DNA of 46,500 nt from Euryarchaeota archaeon SM23-78. GTDB taxonomy: Archaea; Nanobdellota; Nanobdellia; Woesearchaeales; SM23-78. This document shows positions 1 to 46,500 of this stretch, piece by piece. Location: the NCBI GenBank assembly GCA_001595785.1, contig LSSJ01000041.1, positions 1-46,500 on the forward strand. Direction: 5' to 3'. Every line of letters begins with the position of its first letter. The stretch's first letter is position 1. Position numbers and translations under genes: made by a program. The notes below the pieces were generated by a model that did no database searches, had not been told where the DNA came from, and saw only the letters and a program-made list of their open reading frames with translations.

Positions 1-225
1 GCAATATCAACTCCCAAATATGTAAACCAAACCATCTCTCCTATTGAAGCTCATGTTGATACTATATCTGAATACAAGGTAACTGATACTGGCACTGAAT
101 GGAAGACATACTCTTCTCCAAAGCTCTGGTTCCTAAACACCTTTACAACATTCAAACCCTCTCTTGGCTACTGGATAAAAGCAAACCAGAACACAACCCT
201 AACTGTGCCTGTGGTTATTTCTTGA
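1..225 (+). CDS. C-terminal end of a probable cell-surface protein (partial)
   Basis: The window opens inside a reading frame that runs 74 codons to a TGA at 223-225; its start is outside the window. The visible part is rich in Thr, Asn and Ser and ends in a segment with FKPSLGYWIKANQN. Aromatic-Gly-Tyr-Trp-Ile-Lys endings of this kind are familiar from the C-terminal parts of large secreted or surface proteins of archaea and bacteria. There is no C-terminal membrane anchor in the visible portion. The next gene is convergent and ends two bases away. The surface assignment is an inference from composition and this short motif only. Confidence 0.55.
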   Translation, partial: AISTPKYVNQTISPIEAHVDTISEYKVTDTGTEWKTYSSPKLWFLNTFTTFKPSLGYWIKANQNTTLTVPVVIS

Positions 226-226
226 A

Positions 227-511
227 TTATTTCTTCCTAACCTTCTTCTTAAAATCCTCTTTTTTCTCCTTATCCACCTCTGCAAATATTCCTTGGTACC
301 CACACTCAGAACACATATGATGAGGTGGTCCAAAAGGCGCTGTCCATAACCCGCTCATCTGCCATTTGGTAGAGCCACACCTCGGGCATACTTGTACTCT
401 TTTCTTCTGCTCATGCTCTTTCTTCTTGATTCTTAAAGCTAATAAGTATCCTAGATAATAGATTATTATGATTAAGATGGCTCCTATTATTATGACTAAG
501 ATTTTTTCCAT
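227..511 (-). CDS. Small membrane-anchored zinc-ribbon protein
   Basis: A 94-residue protein with one hydrophobic segment (about residues 4-27) followed by a basic stretch and a zinc ribbon: CPRC at 42-45 and CSEC at 67-70, with HH at 64-65 just before the second pair. The C-terminal tail is Lys/Glu rich. The arrangement predicts a single-pass protein with a metal-binding cytoplasmic head. Similar proteins of unknown role are common in DPANN-type genomes. It is monocistronic and convergent with the surface-protein end at its 3' side. The Cys spacing supports the ribbon well, but the sequence gives no substrate or partner. Confidence 0.75.
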   Translation of the reverse strand: MEKILVIIIGAILIIIIYYLGYLLALRIKKKEHEQKKRVQVCPRCGSTKWQMSGLWTAPFGPPHHMCSECGYQGIFAEVDKEKKEDFKKKVRKK

Positions 512-619
512 TATAAGTCAAGAATATTAATTGTTTTTTAAAGGTAATGATTAGGATTTGAGAACTTAAACTAATGTTTTCCTATTCTCTCTTTTTTGTT
601 TATCATAGAACTCTTCTTT

Positions 620-1114
620 TTATTTTGTAATATACTTTTTGATTATTTCTGAATATTTAGGATACTCTTCTATTTTTTCTAATATATCTTCTCCTGTAAT
701 ACAAGTTAGTTTTGTTTTTAAGAATATTATATTTTTATAGATATGAAATGGAAGCATTAACGTCCATACTTCGTAACGGTTTTTGAGCTTTATTCCTGAA
801 TCTAAGATTTCACCTGTAGCATTAAATTTGAGCAATGGAAACTCATTTTTATAGTATTCAAGTGCATATTCAAGCTCTATCTTGTCTCCATGTTTAAGCA
901 GGTAAGAAACAGGAATTCTTTTTTTAGGCAATTTTTGTTCTAAATCTTCCTTAGTTTTATAGATTTTCTCTTCTTTTTCTTGTTTTCTCTTTATCTCTTC
1001 ATGTATTATTTCCTTCCTACTTTTTTTCTTAGGCATTTTATACCCAACTACCTTTGCATCAGTAAAATCAGACAAGCTTCTCCCCTTTACCAAATAAGCA
1101 ATTTCCCCTCTCAT
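620..1114 (-). CDS. Hypothetical basic protein
   Basis: A 164-residue soluble protein that I do not recognise. Residues about 28-70 form a very Lys/Glu-rich, probably helical stretch; the remainder is a mixed segment ending in a Lys/Ile-rich tail. The start at 1114 is favoured over an internal Met at codon 27 because GAGGAG lies a few bases upstream on the reverse strand. A TTATATAAG box further upstream (around 1141-1149) could serve as promoter. No catalytic motif, cysteine pair or membrane segment is visible. Confidence 0.6.
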   Translation of the reverse strand: MRGEIAYLVKGRSLSDFTDAKVVGYKMPKKKSRKEIIHEEIKRKQEKEEKIYKTKEDLEQKLPKKRIPVSYLLKHGDKIELEYALEYYKNEFPLLKFNATGEILDSGIKLKNRYEVWTLMLPFHIYKNIIFLKTKLTCITGEDILEKIEEYPKYSEIIKKYITK

Positions 1115-1227
1115 ATTACTCCTCTAGGCTTAAAAAATGCCTTATATAAGAATGGAAATTATTAAGATATAAATTATTTGTGTTTAAAGAGCTTAAACTT
1201 TAATTAACAACAATATATTTTCCTGTT

Positions 1228-1635
1228 TCAATGCCTCATCTCTTGCTTTTTGTAGAAATGACCTTTTTGTTCCATTTCTATTAGGCTGGTCTCTCTTTGT
1301 CTTAACAATTCCCCTACTTCCTTTGCATGTTTGTCCCAGTCATACTCCTTGCCTGCTCTCATAACTTCTTCTGGTAAGAAGAAAAACCCGTTTTCTAATA
1401 GGCCTGGTTTTTTCGGCTCAAGCTTATAAAGACTGCCTCTGAACAGATTTTTATAGTTTAAAAACTGCATCTGTATATCTATCCAAGCATTAACATTAAC
1501 TTCTAAGGTTACTTTGTCTGTGAGTTCTATTCTTATGATATGCTCAGGATTTGAGACAGGTAATGAGCAGGGGATGGTTAGGTGCTCAAGCCTTTTAAAA
1601 TCAGAGTCTAAAGGATACTTTACCCCCAAAACCAT
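1228..1635 (-). CDS. Hypothetical protein
   Basis: A 135-residue soluble protein without a family I recognise. The N-terminal half alternates hydrophobic and charged residues as in a beta-rich domain (IIRIELTDKVTLEVNVNAW), and the C-terminal third is helical and charged. It is transcribed in the same direction as the preceding hypothetical gene (620-1114) but separated by more than 100 bp, so a shared transcript is uncertain. The coding sequence is supported by length, an ATG start and lack of an alternative frame. Confidence 0.55.
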   Translation of the reverse strand: MVLGVKYPLDSDFKRLEHLTIPCSLPVSNPEHIIRIELTDKVTLEVNVNAWIDIQMQFLNYKNLFRGSLYKLEPKKPGLLENGFFFLPEEVMRAGKEYDWDKHAKEVGELLRQRETSLIEMEQKGHFYKKQEMRH

Positions 1636-1815
1636 CCTTATGGTAATGCATAAGAAGCATAATGATCTGTGGAGGATTACCTATATACCTGTAAAGACTT
1701 CCAGAAATCATATACTGATAATAAGTGCTCATTAGGGATAATAAGATTTAGGTATATTAAAGTTTTTCTATTTTTTAAGAATATTTATATAACTTGCCTC
1801 TTTTCCCTGCTCATC

Positions 1816-2613
1816 ATGAACCTAACTCATCTCATTGGAAAAAACATCTTAGAAGTAATCACAGAGCTTCCTGAATTTGATTGGGTTTTAAAAAGCGAAG
1901 TCAGACCTCTTAGAAAAGCAAAGCTAAAACAAGTAATGCTTGCATATCAAAACAATAAAAAAATCAGAACAGAATTACAAGATTTAACTCTTGTATATTA
2001 TGAGAGTGCAAAACCAAGGCTTCACTCTGACACCTATCACCGGCTTGATGTTTCCAAAGGAATAACCCTGGATGACTTGTCATGCACTCAAAAAACAGAC
2101 CTGGAACTATCAGGACTTATCTCAAAGGTAATGCTTGGAAAACCTTATCCTAAAAGCATGTACAAGCACGCCCACATACCCATGGTGGACTTTGACATGC
2201 ATGACACCCTTGACTTTTTGAATGAAAAAGAGAAAATAGAATTAATCAAAGAAAAAGTAAAGCAAGACACAGAGATAAACCAAGGAGTAATCCTAAGATC
2301 AGGTCCTAAAAAGAATTATCACTTCATGGGCATAGGTGAATTATTAGATGAAGAAAAGTTCATATCATTCATAGGATTGGCCCTAGGAATGCACATAATA
2401 AGAGATAATAAAAAAATAAATCTAGCAGACTCCAGGCACTTAGGACACGGCTTAATACCCATGGTATATATGTCAGAGATACACAACAGCCAAAACCCAA
2501 AAGAAGAATGGTCTCGCTACTTCTGCGCAGAAAGATTCCTAACCCTAAGAATCCAGCCAAAAAAAGGCTACAAAGACCTGCCCAGAGTAGTTGATGTAAT
2601 AGAGCAAGAATAA
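1816..2613 (+). CDS. Possible archaeo-eukaryotic-primase-like (primase 1D-like) protein
   Basis: A 265-residue protein if read from ATG 1816; an in-frame upstream ATG at 1669 would add 49 residues that translate the promoter region (TTTATATA just before 1798), so I choose 1816. Three spaced motifs resemble those of archaeo-eukaryotic primases (AEP superfamily): DFD at 125-127 (two metal-binding acidic residues), SGPKKNYH at 162-169 (the S-x-H type nucleotide-binding motif) and ADSRHLGH at 204-211 (candidate third acidic residue), followed by RFLTLRI. Proteins with SGR-YH, DSRW-GH and LRL blocks are known as primase 1D-like. If correct it would bind or polymerise nucleotides, but no replication or repair partner is adjacent. 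Assignment rests on motif spacing alone. Confidence 0.5.
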   Translation: MNLTHLIGKNILEVITELPEFDWVLKSEVRPLRKAKLKQVMLAYQNNKKIRTELQDLTLVYYESAKPRLHSDTYHRLDVSKGITLDDLSCTQKTDLELSGLISKVMLGKPYPKSMYKHAHIPMVDFDMHDTLDFLNEKEKIELIKEKVKQDTEINQGVILRSGPKKNYHFMGIGELLDEEKFISFIGLALGMHIIRDNKKINLADSRHLGHGLIPMVYMSEIHNSQNPKEEWSRYFCAERFLTLRIQPKKGYKDLPRVVDVIEQE

Positions 2614-2630
2614 GCACAAACTCAGCAACA

Positions 2631-2638
2631 TTTAAATA
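2631..2638 (+). promoter_or_regulatory. TATA box for the gene at 2665
   Basis: TTTAAATA centred about 26 bp before a predicted start point near 2660, five bases ahead of ATG 2665. This suggests an almost leaderless transcript, as is usual in archaea. Confidence 0.5.
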
Positions 2639-2664
2639 AACAAAAACACTTCTATTTATTAAAA

Positions 2665-3030
2665 ATGCCTTCAACCACTAGTCTCAGGCCTGTGCATGTA
2701 AAGTATTATCTAGGCAGCTCTTTTATTACTCAGCATAATACTTACAAGATTTCTAAGAAAGGAAAATTCAAGGGTAGGCCGAGTATCGAAGGAGCCCAAG
2801 TAGACCATATAGGAGGTCTTGAAGAAAAATATTATGAGGCTGCTCTAGATTGCCTTGACATTACAAGACCTGAACTAAGAGAACAACTAGACCAATTAAT
2901 CAAGGAGTATGGACAAAAAATCAGACCAGGGCTTATAATAGTAGCAAGCCTAACACCAGAAGATGTAAAAAAGAAGAACAGGCATGGCATAGTAACAAGC
3001 CCTGTTAAGGATATTTCTTATATTAATTAA
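2665..3030 (+). CDS. Hypothetical small protein
   Basis: A 121-residue soluble protein of unknown family. The first half is basic with many Gly, Ser and Lys; the middle is helical and acidic; the C-terminal part contains a hydrophobic strand (GLIIVASLTPEDVKKK). A good TATA box lies 34 bp upstream and no ribosome-binding site is visible, so translation is probably from a near-leaderless mRNA. It follows the possible primase-like gene by 51 bp but has its own promoter, so co-function should not be assumed. Confidence 0.55.
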   Translation: MPSTTSLRPVHVKYYLGSSFITQHNTYKISKKGKFKGRPSIEGAQVDHIGGLEEKYYEAALDCLDITRPELREQLDQLIKEYGQKIRPGLIIVASLTPEDVKKKNRHGIVTSPVKDISYIN

Positions 3031-3059
3031 AAACCCTAGTTACATATAACACATCATAA

Positions 3060-3452
3060 GAACTCAAACCCAATCATTACGATGGCTTAAACATTGACCT
3101 AACAGCAACTTATGGCTGCAACTGTAACCAAATCCTTTATTGCAAACCAGGAAGTAACACCGGAGAATTCAAGTTTGGGTGCTCTCAGGGAACTTATGAT
3201 ATCTGGGTAACCCAAGACCCTGCCTCATGGGCTCTTGACTGCCAAATAGATGGAGTTGTTGCTATGGAAGGTGTTGACAAATCATTATTTGAGAACACTG
3301 ACGGAGACTTACTCCTAGACATAATCGATGGTGACAATGATGGTGATGGAATCTCAGACAGCCAAGACGACATGATTGAAGACAAAGACCCAATCGGCGA
3401 CCCAGACCATGGCATACCTGACTGGCATCCTAAGAGTAAGCATAAACAATAA
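3060..3452 (+). pseudogene. 5'-truncated remnant of a calcium-binding surface protein
   Basis: The frame is open from 3060 (just after an in-frame TAA at 3057-3059) to TAA 3450-3452, but no ATG, GTG or TTG occurs before 3264. The 68 codons upstream of 3264 still look protein-like, with Cys-containing segments (YGCNCNQILYCKPG) and YDIWVTQDP. The C-terminal part carries Asp-rich repeats DGDNDGDGISDSQDD of the thrombospondin-type-3/dockerin calcium-loop kind. I read this as the C-terminal end of a large extracellular protein whose 5' part was deleted. A 62-residue product from ATG 3264 is possible but would be a fragment. Confidence 0.6.
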
Positions 3453-3475
3453 ATTTTTTTTCTTTTTTCTTTTCA

Positions 3476-3787
3476 CTACATATTCCCGAATATAATAAAT
3501 AAAATCCACATTAATATTAGGTTCACCACCCAGGATCCTATCAAGAAATGAAGAAATTTTTTTAGTAGTTTTTGCTTTAATTTGTACACTTTAAACATTG
3601 TTATAAACATAATAAAGCCAGATACAAGTGCTATCAGAGTTGATAAAAGACCACGAATATTATTCCAGAAACAATCGCAAGAAGCAATAGGTGTTGAGAA
3701 TAGTGCAACAAAAAAATTGGTAATCAATGCAACTAGGGAGGTTAATAATAATATAACAATAAGTTTGTAATAAATTTTACTAGCCAT
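3476..3787 (-). CDS. Small three-helix membrane protein
   Basis: A 103-residue protein with three hydrophobic segments at about residues 7-30, 43-66 and 79-101, and a CDC tripeptide (SCDCFW) in the first outside or inside loop. Family not recognised. AT-rich DNA upstream on the reverse strand contains ATAATTATAAATT, a plausible TATA region. It stands alone between the remnant surface gene and the acyltransferase gene. Confidence 0.6.
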   Translation of the reverse strand: MASKIYYKLIVILLLTSLVALITNFFVALFSTPIASCDCFWNNIRGLLSTLIALVSGFIMFITMFKVYKLKQKLLKKFLHFLIGSWVVNLILMWILFIIFGNM

Positions 3788-3820
3788 AATTTAATTTATA
3801 ATTATTATCATTTAAAAATT

Positions 3821-4615
3821 TTATTTTTCTATTCTCCTTATCTGCGCACTCACTTCTTCATTAATCAAATCTGTCAGCTCATCCACTGCTTTTTTAGGAT
3901 TCTTTTTATACTCTTCAAAGTATTGCTTTACCTTTATTGGTTTACCAAAGCTTATGTCAACCCTGGTTCTAAATGGCATATTATACTTCCTGGTTAGTAA
4001 GAGTTTATTATTAACACTATACATTATCCCTCCTGGAAGTATAGGAATATGCATGTCATGCTTGTCAAGCATTTCAAAGGCTTTCCAGGCTGCTCCTTTC
4101 TTTGGATTCTTTATTTTTTCATAACTCCTAACCCTGGTGCCTGGTAAATGAATGATTATGCTTCCTTGTTTACATAGCAAGTACTCTGTGAAGAGCTTAT
4201 GGTCAAGAGATGATAAGTCTTCCAGTCTTTCTTCTTTTAATAGATAATGATTCATTTCTTTTAGAAAATCTTTATGCTTTTTTTTAGGTATCAAAAGACC
4301 ATAGTTCTGAGTAAACTCCTTATACCTTTGTTTATGCGGCTTGGTATCCACTGGATAAGCCCCTAGCATTCTCATGATGGTCCTAACACCAGGTAGAAAG
4401 AGCTCTTTCTTGGCAAGAGCATAATTTAGTTTTTTTATCTTACTTCCTATGATAAAAGGGTCTAAGCCATGCACATGGTTAAATGAAAAAATAACTCCTC
4501 CTTTATCAGGAATATTCTCCTTTCCAAAAATATTAATCTTAAAATAACTACTAAAGATAAAACTAGCAAATTTTTTTGCACCTGCCTGAAACAAGGGATT
4601 ATAATACTTTACCAT
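3821..4615 (-). CDS. PlsC-type 1-acylglycerol-3-phosphate acyltransferase family protein
   Basis: A 264-residue protein of the PlsC/LPLAT superfamily, which transfers acyl groups to lysophosphatidate or related lipids. Motif I is NHVHGLD (N46, H47, D52; the His/Asp pair is catalytic). Motif II appears as AYPVDTK near 86-92 and motif III as LPGTRVRS at 157-164, in place of the usual FPEGTRS. About 60 residues separate motifs II and III, more than usual. No clear membrane helix is seen apart from a hydrophobic N-terminal stretch. Archaeal lipids are ether-linked, so the physiological substrate in this organism is not obvious. Divergent from the cold-shock gene. Confidence 0.75.
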   Translation of the reverse strand: MVKYYNPLFQAGAKKFASFIFSSYFKINIFGKENIPDKGGVIFSFNHVHGLDPFIIGSKIKKLNYALAKKELFLPGVRTIMRMLGAYPVDTKPHKQRYKEFTQNYGLLIPKKKHKDFLKEMNHYLLKEERLEDLSSLDHKLFTEYLLCKQGSIIIHLPGTRVRSYEKIKNPKKGAAWKAFEMLDKHDMHIPILPGGIMYSVNNKLLLTRKYNMPFRTRVDISFGKPIKVKQYFEEYKKNPKKAVDELTDLINEEVSAQIRRIEK

Positions 4616-4708
4616 TAGAAAAGGGTAATAAGCTTTGTTTTAAAAGATTAATGGGTTTTTCTTAGAGTTCAAAAAAAGAATAAGCCTTAATCCATCCTCA
4701 AAATAGAA

Positions 4709-4722
4709 GCCTTTATAAAGGC
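4709..4722. promoter_or_regulatory. 14-bp perfect palindrome around a TATA core
   Basis: GCCTTTATAAAGGC reads the same on both strands and contains TTTATAAA. It lies between divergent genes: about 94 bp from the acyltransferase start (4615) and 78 bp from the cold-shock start (4800). It could be a symmetric operator or a TATA box usable in both directions. No second copy was seen in the window. Confidence 0.35.
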
Positions 4723-4743
4723 ATCTGGGTTATTTGTATTCAT

Positions 4744-4757
4744 CGGAAAACTTTATA
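4744..4757 (+). promoter_or_regulatory. BRE-TATA promoter of the cold-shock gene
   Basis: CGGAAAACTTTATA combines a purine-rich BRE with a TATA core, the same arrangement seen before several other genes here. A start point near 4781 would leave a short leader that includes the GGAGG at 4788-4792. Confidence 0.5.
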
Positions 4758-4799
4758 CTTTAAAGCTCTTTCTGATAGTACCTAAGCGGAGGAATGATA

Positions 4800-5000
4800 A
4801 TGAAAGGAAAAGTAAAGTTTTTTAATGCAATGAGAGGCTTTGGATTTATTGCAGGAGAAGACGGAAAGGAGTACTTTGTACACCAAACAGGATTAAAGGA
4901 AGGCGTTGTTTTAAATGATAATGACCCTGTAACCTTTGATGTTGAAAAAGGAGATAAAGGTCCAAGAGCTGTTAATGTAGCAAAAAAAAGTTCTGAATAA
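4800..5000 (+). CDS. cspA: Cold-shock domain protein (CspA-like)
   Basis: A 66-residue single cold-shock domain with both RNA-binding motifs: RNP1 as GFGFI (in RGFGFIAG) and RNP2 as YFVHQ. Such proteins bind single-stranded RNA/DNA and melt secondary structure; they are typical of bacteria and found in a minority of archaea. An ATG at 4794 directly abuts the GGAGG at 4788-4792 and would leave no spacer; the ATG at 4800, seven bases after it, starts the canonical MKGKVKFFN and is the likely start. Immediately downstream is the structured repeat at 5066-5230. Confidence 0.9.
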   Translation: MKGKVKFFNAMRGFGFIAGEDGKEYFVHQTGLKEGVVLNDNDPVTFDVEKGDKGPRAVNVAKKSSE

Positions 5001-5065
5001 AACCAGGTAATATAGTCGGTTATAATGATAATATGTGTTAGAAATAAGTCTCAAACTCAAATTAG

Positions 5066-5230
5066 GCTGCGTTGAAAATCTCACGTTCGTTCGGGTTAGC
5101 ATCGGCTCGGGCTCTATGTCTTCTTCTGAGGGCTCCGTTCCCCCGGATGGGGCATCCCCCGACTCTGCTTTGACTGTTAAGTTTATTTATGCCCTCGCGA
5201 ATTGATGCTAACCTACATTTTCAACACAGC
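5066..5230 (-). repeat. Structured repeat element, copy 1 (122-nt core 5093-5214; candidate ncRNA or MITE)
   Basis: The core 5093-5214 aligns without a gap to the reverse complement of 31182-31303 at 91 of 122 positions. It begins GGGTTAGCATC and ends GATGCTAACCT, an 11-bp terminal stem. The T-A pair at core positions 10/113 is C-G in the other copy, a compensatory change. Conserved blocks are CGGCTCGGGCTCTAT, CCGGATGGGGC plus TCCCCC, and TATGCCCTCGC. In copy 1 alone a second, outer inverted repeat flanks the core: GCTGCGTTGAAAAT (5066-5079) against ATTTTCAACACAGC (5217-5230). The orientation given follows copy 2, which has a TATA box just upstream; it is tentative. It has no open reading frame of note. 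Confidence 0.7.
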
Positions 5231-5248
5231 GACTCAAATTTAAGAATA

Positions 5249-5256
5249 TTTAAATA
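5249..5256 (+). promoter_or_regulatory. TATA box for the gene at 5279
   Basis: TTTAAATA centred at about 5252.5, 26 bp before ATG 5279, which favours leaderless translation from that ATG rather than from 5273. The box is nearly symmetric and could also drive transcription to the left, through the structured repeat. Confidence 0.5.
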
Positions 5257-5278
5257 AAATAAAAAACCTTCTATGTAT

Positions 5279-5743
5279 ATGCCTCGTGAAGAACACTCCT
5301 CAAAAGGTGTAAGGGTTTCTACTGGCGGTGTTAAGGAATTTGTTTATTCAAAAGAGGATATGGATAGAATAAGAAGCACAGATACAAAGGCAACCAAGGA
5401 TTTCAAAAAAGCTTATTATAAGCACAAATTCTTTATAAAAGATTATGACCATGAAGAATTAGAATCCATAAAAAAATACGTTCCTTTTCATGAACTAGAA
5501 ATAGAGGTTTTTAATAAAAAGCAGGAACGCATAAGAAAGTATTTGTTAAGACTAGAATTCTATGACCTTAAAGGCAATTATAGCCCTCTCATATCTGAAA
5601 AATGCAGGAATACTTTTATAACAGAACTGCCTGAAAACAAGTACAGAATCATAATAAGTAAAAAAAGATTCATCTTTTTTAAGAAAGCTACTTTTCTAGA
5701 AATAACTTTGGGTAAAAGCGTTAAGAAAGAAATAATCTTGTAA
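5279..5743 (+). CDS. Hypothetical basic protein
   Basis: A soluble protein of 154 residues from ATG 5279 (156 from ATG 5273). I prefer 5279 because the TATA box places the transcript start there. The middle contains alternating charged and hydrophobic residues (HELEIEVFNKKQERIRKYLLRLEF) and the C-terminus a basic strand-rich segment (YRIIISKKRFIFFKKATF). No catalytic motif or metal-binding cysteines. Family unknown. Confidence 0.55.
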   Translation: MPREEHSSKGVRVSTGGVKEFVYSKEDMDRIRSTDTKATKDFKKAYYKHKFFIKDYDHEELESIKKYVPFHELEIEVFNKKQERIRKYLLRLEFYDLKGNYSPLISEKCRNTFITELPENKYRIIISKKRFIFFKKATFLEITLGKSVKKEIIL

Positions 5744-5797
5744 TTAACCAAGCCCTCAAAGGCTTTTTTTCCTTCCTCTTGTAGATAATCCGAAAAC

Positions 5798-5805
5798 TTT
5801 ATAAA
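5798..5805 (+). promoter_or_regulatory. TATA box for the gene at 5830
   Basis: CCGAAAACTTTATAAAC contains a BRE-like GAAAAC and TTTATAAA centred near 5801.5, giving a predicted start at 5828 and a leaderless ATG at 5830. Confidence 0.55.
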
Positions 5806-5829
5806 CTATGTAGTGGTAACAAATTCAAA

Positions 5830-6228
5830 ATGTTAGAAGATTATCTAATCAAATACAAACAAGCCCTAAATGTTTTTCAAAGAGCAAAACAAGGCGCAGA
5901 TAGCTATAGAAAAGAAACAATAACACCACTAGAAGAAGAAGTAGCAACCAAGTTCGGAGAATTAGAGCGATCAATACAAGAAGATAAGGGACTAGAATAT
6001 GCAACCTGGATAATAGGAAGCATACGAGACCTCTTCAGACATAATTACTGGGCAGATATTCCAAAGGACTGCTGGAAAGCCATGGAAACAGCCCTGACCA
6101 AACTAAAAGACCCGGATAGTATCACAAGAAAAGATTATACTAATCTAAGACTATCATTCAAAGGCGTTTCCCAACTACCAGTAACAGTAAAAGCAATAAG
6201 AAGGCAAAAAGAGAGCTCATCAAAATAA
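5830..6228 (+). CDS. Hypothetical helical protein
   Basis: A 132-residue soluble, mostly helical protein with a Trp-rich centre (YATWIIGSIRDLFRHNYW). Family not recognised. The promoter is well placed for leaderless translation. Downstream, 149 bp without a convincing gene separate it from the next one. The coding call is supported by promoter position, length and amino-acid composition like its neighbours. Confidence 0.55.
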   Translation: MLEDYLIKYKQALNVFQRAKQGADSYRKETITPLEEEVATKFGELERSIQEDKGLEYATWIIGSIRDLFRHNYWADIPKDCWKAMETALTKLKDPDSITRKDYTNLRLSFKGVSQLPVTVKAIRRQKESSSK

Positions 6229-6377
6229 GCAGATGCATGTATTAAAGAAAATAGACTCTGACTACGAACACACAGCTGAAACATTAAGAGTGGAAATAGA
6301 AGCCTTGTAAGTTATTTCTTTTTTTTCATAATATTTATATAAAAATCTATAATACCTACTTTTCAGGAGGTTCGTAC

Positions 6378-6779
6378 ATGGCTCTGGATAAGATTATTGA
6401 GGAGAAAGAAAAGAGAGGTCTTAGTAACCAATTTGACATGTTTGAGATAAAGGCTGCTGAGGCTCAAAGAATAGCCAGGGAAAAGGCTATTAATGATAAT
6501 CTTTTCACCAAAGAAATCATTCTAAGACTCTTGCAGATGTATAGTAAGCCTCATTATTATCCTAACAAGAACCAGCTAGGTAGTTTTAAAAAGCTTAGCA
6601 AGATGGGTGTTAGTAGTTATGACATCAAGAAAATAAAGACCGGTCCTGTTGAAAGAATATATCTAACAGAGAAAGGCGTCAAAACCATCCTTAACTATTT
6701 CTATGAAAGAAAGTGCATAGAGAATTACAAGAAAAAAGATGTTCTTAAGGATTTGGAAACAGCTGCTGGCAAGATATGA
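6378..6779 (+). CDS. Lineage-specific paralogue family protein (intact copy)
   Basis: A 133-residue protein with a charged N-terminus, a conserved core AINDNLFTKEIILRLLQMY, and a segment YLTEKGVKTILNYFYERK before a basic tail. The helix-turn-strand pattern around LTEKGVKTILNY resembles the wing region of small winged-helix proteins, but this is not certain. A broken paralogue lies at 14609-15019 and aligns along nearly its whole length. Start: TTTATATA at 6334-6341, then CAGGAGGT at 6364-6371 and ATG 6378, so this mRNA has a leader with a strong ribosome-binding site. Function unknown. Confidence 0.65.
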   Translation: MALDKIIEEKEKRGLSNQFDMFEIKAAEAQRIAREKAINDNLFTKEIILRLLQMYSKPHYYPNKNQLGSFKKLSKMGVSSYDIKKIKTGPVERIYLTEKGVKTILNYFYERKCIENYKKKDVLKDLETAAGKI

Positions 6780-6783
6780 TTTC

Positions 6784-7116
6784 TTAGCAAGTAGTATGTA
6801 TGGCTGCAGCCATTTTTTTACCTTGCACCTCATTAAACCTCTTAATCGCCTCAGGCGTCTTATCATAGATTATCTCAATAGCCTTCTCTTTGGCAGCCTT
6901 AAACACCTCTTCACTAATTTTAACCACACCATACTGCCCAGTCCCAATAATTAATACCTCAGGGCCTCCCTTGGTAATTGTTTCAAACTCTTCTAAAGTA
7001 AACTCATGATTCCTGTTCCTTTCCTTAACAGTTCCATCAGCAAATATCCAGATATCATAAGGATACTCTTTGCCATCAACTGTTATTGACTTGAAAGAGG
7101 TAGAGTTTATTATCAT
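6784..7116 (-). CDS. Mth938-like (DUF498/NDUFAF3-type) domain protein
   Basis: A 110-residue protein of the Mth938-like fold. Recognisable blocks are INSTSFKSITVDGKEY at the N-terminus, the central PEVLIIGTGQYG and the C-terminal KTPEAIKRFNEV. Eukaryotic relatives (NDUFAF3) assist complex I assembly, but the archaeal role is not established. A TTG at 7128 extends the frame; ATG 7116, four bases after the stop of the upstream gene, is the better start. Last gene of a four-gene reverse-strand operon (8372 to 6784), translationally coupled to the VIT-like gene. Confidence 0.8.
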   Translation of the reverse strand: MIINSTSFKSITVDGKEYPYDIWIFADGTVKERNRNHEFTLEEFETITKGGPEVLIIGTGQYGVVKISEEVFKAAKEKAIEIIYDKTPEAIKRFNEVQGKKMAAAIHTTC

Positions 7117-7120
7117 TTTC

Positions 7121-7597
7121 TTACACAAACATCTTGCTTATCCAATCCCCTATGAAATGAGTTATAATTATCACTATTATCGCTATTAAGAGATGCTCTC
7201 CTACAACCTTCCACGGCTTCTTTTTCTGATCCTTGGCAATGTTAAAGCTCAGAACACTCAGAGCAGCTAAGCCCCACACAACACTCACAATGATTGCTGT
7301 GTCAAGCACAAATAACAACACAGGTATTACAAAAGTGAGTGCAAAGATGAACTTAAATAAAAAAGTGGAGATAGTAGACATCCAAATTTCTTTTGGTGTG
7401 TGTTTGTTCTCAGCCTCTTCAGACATATGTATTCCTAAAGCATCTGAAAAAGCATCAGCTACTGCAATGGTTAGTATTCCTCCAAGAACAACCAGTTTTG
7501 AATGAGTGCCTGAATGCAGTCCGACCATTAAACCAAGAGTTGTGATAATACCTGAAGTCAGGCCAAAGCTGAAACCAGTTTTGACTGAATGATTCAT
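7121..7597 (-). CDS. VIT1/CCC1-family membrane transporter
   Basis: A 158-residue protein with about five hydrophobic segments. The N-terminal part GLTSGIITTLGLMVGLHSGT followed by LTIAVADAFSDALGIHMSEEAE matches the first two helices of VIT1/CCC1 iron/manganese transporters, including the conserved Asp and Glu residues expected near the metal path. It is shorter than plant VIT1 (about 250 residues) because the long cytoplasmic metal-binding domain is absent. It lies between the zinc-ribbon gene and the Mth938-like gene in one operon. Likely role: divalent metal export from the cytoplasm; the specific ion cannot be read from sequence. Confidence 0.75.
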   Translation of the reverse strand: MNHSVKTGFSFGLTSGIITTLGLMVGLHSGTHSKLVVLGGILTIAVADAFSDALGIHMSEEAENKHTPKEIWMSTISTFLFKFIFALTFVIPVLLFVLDTAIIVSVVWGLAALSVLSFNIAKDQKKKPWKVVGEHLLIAIIVIIITHFIGDWISKMFV

Positions 7598-7606
7598 TTA
7601 ACAAGC

Positions 7607-7759
7607 TCACCCTGTATACTTTCCTCTGCTAACACCTAGAATACTCTGACAATGAGGGCAAACATACATTATCTCCTGCATAAGGATGCCTGCGCCTTTC
7701 TTCACTCTCTCAACATTCTTGAAATCCACTTCTAGTTTGCAGTAAGGACACTTTGCCAT
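7607..7759 (-). CDS. Zinc-ribbon mini-protein (50 residues)
   Basis: A complete short gene from ATG 7759 to TGA 7607-7609. The product starts MAKCPYCKLEVD and ends CPHCQSILGVSRGKYTG: two CPxC knuckles about 30 residues apart, a classic rubredoxin-like zinc ribbon. Its start is one base after the stop of the upstream membrane-protein gene, and its end is nine bases before the VIT-like gene, so it fits exactly into the operon. It probably binds zinc or iron and might sense or chaperone metal for the neighbouring transporter; that role is inference from context. Confidence 0.8.
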   Translation of the reverse strand: MAKCPYCKLEVDFKNVERVKKGAGILMQEIMYVCPHCQSILGVSRGKYTG

Positions 7760-7760
7760 T

Positions 7761-8372
7761 TTACTTCTTTAGTTTTGCTACTTTATATTGGCTTAAAAAC
7801 ATGAACAGCCATCCTAATAATAGATACATCATGATGTTCATGGGACTTTTAGGTGTGAAAGTTTCCAGGGATGCTATAAACCTTGCGCCAAAGGCTTCGC
7901 ACATATACCATGAGGTTATGAGAAAAAATACATATCCTATTAACTGATAATCAGCTGATACTCCTGCTTCACCTTTCAAATTCTTTCTCTTCTTTAACCA
8001 GAACCACGCCACTCCTAAAAATAATAGTAATATAATACCACCGCCAGCGCCAAAGAACCATGGAAAATGCATATCTGTCCTTAAGAGCATGGTTCTTAAA
8101 AACAATTCAAGAACTACAACTAAAACCAGTACTCCTGCTCCAAAAAGCGCAATACGAGAAGCTTTTGATTCTACAATGAGCATTAAACCAATACCTGAGA
8201 GTACTGCTCCTAATGGAACAGAAAAACCCCATAAAAAGAAGAAAAAGCTGCCCAAGGTCTGGCTCAGACTAGCAACAATAGAGGGCTCACCCCAGCCGCA
8301 AACACCTGCCATTAATATCATATAAACAATTCCAATCCAGAATAATACAAGACCTGTTTTTTGCTTGCTCAT
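7761..8372 (-). CDS. Polytopic membrane protein
   Basis: A 203-residue protein with about six hydrophobic segments, small polar loops and a basic loop KKRKNLKGEAG before the last two helices. Family not recognised. First gene of the operon with the zinc ribbon, VIT-like transporter and Mth938-like protein; one base separates its stop from the zinc-ribbon start. Upstream on the reverse strand GGAGGGTA precedes the ATG, giving a good ribosome-binding site, and ACTTTATATAG supplies a TATA box. Confidence 0.65.
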   Translation of the reverse strand: MSKQKTGLVLFWIGIVYMILMAGVCGWGEPSIVASLSQTLGSFFFFLWGFSVPLGAVLSGIGLMLIVESKASRIALFGAGVLVLVVVLELFLRTMLLRTDMHFPWFFGAGGGIILLLFLGVAWFWLKKRKNLKGEAGVSADYQLIGYVFFLITSWYMCEAFGARFIASLETFTPKSPMNIMMYLLLGWLFMFLSQYKVAKLKK

Positions 8373-8499
8373 CTTTACCCTCCTTACATTGTGAAGAATT
8401 TAGTTCTATATAAAGTTTTCCTGAAGAAGGTAATATTTTAACTTTTCAACAAACTTTAAATACCCTCAACAGCCTCTATTTCTTTAAGGGGTGATTTTT

Positions 8500-9240
8500 A
8501 TGAGAACAAAAATTATTATTCTAACCAGTGTTTTAATGCTAGCCTTCATATCAACCAGTTGCCTTTATTACATGAGATCAGGGCCTGAAGTCTGCCTTGA
8601 AGGCTCTGGTAATGTAGTAAGAGAAGCTAGAAACGTGCCTTTCTTCACCAAGGTTGAGCTAAGAGGCCAAGGAAATATATATCTGTCCCAGGCTAATCAG
8701 CATGAACTAACCCTAGAAGTAGAGGATAACTTGATGGAGATTATAGAAACCTATGTGCAGAACAATGTGCTTATTATAGAACACCCCCAGTATTCTTGCC
8801 TGAACAATAAAAAGCCTATCAATTACTATATAACCATGAATGATATTGAGAAACTAGCTGTTAGCGGCATAGGAAATATATTTGGTGAGCAAAGAATTGA
8901 TACTCAGAAACTCGATATCCTGCTAAGTGGAAGCAGCACTGTTAATCTTATGCTAGAAGCCAGGAATCTTAGAACCATAATATCTGGTGTAGGTGATATC
9001 AGGTTAAAAGGAAGAGCAGATGTTCATGAGTTCGTTGCAAGTGGCTATGGAAACTTAAAAGCCTTTGAGTTCATAACACATAACACAAAAATTGTGATAT
9101 CAGGCGCAGGAGATGTAGAAGCCTATGCTGATGAAAATCTCAATGTTACTATTTCAGGCTCTGGTGATGTGTTCTACAAAGGAGGAGCTGATGTGCAATC
9201 AACTATCAGTGGCTCTGGTATTGTGCAGAAAACCCATTAA
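8500..9240 (+). CDS. Secreted lipoprotein-like protein with GIN (DUF2807) beta-helix domain
   Basis: A 246-residue exported protein. N-terminal signal MRTKIIILTSVLMLAFISTS followed by Cys fits a lipoprotein-type signal. The rest repeats the motif SG.G.(I/V) roughly every 20-25 residues (VSGIGNIF, LSGSSTVN, ISGVGDIR, ASGYGNLK, ISGAGDVE, ISGSGDVF, ISGSGIV), which is typical of the head-GIN/DUF2807 right-handed beta-solenoid known mainly from Bacteroidetes surface proteins. GTG 8491 is in frame, but GGGGTGA at 8489-8495 is positioned to serve ATG 8500. The last codons overlap the end of the convergent gene by four bases. Confidence 0.8.
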   Translation: MRTKIIILTSVLMLAFISTSCLYYMRSGPEVCLEGSGNVVREARNVPFFTKVELRGQGNIYLSQANQHELTLEVEDNLMEIIETYVQNNVLIIEHPQYSCLNNKKPINYYITMNDIEKLAVSGIGNIFGEQRIDTQKLDILLSGSSTVNLMLEARNLRTIISGVGDIRLKGRADVHEFVASGYGNLKAFEFITHNTKIVISGAGDVEAYADENLNVTISGSGDVFYKGGADVQSTISGSGIVQKTH

Positions 9241-9839
9241 TCCACTCTCTCACAACTAACAATATTAGGTTCAACAATAGTAACAGTTAAATACCTGATC
9301 TTGATAGGGTCACCCCACTTGTTCTCCTCATCCTTGACAATATCAGTGAACACCTTGAACACAGGCCTTATCTTGAAAGAATTCTCTCCAAGAACAGTGC
9401 CTTTATCATCAATTATCTTTTCAGAATACAAGAAGCCATATTTCTCTTCATCTAATCCAGGAAAGATGGGTTTTGAATAGTAATAATTAATATTCTCGCC
9501 TGCCTCAGAGCCTTTCTGAATCTTAGTAGAAGAAGTCCCTCTAATCATAGCACCATCACTCCAAGTACCTTCACGCAACCCCAAAATTTCTTTGGTTAAG
9601 ATTGGGTCCTGAGTTACCTCTTGCAAAAAAACCCAGCTGCTAGGGAACATGCTCTCGGCCCATTCCTCACAGCTCAACTCCTGCTCTTCTGGTTCCTCAA
9701 CCCCTTCTTCCTGCCCTTCTTCTCCTGCTTCTTCTGCTTCTCCACCTGTTCGCTCATATAATGGTATCTCTTCTTGTAGCTGTGAACAGCTAGTAATAAG
9801 AATCGATAAGACCAATAACAAAACCATTATTTTTCTCAT
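9237..9839 (-). CDS. Predicted lipoprotein with acidic linker
   Basis: A 200-residue exported protein from ATG 9839: signal MRKIMVLLLVLSILITS then Cys (lipobox-like LITSC), then a strongly Glu-rich linker (residues about 30-55) and a globular C-terminal domain with two Cys. An in-frame ATG at 9857 lies upstream, but the TATA box at 9863-9870 places the transcript start near 9841, so ATG 9839 is probably leaderless. No family recognised. Convergent with the GIN-domain lipoprotein with a four-base overlap; both are likely anchored on the cell surface. Confidence 0.7.
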   Translation of the reverse strand: MRKIMVLLLVLSILITSCSQLQEEIPLYERTGGEAEEAGEEGQEEGVEEPEEQELSCEEWAESMFPSSWVFLQEVTQDPILTKEILGLREGTWSDGAMIRGTSSTKIQKGSEAGENINYYYSKPIFPGLDEEKYGFLYSEKIIDDKGTVLGENSFKIRPVFKVFTDIVKDEENKWGDPIKIRYLTVTIVEPNIVSCERVD

Positions 9840-9862
9840 AAAAATATATATTATCATCTAAG

Positions 9863-9880
9863 ATATTAAAGTTTTTCTGT
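9863..9880 (-). promoter_or_regulatory. BRE-TATA promoter of the lipoprotein gene
   Basis: On the reverse strand the site reads ACAGAAAAACTTTAATAT. Nearly the same string precedes the genes starting at 11461 (site around 11508-11525) and 12666 (around 12707-12725). It defines this genome's strong promoter consensus, CAGAAAAACTTTAAATAT-like. Confidence 0.55.
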
Positions 9881-9887
9881 TTTAACC

Positions 9888-9980
9888 CTAAAACCTTGAA
9901 TTAATAAACTGAAATATTAGATATAATACAAAGAAAAGGATAAGAAGAGTTATAAACCAAACAATGATTGTTTTATTCAT
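9888..9980 (-). CDS. 30-residue single-pass membrane peptide
   Basis: A complete mini-gene from ATG 9980 to TAG 9888-9890. The product is Met-Asn-Lys-Thr followed by an uninterrupted hydrophobic helix and a short tail ending NSRF. It directly follows the AN1/proline-rich membrane protein gene: AAGGAGGAG, made partly from that gene's stop region (TAA 9992-9994), lies five to six bases before the ATG. The strong ribosome-binding site and spacing argue that it is translated. Role unknown; small membrane peptides often bind a larger membrane protein, here plausibly the upstream product. Confidence 0.65.
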   Translation of the reverse strand: MNKTIIVWFITLLILFFVLYLIFQFINSRF

Positions 9981-9991
9981 AAAACTCCTCC

Positions 9992-11461
9992 TTAACCCTG
10001 AAACACATTCCTTATCTTCTCTAATATTGAGAGGTTTAAAAGGGGCTTGCTCACAGGCACAGTAATATTTTCCTCAACCCTTACCACTCTTTCTGTCTCA
10101 ATTTTAGGTTTCTCTGTGAGCACAATCTCAAAAACTGTCATTTCAAAACCACTATAAATCCTGTTAAGCGTTCCAGTGACAATAAACACCTCTTTTGTAA
10201 TCTCTTTCTTAACAATAAACCTTTTATGCTTTTCCTCCAGGCTTTTCAGAACTATTCTATTATTAAAATCATCAACAAGGTAATCAACATACTTACCTAC
10301 TTTTTCAGTCCCTTCCAAACGATTCTCAAGATAGCCTGTAAGATTCACTTTTTTGCCATCATAACGATTCCTGTCATTAAAGTATTTTTCAAAGGATAAA
10401 TTAACAGGCACACTCTCAACCAAGGTCTTATCCACCATTACAGTTTTGGTCTGATTGACAGTGGTTTCTCCAGAGTAAAAAAGAGCCAGATATATTAAGA
10501 AAGATATAACAATAACCAGGATTATAACGCTACTAACAATCAGGGATTTACCTCGAGGCTTCTTCTGCCTACGCCTCTCTTTTTTGAATCTTTTTTCAAG
10601 TTCTTTCTCATCAAACTCAACTTCTTCCTCAGACTCCTTGTCTGCACCAGCGCTCATCACAAGCCTGTCAAGTTCCTCTCTTTCCTTGCCTTTCAGCTTC
10701 TTTTTAAGAAGAGAGAACATCTTCTTATCAAGCACCTCTTTTTCCTTCTTCTTCTCCTCATCTAACTGTTTTATATAATCAGCACAAGGATGACCATCTA
10801 CTTTCTTCTTGCTAAATAATTTACTCTTCTTCTTGAAATCAGACAAGTCAGGATTCTTAGGGGTCAGGTGTTTGTTGCAAAAGTACTCACTGCAAAAAGG
10901 GCATTGTTCTAAATCCTTTTTTTCCCTGCATCCAGGATAATCACATTTCCTCTTAATAAGGGGTTGCTCAGGAGGTTCTGGTGCTTGTTTTTTTTCAGGA
11001 ATCTTTGTAGAGGGTTCGGGTGGTTCTGATGCTTGTGGAGGCTTTGAAGGTTTTTTATGCTTGGAATGATACCTATGATGCTTATGAGGTTTAGGAGGCT
11101 TTGAAGGTTTTTCAGCTTTGAGTGGTTCTTCAGATTTGGGAGGAGCAGAAGGCTTTGAGGGTTCAGAAGGCTTTTCAGAAGGCACTGGCTTAGGCTCTTC
11201 AGCTGGCTCTTTAGGCGACTCAACAGGCTTTTCAGGCATAGAAGGCTTAACAGCTTCCTTAGGAGGCTTAACAGGCTTTTCAGGCTTAGGAGGCTTTGGC
11301 TTACTCTTAGGGAGTTTAAAAAGATTAGCAAGCCTGGAAGGCTTCCTGGGTTTAGGAGGAGCAGGAGGCTCAGGAATGTCTACAGGTCTCTTAGGAGGCT
11401 TAGGCACTTCTATTTCAAACTTCTTTTCAGAATCCTCCCTCTTAGACTGCTCTTTACTCAT
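9992..11461 (-). CDS. AN1-type zinc-finger membrane protein with proline/lysine-rich N-terminus
   Basis: A 489-residue protein in four parts. Residues 1-170 are a low-complexity Pro/Lys/Glu tract. Residues 173-226 form an AN1-like zinc finger: C173, C178, C187-P-F-C190, C195, H198, H224-P-C226. A charged coiled region (230-300) leads to one membrane helix at about 306-329. The C-terminal 140 residues contain VNLTGYLENRL and FIVTGTLNRIY, spaced like OB-fold strands. The AN1 half and tract should be cytoplasmic and the OB-like domain outside. AN1 fingers in eukaryotes act with ubiquitin and the proteasome; here the target is unknown. The proline tract is encoded by near-repeats of a GGAGGCTTA-type unit, suggesting slippage expansion. 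A BRE-TATA site lies around 11508-11525. Confidence 0.7.
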   Translation of the reverse strand: MSKEQSKREDSEKKFEIEVPKPPKRPVDIPEPPAPPKPRKPSRLANLFKLPKSKPKPPKPEKPVKPPKEAVKPSMPEKPVESPKEPAEEPKPVPSEKPSEPSKPSAPPKSEEPLKAEKPSKPPKPHKHHRYHSKHKKPSKPPQASEPPEPSTKIPEKKQAPEPPEQPLIKRKCDYPGCREKKDLEQCPFCSEYFCNKHLTPKNPDLSDFKKKSKLFSKKKVDGHPCADYIKQLDEEKKKEKEVLDKKMFSLLKKKLKGKEREELDRLVMSAGADKESEEEVEFDEKELEKRFKKERRRQKKPRGKSLIVSSVIILVIVISFLIYLALFYSGETTVNQTKTVMVDKTLVESVPVNLSFEKYFNDRNRYDGKKVNLTGYLENRLEGTEKVGKYVDYLVDDFNNRIVLKSLEEKHKRFIVKKEITKEVFIVTGTLNRIYSGFEMTVFEIVLTEKPKIETERVVRVEENITVPVSKPLLNLSILEKIRNVFQG

Positions 11462-11598
11462 ATTCCAACAAGTTAACCTCTTTTTATATTATCTATGCAT
11501 GTTTGAATATTAAAGTTTTTTTGTTTTTCTTTGTTTTTCAACAATATTTAAATAATAGAACTATTACAAATATGATAAGTTAAAAATAGGTGAGAAAT

Positions 11599-11904
11599 AT
11601 GTTTAGACTCTTTAAAAAAGACTTGACCAGGATGGAGAAACATGAGATAAAGGAATTACAAAGAATCCTAAAAGAAATCCAAAACCGCTGCACTGATCTA
11701 AAAGGATTGTTGGATAGCAGTGCGCATTGGGAGCAGAAAAAAGCAGAAGGAAAAGAAGAGAAAAAGAAAGCAGAAAACGCCTTAAAAGAGAACTCAGATC
11801 TGGCAAAGAGTGCTCTCAGAGAAATCCTAAGAGAACTGCATCATGGAACACAGGAAGTGGTAAAAGCCTTAGAAGCAGAGCTAGAGAAACAATACAAAGT
11901 ATAA
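11599..11904 (+). CDS. Coiled-coil protein
   Basis: A 101-residue protein that is almost entirely charged helix with heptad-like spacing (KHEIKELQRILKEIQNRC; EKKKAENALKENSDLAKSAL). A GTG at 11590 is in frame, but AGGTGA at 11588-11593 is spaced correctly for ATG 11599. TTTAAATA at 11547-11554 gives a leader of about 23 nt. It is divergent from the AN1-protein gene and the two share a 137-bp promoter region. Probably an oligomeric structural protein; family unknown. Confidence 0.65.
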   Translation: MFRLFKKDLTRMEKHEIKELQRILKEIQNRCTDLKGLLDSSAHWEQKKAEGKEEKKKAENALKENSDLAKSALREILRELHHGTQEVVKALEAELEKQYKV

Positions 11905-11915
11905 TTTTAAGAAAA

Positions 11916-11923
11916 TTTAAATA
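11916..11923 (+). promoter_or_regulatory. TATA box for the gene pair at 11948
   Basis: TTTAAATA centred near 11919.5, 26-28 bp before ATG 11948, so the first gene of this pair is probably leaderless. Confidence 0.5.
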
Positions 11924-11947
11924 TCTCTTCTTTTAATAATAAATAAT

Positions 11948-12175
11948 ATGGTAAGCTTTATAAAAACATTGCCTGAAATAATCCTTTTATTAGTGCCTTT
12001 TATAGGTATCTTAATATATACTTTCTACACAGGAAGCTTTCACCTAAGAAGATACATAAGATACGGGACACACAAAAATCTGGTGTTTGGAGCACTAACC
12101 ATGCTAATCAGTTTGATCCTAGTATTCTTCTTAATAGCAATAATAATAAGTATGGTAGGAGTACTAAAAGCATAA
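11948..12175 (+). CDS. Small two-helix membrane protein
   Basis: A 75-residue protein with two hydrophobic segments (about 9-28 and 48-73) joined by a basic loop (FHLRRYIRYGTHK). Family unknown. Its stop is followed after one base by the next membrane-protein gene, so the two are cotranscribed and may form a complex. Promoter position suggests leaderless translation. Confidence 0.6.
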   Translation: MVSFIKTLPEIILLLVPFIGILIYTFYTGSFHLRRYIRYGTHKNLVFGALTMLISLILVFFLIAIIISMVGVLKA

Positions 12176-12176
12176 A

Positions 12177-12542
12177 ATGTTAGACTCAGGAATCATAATC
12201 TACAGCGCAGTTCTCTTATTCTCATTACTCCTCTCCATTATCTTGGGAATAATATTCCTAGCAACCAAGGAGTTCAGTGATAAGAAGAGAAAAATCCTAG
12301 GAATCATACTTTTAGCAGTAGGGATGCTCAACTTTATACTCTTTAACCTGTTAGTATTCAAGCGCTTCGCTTACACCATACCAGAGTTTGTCTCCCTAAT
12401 CCTCTTATTCCTAATGCCCTTTGTAGAAGGCTTTGTGTTGCTCTCAGTGAAAGAAGTAAAAGCAACGACGAGAAAACTCTTTGGAGTCCTATTAATAATA
12501 ATGTCATTATTTATGATAGGTGTACTGATAGCATCAGCATAA
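12177..12542 (+). CDS. Small four-helix membrane protein
   Basis: A 121-residue protein with four hydrophobic segments (about 5-28, 40-60, 70-90 and 99-120) and basic cytoplasmic loops (KEFSDKKRK and KEVKATTRK). It begins one base after the stop of the two-helix protein. The sequence has the look of a small membrane-complex subunit; I do not recognise a family. Confidence 0.6.
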   Translation: MLDSGIIIYSAVLLFSLLLSIILGIIFLATKEFSDKKRKILGIILLAVGMLNFILFNLLVFKRFAYTIPEFVSLILLFLMPFVEGFVLLSVKEVKATTRKLFGVLLIIMSLFMIGVLIASA

Positions 12543-12546
12543 AACC

Positions 12547-12666
12547 TTATTTCTTCTTCAAATGCTCAAGATTAGAATTAATATCTTCAAGAATCTTAAG
12601 CAGCTTATCCATCTTTTTCAGCAATTCAAACTGAAAAATTTCCATTTGCTCAGCTGGTTCACCCAT
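12547..12666 (-). CDS. 39-residue helical peptide
   Basis: A complete small gene from ATG 12666 to TAA 12547-12549. The product starts MGEPAEQMEIFQFELLKK and continues as an amphipathic, Leu-zipper-like helix ending in KKK. GAGGT lies about eight bases before the start on the reverse strand, and a consensus BRE-TATA (AGAAAAAACTTTAAATATG) is centred about 50 bp upstream. It fills the space between the convergent membrane-protein pair and the next reverse gene. Role unknown. Confidence 0.5.
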   Translation of the reverse strand: MGEPAEQMEIFQFELLKKMDKLLKILEDINSNLEHLKKK

Positions 12667-12766
12667 TTTAAAAACCTCACTTAAACTAAACAGAAAAAGC
12701 CCTCATATTTAAAGTTTTTTCTGTTTTTTGCTACAAGATTATAAAAACCAAAAAGAAGCCTTACTT

Positions 12767-13543
12767 TCATCTCCTTCTTCTCTTATTCCAGTAACGTGAC
12801 ATTAGACCAGCCACTATACCTATAGGTATGGATATGGCAAAACATACCAGTAAAACAATGGGCACGTCTGAAAAGTAATCAAAGATCAAGCCATTGAAAG
12901 GAGCAGAAATCATAATTAGAACAGTAATTACCAATATAAACAAAATCAGGGATGAAACAACAAAGGCTTTAAAACCGCTATAAATCCATATACTCAGCAT
13001 TCTCTTTATCTGGCGCAGCACCCAGAATAAAAGAAAAAATATCATAAGCGCAATACCAAGAGCAAAGAGCATTCCACCATAATAAGAAGAAGTGTCCACC
13101 TCCGTAGACTTAGCAGGAATAAAGATTTGCCCTCTCACAGTTCTTTGATACTCAGGTGTAGTTAAGAAACTGAAACGAGCCTCAAGCTCAAACCTCAAGT
13201 TTTCCTCTCTATCAACCAATCCATCAGCAAAAGTACAAGTAACATTAGCTGTTTCACCATACCTAATAGTGCACTTCTCAGCATCACCACAAAAGCAGCT
13301 AAGAGCAGAAGTGCCTTTTTTACTCTCATCATCAGCATCAGCTCTCCAAGCCATAAAACTATAACTAGCAGGAGCACCAGCATTGTTCCTTACCAAAAAG
13401 AATAGCTGGTTAGCCTCAGAGTCAACCTGGTAATTCAAACACCCAATCTGAGGGTTGAAAATACATCTGGAAGGAGAAGAGGCGAGTGTGGGTAAAGCTA
13501 GTACTACAAGCATAAACAGAATAAGTATCACACTCTTTTTCAT
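12767..13543 (-). CDS. Exported membrane protein with Cys-containing ectodomain
   Basis: A 258-residue protein: signal peptide at residues 1-22; an extracellular domain (about 23-150) with six or seven Cys and beta-rich sequence (NVTCTFADGLVDREENLRFELEARF), suggestive of an immunoglobulin-like or similar disulfide-bonded fold; then three membrane helices (about 155-177, 190-212, 222-248) and a basic cytoplasmic end (YWNKRRRR). Family not recognised. It stands alone and is divergent from the next gene. Confidence 0.6.
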   Translation of the reverse strand: MKKSVILILFMLVVLALPTLASSPSRCIFNPQIGCLNYQVDSEANQLFFLVRNNAGAPASYSFMAWRADADDESKKGTSALSCFCGDAEKCTIRYGETANVTCTFADGLVDREENLRFELEARFSFLTTPEYQRTVRGQIFIPAKSTEVDTSSYYGGMLFALGIALMIFFLLFWVLRQIKRMLSIWIYSGFKAFVVSSLILFILVITVLIMISAPFNGLIFDYFSDVPIVLLVCFAISIPIGIVAGLMSRYWNKRRRR

Positions 13544-13637
13544 ACCTTAAACCTTGATTTAGAAGTTTAAATAATTTGTCATATTCTTCTTTTTAACAAG
13601 TTTTAAATATTATTTTAAACTACTAGGGCAAGCCTCA

Positions 13638-13895
13638 ATGAAAAAGTACTTTAGTCAAAAAAATAGCATAAGAATGTATGGTGTACTGATGAGCTTCTAC
13701 GGAAAGTTAGAGGACTATTACCAAGCTGGCATGCCCCTTAAGGCCAATCCTAATGATATGAAAAAGAATGTGAGCTATATTTTATCTTATGCCAAGGATT
13801 TCAGAACAAGCGTTAAGCCCAAACTTCTCAAGGATATGGATAAAGGGCTAAGTGATTTGGAAAGGCTCTGTGAGAACATATTATCTAAAATCTAA
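13638..13895 (+). CDS. Hypothetical small helical protein
   Basis: An 85-residue, predominantly helical, basic protein without Cys or membrane segments. TTTTAAATATTA at 13600-13611 is a reasonable TATA box, leaving a leader of about 10 nt. No family recognised. Confidence 0.55.
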   Translation: MKKYFSQKNSIRMYGVLMSFYGKLEDYYQAGMPLKANPNDMKKNVSYILSYAKDFRTSVKPKLLKDMDKGLSDLERLCENILSKI

Positions 13896-13937
13896 CCAAA
13901 TAATTTATATATAACATTATGTACAAACCATCATAAC

Positions 13938-14540
13938 ATGTTTTCCTTTGACTGGGTCGAGGCTCTTGCAACTATTCAGCCAGTTATTTCCTTCTTATTA
14001 GGAATGGCGGTTTACTCAATCTTCATCTTTCACTTCTACAGGTTCGTTGCTAAGAAGGATATCTTTAATCTAAACTTGAGCCAGTACAACTATGCCAAGC
14101 TTCCCTTGATTAAGAAGTTTTTTGGGCTTATTCTCTATATTATTGAATACATCCTTATCTTTCCTTTGTTCGCTTTCTTCTGGTTCGCAATACTCACAGT
14201 ACTGCTCACCTTCCTGGCAAAAGAGCCTGTGGTGCAAAGCATCTTGATGATATCAGTTGCAACAATAGGAGCAATCAGGTTCACTGCTTATTACAACGAG
14301 GACTTATCCAAAGATTTAGCTAAGATGCTGCCCTTTGCCCTCCTAGGCATATACCTGATTGATGCTGCTTATTTCTCTTTTGCAAAGTCATGGGAGTTCA
14401 TAAAGCAGATTCCTTCTGATATTAATATAATTTTATACTATATGATATTCATTATTTTCCTGGAGTTCTTCCTAAGAATTGCAACTCTTATTCTTAAGAA
14501 AAAGCCTAAGGCAGTGCAGGAAGAGGAAGAGACTAAGTAG
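13938..14540 (+). CDS. Polytopic membrane protein
   Basis: A 200-residue protein with about five hydrophobic segments (near 12-35, 62-85, 88-115, 120-145 and 165-185) and a Lys/Glu-rich C-terminal tail (KKKPKAVQEEEETK). Family unknown. AATTTATATATAAC at 13910 provides a TATA box about 26 bp before the start, so the mRNA is close to leaderless. Confidence 0.6.
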   Translation: MFSFDWVEALATIQPVISFLLGMAVYSIFIFHFYRFVAKKDIFNLNLSQYNYAKLPLIKKFFGLILYIIEYILIFPLFAFFWFAILTVLLTFLAKEPVVQSILMISVATIGAIRFTAYYNEDLSKDLAKMLPFALLGIYLIDAAYFSFAKSWEFIKQIPSDINIILYYMIFIIFLEFFLRIATLILKKKPKAVQEEEETK

Positions 14541-14608
14541 AATTTTTTGCTTCACATTTTTAATAACATTTAAATAAAAAAGAGCATTCTTACCCAGGGG
14601 TGTTTTAA

Positions 14609-15019
14609 ATTACAATAGATGATTTTGTTAATAAAAATAAAGCTGCATATAGTTATGGTAGTTTCTATAAAAGATCTGGTATGTTAAAAAAAGAGATGAG
14701 TGAGATAGCTATTAATGATAATCTTTATGCTTTGGATCTAGTAGTCAAGGTGTTAGCACCTTATAGAAGAGAGGATAAGGAGTTTAATCGGGGCAAAGTA
14801 AGATGGGCTATTAAAAACGATATGAAAATAACTGATGATAAAGAAAAGGTTGTTTCAAAAAAATTAGGGGGTTTAAAAAGGCATTTTCTAACCAATAAAG
14901 GAGTAATGGCTGTGTTTGAGTATTATCATCAAAAAAGGTGAATAAAAGATTATAATGAGAAAGAGGTATTTGAAAAACTGACCATAATAGCAAAAACCCT
15001 TCCTCCATCCTTTTTCTAA
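14609..15019 (+). pseudogene. Broken paralogue of the 6378-6779 gene (lost ATG, in-frame TGA)
   Basis: Conceptual translation in one frame aligns along its length with the protein at 6378-6779: EIAINDNLYALDLVVKVLAPY matches KAINDNLFTKEIILRLLQMY; FLTNKGVMAVFEYYHQKR matches YLTEKGVKTILNYFYERK; and, beyond a TGA at 14939-14941, IKDYNEKEVFEKL matches IENYKKKDVLKDL. The TGA stands where the intact copy has TGC (Cys). The position of the start ATG is ATT at 14609. An 86-residue product could still be made from ATG 14681. The upstream region keeps a TATA box (TTTAAATA near 14569). The frame ends at TAA 15017-15019, overlapping the convergent gene. Confidence 0.65.
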
Positions 15020-15651
15020 TCTTTCCTGTATTTGCAGTACTCGCACTCAGGGCTAGAATTTGGTTTTTCTTTTTTTAGCAGCTCAACTGCTTCTCTGAAC
15101 ACTTTATATGCTCTAGCACTATCCACTGTCATCTTCTTCACTTCTATCTTGAACTTCACTTCTCCTTGCTCCTTCACCTCAGCAGGAATATAATACACCA
15201 AATAAGCATAGCCTGGATGTTTATAACCGTTTTTCTCAAGCATCAAGGCATAGCAGTCTAATTGGTTCTGGTAAAAACTGGTGCTGTCCTCCTTTAAGTC
15301 AAAACCCCTAGTCTTGAAATCCAAAGGAATATAAACACCTGCTTCTACAAGGCACTCATCCATGGCTCCGTACATACAAGCATCTTCTTCTTCAAAAGAA
15401 AAGGTTCTCCAATTCCTGAACCTCTTAATCAAGTCCTCATCAGCCAAGAGCTTACCATTAACCCTTCCTATAAGCTCAGGAGGCAAACCACCTCTAAACC
15501 TGTCATAATACTTCTTAAGAACCAAGTCCATACCGCCAGGAAGACTAGGGAAAACACCAGCAGGCCTCTTAACACCCTTATTTACCTCTAGCCAGAAACA
15601 GAGAGGACAATCCAAGAACAGGTTCAGTTTGGATGGTGATAGTTTTATCAT
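15016..15651 (-). CDS. Stand-alone PD-(D/E)XK nuclease (RecB/Cas4-like)
   Basis: A 211-residue nuclease-fold protein. Motifs in order: SPSKLNLFLDCP near the N-terminus, GAMDE (D98), PLDFKTRG (D111 and K113, the D-x-K core) and QNQLDCYALML (Q130, Y134). Two Cys near the N-terminus (C15, C18) and two at the end (C203, C206) could bind zinc or an iron-sulfur cluster, as the Cys set of Cas4/AddB-type nucleases does, although their usual split is one plus three. No CRISPR or cas gene is nearby, so a role in DNA repair or recombination is more likely. It overlaps the end of the pseudogene frame. Confidence 0.8.
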   Translation of the reverse strand: MIKLSPSKLNLFLDCPLCFWLEVNKGVKRPAGVFPSLPGGMDLVLKKYYDRFRGGLPPELIGRVNGKLLADEDLIKRFRNWRTFSFEEEDACMYGAMDECLVEAGVYIPLDFKTRGFDLKEDSTSFYQNQLDCYALMLEKNGYKHPGYAYLVYYIPAEVKEQGEVKFKIEVKKMTVDSARAYKVFREAVELLKKEKPNSSPECEYCKYRKD

Positions 15652-15730
15652 ATTAATATTGTTATGTATTCATTTTATTTAAAACTTTTTAGTAATTAGC
15701 TTTATAAAAGGAAAAATATTCCTACCCTGC

Positions 15731-16090
15731 ATGGAAGCGCTTAAATGCTATATAGGTACTTTTATCCAGGATAATAAGAAAAAGTATATCTCGTACATCA
15801 CCACAGAGCGCTATGAACAAAAAAAACCTGAGATTAGACAAATCAGTTTTGATAACAAAGATGATCTTATCTCTAAAATACTGGCTCTTCAACCCGTTCT
15901 AAACTATGAGTATGTTCGTTTTATTAATTTAAAAGATGAAAAGACAACACCTACTATAAGTCCTGTAGAGATTAATGAAATAAAAAGTCTTGAAGAGGAG
16001 TGCAAGGATGAAGCCAAGAAAAAAGGTTTAAAAATTGAGGTGCTTCCTAGCTTTCCTTTTGAATTCTCAAAAGCCCCTTCATTCATATAA
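15731..16090 (+). CDS. Hypothetical small protein
   Basis: A 119-residue soluble protein, starting at ATG 15731 shortly after an AT-rich promoter region containing CTTTATAAAAGG at 15702. The N-terminal half looks beta-rich (KCYIGTFIQDNKKKYISYITTERY), the C-terminal half has a Lys/Glu-rich helix. No recognised family. It precedes the aIF5A gene by 83 bp, which has its own TATA box. Confidence 0.55.
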   Translation: MEALKCYIGTFIQDNKKKYISYITTERYEQKKPEIRQISFDNKDDLISKILALQPVLNYEYVRFINLKDEKTTPTISPVEINEIKSLEEECKDEAKKKGLKIEVLPSFPFEFSKAPSFI

Positions 16091-16173
16091 ATAAGGGTTT
16101 TCTTCTCTAATATTACCACAAGCTTTTTAAATAATATACCATCCCTCAAAACTATAATTTTCATGGTGATACT

Positions 16174-16575
16174 ATGACTGGAGAAATTAAGAGAAGGAGT
16201 ATTGGAAGCCTTCAAGTAGGTAATTATATAGTCATTGATGGGGCTGCTTGCACTGTTAGCAACATCCAGATATCAAGACCTGGCAAGCACGGACACGCAA
16301 AGGTAAGATTAGACGCTGTTGGCATTGTTGATGGCAGGAAAAGGCAGATAGTAATGCCTGGCCATGATGAGATAGACGTGCCTGTTATTGACAAAAGGAA
16401 CGCCCAGGTGCTGAGCATAACAGGAGACACAGCCCAAGTCATGGACTCAGAGACCTATGAGACCTTTGACCTTGTAATCCCAGAAGACCTAAAAGGTGAG
16501 CTCTCAGAAGGAGCAGTAGTGGTGTACTGGGTCATTCTTAAAGACAGGGTTATGAAGCAAATCAAAACGGCTTAG
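16174..16575 (+). CDS. eif5A: Translation initiation factor aIF5A (hypusine-containing)
   Basis: A 133-residue aIF5A of normal archaeal length. The hypusination loop reads SRPGKHGHAK, with K38 the residue that deoxyhypusine synthase modifies. The SH3-like N-domain (residues 1-70) is followed by the OB-fold C-domain (VPVIDKRNAQVLSITGDTAQVMDSETYETF). The factor stimulates peptide-bond formation on stalled ribosomes. Promoter TTTAAATA at 16127-16134 and GGTGA at 16165-16169 precede ATG 16174. The last codons and the TAG stop lie inside a 9-bp hairpin that opens the hairpin array downstream. Confidence 0.97.
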   Translation: MTGEIKRRSIGSLQVGNYIVIDGAACTVSNIQISRPGKHGHAKVRLDAVGIVDGRKRQIVMPGHDEIDVPVIDKRNAQVLSITGDTAQVMDSETYETFDLVIPEDLKGELSEGAVVVYWVILKDRVMKQIKTA

Positions 16576-16776
16576 CCGTTTTGGTTGTTCAAAAATAAAA
16601 ATTTTTGTAACAAATCAAAAATGCTTAAAAGCATTTTTGGTGTGCCAAAAAGCAAAGCTTTTTGAGCACAAATCAAAACGACATAATACTAATGGTAATT
16701 AATAATGGCAAAACAACAAAAATCAAAGATTTCATCAAACAATAGTTTGATGAACCAACAAATCAAAGATTTGTTG
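16563..16776 (+). repeat. Array of seven hairpins between aIF5A and L40e genes
   Basis: Seven inverted repeats follow one another: 16563-16583 (CAAAACGGC, loop TTA), 16590-16607 (CAAAAAT), 16616-16639 (CAAAAATGCTT, loop AA), 16642-16669 (GTGC plus CAAAAAGC, loop AAA), 16720-16732 (AAATC, loop AAA), 16732-16753 (TCATCAAAC, loop AATA) and 16756-16776 (CAACAAATC, loop AAA). The stem sequences differ but each is matched by its exact complement, and several have an AAA loop and a CAAA start. The first stem contains the aIF5A stop codon in its loop. The array may terminate or stabilise aIF5A mRNA; two similar hairpins occur at 42335-42384. Confidence 0.7.
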
Positions 16777-16820
16777 ATTTTTGAGTTTTTCCATCGACTC
16801 CATAAAAGGAGGTGTCGCTG

Positions 16821-16982
16821 ATGGCAAAGTTCCCAGAAGCAGAAGCAAGGTTTTTTAGGAATATATTTATATGTAGAAAGTGCAAGTCCAAGATACGCGC
16901 ACCCACGCTCAAAGTAATGGCAGGCAAGGTTAAGTGCAGGAAGTGTGGGTGCAAGGCTTTGAGACCTATTAAGAAGAAGTAA
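16821..16982 (+). CDS. rpl40e: Large-subunit ribosomal protein L40e
   Basis: A 53-residue gene from ATG 16821 to TAA 16980-16982. The product MAKFPEAEARFF has the L40e start, then a zinc finger C18-x2-C21 and C39-x2-C42-x-C44, and a basic tail RPIKKK. In eukaryotes L40 is fused to ubiquitin; archaea carry the bare protein as here. AAAGGAGGTG at 16804-16813 is a strong ribosome-binding site seven bases before the start. It lies after aIF5A across the hairpin array and may be partly read through from that promoter. Confidence 0.93.
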   Translation: MAKFPEAEARFFRNIFICRKCKSKIRAPTLKVMAGKVKCRKCGCKALRPIKKK

Positions 16983-17054
16983 ATTTTATTATTATTCTTA
17001 AATAGTAAAGTTACAAAACTTTATAAATATGTTTTATTTTCCCTTCTATAAAAA

Positions 17055-17393
17055 ATGTTAATAATAAGTTATAGAGGAATGATTGAACAAGCTAAAGAAA
17101 CCTATGAGCGTTTTAACACTGCTTATGATATAATAATGGAAGCAGAAGCAAACAAGAAAAAACTAAACAAGACAACAAAAAGTTTGCTGGAGATAATGAT
17201 ACAAGAAGCTTTTGAAATTGATTCTGAACTAAGAAAAAGCCTGCCAGGACTGAATTATAAACTAAAAGAAATGCTTAAAAAAGGTTATCTAAAACCAAAA
17301 GAAGAAGATATTTCTCCATTTGAGCCAGTGACAAGCGAGCTTTTCTATAAGAATTTTTGGAGAGAAGTAGGAAAGGCATTAAAGGGCAATTAA
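17055..17393 (+). CDS. Hypothetical helical protein
   Basis: A 112-residue, mostly helical, charged protein with no recognised family. TTATAAAT near 17020-17027 is placed for a start point just before ATG 17055. A second ATG at 17079 follows GAGG by only one base, too close, so 17055 is kept. No cysteine or membrane segment. Confidence 0.55.
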   Translation: MLIISYRGMIEQAKETYERFNTAYDIIMEAEANKKKLNKTTKSLLEIMIQEAFEIDSELRKSLPGLNYKLKEMLKKGYLKPKEEDISPFEPVTSELFYKNFWREVGKALKGN

Positions 17394-17451
17394 GAAGAAG
17401 TAATATTAACCAAAACAATTAAAAAGTCTTTAACCAATTATTTCTTTTAAC

Positions 17452-18642
17452 ATGAGTTTTTTGAGCGTATTAATAGAGTATAAGTGGACTATTCTTTTCT
17501 ATTTAATCATTATATTACTGGTTTATCTTAACAGGAAAAGGTTTGATATTCAGGCCAAGATTATTGCTCTGTACAGGACCAAGATAGGAGTCAGGTTTAT
17601 TGACAGGTTTGTGAAAGGCAAGGAAAAACTCATTAAAATGCTTGGAACAGGAGGTATTGTGCTTGGATATATAGGTATGATAGCAGTGTTCTATTTATTA
17701 TTCTTGCTCCTCTATAACACCTTGAAACAACCCACTGTTATCAGTGCTGCTCCTGTTATCCCAGGAGTGCCTCTTGCAGGCACAGGCTTAAAGTTTCCTT
17801 TGATTATTGGATGGATTAGTCTTTTAATAATCATTGTAATCCACGAGTTCAGCCACGGCATTGTAGCCAAGGCTTATAAGCAGAAGATTAAGTCAACAGG
17901 CATAGCCTTTTTTGGTCCTATCCTAGGGGCTTTTGTTGAGATTGATGAGAAAAAACTTCAGAAACAACCTGACAAAGTGCAGAACAGTGTGTTTACAGCA
18001 GGCCCTAATGCTAATATTATAACAAGCATTATTTTCTTATTATTACTCAACCTAGTAGTTGCACCTGCAGCTTACTCTATGATTATGCCCATGGGAGTAG
18101 GTGTTGAAGTCATTGAAGGCCTTCCTGCCAATATGAGCGGCTTAAGAAACAATGATGTTATTGTAGGAATCAATAATCACTCCATTACCACAATACAAGA
18201 CTTTATTGACTTTGGATATGTAGAGCCCAATCAGACTTATACATTCTACACAGAGGATAGTAGGGTTGTAGAGGTAACAGCAAGACCTCACCCTGATAAT
18301 GAGAGCAGAGGGCAATTCGGCATAAACATGTACACAAAGACCAAGCTCAAGAATCCAACGCCTGGCAATAAGGTGCTCCATGCAGTACTGCTCTGGATAG
18401 GAGAACTATTATTTTGGCTCTTCCTCATAGGCATTAATATTGGGCTTATCAACTTTCTACCTATATTCATAACAGACGGTGCAAGAATGCTCCAGATAAG
18501 CCTAAGAAGGATTATAAAGGACAAGGACAATGCAAAAAGGGTTTGGCTCTTTATCAATAAATTCAGTTTGCTCATATTATTATTGATTATTGTTATTCCA
18601 ATAATGATTAATCTTTTTAAATGGTTGATATCTCTTGCTTAA
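17452..18642 (+). CDS. Site-2 protease family intramembrane metallopeptidase (M50) with PDZ domain
   Basis: A 396-residue multi-pass protein. The zinc-binding motif HEFSH is at 131-135 inside a hydrophobic segment, followed by FFGPILGAFVEID (the membrane hairpin); the second conserved motif NFLP...DG is at 334-343, with D342 as third zinc ligand. A PDZ-like domain (about 214-290, GVGVEVIEGLPANMSGLRNNDVI) lies between. This is the RseP/S2P family, which cleaves transmembrane segments of anti-sigma factors or other regulators. The native substrate here is unknown. The gene is monocistronic. Confidence 0.9.
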   Translation: MSFLSVLIEYKWTILFYLIIILLVYLNRKRFDIQAKIIALYRTKIGVRFIDRFVKGKEKLIKMLGTGGIVLGYIGMIAVFYLLFLLLYNTLKQPTVISAAPVIPGVPLAGTGLKFPLIIGWISLLIIIVIHEFSHGIVAKAYKQKIKSTGIAFFGPILGAFVEIDEKKLQKQPDKVQNSVFTAGPNANIITSIIFLLLLNLVVAPAAYSMIMPMGVGVEVIEGLPANMSGLRNNDVIVGINNHSITTIQDFIDFGYVEPNQTYTFYTEDSRVVEVTARPHPDNESRGQFGINMYTKTKLKNPTPGNKVLHAVLLWIGELLFWLFLIGINIGLINFLPIFITDGARMLQISLRRIIKDKDNAKRVWLFINKFSLLILLLIIVIPIMINLFKWLISLA

Positions 18643-18744
18643 GGTTCTCTAAGGGAATATTGTTTATAAAAACGAACTCTAAACTATAAACTTTTTAAAT
18701 GAATACGTATTACCCTTTCTTAGAAGAGAGGGGCGTCATATAAA

Positions 18745-20322
18745 ATGTTAAGTAGAAATGGCTCTAATCATCTTATAAGCAATAAGAAGCTAAAAGAGCT
18801 TAGCAAGCGGGTTAGACACGCTTATCTTAAACAGGAGAATCTTGATTATCTGGTAGGCTTTGCTGAGAAAGAGCTAAGATTAAAAGAGCTTAGAAGGCTA
18901 GGTCTTTTTAATGATGATGATGTTAGGTTCATAGCCCTTAATCTAGGCTATATTAGTGCTCAGCATGGTAAGAAAGAGAGAGACAGTGGAAGACTATTCA
19001 TAGGCCATCCTATTGATGCAGCCCGAGAATTCATTGATGCATACTTAGAGTACTACAATAAGAGGCAAGGCCGGGTTGATACTGAGATTAAGGTAGCAGA
19101 TATCAGTACTATGCTTTGTCATGATATAGAAGAGGAAGAGAATTGTTCTTCGGTTAAAATTGCTACACACCTTGAGAACTTGGTAGACTTGCCTTTTAAT
19201 AATATTGAGAACAAAGACCGTTTTAAACGTATGGTTGTGCCTGTGGTTACAATGCATGTTACAGCTCTGACCAGAAGGGATAATTTTTACCAGGTTTGGC
19301 GTGACCTGATTTTAAGAGGTAATAAGAGGCTTATTGCTCACAAGTTATGTGATGGGATTGCAAATGTGAAGGAACTGGAGTACCCAGAGAGCCCTGCAGT
19401 CAAATTTTATAACAAAGAAATAAAGGATAGAATTAAAAGATTCAAACCCCTTAAGTATCCTTACAGAAGAGCCTTAAACATTCTAAGCACCACTTCTCAT
19501 AGGACAGTAGAAAAACTCAAAGACTTAGCCCACCAATATGAAAAAGAAAAAAAATTATACCCTACTCCTAAGATTATCTATGGAGTCTTTAAGAGCTTCA
19601 TAATAATAGATGCAGCCAACCAGTATATGAAAACATACGGAGAAGATGCTTTTCTAATCACTCTTAAGCAAAGACTTATAGATGAAGCCCTGAAAAAGAT
19701 TAACAATGCAATGGAGCACACCCAGAAGTATCACTGTGAGGGCTTAAGCAGAGAGTATGCTATTACCAGAGACCAGGAGAGAATACTAAAAAACCCTCTT
19801 AGTGTAATTTATGAGCATGACCTTAAAAAGCTGGACAAAGCAGCAAACATTCTTCCTAAGAAAACCTTGTTGTCAGGAAAAGTATTATCAGACCCATTAA
19901 CAATAGAGAAAGCCATGAGATATTTTGAAAAAGATTATAAAAAGAGAAAGACAGGTGCAAAACTAAAAGTAGGAGACCTTATCTACCTAGAAAAAGAATT
20001 CAATGAATACAAAAACACAGATGGAATAAACAGGCTTACCTATGAGAGAAAGAATGGCAGAGACCACCCCTTTGACAACATGACCATGCCTTGGCTTGAC
20101 AGTATTATCAGAGGGGATAAGAGTGTTTTTGAGGACATGAGAAGGCAAAACGAGGTAAAGTACAAGTTAATAAAAATCCTGGGATACAATCTTCAACAGT
20201 ACAGAAATAATCACACCATAACCTTTGACTGGGCTAAAAAGCAGAACATGAAGAAGGCAGCAGAAAAGAGTGAAGAGCTAAAAAAGTTTTTTTCTTATCA
20301 AACAGGAGGGAGAGCTAGTTAA
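18745..20322 (+). CDS. HD-domain protein related to the RelA/SpoT (Mesh1-type) ppGpp hydrolase domain
   Basis: A 525-residue protein. The N-terminal 215 residues carry RSH-type HD motifs: FIGHP (H88), MLCHDIEEE (H126-D127, then acidic residues as in the SpoT HDxxED) and HKLCDGIANVKEL (D203, N207, equal to the KLADRLHNM block of SpoT). This is the manganese-dependent (p)ppGpp 3'-pyrophosphohydrolase fold. I see no synthetase motifs in the remaining 310 residues, which are helical and of unknown fold. Archaea generally lack classic stringent control, so the substrate may be a different nucleotide. GAGAGGGG at 18727 precedes the start by about 12 bases. Confidence 0.7.
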   Translation: MLSRNGSNHLISNKKLKELSKRVRHAYLKQENLDYLVGFAEKELRLKELRRLGLFNDDDVRFIALNLGYISAQHGKKERDSGRLFIGHPIDAAREFIDAYLEYYNKRQGRVDTEIKVADISTMLCHDIEEEENCSSVKIATHLENLVDLPFNNIENKDRFKRMVVPVVTMHVTALTRRDNFYQVWRDLILRGNKRLIAHKLCDGIANVKELEYPESPAVKFYNKEIKDRIKRFKPLKYPYRRALNILSTTSHRTVEKLKDLAHQYEKEKKLYPTPKIIYGVFKSFIIIDAANQYMKTYGEDAFLITLKQRLIDEALKKINNAMEHTQKYHCEGLSREYAITRDQERILKNPLSVIYEHDLKKLDKAANILPKKTLLSGKVLSDPLTIEKAMRYFEKDYKKRKTGAKLKVGDLIYLEKEFNEYKNTDGINRLTYERKNGRDHPFDNMTMPWLDSIIRGDKSVFEDMRRQNEVKYKLIKILGYNLQQYRNNHTITFDWAKKQNMKKAAEKSEELKKFFSYQTGGRAS

Positions 20323-20368
20323 GTTTTTTTAATTAACTTTTTAAACAACACCCAAATTCTTAAAAAAC

Positions 20369-21055
20369 ATGCTCACAATAATCCTCATAGAACCAGAGAA
20401 TTCTGCTAATATTGGCAGTGTTGCTCGTGTAATGGCTAACTTTGGAGTTAAAAATCTTGTTCTGGTTAATCCTAAGTGTAAGATTAATGAGCAGACAAGA
20501 AAACTAGCTAAGAACGCTCAAAGCATTCTTGACAAGGCAAAGATTAATGGTTTTAGTGTGCTTGGAAAATACGATTACCTGATTGGCACTACGAGCAAGC
20601 TAGGAACAGATTACAATATTCCTAGGAGCCCTATTACTCCTACACAACTAGCACTTAAACTTAAAGGTGTTAAGAAGAAAAGAGTTGCTCTGATTCTAGG
20701 CAGGGAGAGCGAGGGTTTAAGGAACAAGGAAATAAAGCTGTGCGACTTTATGGTAACCATTCCTACGAACAGGAATTACAAGGCTCTTAACATAAGCCAT
20801 GCCTTATCCATTCTTCTCTATGAAATTTACAAGGAAAAAACCACCAAGGAAACCTTAAAGCCTTACACTCCTATGAGTAGAAAAGAGAAAGAGCAGGTGC
20901 TTAAGTTGTTAAAGAGTGCTATGAAAAAAATGGGCTTTGCAAGTGAGAGGAAAAAAGAAACACAGATAAAAGTGTGGAAAAGGATGATAACTAAAAGTTT
21001 TCTTACCAAACGCGAAGCATATGCATTAATGGGGTTTCTGAAGAAGATAAAGTAG
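20369..21055 (+). CDS. SPOUT family RNA 2'-O-methyltransferase (TrmJ-like)
   Basis: A 228-residue SpoU/TrmJ-type enzyme that methylates ribose 2'-OH of tRNA or rRNA using SAM. Motif 1 is IEPENSANIGSVARVMANFG; motif 2 LILGRESEGLRNKEI; motif 3 IPTNRNYKALNISHALSILLYE, forming the trefoil knot SAM site. The C-terminal 60 residues form a helical extension as in TrmJ, which targets position 32 of tRNA. Exact target is inferred from family. ATG 20369 follows an ACTTTTTAAACAAC box. Confidence 0.85.
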   Translation: MLTIILIEPENSANIGSVARVMANFGVKNLVLVNPKCKINEQTRKLAKNAQSILDKAKINGFSVLGKYDYLIGTTSKLGTDYNIPRSPITPTQLALKLKGVKKKRVALILGRESEGLRNKEIKLCDFMVTIPTNRNYKALNISHALSILLYEIYKEKTTKETLKPYTPMSRKEKEQVLKLLKSAMKKMGFASERKKETQIKVWKRMITKSFLTKREAYALMGFLKKIK

Positions 21056-21126
21056 GGGCTTGAGCATTTTTTTAGGATAAGTTTATAAATAATTCATTTT
21101 TACAAATAAAAAAAGAGGTCAAATCC

Positions 21127-22113
21127 ATGGTGCTTCCAACAATAACAGGAAACCTGTTTGACACAAACACCTCTCTTGGAGCAGTAATTACTCCTTTGTT
21201 CATTGGAGTAGTCACCATAATAGTAGCTAACCTTGCTAACTATATTCTTAAGAAGGGTTTGAAAACTGCTGAGCACACCCTTGAAAAGCATCATAAGAGA
21301 TTAGAGGATGCTTATCATAGGAACAAGATTGCTGCTGAGAAGACCAAGTTTACTTTTATGAGGAGAATAATTGTGGGCATAATATATCTAGTGGGCATAA
21401 TCCTTATCATAAGCAGCATACCCAGCCTGAAAACCTTTTCATACTCCTTACTTGCAGGAGCAGGGGTTATTGCTATAATCATAGGTTTTGCAACCCAGAA
21501 AACCCTAGCAAACCTGATAGCTGGTTTCATGATATCCATCAGCCAGCCTTTTCGTGTTGGTGACAGGGTGAGGTTCAAGGAAGAGTACGGAGTAATCCAG
21601 GACATAACCCTAAGGCATACTGTTCTTAAGACATGGGATAACAGGCATGTAATTATTCCTAATGCAATGATTAATGAAGAAGTCGTAAATAACTATACTC
21701 TTGGTGATGAGAGAATTCTTGCAACTGTTGAGATAGATATAAGCTATGACTCTGACATAGACCTTGCCCGGAAGATTATGACGGAAGAGATTATGAAGCA
21801 CCCCAAGTTCATTGATAACAGAACAGACGTTGACCTGCTTGCAGGAAAAGATCCTATCAAAGTACGAGTTGTTAGTTGCGGAGACTTCAGTGTAAAGCTG
21901 AGAGGCTACTACTGGGTGCCTGACCCGCCAAGTAATCTCGTCTCTGGATATGAACTCATAGAGAGTATCAAGAAGCGCTTTGACAAAGAAGGAGTAGAGA
22001 TACCCTTCCCATATAGAACTGTTGTTTATAAAAAGGATATTAAGAAACCAAGGAGGTTGGTAAAGGAAAAAAGAGCAGCCAAAAAAGCAGCAAAGAAGAC
22101 TAAGAAAAAATAA
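21127..22113 (+). CDS. mscS: MscS-family mechanosensitive channel
   Basis: A 328-residue small-conductance mechanosensitive channel. Three membrane segments: about 20-41, 83-102 and 106-135; the last, LLAGAGVIAIIIGFATQKTLANLIAG, is the Gly/Ala-packed pore helix TM3. ISQPFRVGDRVRF and the following beta domain are the conserved cytoplasmic vestibule. The C-terminal 25 residues are a Lys/Ala/Arg tail not usual in the family. It relieves turgor on hypo-osmotic shock. AGAGGTC stands about eight bases before ATG 21127. It is convergent with corA, with no base between the two stop codons. Confidence 0.92.
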   Translation: MVLPTITGNLFDTNTSLGAVITPLFIGVVTIIVANLANYILKKGLKTAEHTLEKHHKRLEDAYHRNKIAAEKTKFTFMRRIIVGIIYLVGIILIISSIPSLKTFSYSLLAGAGVIAIIIGFATQKTLANLIAGFMISISQPFRVGDRVRFKEEYGVIQDITLRHTVLKTWDNRHVIIPNAMINEEVVNNYTLGDERILATVEIDISYDSDIDLARKIMTEEIMKHPKFIDNRTDVDLLAGKDPIKVRVVSCGDFSVKLRGYYWVPDPPSNLVSGYELIESIKKRFDKEGVEIPFPYRTVVYKKDIKKPRRLVKEKRAAKKAAKKTKKK

Positions 22114-23103
22114 TCACGCCCATTTCCTTTTCTTAAAAAACAAGTACATCATAATACCTACTATAAGCATTATTATTAAGATTAGATAGTACCCAAAAGG
22201 CCATTTGAGCTCTGGCATGTTCCAAAAGTTCATACCATAAACCCCCGCTATGAAGGTTAAGGGCATAAAGATGGTTGCTATTGTCGTTAGTTTCTGCATC
22301 ACCTGGTTCATCTTGTTAGATGTCTCTGTCATCTGCTTGGATATAATGGTTGTGTGAGCATCAAAAGCATTCTTCAATAAATCCCTCTGGGCTTCAAGCT
22401 CAGAGTAAATCCTCATTAGGTGGTCGTACACATCCTTGAAGTACATGCTTGTTCTTGATTGTATGAATGGAAAGTCTTTTTTGGTAAATTTATTTATCAC
22501 ATCTATTTGAGGCGCTATGCTCTTCCTCATGTTAAGCACCTCTTTCTTTATGCTCATAATCTGCTTCAAAGTATCTTTTTTATGCTTTCCCTGAATAATT
22601 TCTTCCTCTAGTTTCTCTATGTGATCCTCCCATTCATCAAGTAAAGGGAAATGTAAATCTACAAAATGATCTATAACCTCATACATTAAGAAGTCTGCTG
22701 TGATTGACATACCGTTCTTAGCAGCATCCACCTTTTCTATCATGTGCTCAACACCAGGAGACTTATGATTATGAAGGGTTATTAAGAAGTTATTTCCTAG
22801 GAAGAAGTCTATCTCTCTCTTGTTAAAAGCTGGCTTCTCAGCTCTTTCAGGAACACTGTACAATACTATGAAGAGATAAGTTTCAAAGGTGTCAATCTTT
22901 GGCAGCTCAATAGCTTTTTTACAGTCTTCTATTGAGAGGTGATGGAAGTCAAAGTTATCCTCAATAAAAACATAATCCTTATCATCAGGCTTTTCAAAAT
23001 CAACCCAGATAGCTGCTTTCTTGTCCTTTAGATATCTTTGTAGGTCCTTCTGAGAAGGATTCTTGAATATCTTCCTGTTCTTGAATACAAAAATCCTAAT
23101 CAT
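22114..23103 (-). CDS. corA: CorA-family magnesium/metal transporter
   Basis: A 329-residue CorA. The long cytoplasmic alpha/beta funnel (1-255) leads to two C-terminal membrane helices; the first ends in the selectivity motif YGMNF, followed by the short loop WNMPELKWPFG and the last helix with basic end KKRKWA. CorA pentamers import Mg2+ (or Co2+/Ni2+). Its start is four bases after the stop of the winged-helix gene at 23108, so the two are one operon, and that small gene might regulate it. The stop abuts the mscS stop. Confidence 0.93.
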   Translation of the reverse strand: MIRIFVFKNRKIFKNPSQKDLQRYLKDKKAAIWVDFEKPDDKDYVFIEDNFDFHHLSIEDCKKAIELPKIDTFETYLFIVLYSVPERAEKPAFNKREIDFFLGNNFLITLHNHKSPGVEHMIEKVDAAKNGMSITADFLMYEVIDHFVDLHFPLLDEWEDHIEKLEEEIIQGKHKKDTLKQIMSIKKEVLNMRKSIAPQIDVINKFTKKDFPFIQSRTSMYFKDVYDHLMRIYSELEAQRDLLKNAFDAHTTIISKQMTETSNKMNQVMQKLTTIATIFMPLTFIAGVYGMNFWNMPELKWPFGYYLILIIMLIVGIMMYLFFKKRKWA

Positions 23104-23107
23104 CTAC

Positions 23108-23431
23108 TTACCTCTTTTTTTGTTCGAAAAACTCTTTTACTTTTTTATCCATCCTTGGCTTAGCACTAGGACCCAGCTTATAATATTTTTTTTCTGCTTC
23201 TCCACCCCAGGAATAATTACCTTTCTCTAGTTTTATTGTCTCAAGCTGGAACTCTTTTAAAGCAACCCCTTTTTTCAAATGATAATAAATAACCCTTAAG
23301 GTGACTGGGGGAAACAAGGCACAGTAATCCTTGTACAAGTCATAGCCATACGCTTTTCCTCTGAAAAAAAGAATCTCTATAAGGTTCTGCCTGATACTGC
23401 TGCCAATAGGCCGCCCCCTTTTTTTCCTCAT
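23108..23431 (-). CDS. Small winged-helix (PadR-like) DNA-binding protein
   Basis: A 107-residue protein. RKKRGRPIGSSIRQNLIEIL starts with an AT-hook-like RGRP, followed by a winged-helix pattern GKAYGYDLYKDY, VTLRVIYYHLKKG and a strand-rich wing ending before a charged tail. GYDLYK..YY-HL resembles PadR regulators. It is cotranscribed with corA (four-base gap) and may control that operon. Its leader, about 60 nt upstream, holds copy A of the bipartite GC-rich repeat (23497-23588). Confidence 0.6.
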   Translation of the reverse strand: MRKKRGRPIGSSIRQNLIEILFFRGKAYGYDLYKDYCALFPPVTLRVIYYHLKKGVALKEFQLETIKLEKGNYSWGGEAEKKYYKLGPSAKPRMDKKVKEFFEQKKR

Positions 23432-23496
23432 AAACCTATTTTTTGATTTGTGCTTATATAAATTTTGCGATTAATTTTCAATAAGGTAAGAAATAT

Positions 23497-23588
23497 CCCT
23501 CGCGAGCAAAGCGAGCGAGCACAGTTATTATTTTTATTTTAACTTTAAAATTTTAAACAATTATTTGCGCCTCAAACGCCGGCGGGGC
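23497..23588 (-). repeat. Bipartite GC-rich repeat, copy A
   Basis: On the + strand it starts CCCTCGCGAGC, AAA, GCGAGCGAGC (24 nt, stem CTCGC/GCGAG), then a 44-nt AT-rich spacer, then a second GC-rich box at 23565-23588 beginning TTGCGCCTCAAACGCC. Copy C (41962-42044) has both boxes; copy B (33958-33981) has only the first, but with the same following AT tract. All three lie just upstream of reverse-strand genes. The rest of the intergenic region is AT-rich, so these boxes stand out strongly. Confidence 0.65.
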
Positions 23589-23589
23589 T

Positions 23590-24183
23590 TTAAGAACTCT
23601 CCTTGTTGACCTCTTCCAGATTTTTTTCCTCTTGCTTCTCGTCTCCCTGCTCTGCTGACTTGTTCTCCTGCTTTGCTTGTCCTTGCGCTGCTCTCTCCTG
23701 TTCAGCTTGTTTCTTAGCCAAGCTCTTTGCTAAAGCAATCCTCCAAGCAGACCACTTTTTTAAAACAGCCTCCTGTTCCTGGTTCTTCTGCTCTAGCAAA
23801 GCCTTGATTCTCTCAAGCTGTTGTTTGCTAGAAGACAAAGACTCTGTCTCATTTAACAGCTTCTCGCTGAAATGCTTTAACTCCAGAGACTTCATGGTTA
23901 AGCTTATGATAAAGGAATGATTTAACTGTATGACCAGCATGATAAAGAAAGCTGTAAAAAAGAAGAGCAGGCTAGCCACGAAGTTGCTGTACAACTCATG
24001 ATAGCTAAAACCAAGATAAAAAACATATCCTAAGAAGAAAACAACCATCAAAGCCATCATAATATGGCCTGTTTTTCTATGAATTGGCCTGGTAAAAGCA
24101 GTAATCATTCTCCTACAAATAAATATAGAGTAGATTAAGAATACCAGGCTTAGTAATACAAGGATGAAGTTAAAAACATTCAT
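23590..24183 (-). CDS. Three-helix membrane protein with coiled-coil tail (paralogue 1)
   Basis: A 197-residue protein: membrane helices at about 4-23, 40-60 and 68-92, then a long cytoplasmic coiled coil (LSSSKQQLERIKALLEQKNQEQEAVLKKW) and a Glu/Gln/Lys-rich low-complexity end. It is a tandem paralogue of the next upstream gene (24222-24665): IFICRRMITAF vs IFLCRNLIRAS, FFLGYVFYLGFSY vs FFLGDIIYLAFSF, SSSKQQLERIK vs SSSKKRLERVK. The extended acidic/Gln tail is unique to this copy. Membrane helices plus coiled coil resemble sensor-type membrane proteins lacking an output domain. Function unknown. Confidence 0.65.
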   Translation of the reverse strand: MNVFNFILVLLSLVFLIYSIFICRRMITAFTRPIHRKTGHIMMALMVVFFLGYVFYLGFSYHELYSNFVASLLFFFTAFFIMLVIQLNHSFIISLTMKSLELKHFSEKLLNETESLSSSKQQLERIKALLEQKNQEQEAVLKKWSAWRIALAKSLAKKQAEQERAAQGQAKQENKSAEQGDEKQEEKNLEEVNKESS

Positions 24184-24221
24184 ATAATAGAAATTATTGT
24201 TCTCCTTTTTATTTGTTTTGA

Positions 24222-24665
24222 TTATTTCTTCTTTTTTTTCAAATCTTCTAAGGTATCTTCCAACTCTTTATTCTTCCTCTCAACAATCTTTTTTACTCGC
24301 TCTAAACGCTTCTTACTAGAAGACAAAGTCATAACTTCCTTTAGTAAGGTGTCATTAAATTTTTTTAATTCACGAGATTTCAGAATCAAACCACGAATAA
24401 GAGAGAGGCTTACCTGCAATACCAGCATAACAAAAAAAGCTGAAAAAAAGAATAGAATGCTCACTAAAAAGTTGCTGAACAAAAAATCAAAGCTAAAAGC
24501 AAGATAAATAATATCTCCTAAGAAAAAAATGATTATTAAGGATAGCATTATATGAGCAGCTCTTCTCTGAATCCTCATAGAAGAAGCCCGTATCAGGTTT
24601 CTGCAAAGAAAGATTGAGTATCCTAAGAATACAACGCTTAATACTATCAGTAGGATGGTGAACAT
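24222..24665 (-). CDS. Three-helix membrane protein with coiled-coil tail (paralogue 2)
   Basis: A 147-residue tandem paralogue of the product at 23590-24183, with the same three helices (about 2-21, 38-58, 64-90) and coiled coil but a short lysine-rich end (EDLKKKKK). The 38-bp gap between the two genes suggests cotranscription. Position-by-position conservation of the membrane part points to a gene duplication followed by tail divergence, perhaps yielding a heteromer. Confidence 0.65.
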   Translation of the reverse strand: MFTILLIVLSVVFLGYSIFLCRNLIRASSMRIQRRAAHIMLSLIIIFFLGDIIYLAFSFDFLFSNFLVSILFFFSAFFVMLVLQVSLSLIRGLILKSRELKKFNDTLLKEVMTLSSSKKRLERVKKIVERKNKELEDTLEDLKKKKK

Positions 24666-24690
24666 ACACAGAACATTGTTTTACTAGTAT

Positions 24691-25557
24691 TTATTTTTTT
24701 TGATTATTTGTGTTTTTGTTGTTAAAATACGATAAAATTGAGTTACGCAGTTGCTCAGCCATTAGAGAGTTACGCATTACTGTTACTTTCACACCAATTT
24801 TTTTCTTAAGAAGATTTATTAAAGAAACCATATCTAAATCTTGAAAACTCTTGGCTTTTGCACACACAGCATCAATTTTTTTTGTTAAATCAAGAGGAGT
24901 TTCATATTGAAAAACATAGTCTCTGTACACAGCAAAGTATCTTGCGGTGTTGCCTTCTCTGCTTTTATAGTAAAAGCCTTGGTTCTTAAAATAGTTACCT
25001 GCCCATTTATCAAGTTGCGAGCTACCTCCAACTAATGTATAAAATTTCACTTTGAGTTTTTTCATTAACTCATTAATTCTGTTTTCCTCTTCTAAATTAC
25101 CCACCATGAAATATGCGTGTCCTGCTTTTTGGAGGTAGGTTCCTCCTGGTTCTTCCTCAAACCATTTTCCAATTAGATGATTTAGGAATTGGTCAGTATC
25201 TATTAAATTATCAAAGGTGTATATTTTTATGTCTTCTCCAAGGGCTTGCACATCTCGCACTTTAGTCTCAGAAAAATAGCGTTCTTGTGCTTTTTCTGCA
25301 AAATCGTGAAGACTCCAAATCCATTCCTTGCTTAATGAGTATTCTTTTCCTTTCTTTTCCACAACCTTATCCTGAACAAGATGATTCACTGCTCTTCTTA
25401 CACCTTGAAAGGTTACTGATGCAGCAAACTTTCTTTTAATTGCATTTGTGAGTTTTGCCAGTGTTAGTGGATACTCATCTGCAAGCATACTTATTACTAA
25501 GTCTTTTGCACTTTTTTTGCTCTTGCCCAGTTCCGGTATTGTTATTGTTAGGCTCAT
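24691..25557 (-). CDS. Winged-helix domain protein
   Basis: A 288-residue protein. Residues about 15-75 form a winged helix: KDLVISMLADEYPLTLAKLTNAIK, VTFQGVRRAVNHLVQDKVVEKKGKEYSLSKE, with recognition helix and wing in order. The C-terminal 200 residues form an alpha/beta domain (VKFYTLVGGSSQLDKWAGNYFKNQGFYYKSRE) that could sense a ligand. Proteins of this layout are common in DPANN-type archaea and are assumed to be transcription regulators. It lies upstream of the duplicated membrane-protein genes in the same direction (25-bp gap), so it may be cotranscribed with them. Confidence 0.65.
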   Translation of the reverse strand: MSLTITIPELGKSKKSAKDLVISMLADEYPLTLAKLTNAIKRKFAASVTFQGVRRAVNHLVQDKVVEKKGKEYSLSKEWIWSLHDFAEKAQERYFSETKVRDVQALGEDIKIYTFDNLIDTDQFLNHLIGKWFEEEPGGTYLQKAGHAYFMVGNLEEENRINELMKKLKVKFYTLVGGSSQLDKWAGNYFKNQGFYYKSREGNTARYFAVYRDYVFQYETPLDLTKKIDAVCAKAKSFQDLDMVSLINLLKKKIGVKVTVMRNSLMAEQLRNSILSYFNNKNTNNQKK

Positions 25558-25685
25558 TTAACTATTAGAACAATAATTATTATTTTTAAACTTTTCGTTT
25601 AATTTTTAGTGTACCAAACCTTAATTAAGAATTGTATAACTACTTATTAGTAATCACACTCTTCTTTATAAAAAGAGGATGAAAA

Positions 25686-27107
25686 ATGAGAATCATACAT
25701 GCAGGAAGGGATGAGTTCAACTTTACACACCCTAAAAAAGTACTAGAAGTAATAAAAGAAGTTAATTCAGAAAGTTTAAGATACTACTCAGAAGAACAGC
25801 CTCTTATCAATGCACTTGCAAAAAAACATGGTGTTGATAAAGACAGAATCTTTCTAGAATCAGGAGCAATAGGGGTCATACATAGAGTGTTTGATAATGT
25901 TCTAACACCACAGAAAAGCATTCTACTCTCAAACCCAGGCTATCCATATTTCCACCAACTAGCCAAACATCACAAAGCAGAAATCAATGCATATCCTATC
26001 AAAGAAACAAAAAACTGTTTTAAGCATGATTATGAAGCAATACTAAAAGGACTTAAGCAAAAGCCAGTAATCGCAGTGATAACAGATCCTGAATCACCAC
26101 TAGGATGCTCAGTATCAAGTAAAAAGCTAGAAGAAATACTCAAAGAAACCAGCACAGACACACTCATCTTTCTAGACCAGGTACATGAAGGATTTAGAAA
26201 AGAAAATGTAAAAGATATTGGGGAACTGGTAAATAGATATCCGAATCTTCTAGTAGTACGCAGCTTCTCAAAACTGTATGGATTAGCCTCACTAAGAGTA
26301 GGATATGCTATGTGCGGTGAAAAAATAAAAGAAATGATAAACTATCATGAAAAATATCTTGGTTTCTGTGATTTAGCACAAAGAATAGCTATTGCAGCGC
26401 TTGAATCAGAAGAATACTATAAAGCCAAGGTAGAAATCATTAATAAAGAAAAGAAAAGGTTCAGTAGAATAATTAATGAACTGCCTGGATACCGAGCATA
26501 CAAGACAGATCACATGTCTTTGGTTATACGCGCACCAGAAAAACAAATACCCTATCTTAAACACCATGCAAAAGCAAGCAACATTCAAATAGGAAATCTA
26601 GAAAAATACCATAAAATACTAGGGGAGAATTCTCTAAAAGGCTTAATCCGAATCACCATAGGTCCAAAAAAAGACAATGATTATGTTCTTGATATGATAA
26701 AGTCAGTAGCATGGCTATTTAATTTTAAAATAATAAATGCTGAACAAAGAAATAAAATAAACACTAGAGAAACAGGTTACACCATTAATAGACAAAACTT
26801 TTATTTTAATAAATCAAATCTTCCGATGGGATACTACAAAGTTATCATACCGCCAAGGCACGAAGTGCCTGAGCATAAACATGAGGAACAAGACGAGTAC
26901 TTTCATTTTCTTACCTCAGCAAGGTTTAAACTGAATGATGAATGGCTAGATATTAAACCAGATACTGTTGTAAATGTATACCCTAGTCAAAAACACACAA
27001 TACAAGCTTGTCCTGATAAATTTGTTCGTTACCTTTGCTCAAGATTTCCATATAAACATGAAGATAAGGTCACATCTAAAGGTGAAAGAGTGATACATAA
27101 AGAATAA
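25686..27107 (+). CDS. PLP-dependent aminotransferase fused to a C-terminal cupin
   Basis: A 473-residue two-domain protein. Residues 1-345 are a fold-type I aminotransferase of the histidinol-phosphate type: NPGYP at 83-87, D164 (PLP ring nitrogen) in FLDQVHEGF, Schiff-base lysine K196 in SFSKLYGLASLRVGY with R204. The usual Asp-Glu-x-Tyr is Asp-Gln-Val-His here. Residues about 375-460 form a cupin: PEHKHEEQDEYF gives HxH and Glu ligands and QKHT the last His. The fusion suggests a metal-dependent step coupled to transamination, perhaps of a sugar or phosphonate-like substrate. No his genes are nearby. A TTTATAAAAAGAGG box at 25663 precedes ATG 25686. Confidence 0.8.
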   Translation: MRIIHAGRDEFNFTHPKKVLEVIKEVNSESLRYYSEEQPLINALAKKHGVDKDRIFLESGAIGVIHRVFDNVLTPQKSILLSNPGYPYFHQLAKHHKAEINAYPIKETKNCFKHDYEAILKGLKQKPVIAVITDPESPLGCSVSSKKLEEILKETSTDTLIFLDQVHEGFRKENVKDIGELVNRYPNLLVVRSFSKLYGLASLRVGYAMCGEKIKEMINYHEKYLGFCDLAQRIAIAALESEEYYKAKVEIINKEKKRFSRIINELPGYRAYKTDHMSLVIRAPEKQIPYLKHHAKASNIQIGNLEKYHKILGENSLKGLIRITIGPKKDNDYVLDMIKSVAWLFNFKIINAEQRNKINTRETGYTINRQNFYFNKSNLPMGYYKVIIPPRHEVPEHKHEEQDEYFHFLTSARFKLNDEWLDIKPDTVVNVYPSQKHTIQACPDKFVRYLCSRFPYKHEDKVTSKGERVIHKE

Positions 27108-27108
27108 A

Positions 27109-28032
27109 CTATTTCTTTTTTTCTTTCAAAGCATTAAGTATCTCACATCTCTTGCAAATCTTGTTAGCACAGGGCTCTTTGCACTGCCTGCAAATACCTA
27201 TGCCTCCTTTTTCATCTTTTACTATATCCTTGTCCTTCATCTTATAAACAGTTCTTAGAAAGAATTGAATAATATTATACTTAATAGAAGGGTGCTTTTT
27301 CTCAAAATCATCAAGCATGTCAGCATACTCTTTTCTATAAGCACCTTCTCTGCAAGGGCAAGGCTTATAATTAACAGGGAACTGCATTAGTTTTGAATAA
27401 GCAGTTGTCTCCTTTTCAGTGCAGAGATATAAAGGTTTTACCCTCTTCACAAAGTGCCTGCTCTTTCTCTCACCGCTTATCGGCCCCTGCCTCCTAGCCA
27501 GAATAAGGTCATTCCTAAATACATTCATGATAAAGCTCTGAGCCTCATCATCAAGGTTATGACCAGTAACAAGGCAGTCAAAACCAAGCTTTTTAGCATA
27601 TTTATTAATAAGATAACGTCTAAGCACACCGCAGATAAAACAATAAGAATAGTTCAAACCCTTTTTCCTTGCCATTTCAGTTATTTTTTTTAGTGAATAA
27701 CCAAACTCATCTTTAAAACAGAACTCATAAAGTCTAATGTTATATTTTTTGCAGAACTTTCTTAGGTTTGCAAGGTTTTTTCTTGAATACCCATTAATAA
27801 GAGCATTAATAGTAATAGCCTCGACCTTGTAACCAAGCTTCTTCAGAATATAAAGAGCGGTTGTCGAGTCCTTGCCTCCACTAACAGCAACTCCAAGCTT
27901 ATCCTTTCTGTCAAACAAGTCAAACTTCTTAATAGTGCGTTTAATCTTTTTTTCAAAGTAGCCTTTAAAGTGCTCACTGCACAAATCAGAGCAGTACACA
28001 ATCTTTTCACATTTAATGCATTTTTTGGGCAT
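27109..28032 (-). CDS. PP-loop tRNA thiolase of the TtuA/NcsA (TIGR00269) family
   Basis: A 307-residue enzyme. N-terminal zinc finger CIKCEKIVYCSDLC; PP-loop SGGKDS at 51-56 for ATP activation; [4Fe-4S] ligands C131-x2-C134 (CFICG) and C225 (CPCREG), matching the three Cys of TtuA; conserved TGHNLDDEAQ; and a C-terminal zinc finger CRQCKEPCANKICKRCE. The family makes 2-thiouridine in tRNA (position 34 or 54). It is convergent with the aminotransferase-cupin gene with one base between. TtuB/Urm1-like partners are not seen in the window. Confidence 0.9.
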   Translation of the reverse strand: MPKKCIKCEKIVYCSDLCSEHFKGYFEKKIKRTIKKFDLFDRKDKLGVAVSGGKDSTTALYILKKLGYKVEAITINALINGYSRKNLANLRKFCKKYNIRLYEFCFKDEFGYSLKKITEMARKKGLNYSYCFICGVLRRYLINKYAKKLGFDCLVTGHNLDDEAQSFIMNVFRNDLILARRQGPISGERKSRHFVKRVKPLYLCTEKETTAYSKLMQFPVNYKPCPCREGAYRKEYADMLDDFEKKHPSIKYNIIQFFLRTVYKMKDKDIVKDEKGGIGICRQCKEPCANKICKRCEILNALKEKKK

Positions 28033-28065
28033 AAGAGAAAAGAAATAGGTTGTTTTTTTAAAGTT

Positions 28066-28626
28066 TTAGAAATTAGAGATGTATTCTTTAGCTATCGGGT
28101 AGAATTTATTAGCAAGTTCTTTTCCTTTCTCCGTCTTAACCTTCTTCAACATTCCTTTTATCTTAACAAGAGAAATTTGCTTTGCCTTATCTTTACCATA
28201 TTTCCTTAATTTTATTTCTAAATATCCTTTGAATGTATCTTCTAAAAACGCAATTCCATCTGCATCTCTAAGGACTTGATCTGCTATATTAACACCTTCT
28301 TTGAACTCTTCACCTTTTTGTATCATTGAATGATTTCTGATTGCAGAAATTATTTTTTCTTTTGTGTCTTCATCAATACCCTGTTCAGATAAAAACTTCC
28401 CAGCAATCTCTGCACTCTTAAAGGCATGTACATCACCAGCATCTGCACCAATGTCATGCAACAAAGCAGCAACTTCAAGCACTAATAAGTCAGCATTGTA
28501 CTCTTTTCCAAGAATGAGTGCATATTTTCTTACTAATTCAACATGAGGAGTATAAACACTTGGAGGGCGAGTTTTGGGGAGATTGTTCCTGAAGAAAGCT
28601 TCTGCTTTTTTTATTAAATCCTTCAT
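28066..28626 (-). CDS. HD-superfamily phosphohydrolase
   Basis: A 186-residue HD protein. HVELVRKYAL (H28) and ALLHDIGADAG (H57, D58) are the metal ligands, with IISAIRNHS and VLRDADGIAFL (Asp) as the remaining ones. This small HD subfamily hydrolyses nucleotides or phosphate monoesters. It ends 33 bp before the PP-loop gene and starts five bases after the ATP-grasp-like gene upstream, so the three are one reverse-strand transcription unit. Confidence 0.85.
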   Translation of the reverse strand: MKDLIKKAEAFFRNNLPKTRPPSVYTPHVELVRKYALILGKEYNADLLVLEVAALLHDIGADAGDVHAFKSAEIAGKFLSEQGIDEDTKEKIISAIRNHSMIQKGEEFKEGVNIADQVLRDADGIAFLEDTFKGYLEIKLRKYGKDKAKQISLVKIKGMLKKVKTEKGKELANKFYPIAKEYISNF

Positions 28627-28631
28627 AAGAA

Positions 28632-30077
28632 TTAGTCCTCCTTAAGCCTAGCAATCATCTCTTTCAGCTTCTTAGTGTGCTGTGCATATGCTTCCTTGTT
28701 CTCATTAAGAGCATGCTCCTCCATTTTCTCAAGCACTTCTTTTATCTTCATAACTTCTTCTAAGAGGTTTACTTCTTCCTCAACCTTTTCTTCTACTTCT
28801 GCTTCTTCTTTCTCTATCTCTTCAAGGAACTCAATATCTTTTTCCAGCTCTTCATCAAGCTCTTCCTCTTTTTCTTTTAACTCTTCTTCTAGTTTTTCTG
28901 GCGTTTCTACTACTTTAAGGGTTTCTACTTCTTCTGGAATTTTCTCTGCTTCTTCCTTAGCAACCTCTTCCAAAGCTTCCTTTTTGGATATAATCTTAGG
29001 CATCTCAAGAGGCTCTCCCCCTTTCTCTTCAGCAGTAATCACTTCTTCTTTCTCCTCAACCACTTTTCTGCCTTTCTCATCCACACCAACCTCTATTTCT
29101 TCCTTCTCTTCCTCTATCTTCTTAGGCTCTGCCACCATCCTACTAGCCAAGCACACATAGGTATAAGCATCTCTTACTCCGAGGTAAAGCTTTAAGTTCT
29201 TGCCAATAAAACTCTTAGCCCTCTTAGTAACCCTTGCAACCTCGTATATCTGCTTGTCATCAAGTTTCTGCCTTGAGCCTTGCTCTCCTAGCTCATGCTT
29301 TACTAATTCATCAGTCTCAAGATTCTTAACCAGGCTGTACTCCTGGACATTAATCTCTGCTTTTGTTATCATAAGAGTGTCTGCATCTACCTCATGATAA
29401 TCCTTGCCTAAGATTTCGTGTTCAACTCCAAAATCTTGTAAGCCAGAAAAGCTCTTAACAACAATGGTGTTCTCATCAAAGTCTGAGCATGAGTAAGCAA
29501 CCGCAGACTTATCCATTCTCTTAACTTTCTGCACAAGCACTCCTGTGCTAAAAGAATCAGATATATTAGCTCTTTTTCTGTACTTAACTGATTCAGGAAT
29601 AAAAAAAGAAGCCCACACCTTCTTCAAGGCATTTACAAGGACATCCTTGCCTCTTATGCTCTGAAAAAAACCTTCTGTGTCTTCTGTGCTTAAGAGATAA
29701 GAAGGGCTTCTATAAAAAGTGACCAAGGGATAATCCCATTCAGAAACAATCTTATTAGCAGTTGCTCCTGGGTCAATAGCCAAGGATTCATAAGCTTCAA
29801 AGAGTTCTTCTTCTAACTCCTTGGGAAGAACTGCTTTTTCAAAGAGCTCAACAACCTCTTTGTAGGCTTGTGCATCTTCTTTCTTCTCATAAATCCTTTG
29901 AACCTTGGCTTTCAAGCCATTCTCAGCTAAAAAATCCTCAAAAGCCTGATTATTAATAACAAAGGTCAAAGGAATATTAAGCTTCTTCTCTCTAAGAACA
30001 CTGAGATCTATAGCTCTGAATCCAAGTCTCTCAAGCTCAGAACGCTTCACATTATTCAGAGTAACTATGTACCTCAC
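28632..30077 (-). CDS. PEP-synthase N-terminal (PPDK_N, ATP-grasp-like) domain protein with acidic coiled-coil tail
   Basis: A 481-residue protein starting at GTG 30077, served by AGGGGG six bases upstream. Residues 1-330 follow the pyruvate/PEP-binding domain of PEP synthase: IPLTFVINNQAFEDFL, then FYRSPSYLLSTEDTEGFFQSI in place of RSSA.ED....SFAG, VWASFFIPESVKYRK, VLVQKV, IYEVARVTKRAKSFIGKNLKLYLG. The phosphohistidine and PEP-utilising C-terminal domains of the full enzyme are missing. Instead a 130-residue Glu/Lys coiled coil follows. Loss of some catalytic residues suggests a nucleotide-binding or structural role rather than PEP synthesis. It heads an operon with HD and PP-loop genes. Confidence 0.65.
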   Translation of the reverse strand: MRYIVTLNNVKRSELERLGFRAIDLSVLREKKLNIPLTFVINNQAFEDFLAENGLKAKVQRIYEKKEDAQAYKEVVELFEKAVLPKELEEELFEAYESLAIDPGATANKIVSEWDYPLVTFYRSPSYLLSTEDTEGFFQSIRGKDVLVNALKKVWASFFIPESVKYRKRANISDSFSTGVLVQKVKRMDKSAVAYSCSDFDENTIVVKSFSGLQDFGVEHEILGKDYHEVDADTLMITKAEINVQEYSLVKNLETDELVKHELGEQGSRQKLDDKQIYEVARVTKRAKSFIGKNLKLYLGVRDAYTYVCLASRMVAEPKKIEEEKEEIEVGVDEKGRKVVEEKEEVITAEEKGGEPLEMPKIISKKEALEEVAKEEAEKIPEEVETLKVVETPEKLEEELKEKEEELDEELEKDIEFLEEIEKEEAEVEEKVEEEVNLLEEVMKIKEVLEKMEEHALNENKEAYAQHTKKLKEMIARLKED

Positions 30078-30146
30078 CTTATCCCCCTAATTTACCCTCC
30101 AGAGATATGGACTAATATTTAAATTCTTCGTCAATATATACAAGGA

Positions 30147-31130
30147 TCAAGCCTTTCTCTTCTCAACCCTTCTCTTATCCTTTCTCACACTCTCAAATAG
30201 TTTCCTTCTGCTCAAGAGCAGGTTCTGGGCTCCGTGATAACAAATAACAGACTCAGCATTATTAATCGCCATTTTAAGACAATACTCAAAAGGCTTTTTC
30301 AGTATAAACCCTGCTACAAGTGTGGATGCAAAGGCATCACCAGCCCCTGTTGTCTCCACTACTTTCAAATCCTTCCGTGGTTGTATGGTGTAATAATAAC
30401 CATCCTTATAAGCAGTCACTCCTCTCTTACCATCAGTGATAGCCACTATCCTTGGACCATACACAAGCAGCTTTTTTATATTAATCTCAAGCAAATCCTT
30501 TCCTACCAGAGTCTCTGCTTCATCCTTGTTAAGCACAAGCACATCTGCATATCTGACCAGGTCAATGGCTGCTCTGGTCTCATTCTCAAGCAGAGTAGCA
30601 GAAGGATTAAAAGCCACTTTTATCTTATTCTTATGAGCATCTTTCACTATTCTCTGCATGGTGTGCAGGCTCTCACCCAGCATTGTGGATACATAGAACC
30701 ACTTAGTCTTAAGATTAGGCTTCTTAACATCCTTGAACCTTAAATCATTGTTACACCCCTTATAAGTAAGAATGGTCCTGTCATGCTCAATAGAGTCAAG
30801 AATAATAGAGAAACCTGATTCACCACACTTAGAGCCGATAAAATCAACCTTTTCTTTTTTCAAAGCCTTAAGAATTAACTGACCATTAACATCCTTGCCT
30901 ATCTTGCCAAGATAAGCTGTTCTTAAGCCAAGCCTTGCAAAGGCCACAGCGCTATTAGCCCCATTACCACCCAAGTTATCCATGTGCTTGGTAATAAGCA
31001 TCTTGGTGCCAACAGGATAAGAAATAAGCTCTCTCCTACCAGACTTGAAATGAATATCAATAACCCCTGACTGGTCTGTGTGAACAAACAAATCAATACA
31101 ATTACTGCCCATGGTGATGATGTCATACAT
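30147..31130 (-). CDS. PfkB-family carbohydrate/nucleoside kinase
   Basis: A 327-residue ribokinase-family kinase. The N-terminal substrate motif NLGGNGANSAVAFARLG (G54-G55-N56), the GKIGKDVNG loop, and the C-terminal signature TTGAGDAFAS (G262-A-G-D265, Asp as catalytic base) are all present. Such kinases phosphorylate sugars or nucleosides; the substrate cannot be read from sequence. The structured repeat copy 2 lies 52 bp upstream of its start. No sugar pathway genes are adjacent. Confidence 0.9.
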   Translation of the reverse strand: MYDIITMGSNCIDLFVHTDQSGVIDIHFKSGRRELISYPVGTKMLITKHMDNLGGNGANSAVAFARLGLRTAYLGKIGKDVNGQLILKALKKEKVDFIGSKCGESGFSIILDSIEHDRTILTYKGCNNDLRFKDVKKPNLKTKWFYVSTMLGESLHTMQRIVKDAHKNKIKVAFNPSATLLENETRAAIDLVRYADVLVLNKDEAETLVGKDLLEINIKKLLVYGPRIVAITDGKRGVTAYKDGYYYTIQPRKDLKVVETTGAGDAFASTLVAGFILKKPFEYCLKMAINNAESVICYHGAQNLLLSRRKLFESVRKDKRRVEKRKA

Positions 31131-31181
31131 GATAAATTTATGAACAGAAAATGGATTTATATAGTTTGTTATAATTAAGAT

Positions 31182-31303
31182 GGGTTAGCACCAATTTGCG
31201 AGGGCATACATCAGCACCATAATCAGAGCGGAACAGGGGGACGCCCCATCCGGGGAGGTGGAGCTTTAGGGAAAGGTAATAGAGCCCGAGCCGGTGCTAA
31301 CCC
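31182..31303 (+). repeat. Structured repeat element, copy 2 (122 nt; candidate ncRNA or MITE)
   Basis: The element begins GGGTTAGCACC and ends GGTGCTAACCC, a perfect 11-bp terminal inverted repeat. Its reverse complement aligns gaplessly with 5093-5214. A TTTATATA at 31156-31163 lies about 23 bp upstream of its left end, so a transcript beginning at or just inside the element is plausible on the + strand. GGGGGACGCCCC and CCCCATCCGGGG are overlapping, mutually exclusive hairpins inside it, and both are conserved in copy 1. There are no flanking direct repeats that I can identify as a target-site duplication. Confidence 0.7.
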
Positions 31304-31313
31304 AACATAAAAA

Positions 31314-31321
31314 TTTATAAG
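31314..31321 (+). promoter_or_regulatory. TATA box for the mini-gene at 31344
   Basis: TTTATAAG centred near 31317.5, 26 bp before ATG 31344, so the short membrane-peptide mRNA is predicted to be leaderless. Confidence 0.5.
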
Positions 31322-31343
31322 TAATAGAATTAAGAATTAAACC

Positions 31344-31463
31344 ATGGACCCAAAAAAAGTCTCATTAAAAGCTCTCATCTACATCCTCTTAGCACTTGCA
31401 ATCCTCTTAATAGCTTATGGTATTATCAGAAACCTAGCTGGTCTGACTGGTTCTTTTAGTTAG
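31344..31463 (+). CDS. 39-residue single-pass membrane peptide
   Basis: A complete short gene from ATG 31344 to TAG 31461-31463. The product begins MDPKKVSLKALIYILLALA and has one membrane helix (about 9-28) and a short polar end NLAGLTGSFS. A well-placed TATA box supports expression. Length, one helix and basic N-terminus resemble small accessory subunits such as archaeal Sec61-beta, but I see no conserved motif to support that. The stop is three bases before the end of the convergent gene. Confidence 0.5.
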   Translation: MDPKKVSLKALIYILLALAILLIAYGIIRNLAGLTGSFS

Positions 31464-31466
31464 AAT

Positions 31467-32060
31467 TCATACTCCTCTTGCTGGGTGGAAAGGTCTGCCC
31501 CAGTCAGCAGGCGCTTTTAATTCCAAGTACTGTTTTATGGTTTGGTTAAGTCTGAAAGCTGCTGCGTACAAATCATCCCTGTACTTCTTTATGTTCTCAA
31601 GATAAAACCTTTGTCTGAACCATTTATCAAAGATTCTTAGAAGAGGGCTCTTTCTCCACTTATCCTTGTAATCCAGTTGGAGCCAGGCCTCAATCCTTAG
31701 AATAACATCTCCTTTGTTGGTGCTGAACTTGTGGCCTTTGTGCATTATCTCAATCTTTTTCATGTAAAGGGTTTGCCAGTCAATCTTTAAGAAGTAACGG
31801 TAATAATTATTACCTCTTGGCACTTGGATGGCTCTCCACCATATATGATGCTCTTTATCACCTACAGGCTTGGTTCTATCAAGATATAAGGATTCTATTT
31901 TATCATCTCCTGTATCAACAGATACAAAGTCCTCGTCTACAAGCCACTCATGAACAAGCTTGTAAAGATTCTTAAGATGAAACACATCTTCATGTTCTAT
32001 CTCAAACTTGGTTGCCAGGATGTCCCTGTCATCCCCTGGTCTAAGCATTGCGCCTCCCAT
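31467..32060 (-). CDS. Conserved hypothetical protein
   Basis: A 197-residue soluble protein, rich in Trp, Tyr and charged residues (HHIWWRAIQVPRGNNYYRYFLKIDW; DKWRKSPLLRIFDKWF). I have the impression of a protein family restricted to DPANN-type archaea but cannot name a domain. It is followed, in reverse transcription order, by the convergent mini-gene and preceded by the PHP gene 28 bp away, so it is likely cotranscribed with the PHP and top6A genes. Confidence 0.6.
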   Translation of the reverse strand: MGGAMLRPGDDRDILATKFEIEHEDVFHLKNLYKLVHEWLVDEDFVSVDTGDDKIESLYLDRTKPVGDKEHHIWWRAIQVPRGNNYYRYFLKIDWQTLYMKKIEIMHKGHKFSTNKGDVILRIEAWLQLDYKDKWRKSPLLRIFDKWFRQRFYLENIKKYRDDLYAAAFRLNQTIKQYLELKAPADWGRPFHPARGV

Positions 32061-32087
32061 AATTAATATATTTCAGAAAAGAATTAT

Positions 32088-32849
32088 TTAAATCTTTTGG
32101 AATAAGTCATCAAAATCCTCAGGAATCTTTTGCCTTAAACCCAGGGATTCTGGTATCCAGCTCTTGACGATGAATCCTAAAATTCTTCTGGTAAAAAGAA
32201 CAGGGCTCATTGGCTTTGAAACCAGCCTTACCTTTCTCTTCTTGACTGCTTCTATAACATCGTCCTTGTTCTTGGCACTGTTCACTAAGGTATAAGTCTT
32301 GTTCATTTCATATAGCCTGTGGGCGTCAGAGGTGCCTACCAGTGCTTTCCTATATTTTCTGGCAACCTGCACTGCCTTTGAGTTTCCGTTCAGCCATTTG
32401 AAAAAAGGAGTTATAAATAAGCTTGTATAAAAATGGCTGTATTCAATGCCGTGAAAAGAATCAATGTGTTTTATCAAGTAGTTTCCTAGGCATTCTCCTT
32501 TTAAGAAAAAAGGGTGCGGGGCTATTATTAAAGCCCTGTCTTTTATTTTCTCAAGGTCATCCAGGGTTCTTATTCTTCTCAAGTCGTTGTTAGTGATGTC
32601 TATGATAAGAACATCCTTGCCTTGAATCCTGGCTTCTGCTCCTGGGATCAAAAGAATGCCTTTTTTCTTTGCATAGGCCTTAATGTCTCTGTTAAAATAT
32701 ACATGGCAATGATTAGTAATAGACAGTACGCTGAAACCTTTCTTGGCAGCAAACCTAATCATGTCCTTGGCAGTGTAAGGTATATGATAACAGTCATGAG
32801 GATCTTCTTTGGTGTGTATATGAAAGTCTGACTTTAGCAAGTATCTCAT
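32088..32849 (-). CDS. PHP-domain phosphoesterase
   Basis: A 253-residue PHP protein. Metal-binding blocks appear in order: DFHIHT (D8, H10, H12), ITNHCHVYF, PGAEARI, IIAPHPFF and GTSDAHRLYE, the standard trinuclear site. PHP enzymes hydrolyse phosphate monoesters (histidinol phosphatase) or nucleotides, or cleave DNA in polymerases. Twelve bases separate it from the top6A start region, so it belongs to the topoisomerase VI operon. A second, dissimilar PHP protein lies on the other side of that operon (35821-36492). Confidence 0.85.
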   Translation of the reverse strand: MRYLLKSDFHIHTKEDPHDCYHIPYTAKDMIRFAAKKGFSVLSITNHCHVYFNRDIKAYAKKKGILLIPGAEARIQGKDVLIIDITNNDLRRIRTLDDLEKIKDRALIIAPHPFFLKGECLGNYLIKHIDSFHGIEYSHFYTSLFITPFFKWLNGNSKAVQVARKYRKALVGTSDAHRLYEMNKTYTLVNSAKNKDDVIEAVKKRKVRLVSKPMSPVLFTRRILGFIVKSWIPESLGLRQKIPEDFDDLFQKI

Positions 32850-32861
32850 CCCCCTCTGGTA

Positions 32862-33947
32862 TTAATCAAGCCAACCCTTTGGGTTTTTTATTTTTTCTGG
32901 TAAATAATTACTAATAACAAAGTTTAAGCCATGCTTTGCCAATGCCTGCTGCTCAGCCCTTACCCTCATCTGCATTAATTGTTTTAAGGCCTTTTGCCAG
33001 GACTTGTGGTGCTGGACAAACGGGTCATTCTTTAAACCATCCTTTAACCTTTTTATATCCACTTCCTTAAGAGGATGCGTTGGTAGTTTGTATTCCACAA
33101 TGTCCTGAGGTGTTATGCCAATAAATTTTGCTTTTGGAACACAAAAGAACTCATTGATATGAGCAGCATTACCACTACCCACCTTAAAAGTACGATATAT
33201 ATTTAAGTAACCATAAGGGTCTCCATCAGTAAAAACATAAACAGCAAGCTTCTTTTCTTCACTAAGCCTTCTGATGAATCTTCTGCAAGAACGAGTAGGC
33301 ACTCCTCCCATGCTTACAAGAATACAATTAGCCTTTTTCCAATACTTATGCTTAACCAATCTCTGGAACATACCTGCAGTTTCAATAGCTAATACAAACT
33401 TGGCTTTGGTCTCAAATTTTAGCTGCTCTACACTGCTAGGAATAGAATAAGCACCTGAACCAAACTTCTTGCAATCAATCCTAATGTTTTTTCCAGTGCC
33501 AGGGTCCTTGTCAATCACAACCAAGTCACCTGCTATTTCACCACCCTTTTCCTCAGGAATAAAACCAATTTGCTCTCTATTAACACCCAACATGGCTTCT
33601 ATATCATCCATTACAGTATCAGAGTCAACCTGCTCACCAAACCTTGCATCCCCCCAGTTCTTAGAAACATAATAAGCCTCTCTCTTAGTAGCAATATCAT
33701 CATCCTTGATTAATTCTTTACTCAAAGCCATCATTCTTAAGGTTTGAGCAAAAGACTTAACAGTAGAAGCAGTCAGAGTCCTGGTTTTTTCTTTTCCATT
33801 CAACTCAAAAAACCCGTCCTTAACATTATACGTAACATTACTCAGAGAACGAATAGGCGTGCTCAGAGTAGGCTGCTTCTTCCTCCTAATCTTCTTATAA
33901 ACATCCTCAGCAGTTTTCTTGATTTCTAATAAAACCTTCTTCGCCAT
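32862..33947 (-). CDS. top6A: DNA topoisomerase VI subunit A
   Basis: A 361-residue Spo11-type subunit, read from ATG 33947; an upstream in-frame ATG at 33983 would add a peptide encoded by repeat copy B. The catalytic Tyr lies in ATKREAYYVSKNWG (Y92/Y93) of the winged-helix domain, and the TOPRIM acidic residues in YVFTDGDPYGYLN. With Top6B it cuts both strands and passes a duplex to relax or decatenate DNA. GAGGGGGAT, part of the repeat, is a suitable ribosome-binding site 7-9 bases before ATG. The order top6B-top6A is the usual one. Confidence 0.95.
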   Translation of the reverse strand: MAKKVLLEIKKTAEDVYKKIRRKKQPTLSTPIRSLSNVTYNVKDGFFELNGKEKTRTLTASTVKSFAQTLRMMALSKELIKDDDIATKREAYYVSKNWGDARFGEQVDSDTVMDDIEAMLGVNREQIGFIPEEKGGEIAGDLVVIDKDPGTGKNIRIDCKKFGSGAYSIPSSVEQLKFETKAKFVLAIETAGMFQRLVKHKYWKKANCILVSMGGVPTRSCRRFIRRLSEEKKLAVYVFTDGDPYGYLNIYRTFKVGSGNAAHINEFFCVPKAKFIGITPQDIVEYKLPTHPLKEVDIKRLKDGLKNDPFVQHHKSWQKALKQLMQMRVRAEQQALAKHGLNFVISNYLPEKIKNPKGWLD

Positions 33948-33957
33948 TTTAATATCC

Positions 33958-33981
33958 CCCTCGCGAGCTTTGCGAGCGAGC
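33958..33981 (-). repeat. Bipartite GC-rich repeat, copy B (first box only)
   Basis: CCCTCGCGAGC, TTT, GCGAGCGAGC on the + strand, in the gap between top6B stop and top6A start. The next 20 bases (AAATAATTATTTTTATTTTA) match the AT tract following copy A and at the same time encode the last residues of Top6B. On the reverse strand the repeat supplies the GAGGG of the top6A ribosome-binding site and can fold as CTCGC/GCGAG next to it. Confidence 0.6.
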
Positions 33982-33998
33982 AAATAATTATTTTTATT

Positions 33999-35732
33999 TT
34001 ATTTTTTATTTCCTTCCTTTTTAACTTCTTCCCTTTCCTCTTCTTCTTTTTCTCCTTTATTCTCTTCTTCCTTTCCTTCTCCTTGTTCCCTTTCCTCTCC
34101 CTCCTTCTCTTCTTTACCAATCCTTGCAAACTCTTCATCATACTCAACACTTTTGCTTGGGTCAAACTCCAAATCCTCTAGTTTTCCTCTGTGCTTCTCA
34201 AGCATTTCTTTAAGGATTTCTTCTACTTTTTCTGTTTCTAATCTCTTTAAGCCAAGGATTTCTTGTAAGCCAATGGCTACATGAGGAATATATTGTTCTA
34301 TATAACTCCTTTTTTTCAGTTCATCTTTTACTCTTCTCTTTTTTAAAGTATATTTTTGCAGTCTTCTGCCTGCTTCTTGTAATGCTAGTTTTATCTCACC
34401 AATGATTTCTGGGTAATGAGCAATGGCTTCTTTACTCTCACTTGTAAAAGGAACCCACACACTAGCTATGTGCACTATTATGGTTACAGGCCCTACTGGT
34501 AGTGCTCCATTGCTCTGGTTAAGACCATAAGGCCTCCAATTGGTTGTGGTCACGCTCTTATATATACTGCATCCTCCTTGCTGATAAAGTAGAGGTACAC
34601 GGTTAGCAAATCTTAGCAAAGTTGCTGATTGTTGAGGTGGCTGGTCTCCTCCATAAGCAACTGCTACTTCTACTTGAAAAGGATTGCCTCGATAAACACT
34701 TGGGTTTCGAGTAAAAGCGCAGTAGTATTCTGCATTCACCTCTTTTCTAAGCCCTTTCTCTAACAACTCTTCTCCTATTGGGCTGATGCAATCAGTTGGT
34801 GGACTAATGATTCGTGTCTTCTTAATAGCATTAATTAATTTCTCAGCATCATCCCTTGATACTTTGCTAGGCTTGGTATTAGGCGGTACTAGTGCTGTTT
34901 CACATATTGCTTTGGCAGTACCACTACCCACTCTTGAGAATTCCTTTATAAAAAATGCTTGTAAGGTTCTGAACTTGGTGTTAGCAAGCATTTTCAGTAA
35001 TAATCCTAGTTCAACACCATAAGGATGTGGTTTTATCTCTGCTGTTTGCTTAGGCATTTCCTCTGTGACTCTTGGAAAGATTATTTGCTCTGCTTTTGGA
35101 TTAACATATGTGATGGTTACATGTGGATTAACAATAGCTGTTTGTTTTAGATATGCATCAACGCTTTGTCCTGCTTTTATATAACTGCCTTCCAAGTCCA
35201 TCTCTATTCTTGTTCCATGAGGCTTTTCCCATTCTTTTATATCATCCTTAAGAATTAATGGCTTGTTCTTAGCAGTGTCAACCTTTAATTCATAGTAATG
35301 AGCAGGCTTATCAGGAGCAATCTTTGAAATAATCCTTGAAGCCCTGCCTGTTGTAAGCTGAGCATACATAACACTGGCACTAATGCCTATTCCTTGTTGG
35401 CCTCTACTTTGTTTTAATCTGTGAAACTTGCTCCCATACAATAATTTTGCAAATATCCTTGGAATCTGGGACTTGACAATGCCAGGGCCATTATCCTCAA
35501 CAATAACCCTGAAGCGGTCCTCTCCCATTTGAACAACTTCTACAACTATTTCTGGCAATATATCTGCTTCTTCACAAGCATCCAAGGCATTATCAACTGC
35601 TTCTTTCACAGCTGTTAACAAGGCTTTTCTCTTATTATCAAAGCCTAGTAAGTGCCTGTTCTTTTCAAAAAACTCTGCAACGCTTATCTCGCGCTGCTTC
35701 TTCGCCATTTCCTCAGCAATGGTTGAAGCCAT
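33999..35732 (-). CDS. top6B: DNA topoisomerase VI subunit B
   Basis: A 577-residue GHKL ATPase subunit. N-box EAVDNALDAC, G1 box VEDNGPGI, G2 box SRGQQGIGISASV, then the H2TH and transducer domains. The last 50 residues are a Glu/Lys-rich tail (EEEREEVKKEGNKK) beyond the family's usual end. The start at 35732 gives MASTIAEEMAKKQREIS; ATG 35708 (MAKKQREIS) is nearer the usual family start, and the choice is open. GAGGAGGAAAA is about 12 bases before 35732. Confidence 0.95.
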   Translation of the reverse strand: MASTIAEEMAKKQREISVAEFFEKNRHLLGFDNKRKALLTAVKEAVDNALDACEEADILPEIVVEVVQMGEDRFRVIVEDNGPGIVKSQIPRIFAKLLYGSKFHRLKQSRGQQGIGISASVMYAQLTTGRASRIISKIAPDKPAHYYELKVDTAKNKPLILKDDIKEWEKPHGTRIEMDLEGSYIKAGQSVDAYLKQTAIVNPHVTITYVNPKAEQIIFPRVTEEMPKQTAEIKPHPYGVELGLLLKMLANTKFRTLQAFFIKEFSRVGSGTAKAICETALVPPNTKPSKVSRDDAEKLINAIKKTRIISPPTDCISPIGEELLEKGLRKEVNAEYYCAFTRNPSVYRGNPFQVEVAVAYGGDQPPQQSATLLRFANRVPLLYQQGGCSIYKSVTTTNWRPYGLNQSNGALPVGPVTIIVHIASVWVPFTSESKEAIAHYPEIIGEIKLALQEAGRRLQKYTLKKRRVKDELKKRSYIEQYIPHVAIGLQEILGLKRLETEKVEEILKEMLEKHRGKLEDLEFDPSKSVEYDEEFARIGKEEKEGEEREQGEGKEEENKGEKEEEEREEVKKEGNKK

Positions 35733-35820
35733 TATTCTTGCTTTTCCTCCTCCTGTTTTTCGCTACACTAGAATTAAGAAATAAGTTATTTATAAATCTT
35801 TGTGTGACAAAGAACACAGA

Positions 35821-36492
35821 TTATTCAAAAAATCCGTTTTCTTTAAGTAAATCAAAGCCTTTTTTTCTTAAATCCTTTAGTCCTGAAAGGGTGTGTGCAT
35901 CACTATTAACATATATCTGGTCTGCTTTGGAGAGCATGATTTTCAAAGCATTCATATCTGCTTGATGAGATTTGAAAGGCATAAGATAAGCACCATTCAA
36001 CTCAAAAGCAAGCTTGTACTGATTACCTACTTCTACTACCTTCTCAACATCAATACCTTCAGAATAAGCATAAATATGTCCTATGAATTTTATAATCTTA
36101 TGATGCCTCTTAATAGCATTTATAAATCCCTCGGTTACCTTGTTCTTATCACCTTTATAAGTGATTGGATGATATGAAAGTATTAAGAAATCACTTTTCA
36201 TTCCGTGTAGTTCATCACATATATCTCCTTTTTCATTCAATAAATCTCCTTCAATACCAAAAGCCACTTCAACATTATTATGGACATTCTTCCATCTTAA
36301 TAGTATCTCTCTAGGAGTGTTTCTGGCTATAAACCTGGCATCCACTGCTACTTGGGAATGATCTGTAATAACAATTTTCTTCATGCCTAGTTTGCCAGCA
36401 AAAACAACTATTTCATCCACTGTGGCAAACCCATCTGAAAAGTTAAGCGAGTGTACATGATAATCCTCTTGCTCAGTGTTCAAGATTTTCAC
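35821..36492 (-). CDS. PHP-domain hydrolase (histidinol-phosphatase-like)
   Basis: A PHP protein of 223 residues from GTG 36492. TTG 36498 extends the frame by two codons but is only two or three bases from GAGAGGGGG, while GTG 36492 is at a normal distance. Metal-binding blocks: DYHVHS, ITDHSQ, GIEGDL, LSYHPITY, GHIYAY and NSDAHTL. The ribosome-binding site lies within the last codons of the KH-protein gene, whose TGA is at 36495-36497: the two are translationally coupled. Substrate unknown; no histidine operon nearby. Confidence 0.8.
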   Translation of the reverse strand: MKILNTEQEDYHVHSLNFSDGFATVDEIVVFAGKLGMKKIVITDHSQVAVDARFIARNTPREILLRWKNVHNNVEVAFGIEGDLLNEKGDICDELHGMKSDFLILSYHPITYKGDKNKVTEGFINAIKRHHKIIKFIGHIYAYSEGIDVEKVVEVGNQYKLAFELNGAYLMPFKSHQADMNALKIMLSKADQIYVNSDAHTLSGLKDLRKKGFDLLKENGFFE

Positions 36493-36494
36493 TT

Positions 36495-37115
36495 TCAAAA
36501 CCCCCTCTCATCAGCCTTGTATTTTCTTTTTTGATCCTCTAACCATTTATACACAGTTGCGTGCATGCTGCCTGTTATTAACAACTCTACTGCGCGCTTG
36601 GCATACCCAACATCAGTGCACTCCCCTAGTATGCTAATAGTTTTCCCATACACACTAATACTTGTTCCAGTAAGCCCTTCTATTGTTCTACGTGCTTTGC
36701 CCTTGGTACCAATAACCCTGGCTTTCACTCTTTTAAGCCTGTTCCTGTTATCAAGCCCATAATCTTTAAGACTAATTATCTCAAGCATGTAATCAGGTTT
36801 TAATAAGAGCCTTGCTATGTCAGGGCTAAAGCCCCTTGCAATGGCTTTTATAACCTCTCTTAAGGCATAGAGCTTAACAGCATCTTTGCCAGAAATAGTA
36901 ACATCTCCTTCAGTAGAGTCAACCTCTATTCGGGCTGATGAATAGTCCTCTAGCTCTTTCTTATCCTTTCCTTTCACACCTATGAGTACAGCAATCCTGT
37001 CCTTAGGAATTTTAATAGTGTAGGAGTACTCTTCTTGTGTTGCACTAGTTTCTTTTCTATTTACTTGAGTTCTCCCTTTCTTCTCCTTAAGTCCTTCTTC
37101 TTGCTCCTTAACCAT
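36495..37115 (-). CDS. KH-domain RNA-binding protein (archaeal Pno1/Dim2-like)
   Basis: A 206-residue protein with two KH domains: KH1 about 17-90 (IPKDRIAVLIGVKGKDKKELEDYS) and KH2 about 110-185 (KARVIGTKGKARRTIEGLTGTSISVYG with GxxG = GTKGK), ending in YKWLEDQKRKYKADE. This is the archaeal homologue of Pno1/Dim2, which binds the 3' end of pre-16S rRNA and helps ribosome maturation together with Nob1 and RIO1; a RIO1-type kinase gene lies 2.4 kb away. It is followed by a translationally coupled PHP gene. Confidence 0.88.
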   Translation of the reverse strand: MVKEQEEGLKEKKGRTQVNRKETSATQEEYSYTIKIPKDRIAVLIGVKGKDKKELEDYSSARIEVDSTEGDVTISGKDAVKLYALREVIKAIARGFSPDIARLLLKPDYMLEIISLKDYGLDNRNRLKRVKARVIGTKGKARRTIEGLTGTSISVYGKTISILGECTDVGYAKRAVELLITGSMHATVYKWLEDQKRKYKADERGF

Positions 37116-37194
37116 AACAAAAAAATCGGAGAATTATTTGTTTTATAAATCTTTGCAACCTGGTTAAAATTTAAATAAAACCACTGCTTTCTAA

Positions 37195-37629
37195 ATGATT
37201 AATAACATGATTACCAAGCAAAAACTAGAACAAGTTTTATATTTTTGTGAGCAAAACAACAATCATGCTTATTATCTGTTAGCTAGGAGATGTGAAGATG
37301 TACAAGCAGTTTATGATTTTATGAGGAAAAGGTATTATAATCCTTTTAAGTCTAAAGATAACTATATTTCTTTTCCTTTGCTTAACACTTTTGTAAGATG
37401 GCTTTTTAATCGTTATTTTAGAAATGAGAACAAGAATTATACTAAGCAGATTAAGGAGCTTTTAGATGTTAAAAATTATTTTGAGATGTACCTTCGTAAA
37501 AAAATTGAGCAAGAAAAAGATGATGATTGGAGAAAGGAAGGGTTTAAGAGTCTTGAAGAGGCTATTTCACAGGTAGATAACACCATAGCTACTTATAAAT
37601 CAATTATTAAGAGAATAATAAAAAAATAG
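37195..37629 (+). CDS. Hypothetical protein
   Basis: A 144-residue helical, Tyr/Asn/Lys-rich protein; no family recognised. TTTAAATA at 37170-37177 places a start point near 37199, after the first ATG (37195) and before a second in-frame ATG at 37207 (MITKQKLEQV), so the shorter form may be the real product. The region (37.1-39.5 kb) is more AT-rich and its genes more lineage-specific than the flanking information-processing block. Confidence 0.55.
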   Translation: MINNMITKQKLEQVLYFCEQNNNHAYYLLARRCEDVQAVYDFMRKRYYNPFKSKDNYISFPLLNTFVRWLFNRYFRNENKNYTKQIKELLDVKNYFEMYLRKKIEQEKDDDWRKEGFKSLEEAISQVDNTIATYKSIIKRIIKK

Positions 37630-37684
37630 CAGTCTAAGTATTGATTTCATCATAAATCTAGATTTTACTCTCCAAACCAAAAAA

Positions 37685-37692
37685 TTTAAATA
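37685..37692 (+). promoter_or_regulatory. TATA box of the RHH-phosphoesterase gene
   Basis: TTTAAATA centred at 37688.5, 26 bp before ATG 37715. An imperfect inverted repeat CATTACTATAGTAATG (37702-37717) covers the start point and start codon and could be the operator for the gene's own RHH domain. Confidence 0.55.
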
Positions 37693-37714
37693 ATATAAAA
37701 ACATTACTATAGTA

Positions 37715-38734
37715 ATGCAAACTTTACAGTTAAGATTAACAAAGGAGTTGATTAAAAAAGCACAAGAACTAGTAGATCAAGGTCTGTACTCAAACAAATC
37801 TGAAGTTATAAGGGATGCGCTCAGACGACTTGTTTTCAATGAAGAGTTAAAATTAAAAGAAAAGAGAAGTTTCCTTATTCTATTTAGTTCTGATTTCCAC
37901 GGAAATATAATTCAGTACAAGAAATTCTTTATAAAGGCTTATGAGGACAAGGTTGATGCTGTTATTATAGGAGGAGATATTGCTCCAAAAGACCCAAAGC
38001 ATAGAATAATAAAACAACAGAGAATTTTCCTAGAGAAACATCTCATCCCTTTAATAAAAAGATTTTATAATAAAAACAATAAAAGGAACCATGCTTGTTT
38101 AACCTATCTCATGATGGGGAATGATGATTTTAAAGCTAATATGGCTTTCTTAGAAAAGCACGAGGAAAAGACAGGATTTAAAATAATTCATAATAAATGT
38201 TTAAGACTACATGAGAATTTTAAGATTATAGGTTACTCCTATGTGCCTCTTACACCCTTTGTATATAAGGATTGGGAAAAATTGGATTTGACAAATGAGA
38301 ATGAACACATAAAAAGAAAGGGTTTTATAGTTGAAGGCAAAAAATCTAGAGGAAACCATTATATTAAAGTAAGGTTTGATTTAAAAAAGAGGACTAACAC
38401 TATTGAAAGAGATTTAAAAAGACTATTGCAGTGTTCATCTCCTAGTAAAACAGTAATGGTTATACACGCTCCTCCATATAACACAAGCTTAGACCTTGCT
38501 AGTAAAGGAGAGCATGTAGGAAGTGCTGCTGTTAGAAAAATAATCCAAGAAAAACAGCCTTATATCACCCTTCATGGCCATATTCATGAAACAGTAGATA
38601 TATCTAAGAAGTTCTTAGAATCAATTAATAAAACCATTTGTATGAGTGTAGGCAATGATTACATGGGAGAAAATGTTGCAATGATTAAATTTAATATCTA
38701 CAATCCTGCTTCTGCTGAGAGAGAGGTTATTTGA
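37715..38734 (+). CDS. Ribbon-helix-helix DNA-binding domain fused to a calcineurin-like metallophosphoesterase
   Basis: A 339-residue protein. Residues 1-45 (LQLRLTKELIKKAQELV, GLYSNKSEVIRDALRRLV) are a typical ParD/CopG ribbon-helix-helix domain. Residues 53-330 are a metallophosphoesterase: SSDFHGN (D60, H62), GGDIAPKD (D88), MGNDD (N136, D137), VIHAPPYN (H251) and HGHIHE (H287, H289, H291), a complete two-metal site. The two are usually separate proteins. The domain order suggests an enzyme brought to specific DNA, or an autorepressed phosphoesterase. Leaderless start at ATG 37715. Its end overlaps the convergent nucleotidyltransferase gene by eight bases. Confidence 0.8.
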   Translation: MQTLQLRLTKELIKKAQELVDQGLYSNKSEVIRDALRRLVFNEELKLKEKRSFLILFSSDFHGNIIQYKKFFIKAYEDKVDAVIIGGDIAPKDPKHRIIKQQRIFLEKHLIPLIKRFYNKNNKRNHACLTYLMMGNDDFKANMAFLEKHEEKTGFKIIHNKCLRLHENFKIIGYSYVPLTPFVYKDWEKLDLTNENEHIKRKGFIVEGKKSRGNHYIKVRFDLKKRTNTIERDLKRLLQCSSPSKTVMVIHAPPYNTSLDLASKGEHVGSAAVRKIIQEKQPYITLHGHIHETVDISKKFLESINKTICMSVGNDYMGENVAMIKFNIYNPASAEREVI

Positions 38735-39485
38735 TCTTGGACAAATAGAAATTTGTTTTATCTTTAATAGTTTCTATAACCTTAGGACTCATTTTTTCTT
38801 TTTTACTAAGAGCATTTAAAATATTCATCTTACTAATATCTATATCACTGTATAATCTCATTGATTCATCATAAAGATTTTCAGCAACCATCTTCCACAA
38901 CTTCTCTATTTTTCTTGAAACAAACTCATCTTTCTCATACAATATAATTGGATTACTGAGCAGTTTATCTCTATGAATCCCAATATAGTACCTGTCACGA
39001 TGAATAAATGATATAGGAACTATTGTTCTGACTCCTGGTAAATCAGCTAAAGGAATGTTTTTGATTTTGTAAGAATAGGTGTTTCCCTCAAATCCTTTTA
39101 ATTCATAAACACCTGTTTTTTCTCCCTGTCTATACACTCTTATATTAGCCACAAAACATTTACTAATAATATCAAATGAGTCTTCACTAAGTACATGTGT
39201 GCTTATTGGAACTCCTTCTTTTTCTTTTTTAATGCAATAACCCTCAAAGAATCTCTTTTGAAGCGCATCCTGCTCTACTTTATATTCTATTAAAATAGGG
39301 ATAATTGGCTTAAGTTTCTTTACTATAATTACTAAATCAACGTCTGATTTTTCTGTGACATTAAGGTTAGGAGAATAAGCAACAGAGCCTGCTAGAATTG
39401 CACCTAAGGATATATTTCTGAATTTTTCTAATTCATGCTCTGCTAAAAGTAGTCTTTTCTTAGTTTCTCTTATTGGGTCACTCAT
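38727..39485 (-). CDS. Nucleotidyltransferase-fold protein
   Basis: A 252-residue protein of the pol-beta nucleotidyltransferase superfamily: GSVAYSPN (G33, S34) followed by SDVDLVI (D48, D50) is the catalytic core. The middle (residues 60-190) has TYSYKIKNI and PGVRTIVPISFI strands, and the last 70 residues are helical. The layout resembles the minimal-nucleotidyltransferase antitoxin and kanamycin nucleotidyltransferase-like groups. It is convergent with the RHH-phosphoesterase gene and overlaps it by eight bases; the two could form a functional pair, but convergent orientation argues against a classic toxin-antitoxin operon. Confidence 0.75.
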   Translation of the reverse strand: MSDPIRETKKRLLLAEHELEKFRNISLGAILAGSVAYSPNLNVTEKSDVDLVIIVKKLKPIIPILIEYKVEQDALQKRFFEGYCIKKEKEGVPISTHVLSEDSFDIISKCFVANIRVYRQGEKTGVYELKGFEGNTYSYKIKNIPLADLPGVRTIVPISFIHRDRYYIGIHRDKLLSNPIILYEKDEFVSRKIEKLWKMVAENLYDESMRLYSDIDISKMNILNALSKKEKMSPKVIETIKDKTNFYLSKIK

Positions 39486-39566
39486 AAAAAAAGGATTTTC
39501 AGCAAGATATATAAATTTTTTTATTAGGTTACTACTAAAAAGTAGATTTAAAAAACAGAACTTGTA

Positions 39567-40268
39567 TTAATTCTTAATAATCTGGCCATAAACCCCTTCT
39601 TCACCAAGCTTTAAGCCTTGCTTATTAAAATAATTCACAATATTCTTGACATCTCTTTTCAGAAATTCCTGGGCTTCTGGGTGCTGAGTAATGGTTGCTT
39701 GGCTCCAATCAATGAATACTGGCTCTTGTTCAAAGTTAAGAATATTAAACTCTGATAAATCAGCATGTACCAGGCCTGCTTTGTAAATCTTCTTAATGTT
39801 ATCTATTATCTTTGCAAAGAACTTCTCAGCACTCGTAGGAGGAGAGTCTTTTAATAGAGGCGCTGGTTCTTGTCTGCCAATAAACTCCATGAGCAATACA
39901 TTGTCTTTGACTGCAATAGGTGTAGGCACTCTTATAACTTCTCTTGCTTTTAACAAATTCCTATACTCTCTCTGCACCCATGAGAAGATAACTAGTCTTC
40001 TCCTTTTCTTCATACCAGCAAACCTAGGGTCAGGAGCAATATATGTATACATTTTATTAAAATTACAGTTCTCAACCCGATAGATTTTTACAATGAGCCT
40101 TTGCTTGCCTTTAAGCGCTGTAAACACATTTGCTTCCTTGCCAAGAGCAATAGGGCTTTCCAAGCCATCAAAATGGCTCTGGCTTTGAAGCTTGACAAGA
40201 TTCAGGATAGTAGCACTATCAAATACGTTCTTATAAACCTTCCATTCTTCCTTGGTTTTTTTGGGCAT
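39567..40268 (-). CDS. rio1: RIO1-family serine/threonine kinase
   Basis: A 233-residue RIO1 kinase. The nucleotide loop SPIALGKEANVFTAL lacks the usual Gly-rich loop, as in all RIO kinases; LIVKIYR supplies K61; catalytic loop VHADLSEFNIL (D170, N175) and metal loop VFIDWSQA (D187) are intact. The flexible YTYIAPDPRF region is typical of RIO1. RIO1 acts late in small-subunit maturation with Nob1 and Pno1. It is monocistronic, with the KH protein gene (36495) a few genes away. Confidence 0.93.
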   Translation of the reverse strand: MPKKTKEEWKVYKNVFDSATILNLVKLQSQSHFDGLESPIALGKEANVFTALKGKQRLIVKIYRVENCNFNKMYTYIAPDPRFAGMKKRRRLVIFSWVQREYRNLLKAREVIRVPTPIAVKDNVLLMEFIGRQEPAPLLKDSPPTSAEKFFAKIIDNIKKIYKAGLVHADLSEFNILNFEQEPVFIDWSQATITQHPEAQEFLKRDVKNIVNYFNKQGLKLGEEGVYGQIIKN

Positions 40269-40315
40269 AAAAAGTAGAAGGATTTAAGAGTTTAAAAAAT
40301 GTGTGCTTGAGATAG

Positions 40316-40609
40316 CTAGTCTTCTTTTTCTGATGGTTTAAGATATTGTCTTATAGTTTCTGTTAAAAAATCTATTTTCAAAGCTTTTTGGTTGTGAGCT
40401 TTTTCTAATTTAGCGTATATCTTATTAATAACTTCAGGCGAACATTTTTCAGAAGTAATATCCATAACGACGTCCTGCTCTTTACGGGTAGTACCAAAAC
40501 AGACTATTCTTATATCTGGACCCCAATCTTCGCCGCGTTCATATATAATAAGTCCTGGCATATCAATTATTTTAAGTGCATGAGATTGAGGAACATATTG
40601 ATTATTCAT
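40316..40609 (-). CDS. Hypothetical small protein
   Basis: A 97-residue soluble protein without a recognised family. The first 50 residues look beta-rich (HALKIIDMPGLIIYERGEDW; IRIVCFGTTRK) with acidic segments, and the last 40 residues are helical. It lies between dnaG and rio1 in the same direction but with 79 bp to dnaG on one side and 48 bp to rio1 on the other. Upstream on the reverse strand ATTTATATAC at 40633-40642 is a suitable TATA box. Confidence 0.55.
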   Translation of the reverse strand: MNNQYVPQSHALKIIDMPGLIIYERGEDWGPDIRIVCFGTTRKEQDVVMDITSEKCSPEVINKIYAKLEKAHNQKALKIDFLTETIRQYLKPSEKED

Positions 40610-40687
40610 TTCAGAATGAGGAAAACTAACATGTATATAAATCTTTAGTTAAATTTAATAAAAGAATAAGAATAAAAATAAATAATT

Positions 40688-41932
40688 TTACAAATCATCA
40701 CTCGTTAATATAGCTAATCTGCCTGTTGACTTTACCTTGGAGTCCATGGCTACTAGGAAGCTTACATAGGCTCTTTCTGCTGTCATTAAGATGTCTTTGT
40801 CTATTACTCCGTCAAACACAACAGCATAGATGCCTGATTTCAGGCTTTTAATGGTTCCTTGTAATTCTGATAATGGAACCTTGCCTAATATATTCAGTTT
40901 TTGATCCAAGATGTATGCTCCTCTTGTTCCTATTAAGTCTTCCAGCATTTCTCCAAAGGCTTCTTTTTCTCTTGCACTGGGTGTTTTTGGCTTACCAGGA
41001 GGTGGTGCCCTTGGAGGCGGTGAAGGTCTTCTGTCCCTATAATTCCTTGAATCTCTTGCTGGGCCTCTCTTTTCAATAGGTTTCCCACGCTTTTCCTCTA
41101 CTTGTATCTCTGTCTTGGCTTGTTCAAAAGCAACCCTGTTCCTGATTGCTTTATGGATTTCTTTCTTGGTAAGCTCTTCTACTTCTTTACCATCAGGAGC
41201 CTTGGTCGCAAAGTCTAACTCTGCTACTCCACCCAACTCTTTGATTATTAAGTCTCCTCCTCTGTCACCATCCACAAAGGCTGTCATTGTCTTCTTCTTG
41301 CTGAGCTCAATAATGGTTTCTGGCACATTGGTGCCGTTCATGGCTATAACATTCTTAAACCCATGCTTAAGCAGGTTCAGAACATCTGCTCTGCCTTCTA
41401 CTACTATGATCTCATCACTCTCATCAACTGCTGGTCCTGCTGGCAGTCTTTCCTTACCATACTCCTGTATCTCCATTACCCTAACAGCATAAGCTACTTC
41501 ATCTGCTAGTTCTTGGCTATCAGGCATTACTGATTCTATCAGGTTTTTTAAGAGTTCTTTTGCTCTGTCAATCACAAACTGTCTCTTAGATACTCTTACA
41601 TCTTCTATGTTATTCACTTTTATCTTTGCATTGCAAGGTCCTATTCTCTGGATTATCTCCAAGCTTGCAGCCACTATGCTTGTCTCTGCTTTGTCTAAAG
41701 AACTAGGAATAATTATGGTTCCATTGGATTTTCCTCCTTTGGTCTCAACACTCACTTCTATTCTTCCTATTCTCCCGCTTCTCTGCAGTTCTCTTAGCTC
41801 TAAATCACTTCCTAACAAGCCTTCTGTTTGTCCGAAGATGGCTCCTATCACATCAGGCCTGTCTACTACTCCATCAATATTTATCTCAGCATGAACAATA
41901 TATTTTGCTGATACTTGTGCTATCTTTGCCAT
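40688..41932 (-). CDS. dnaG: Archaeal DnaG-type primase
   Basis: A 414-residue archaeal DnaG. TOPRIM motif EIIVVEGRADVLNLL (E179) and FVDGDRGGD (D221, D223) are present, preceded by the archaeal N-domain (YIVHAEINIDGVVDRPDVIGAIFGQTEGLLG). The linker 275-330 is rich in Arg and Pro. In archaea it is associated with the exosome and RNA processing as well as priming. AAAGGTGAT lies eight bases before ATG. The long leader region contains copy C of the bipartite repeat, 30 bp upstream. Confidence 0.95.
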   Translation of the reverse strand: MAKIAQVSAKYIVHAEINIDGVVDRPDVIGAIFGQTEGLLGSDLELRELQRSGRIGRIEVSVETKGGKSNGTIIIPSSLDKAETSIVAASLEIIQRIGPCNAKIKVNNIEDVRVSKRQFVIDRAKELLKNLIESVMPDSQELADEVAYAVRVMEIQEYGKERLPAGPAVDESDEIIVVEGRADVLNLLKHGFKNVIAMNGTNVPETIIELSKKKTMTAFVDGDRGGDLIIKELGGVAELDFATKAPDGKEVEELTKKEIHKAIRNRVAFEQAKTEIQVEEKRGKPIEKRGPARDSRNYRDRRPSPPPRAPPPGKPKTPSAREKEAFGEMLEDLIGTRGAYILDQKLNILGKVPLSELQGTIKSLKSGIYAVVFDGVIDKDILMTAERAYVSFLVAMDSKVKSTGRLAILTSDDL

Positions 41933-41961
41933 TTTTTATCACCTTTGATTATGATCGTTTT

Positions 41962-42044
41962 CCCTCGCGAACGTAGTGAGCGAGCAATAAATTTTAAATT
42001 TAAAATAAAATAATAATTCATTGGTGCTCAATCGCCGCACAGGC
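41962..42044 (-). repeat. Bipartite GC-rich repeat, copy C
   Basis: First box CCCTCGCGAAC, GTA, GTGAGCGAGC at 41962-41985; stem CTCGC/GTGAG keeps pairing through a G-U. A 35-nt AT spacer leads to the second box at 42021-42044, starting TTGGTGCTCAATCGCC, which matches copy A's second box in 16 of 24 positions. It lies in the leader or promoter-proximal region of dnaG. Confidence 0.65.
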
Positions 42045-42334
42045 TTATCTATCTCTTCTTTTTATTCTCTCTTCAGAAGGAGCTTGCTATTCTAGCATCT
42101 GCTAAAAGGAACTTATATATCCAGTTCTTGTTCCCCCTTATGATATTTATAAGCATGTGATACTAGCAAACAAATTTGCTCCCTCTAATTAAGAACAAGC
42201 ACTTAAAACCTTTTTCACTTCTCTTTTTTCTCTTTCCTTAAATAAAAAAAATCCTTCTTATCTTTCAAATATTTTGATTAAATGAAATGATAATGATAAT
42301 AAGGCTTTTGTGCCGTTCTTTTCTATCGTTGTGT

Positions 42335-42384
42335 CAAAAACCGTTTTTGGTTTTTGATGCTCAAAATTTCGTTTTGAAATTTTG
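42335..42384 (+). repeat. Two adjacent hairpins
   Basis: CAAAAACC, loop GTTTTT, GGTTTTTG (42335-42356), then CAAAATTTC, loop GTTTT, GAAATTTTG (42362-42384). They share the CAAAA.../...TTTTG form of the array at 16563-16776, with unrelated stem sequences. They are not next to a gene end, so simple termination does not explain them. Confidence 0.6.
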
Positions 42385-42574
42385 TTGGTTGAACATAATA
42401 TATAACATTGTAGCCCAACACTAACTCACAATGCTCATTGCCGTGAGCTTGTGCGCTTAGGCTCGCATGAGCAACTCTGTGCCGGGCCTTAAGACATGGG
42501 AATGATTTAGGGTTTTTAAAGCTTTGGGTTTTGGGTTTTTAGACGAGAGAGTCCCTTAATACAGCTAAATTTGT

Positions 42575-42610
42575 CACTTTTAAGTGGTTAAAAAGCGAAA
42601 GATTTATAAA
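42575..42610 (+). promoter_or_regulatory. Promoter with shared upstream element (for 42656)
   Basis: The region reads CACTTTTAAGTGGT, then AAAAAGCGAAAGATTTATAAA. CACTT/AAGTG is an inverted repeat with a two-base spacer. TTTATAAA at 42603-42610 is the TATA box. Nearly the same 36 bp occurs before the gene at 45845. The resemblance covers the TATA box and about 25 bp upstream. Confidence 0.6.
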
Positions 42611-42655
42611 CGGCAGACTCAATACAAACAAAATACATAATTAAGAGGCATCATA

Positions 42656-43042
42656 ATGACCAGCAAAACTGCCAAGCAAAGAATCGCAAGAAACTATTAC
42701 AGATATCAAAAAGGCATATTTGACCCTATACCAGCTCCTAACCCACTCACAGAGCTTATTGAAACAAGAACAGAGCCAATAAAGGTATTGGTGAATGTTC
42801 CAGCTGAGTATAACAAGGGCTTAGTACCTCAGAAAGGAAATGGCAAAGGCAATGGAAAAAGCAATGGAAACAGTATTTCTAAGAACGGAGCTGGCAATTA
42901 CCAGCACGGATTTACTAATCACAATCACAAACAAAGAATGATCAGAGATGTTTTCTCATTCTGGACTGATTTAAAAGAAAAAAGATGGAATAAAAGCAGA
43001 ATTGACTATAAGAGGCAAAAACCTTCTTATAGGATAAAATAA
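42656..43042 (+). CDS. Hypothetical Asn/Gly/Lys-rich protein
   Basis: A 128-residue basic protein with a low-complexity centre of GNGK-type repeats (residues about 61-80), flanked by charged helical ends. No family recognised. AGAGGC precedes ATG 42656 by about nine bases. The stop is followed by the zinc-peptidase gene after six bases, so the pair is an operon, driven by the promoter at 42575-42610. Confidence 0.55.
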   Translation: MTSKTAKQRIARNYYRYQKGIFDPIPAPNPLTELIETRTEPIKVLVNVPAEYNKGLVPQKGNGKGNGKSNGNSISKNGAGNYQHGFTNHNHKQRMIRDVFSFWTDLKEKRWNKSRIDYKRQKPSYRIK

Positions 43043-43048
43043 GAAAAA

Positions 43049-43993
43049 ATGAATAAGCAATATCTTTCAAAACTAAAGAACCCAAATATGAGAAAATTGC
43101 TCTTAGATAAAGAAAATATTCCTGTACTGGAAACTCTATTAGAACAAGCAAACCAAGAATATGAGCCAATTAAAGCCCTAAAGGAAAGTAAAAAACTAGA
43201 CTTTGGCAAAAAACTAAGTAAAGAAGAATTAAAAGAGACATTTACACAAGTTAGAAATAAAGTTGATGCATTTCTAGGAGTAAGTGATATAGAACCGCCT
43301 AAATGCAGTTATTATAGCTTATTTAGACCAGGGATTACCACAACCCCTGTATTACTTAGTTATATATTTTCATCAGCCAGGTATATTGCTAGCATCTCTT
43401 CCTCAATGGGTCTCATTGATGTTCCATTTATGAATGTTGAATCATCCACAAGTGCACTGGAAGCAGGTGTAACGCTTAGTCTGACAGTTATTTTCCATGA
43501 TATGTTTAGAAAAGACACATATATCCCATTATTTGGGGGTCTGGTTAGCTTGGCAAAAAACAAGAGATGCAACCTAATCCCTTCAGCAGGACATGAATAT
43601 ACTCATCATGTACAAAAAAATCATATAAAAAGAGAAATCTTAGACAATATTAAAAGAACATTTTCCATGTTTGATGAGGGACATGCCAGGGGAGTGCAAG
43701 AATATTTAGCCAGAACCTATGCTGAAAAAGAAGACAATCCAGCATTTTTATATGATACTTTGGATACTAAGGTTGGAGAATTAAAAAGAACCTATAAATG
43801 GATATGTAAAAAACTAGGAGTGCAAAAAAGAGAAAGTCTGCTTAAAACAAAAAGTTCAAGAGATGGTAGTAAAAGGATTAGTAAACCTTCCAAACACGCA
43901 CTAGGCAATACTTTTTTCTCTATATATGAAGCTAAACGCGGTCCTCAAATTTATGACAATATACTTCATGGTACTTTTCAATTTTCTAGATAA
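43049..43993 (+). CDS. Putative zinc metallopeptidase
   Basis: A 314-residue protein with a zinc-peptidase-like helix: HEYTHH at 182-187 (HExxH, H182 E183 H186) followed 24 residues later by DEGHARGVQEYLAR (E210 and E218 candidates for the third ligand). The first 80 residues are charged and helical, and 95-118 is weakly hydrophobic, possibly membrane-associated. I do not recognise a named family. It is encoded after the Asn/Gly/Lys-rich gene in one operon. Convergent with the ClpX-like gene, whose proximity suggests a role in protein turnover; that is only contextual. Confidence 0.65.
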   Translation: MNKQYLSKLKNPNMRKLLLDKENIPVLETLLEQANQEYEPIKALKESKKLDFGKKLSKEELKETFTQVRNKVDAFLGVSDIEPPKCSYYSLFRPGITTTPVLLSYIFSSARYIASISSSMGLIDVPFMNVESSTSALEAGVTLSLTVIFHDMFRKDTYIPLFGGLVSLAKNKRCNLIPSAGHEYTHHVQKNHIKREILDNIKRTFSMFDEGHARGVQEYLARTYAEKEDNPAFLYDTLDTKVGELKRTYKWICKKLGVQKRESLLKTKSSRDGSKRISKPSKHALGNTFFSIYEAKRGPQIYDNILHGTFQFSR

Positions 43994-44008
43994 ATAAGAA
44001 AAAATCAT

Positions 44009-45736
44009 TCACTTGTACTCATCAAGAATTTCTCTTACTAATTTACCATTAATATTAATAGTATTATCCCCTGCTCTTTTGGTAAATGCTTTTGGGCTGT
44101 AAATAATATGTGAGAAAACCTTGCCAGCTAGAGTGTTGAGAGCTCTGGCGCCTGTTTTAACAGGACATCTCTTGGCAATAGCATAAGGAACATCATTTGC
44201 AACAACCACACCATATCCTCTCTTTCGCAAAACATTCATATATTTCTCAAAGGTGTTGTTCTTTGCAGTTTTAATTATCTGAATCAATTCTTTCACATTG
44301 AGGTTATGGAAGGGTGCAAGTACAGGTATTCTTCCTACTAATTCAGGCATTAACCCATATTTAACCAAATCATCAGGCTCTGCTTTTACCAAATATTGGT
44401 ACTCGTCTGGTCTTTGCTTTTTCTTTCCCTCAGATGATTGAGCATGATTTGGTTTCTTTTTTCCCTTCTCCAGCCTCTCTTTAATTACTTCAGCTAGTGG
44501 TTCCTGGTAATCTCCTAATCCTTGGAATGCTCCTGCAAATGCAAATAGTATGTTTTTTGTGTTCAAGGTTGTCTGGATTTTCATGCTTGCCTCAGTAATA
44601 TCAGTGACTCCAACCTCTGCTTCTTCGAGCCAGCCAATGAGTTCGGTCTGTAACCCAACATCCATGTCAGAACCACCACCCATAAAAACATCAGTGCATA
44701 ATTTGTCAAGCTCATCAAGGAATACAACTGCATACGGGGCTGGATCCATGGTTTTCTGCCGAACATATTGGAAAATTGATGCCAAATTCTCGCCTTTGAT
44801 TCCTGTTGTTGATTTTCCTGTAAGTTTGCTTTGAATAAATGGAAGGTGAGCTTTTTTTGCAAGTAATGACAGCATATATGTCTTTCCAACACCTGATGGT
44901 CCTAGGAGCAGTATGTTATCCTTGGGCAGGCTGTCATCTTGGGTCATAACCCTTAACATGTAGTTTGAGAATCCAACTGCCACTGCTTTCTTGGCTTCGT
45001 GCTGACCAATCACATATTCATCAAGATAATCAACTATGGATTCTGGTACGAGCCAGTCGAATATTTTTTCCTTGGTTATAATCTCTATTCCTAAGCCTTC
45101 TGGAACTTGAAGATAACTATCTTTTATCTTTATCTCTGCCTGGGTAAATGACCTTACTGTATCTGTCACCAAACTTATATCTTGAGCTCCTTCTTTTGTC
45201 AGACGGAAATCAACTACGGTGAAACTCCCGTCATCACTTTTTGTTAGTGCTCTGGCAAAGGTCTTTTTGTCTTGTTCATAAGTTATCATAAAAGGATGAT
45301 ACACACCAGAATCTCCTATTCCTAAGAAAGTAAAGGTTCTTTCCTTAGGAGATGCAGAGGTTGTTGCTTCTTTTTCAGAATATGTTTTCTGAACAAAAGG
45401 AGTTTCTACAAGAGGGATGTAAACAACATTGTCGCTTTGGAGTGCTCCTTCAGCGATTTGAAAATCAGGTGTGATATGATAGTATTTATCTTCAAACACA
45501 AAACCTATTTCTTTTTTTACAAGCTTTTTATCGAGCAGAAGGTCTGCGTGCACCTGGTTCCCCAGTAAAGTCTCAACTGGAAGTAAATAAGGGCTTTTTC
45601 TTACTTTCTCAAGCATTTCAGAGTCCTTAATCTTTTCAAACATATTAAACTTAATATTAGCTGACCAAGGGATTCCTTGTAGAATGTGTTCCAGCTGCAT
45701 CTGGACAGGCTCGTCTTTCTTTTTTTTATTTGGCAT
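44009..45736 (-). CDS. ClpX-like AAA+ ATPase with novel N-terminal domain
   Basis: A 575-residue protein. Residues 230-560 follow ClpX: LDEYVIGQHEAKKAVAVGF, Walker A GPSGVGKT (279-286), Walker B VVFLDELDK (D341, E342), sensor-1 region FAFAGAFQGL, PELVGRIPVLAPF and sensor-2 TGARAL (R531). The first 230 residues are a beta-rich domain I do not recognise and there is no N-terminal zinc-binding domain. The region between FQGL and PELVGR (about 405-465) is Lys-rich and lacks the IGF/IGL loop that docks ClpP. It thus probably works without ClpP, as an unfoldase, or with another protease. TATA at 45761-45768 is placed for a nearly leaderless start. Confidence 0.8.
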   Translation of the reverse strand: MPNKKKKDEPVQMQLEHILQGIPWSANIKFNMFEKIKDSEMLEKVRKSPYLLPVETLLGNQVHADLLLDKKLVKKEIGFVFEDKYYHITPDFQIAEGALQSDNVVYIPLVETPFVQKTYSEKEATTSASPKERTFTFLGIGDSGVYHPFMITYEQDKKTFARALTKSDDGSFTVVDFRLTKEGAQDISLVTDTVRSFTQAEIKIKDSYLQVPEGLGIEIITKEKIFDWLVPESIVDYLDEYVIGQHEAKKAVAVGFSNYMLRVMTQDDSLPKDNILLLGPSGVGKTYMLSLLAKKAHLPFIQSKLTGKSTTGIKGENLASIFQYVRQKTMDPAPYAVVFLDELDKLCTDVFMGGGSDMDVGLQTELIGWLEEAEVGVTDITEASMKIQTTLNTKNILFAFAGAFQGLGDYQEPLAEVIKERLEKGKKKPNHAQSSEGKKKQRPDEYQYLVKAEPDDLVKYGLMPELVGRIPVLAPFHNLNVKELIQIIKTAKNNTFEKYMNVLRKRGYGVVVANDVPYAIAKRCPVKTGARALNTLAGKVFSHIIYSPKAFTKRAGDNTININGKLVREILDEYK

Positions 45737-45760
45737 GATGACTTATTGAAGAAAGACCTA

Positions 45761-45768
45761 TTTATAAA
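45761..45768 (-). promoter_or_regulatory. TATA box of the ClpX-like gene
   Basis: On the reverse strand CGAAAACTTTATAAATAG: BRE-like GAAAAC followed by TTTATAAA, centred near 45764.5 and giving a start point two bases before ATG 45736. Divergent from the promoter at 45786-45822. Confidence 0.55.
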
Positions 45769-45785
45769 GTTTTCGATTTAATAAC

Positions 45786-45822
45786 TACTTTTAGGTGGTG
45801 AAAAAAGCAAAAGATTTATAAA
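45786..45822 (+). promoter_or_regulatory. Promoter with shared upstream element (for 45845)
   Basis: Begins TACTTTTAGGTGGT and continues AAAAAAGCAAAAGATTTATAAA. It matches 42575-42610 in all but a few positions plus one inserted A. TTTATAAA at 45815-45822 is 26 bp before ATG 45845, so the gene is leaderless. Confidence 0.6.
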
Positions 45823-45844
45823 GGAAAAAATTGTAACACTTCAA

Positions 45845-46432
45845 ATGCCTGATACAACAAAAGCTTCTATAAACCAGAACCTTGAAAAACAAATGAAAAC
45901 AGATAGGTGGATAAACACAGCAATGCATATACCTCTAGCTGCACAGATACTTCTTCCACTAGGTGAAATGCTAACTAAATATCAGAATAGTGCTGTTGCA
46001 AAATCATTTTTTAGTGAAAATGACATGATGCCTTTAACTCCAAGAGCATTAATTGGATTAGGAATAGCAGCTCTGGGAACATATCTAAAAGCAGCAAATG
46101 ATTTCAAAATAAGAGAAATAGCAGAAACCAATGAAAAAAAGATGATGAACACAGAAGCCTATACAATCATCAGGCACCCCTGTTATGCCTCAATGAGAAT
46201 CATGGGAGCAGGATTCCTGGTCATGTGGCCCACATGGTACACAGCGTTCGCCTATACAGCGTTTTTTGGAATCACTGAATACCTAGCAAGAAGAGAAGAA
46301 AAAACCTGTTTGTTAAAATTTGGAGAACAATATATAAACTACATGGAAAAAACTCCAAGATGGATCCCAAAGAGTCTTACAAAACCTATTAAAAACCTCT
46401 TCTCTATGTTGAAAATTTATGTGAGTAAATAA
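45845..46432 (+). CDS. ICMT/PEMT-like membrane methyltransferase
   Basis: A 195-residue protein with about four hydrophobic segments. The C-terminal half carries the isoprenylcysteine carboxyl methyltransferase/phospholipid methyltransferase signature: IIRHPCYASMRIMGAGF (RHPxY), EYLARREEKTCLLKFGEQYINYMEKTPRWIPK (E, FG, Y..Y, TPRW). These enzymes transfer a methyl group from SAM to prenyl-cysteine or lipids at the membrane. The archaeal substrate is unknown. Leaderless start. The remaining 68 bases of the window hold no feature I can identify. Confidence 0.8.
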   Translation: MPDTTKASINQNLEKQMKTDRWINTAMHIPLAAQILLPLGEMLTKYQNSAVAKSFFSENDMMPLTPRALIGLGIAALGTYLKAANDFKIREIAETNEKKMMNTEAYTIIRHPCYASMRIMGAGFLVMWPTWYTAFAYTAFFGITEYLARREEKTCLLKFGEQYINYMEKTPRWIPKSLTKPIKNLFSMLKIYVSK

Positions 46433-46500
46433 AAACAAATGAAACATAAAATAAAGAAATAATAAAAAAATCTATTTCTCACACCCTGTCAAAGCTGCTA

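Follow-up and report, generated by a model that had tools for sequence, protein, structure and literature searches.

Two copies of a short element lie in the window, i.e. the whole stretch of 46,500 nt of contig LSSJ01000041.1 that was analysed here, and both are intergenic, with a cold-shock gene and a pfkB gene as neighbours. A preliminary description of this DNA had paired their cores (5093-5214, and the reverse complement of 31182-31303) as a structured element, and much of it holds: both cores are 122 nt long and align without gaps with 91/122 identities, core positions 10/113 form a T-A pair in copy 1 and a C-G pair in copy 2, and the cores reach 54% and 58% G+C compared with 36% for the window. 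The 11-bp terminal stem reported for both copies is complete in copy 2, while copy 1 has 10 bp and a G/T mismatch at the outermost position. What has to be given up is the two-copy element of 122 nt, as the unit is larger and occurs at least 22 times in the genome.

Full-length copy 1 measures 168 bp (5064-5231, minus strand in the orientation of the covariance model R2) and is matched by two models, R2 (G000:C41:5064-5232, 131 bits, E 2.8e-28, copy 1 belonging to the R2 training set) and R1 (5090-5223); the span 5066-5230 given previously covers nearly the entire element, whose precise limits, set by the flanking direct repeats, are 5064-5231. It is flanked by a perfect 9-bp repeat, ACTCAAATT, at 5055-5063 and 5232-5240, corresponding to a target-site duplication. 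The 14-bp terminal arms (P1), supported by sequence, covariation and folds, are inverted repeats located at 5066-5079 (GCTGCGTTGAAAAT) and 5217-5230 (ATTTTCAACACAGC), followed inwards by a small side hairpin at 5080-5093 that reads C-GA-AC-GAAC-GT-GA-G on the minus strand (alignment A4; helix 6). The next stem, P2, joins 5094-5103 (GGTTAGCATC) to 5204-5213 (GATGCTAACC), is supported by sequence and covariation, and corresponds to the terminal stem of the preliminary description. P3 joins 5105-5112 (GCTCGGGC) to 5191-5198 (GCCCTCGC) around a central TC/TC internal loop (GA/GA on the other strand), and the apical G/C-rich block (5140-5160) can form two alternative hairpins that have their middle strand in common. 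The core of copy 2 (31182-31303, plus strand in the orientation of the models) is matched by R1 at 31173-31306 (128 bits, copy 2 being in the R1 training set) and by R2 at 31166-31344 (74 bits); P1 is not recognisable in this copy, and no convincing target-site duplication was found in its flanks.

Copies are numerous both in this genome (1.48 Mb, 47 contigs) and in its order. Copy 2 used as a blastn query matches 19 places in the window genome, with a best non-self E-value of 3e-32, and R1, built from 14 copies, matches 22 places at E<1e-3, so that the likeness of the copies is far beyond chance; R1 also has matches in 16 of 59 relatives. The full-length model R2 (training set n=16) detects the element in 106 of the 288 order genomes; of 68 positives among 371 genomes sampled across the phylum, 67 fall within the order and the remaining one in another part of its class. 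The search of the genome and its relatives by covariance model, suggested in the preliminary description, has thus revealed many further copies, the copy numbers from these broad searches being lower bounds, as scoring covered only part of the candidates in each genome. Database loci of Candidatus Woesearchaeota CG1_02_57_44 and of the unclassified archaeon DeMMO3_27 also contain an exact stretch of the element, and none was detected in viral contigs searched for exact element patterns. Woesearchaeota, to which named relatives assign the window genome, are abundant archaea, and largely uncultured. In the literature searched (ISfinder and subscription journals being outside its scope), no description of this element family and no paper naming both DPANN and MITEs (miniature inverted-repeat transposable elements) was found. 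Across loci, the elements lie in every orientation to neighbouring genes, and a cis-regulatory element tied to a constant neighbour was rejected, since neighbours are not common across loci and orientations are mixed. Some copies are broken by other short palindromic repeats (L015, G000:C42; L017, G000:C5; L110, G000:C26; L093, G004:C21), such as GAGCGAACGAAGTGAGCG and TGCTCAAAAACAAAGTTTTTGAGCA, often within loops, and these interrupting repeats recur in the genome as simple palindromes.

The copies from other families revealed that the core is enclosed by longer arms. The full unit is about 165 bp long and closed by an outer stem P1 of 14 bp (GGCTCTGTCCTAAAT type; 11-18 bp across full copies), absent in clear form from short derivatives such as copy 2. 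Within P1 lies a small side hairpin of the pattern C-GA-NN-loop-NN-GA-G, then P2 (GGTTAGCATC type), an AATTT bulge, P3 split by a tandem GA loop, and an inner stem, up to an apical G/C/G block with its two alternative hairpins. In 16 full copies, 89.9% of the cells are paired and compensatory changes occur in 35 of the 44 base pairs, across families, in line with the structured element with compensatory pairing first proposed from a single pair. Compensatory cells amount to 148 compared with 41.7 +/- 5.7 in shuffles, and to 30 at most when partners are slid by 1-3 columns. Among 22 further copies outside the model, compensatory changes are present in 37 of the 44 pairs, in an alignment fitted to the model, and the single strand of the element folds better than 200 out of 200 shuffles. 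Three copies in G158 carry identical extra stem-loops in P2, and this modified form has therefore spread. The conserved multi-stem architecture is a new aspect of the family.

Definition of the P1 ends brought out direct repeats to the left and right of the elements. In 24 of the 38 full copies, the ends are immediately adjoined by an exact repeat of 6 bp or more (6-10 bp, mostly 9), while re-pairing flanks between elements gave a mean of 0.35 copies and a maximum of 2; an exact duplication was not found in the other 14. Of 75 flanks examined (70 nt; 38 full copies, loci L051-L143), 37 contain TATA-like motifs, compared with 17 in shuffles, which suggests insertion near promoters.

Which transposases could have moved such elements? 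Inspection of DDE_Tnp_1 loci in copy-rich genomes revealed several insertion sequences of about 900-1100 bp with ends of the element type, starting with GG(C) (GGCTCTGT... and GGCCGCGATG...) and with duplications of 8 or 9 bp. Their terminal repeats are near-identical to those of the elements in G118 (ends GGCTCTGTCCTGAATCTC, repeat GGTTTTATG, transposase broken by a stop), in G246 (ends GGCTCTGTCCTAAGTCTC, terminal repeats as in the elements) and in G197 (ends GGCCGCGATGAAAATCTC, repeat ATCACCGGC), and related in G167 (ends GGCTCTGTAGAAAAC, repeat ACCATTTC) and G051, the 8-9 bp duplications being those of G118, G197 and G167. Directly beside the G197 insertion sequence lies an element end whose terminal repeat is the same, and the 3' ends of the elements consist of the terminal repeat followed by CTC, as in the partner insertion-sequence ends. 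An intact transposase relative of 292 aa, with ends GGAACCGTCCAGAATCT, is present in a genome of the window's genus (G002). The partner transposases score above the cut-off of PF01609, and their best NCBIfam match is NF033579 (IS5), at 139.1 and 124.7 bits for a cut-off of 140. The IS903 and ISH1 groups of the IS5 family have ends starting with GGC and duplications of 8-9 bp. Other candidate partners were rejected: IS6-type transposases (PF13610) occur in 50/288 genomes, but the ends that could be found (GGCAAAGTCAAC) are unlike those of the elements, IS1595 (PF12762) is present in 6/288 genomes, and ISL3 (PF01610) in 1/28 copy-rich genomes. Neither the window genome nor G158, which has several fresh-looking copies, yielded genes for PF01609 (DDE_Tnp_1), PF13610, PF12762 or PF01610; as no DDE_Tnp_1 transposase was seen in the window genome, its copies may no longer move.

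A derivative with cargo has also been observed: at G053:C91:1847-3578 (L189), element ends enclose a nucleotidyltransferase gene and a HEPN gene, of the toxin-antitoxin type, with a 9-bp flanking repeat, TAAAACAAC, read from the sequence. The window genome also contains a 244-bp unit (L194, G000:C2, 2213-2456) whose ends read AGTTGCGTTCAAAAT/GGCTGCGTTCAAAAT and whose flanking repeat is imperfect; it is unmatched by the models and lies about 290 bp from another nucleotidyltransferase/HEPN pair. At another locus (L022, G000:C38, 1501-2883), two small membrane-protein-like genes lie between two elements that point the same way, and distant relatives of both genes adjoin an element in G047 (L053).

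The target-site duplications, the IS5-like insertion sequences with the same termini and the cargo copy indicate that the element is a transposon and, more precisely, belongs to a MITE family, probably of IS5 type. Both copies in the window very probably represent an order-wide family of non-autonomous DNA transposons of about 165 bp, presumably moved in trans by IS5-type transposases, whose interior palindrome is kept at the DNA level; it is probably this known kind of insertion sequence that mobilises them. The elements are short, non-coding, multicopy and dispersed over many contigs and contexts, have terminal inverted repeats and target-site duplications, and share their ends with insertion sequences in relatives. 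In every respect testable here, this is therefore a MITE family, with an unusual and deeply conserved fold.

The preliminary description had hesitated between a structured RNA family and a MITE: the MITE half stands on the 9-bp duplications, the terminal inverted repeats and the IS5-type insertion sequences with the same ends, and its idea of a conserved structure also holds, compensatory changes being abundant, but the DNA-like pairing and the outcome of the Rfam search speak against RNA. Wobble pairs gave no strand choice for the element, and this led to asking whether its pairing is of DNA or RNA type. Among the standard pairs of the elements, G·T accounts for 3.4%, with a G·T:A·C ratio of 1.24 (21 vs 17), compared with 21.6% and 15.5 in SRP RNA drawn from the same genome set, taken as control as tRNA gave too few genes. 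In the independent set of further copies, G·T is at 3.1% but outnumbers A·C by 28 to 8 (3.5), the underlying alignment having been fitted to an RNA model with a bias towards G·T. Since G·T is rare and hardly above A·C, unlike in SRP RNA, pairing appears to be kept at the DNA level: the fold looks maintained by Watson-Crick pairs, and a preference for one strand is weak or absent, as DNA would show.

Could the elements nevertheless be a structured non-coding RNA family, with transcribed copies, the folded RNA as product and dispersal secondary? The deep covariation, the conserved non-canonical GA modules, the single strand that outfolds all 200 shuffles and the TATA-like motifs flanking many copies speak in its favour, although these motifs are not confined to one side and could just be a sign of intergenic promoters. 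The small share of G·T pairs, barely above A·C and unlike that in SRP RNA, speaks against it, as do the 9-bp duplications and the insertion sequences with the same ends, and the Rfam comparison with the window gave nothing above gathering score and, relaxed to E 10, chance-level matches only, so that no known RNA family was matched. The preliminary description itself had held that a transposase gene with matching terminal repeats would contradict RNA, and by that reasoning the insertion sequences found in relatives argue against a pure RNA origin, which is thus very unlikely.

Adoption by the host is less improbable, if still unlikely: MITE copies would act between genes as hairpins of DNA or RNA, with roles as terminators, insulators or processing sites, and host selection would keep the fold. 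A few copies occupy the same site in different species of the genus, with flanking proteins 50-78% identical, and those in both species still fold although their arms differ; they may be old insertions or may have been kept for the host. Similarly, two families have a copy in the same divergent intergenic region beside a pelota/eRF1-like gene (L063, G045:C41; L072, G047:C9). However, copies stand in every orientation to genes and, given tens of copies in each genome, the few sites in common could reflect old insertions or coincidence. The hairpin architecture and the tetranucleotide GTAG, which several copies have at the P2 foot, also recall hairpin repeats moved by a Y1 tyrosine transposase (of the REP/REPIN or IS200/IS605 type), yet GTAG is present in part of the copies and not conserved, and, among the transposase families searched, it is DDE-type insertion sequences that have the elements' ends. 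The Y1 pathway is not known to make regular 9-bp target-site duplications, and their presence excludes it for full copies, leaving this origin extremely improbable overall. The GTTAG/CTAAC arms also suggested an integron attC-like site, a reading that was rejected since their sequence is freely variable and their orientation is wrong.

If the elements are MITEs of IS5 type, the transposase would recognise P1 (GGCTCTGTCCTAAAT-like) as its terminal inverted repeat, and the 9-bp duplication would arise when an element inserts between genes. The matching of ends by the transposase can explain P1, but not P2, P3 or the inner stem, whose covariation is unexplained by transposition alone because a transposase needs terminal repeats only. 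Together, the side hairpin, P2, P3 with its tandem GA mismatches, the inner stem and the apical G/C block make the interior a long imperfect palindrome, whose two sides co-vary almost only by Watson-Crick pairs. What makes it persist we can only infer: the hairpin form would be maintained in DNA through selection on a hairpin or cruciform, template-switch correction between arms, or both. Both processes fit the pairing data. It can be argued that template-switch correction would be insufficient alone, because the GA mismatches are conserved, although these are replaced by normal pairs in some copies. A bolder idea, which we regard as possible but rather doubtful, is that the interior functions as a structure of DNA: a hairpin or cruciform of several stems, with tandem GA modules, that has evolved under selection on DNA rather than RNA and is needed for transposition, cargo carriage or host tolerance, in which whole stem sequences are exchangeable as long as the fold is kept. 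If true, it would be the DNA counterpart of a structured RNA family.

The family is widespread in the order and could easily be taken for a structured RNA when screening by covariance, and counts of G·T versus A·C, with an RNA control from the same genomes, offer a simple way to discriminate DNA palindromes from RNA. With its compensatory DNA palindromes, it is also a natural resource for studying how palindromes persist, and at least one derivative bears a nucleotidyltransferase/HEPN pair of the toxin-antitoxin type.

How do these elements compare with known systems? The partner insertion sequences resemble the IS5 family (IS903/ISH1-like) in their GGCTCTGTCCTRAATCTC-type terminal repeats and 8-9 bp duplications, whereas the elements have no transposase and share with them the terminal 15-18 bp only. 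The bacterial ERIC, RUP and Correia elements are imperfect palindromes of 100-170 bp, intergenic and termed MITEs (PMC10969869; PMC2759123, PMC3049150). They belong to different hosts and are likened to the present elements by architecture alone, and covariation over many families of one order is unusual by comparison. REPINs associate with REP-associated tyrosine transposases, in contrast to the elements described here, which have 9-bp duplications and DDE-type partners. The likeness to REPINs is that these are also miniature mobile DNA with a palindromic structure (PMC3116915). MITEs are known in archaea, including Sulfolobus and haloarchaea, and prokaryotic MITEs are, like the present elements, short, non-coding, multicopy and intergenic, with terminal inverted repeats, target direct repeats, insertion-sequence ends and stem-loops (PMC10969869). 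Unlike prokaryotic MITEs generally, this family has a G+C content above that of its host, a cargo-bearing derivative, and many covarying interior stems with tandem GA modules that are conserved throughout an entire order.
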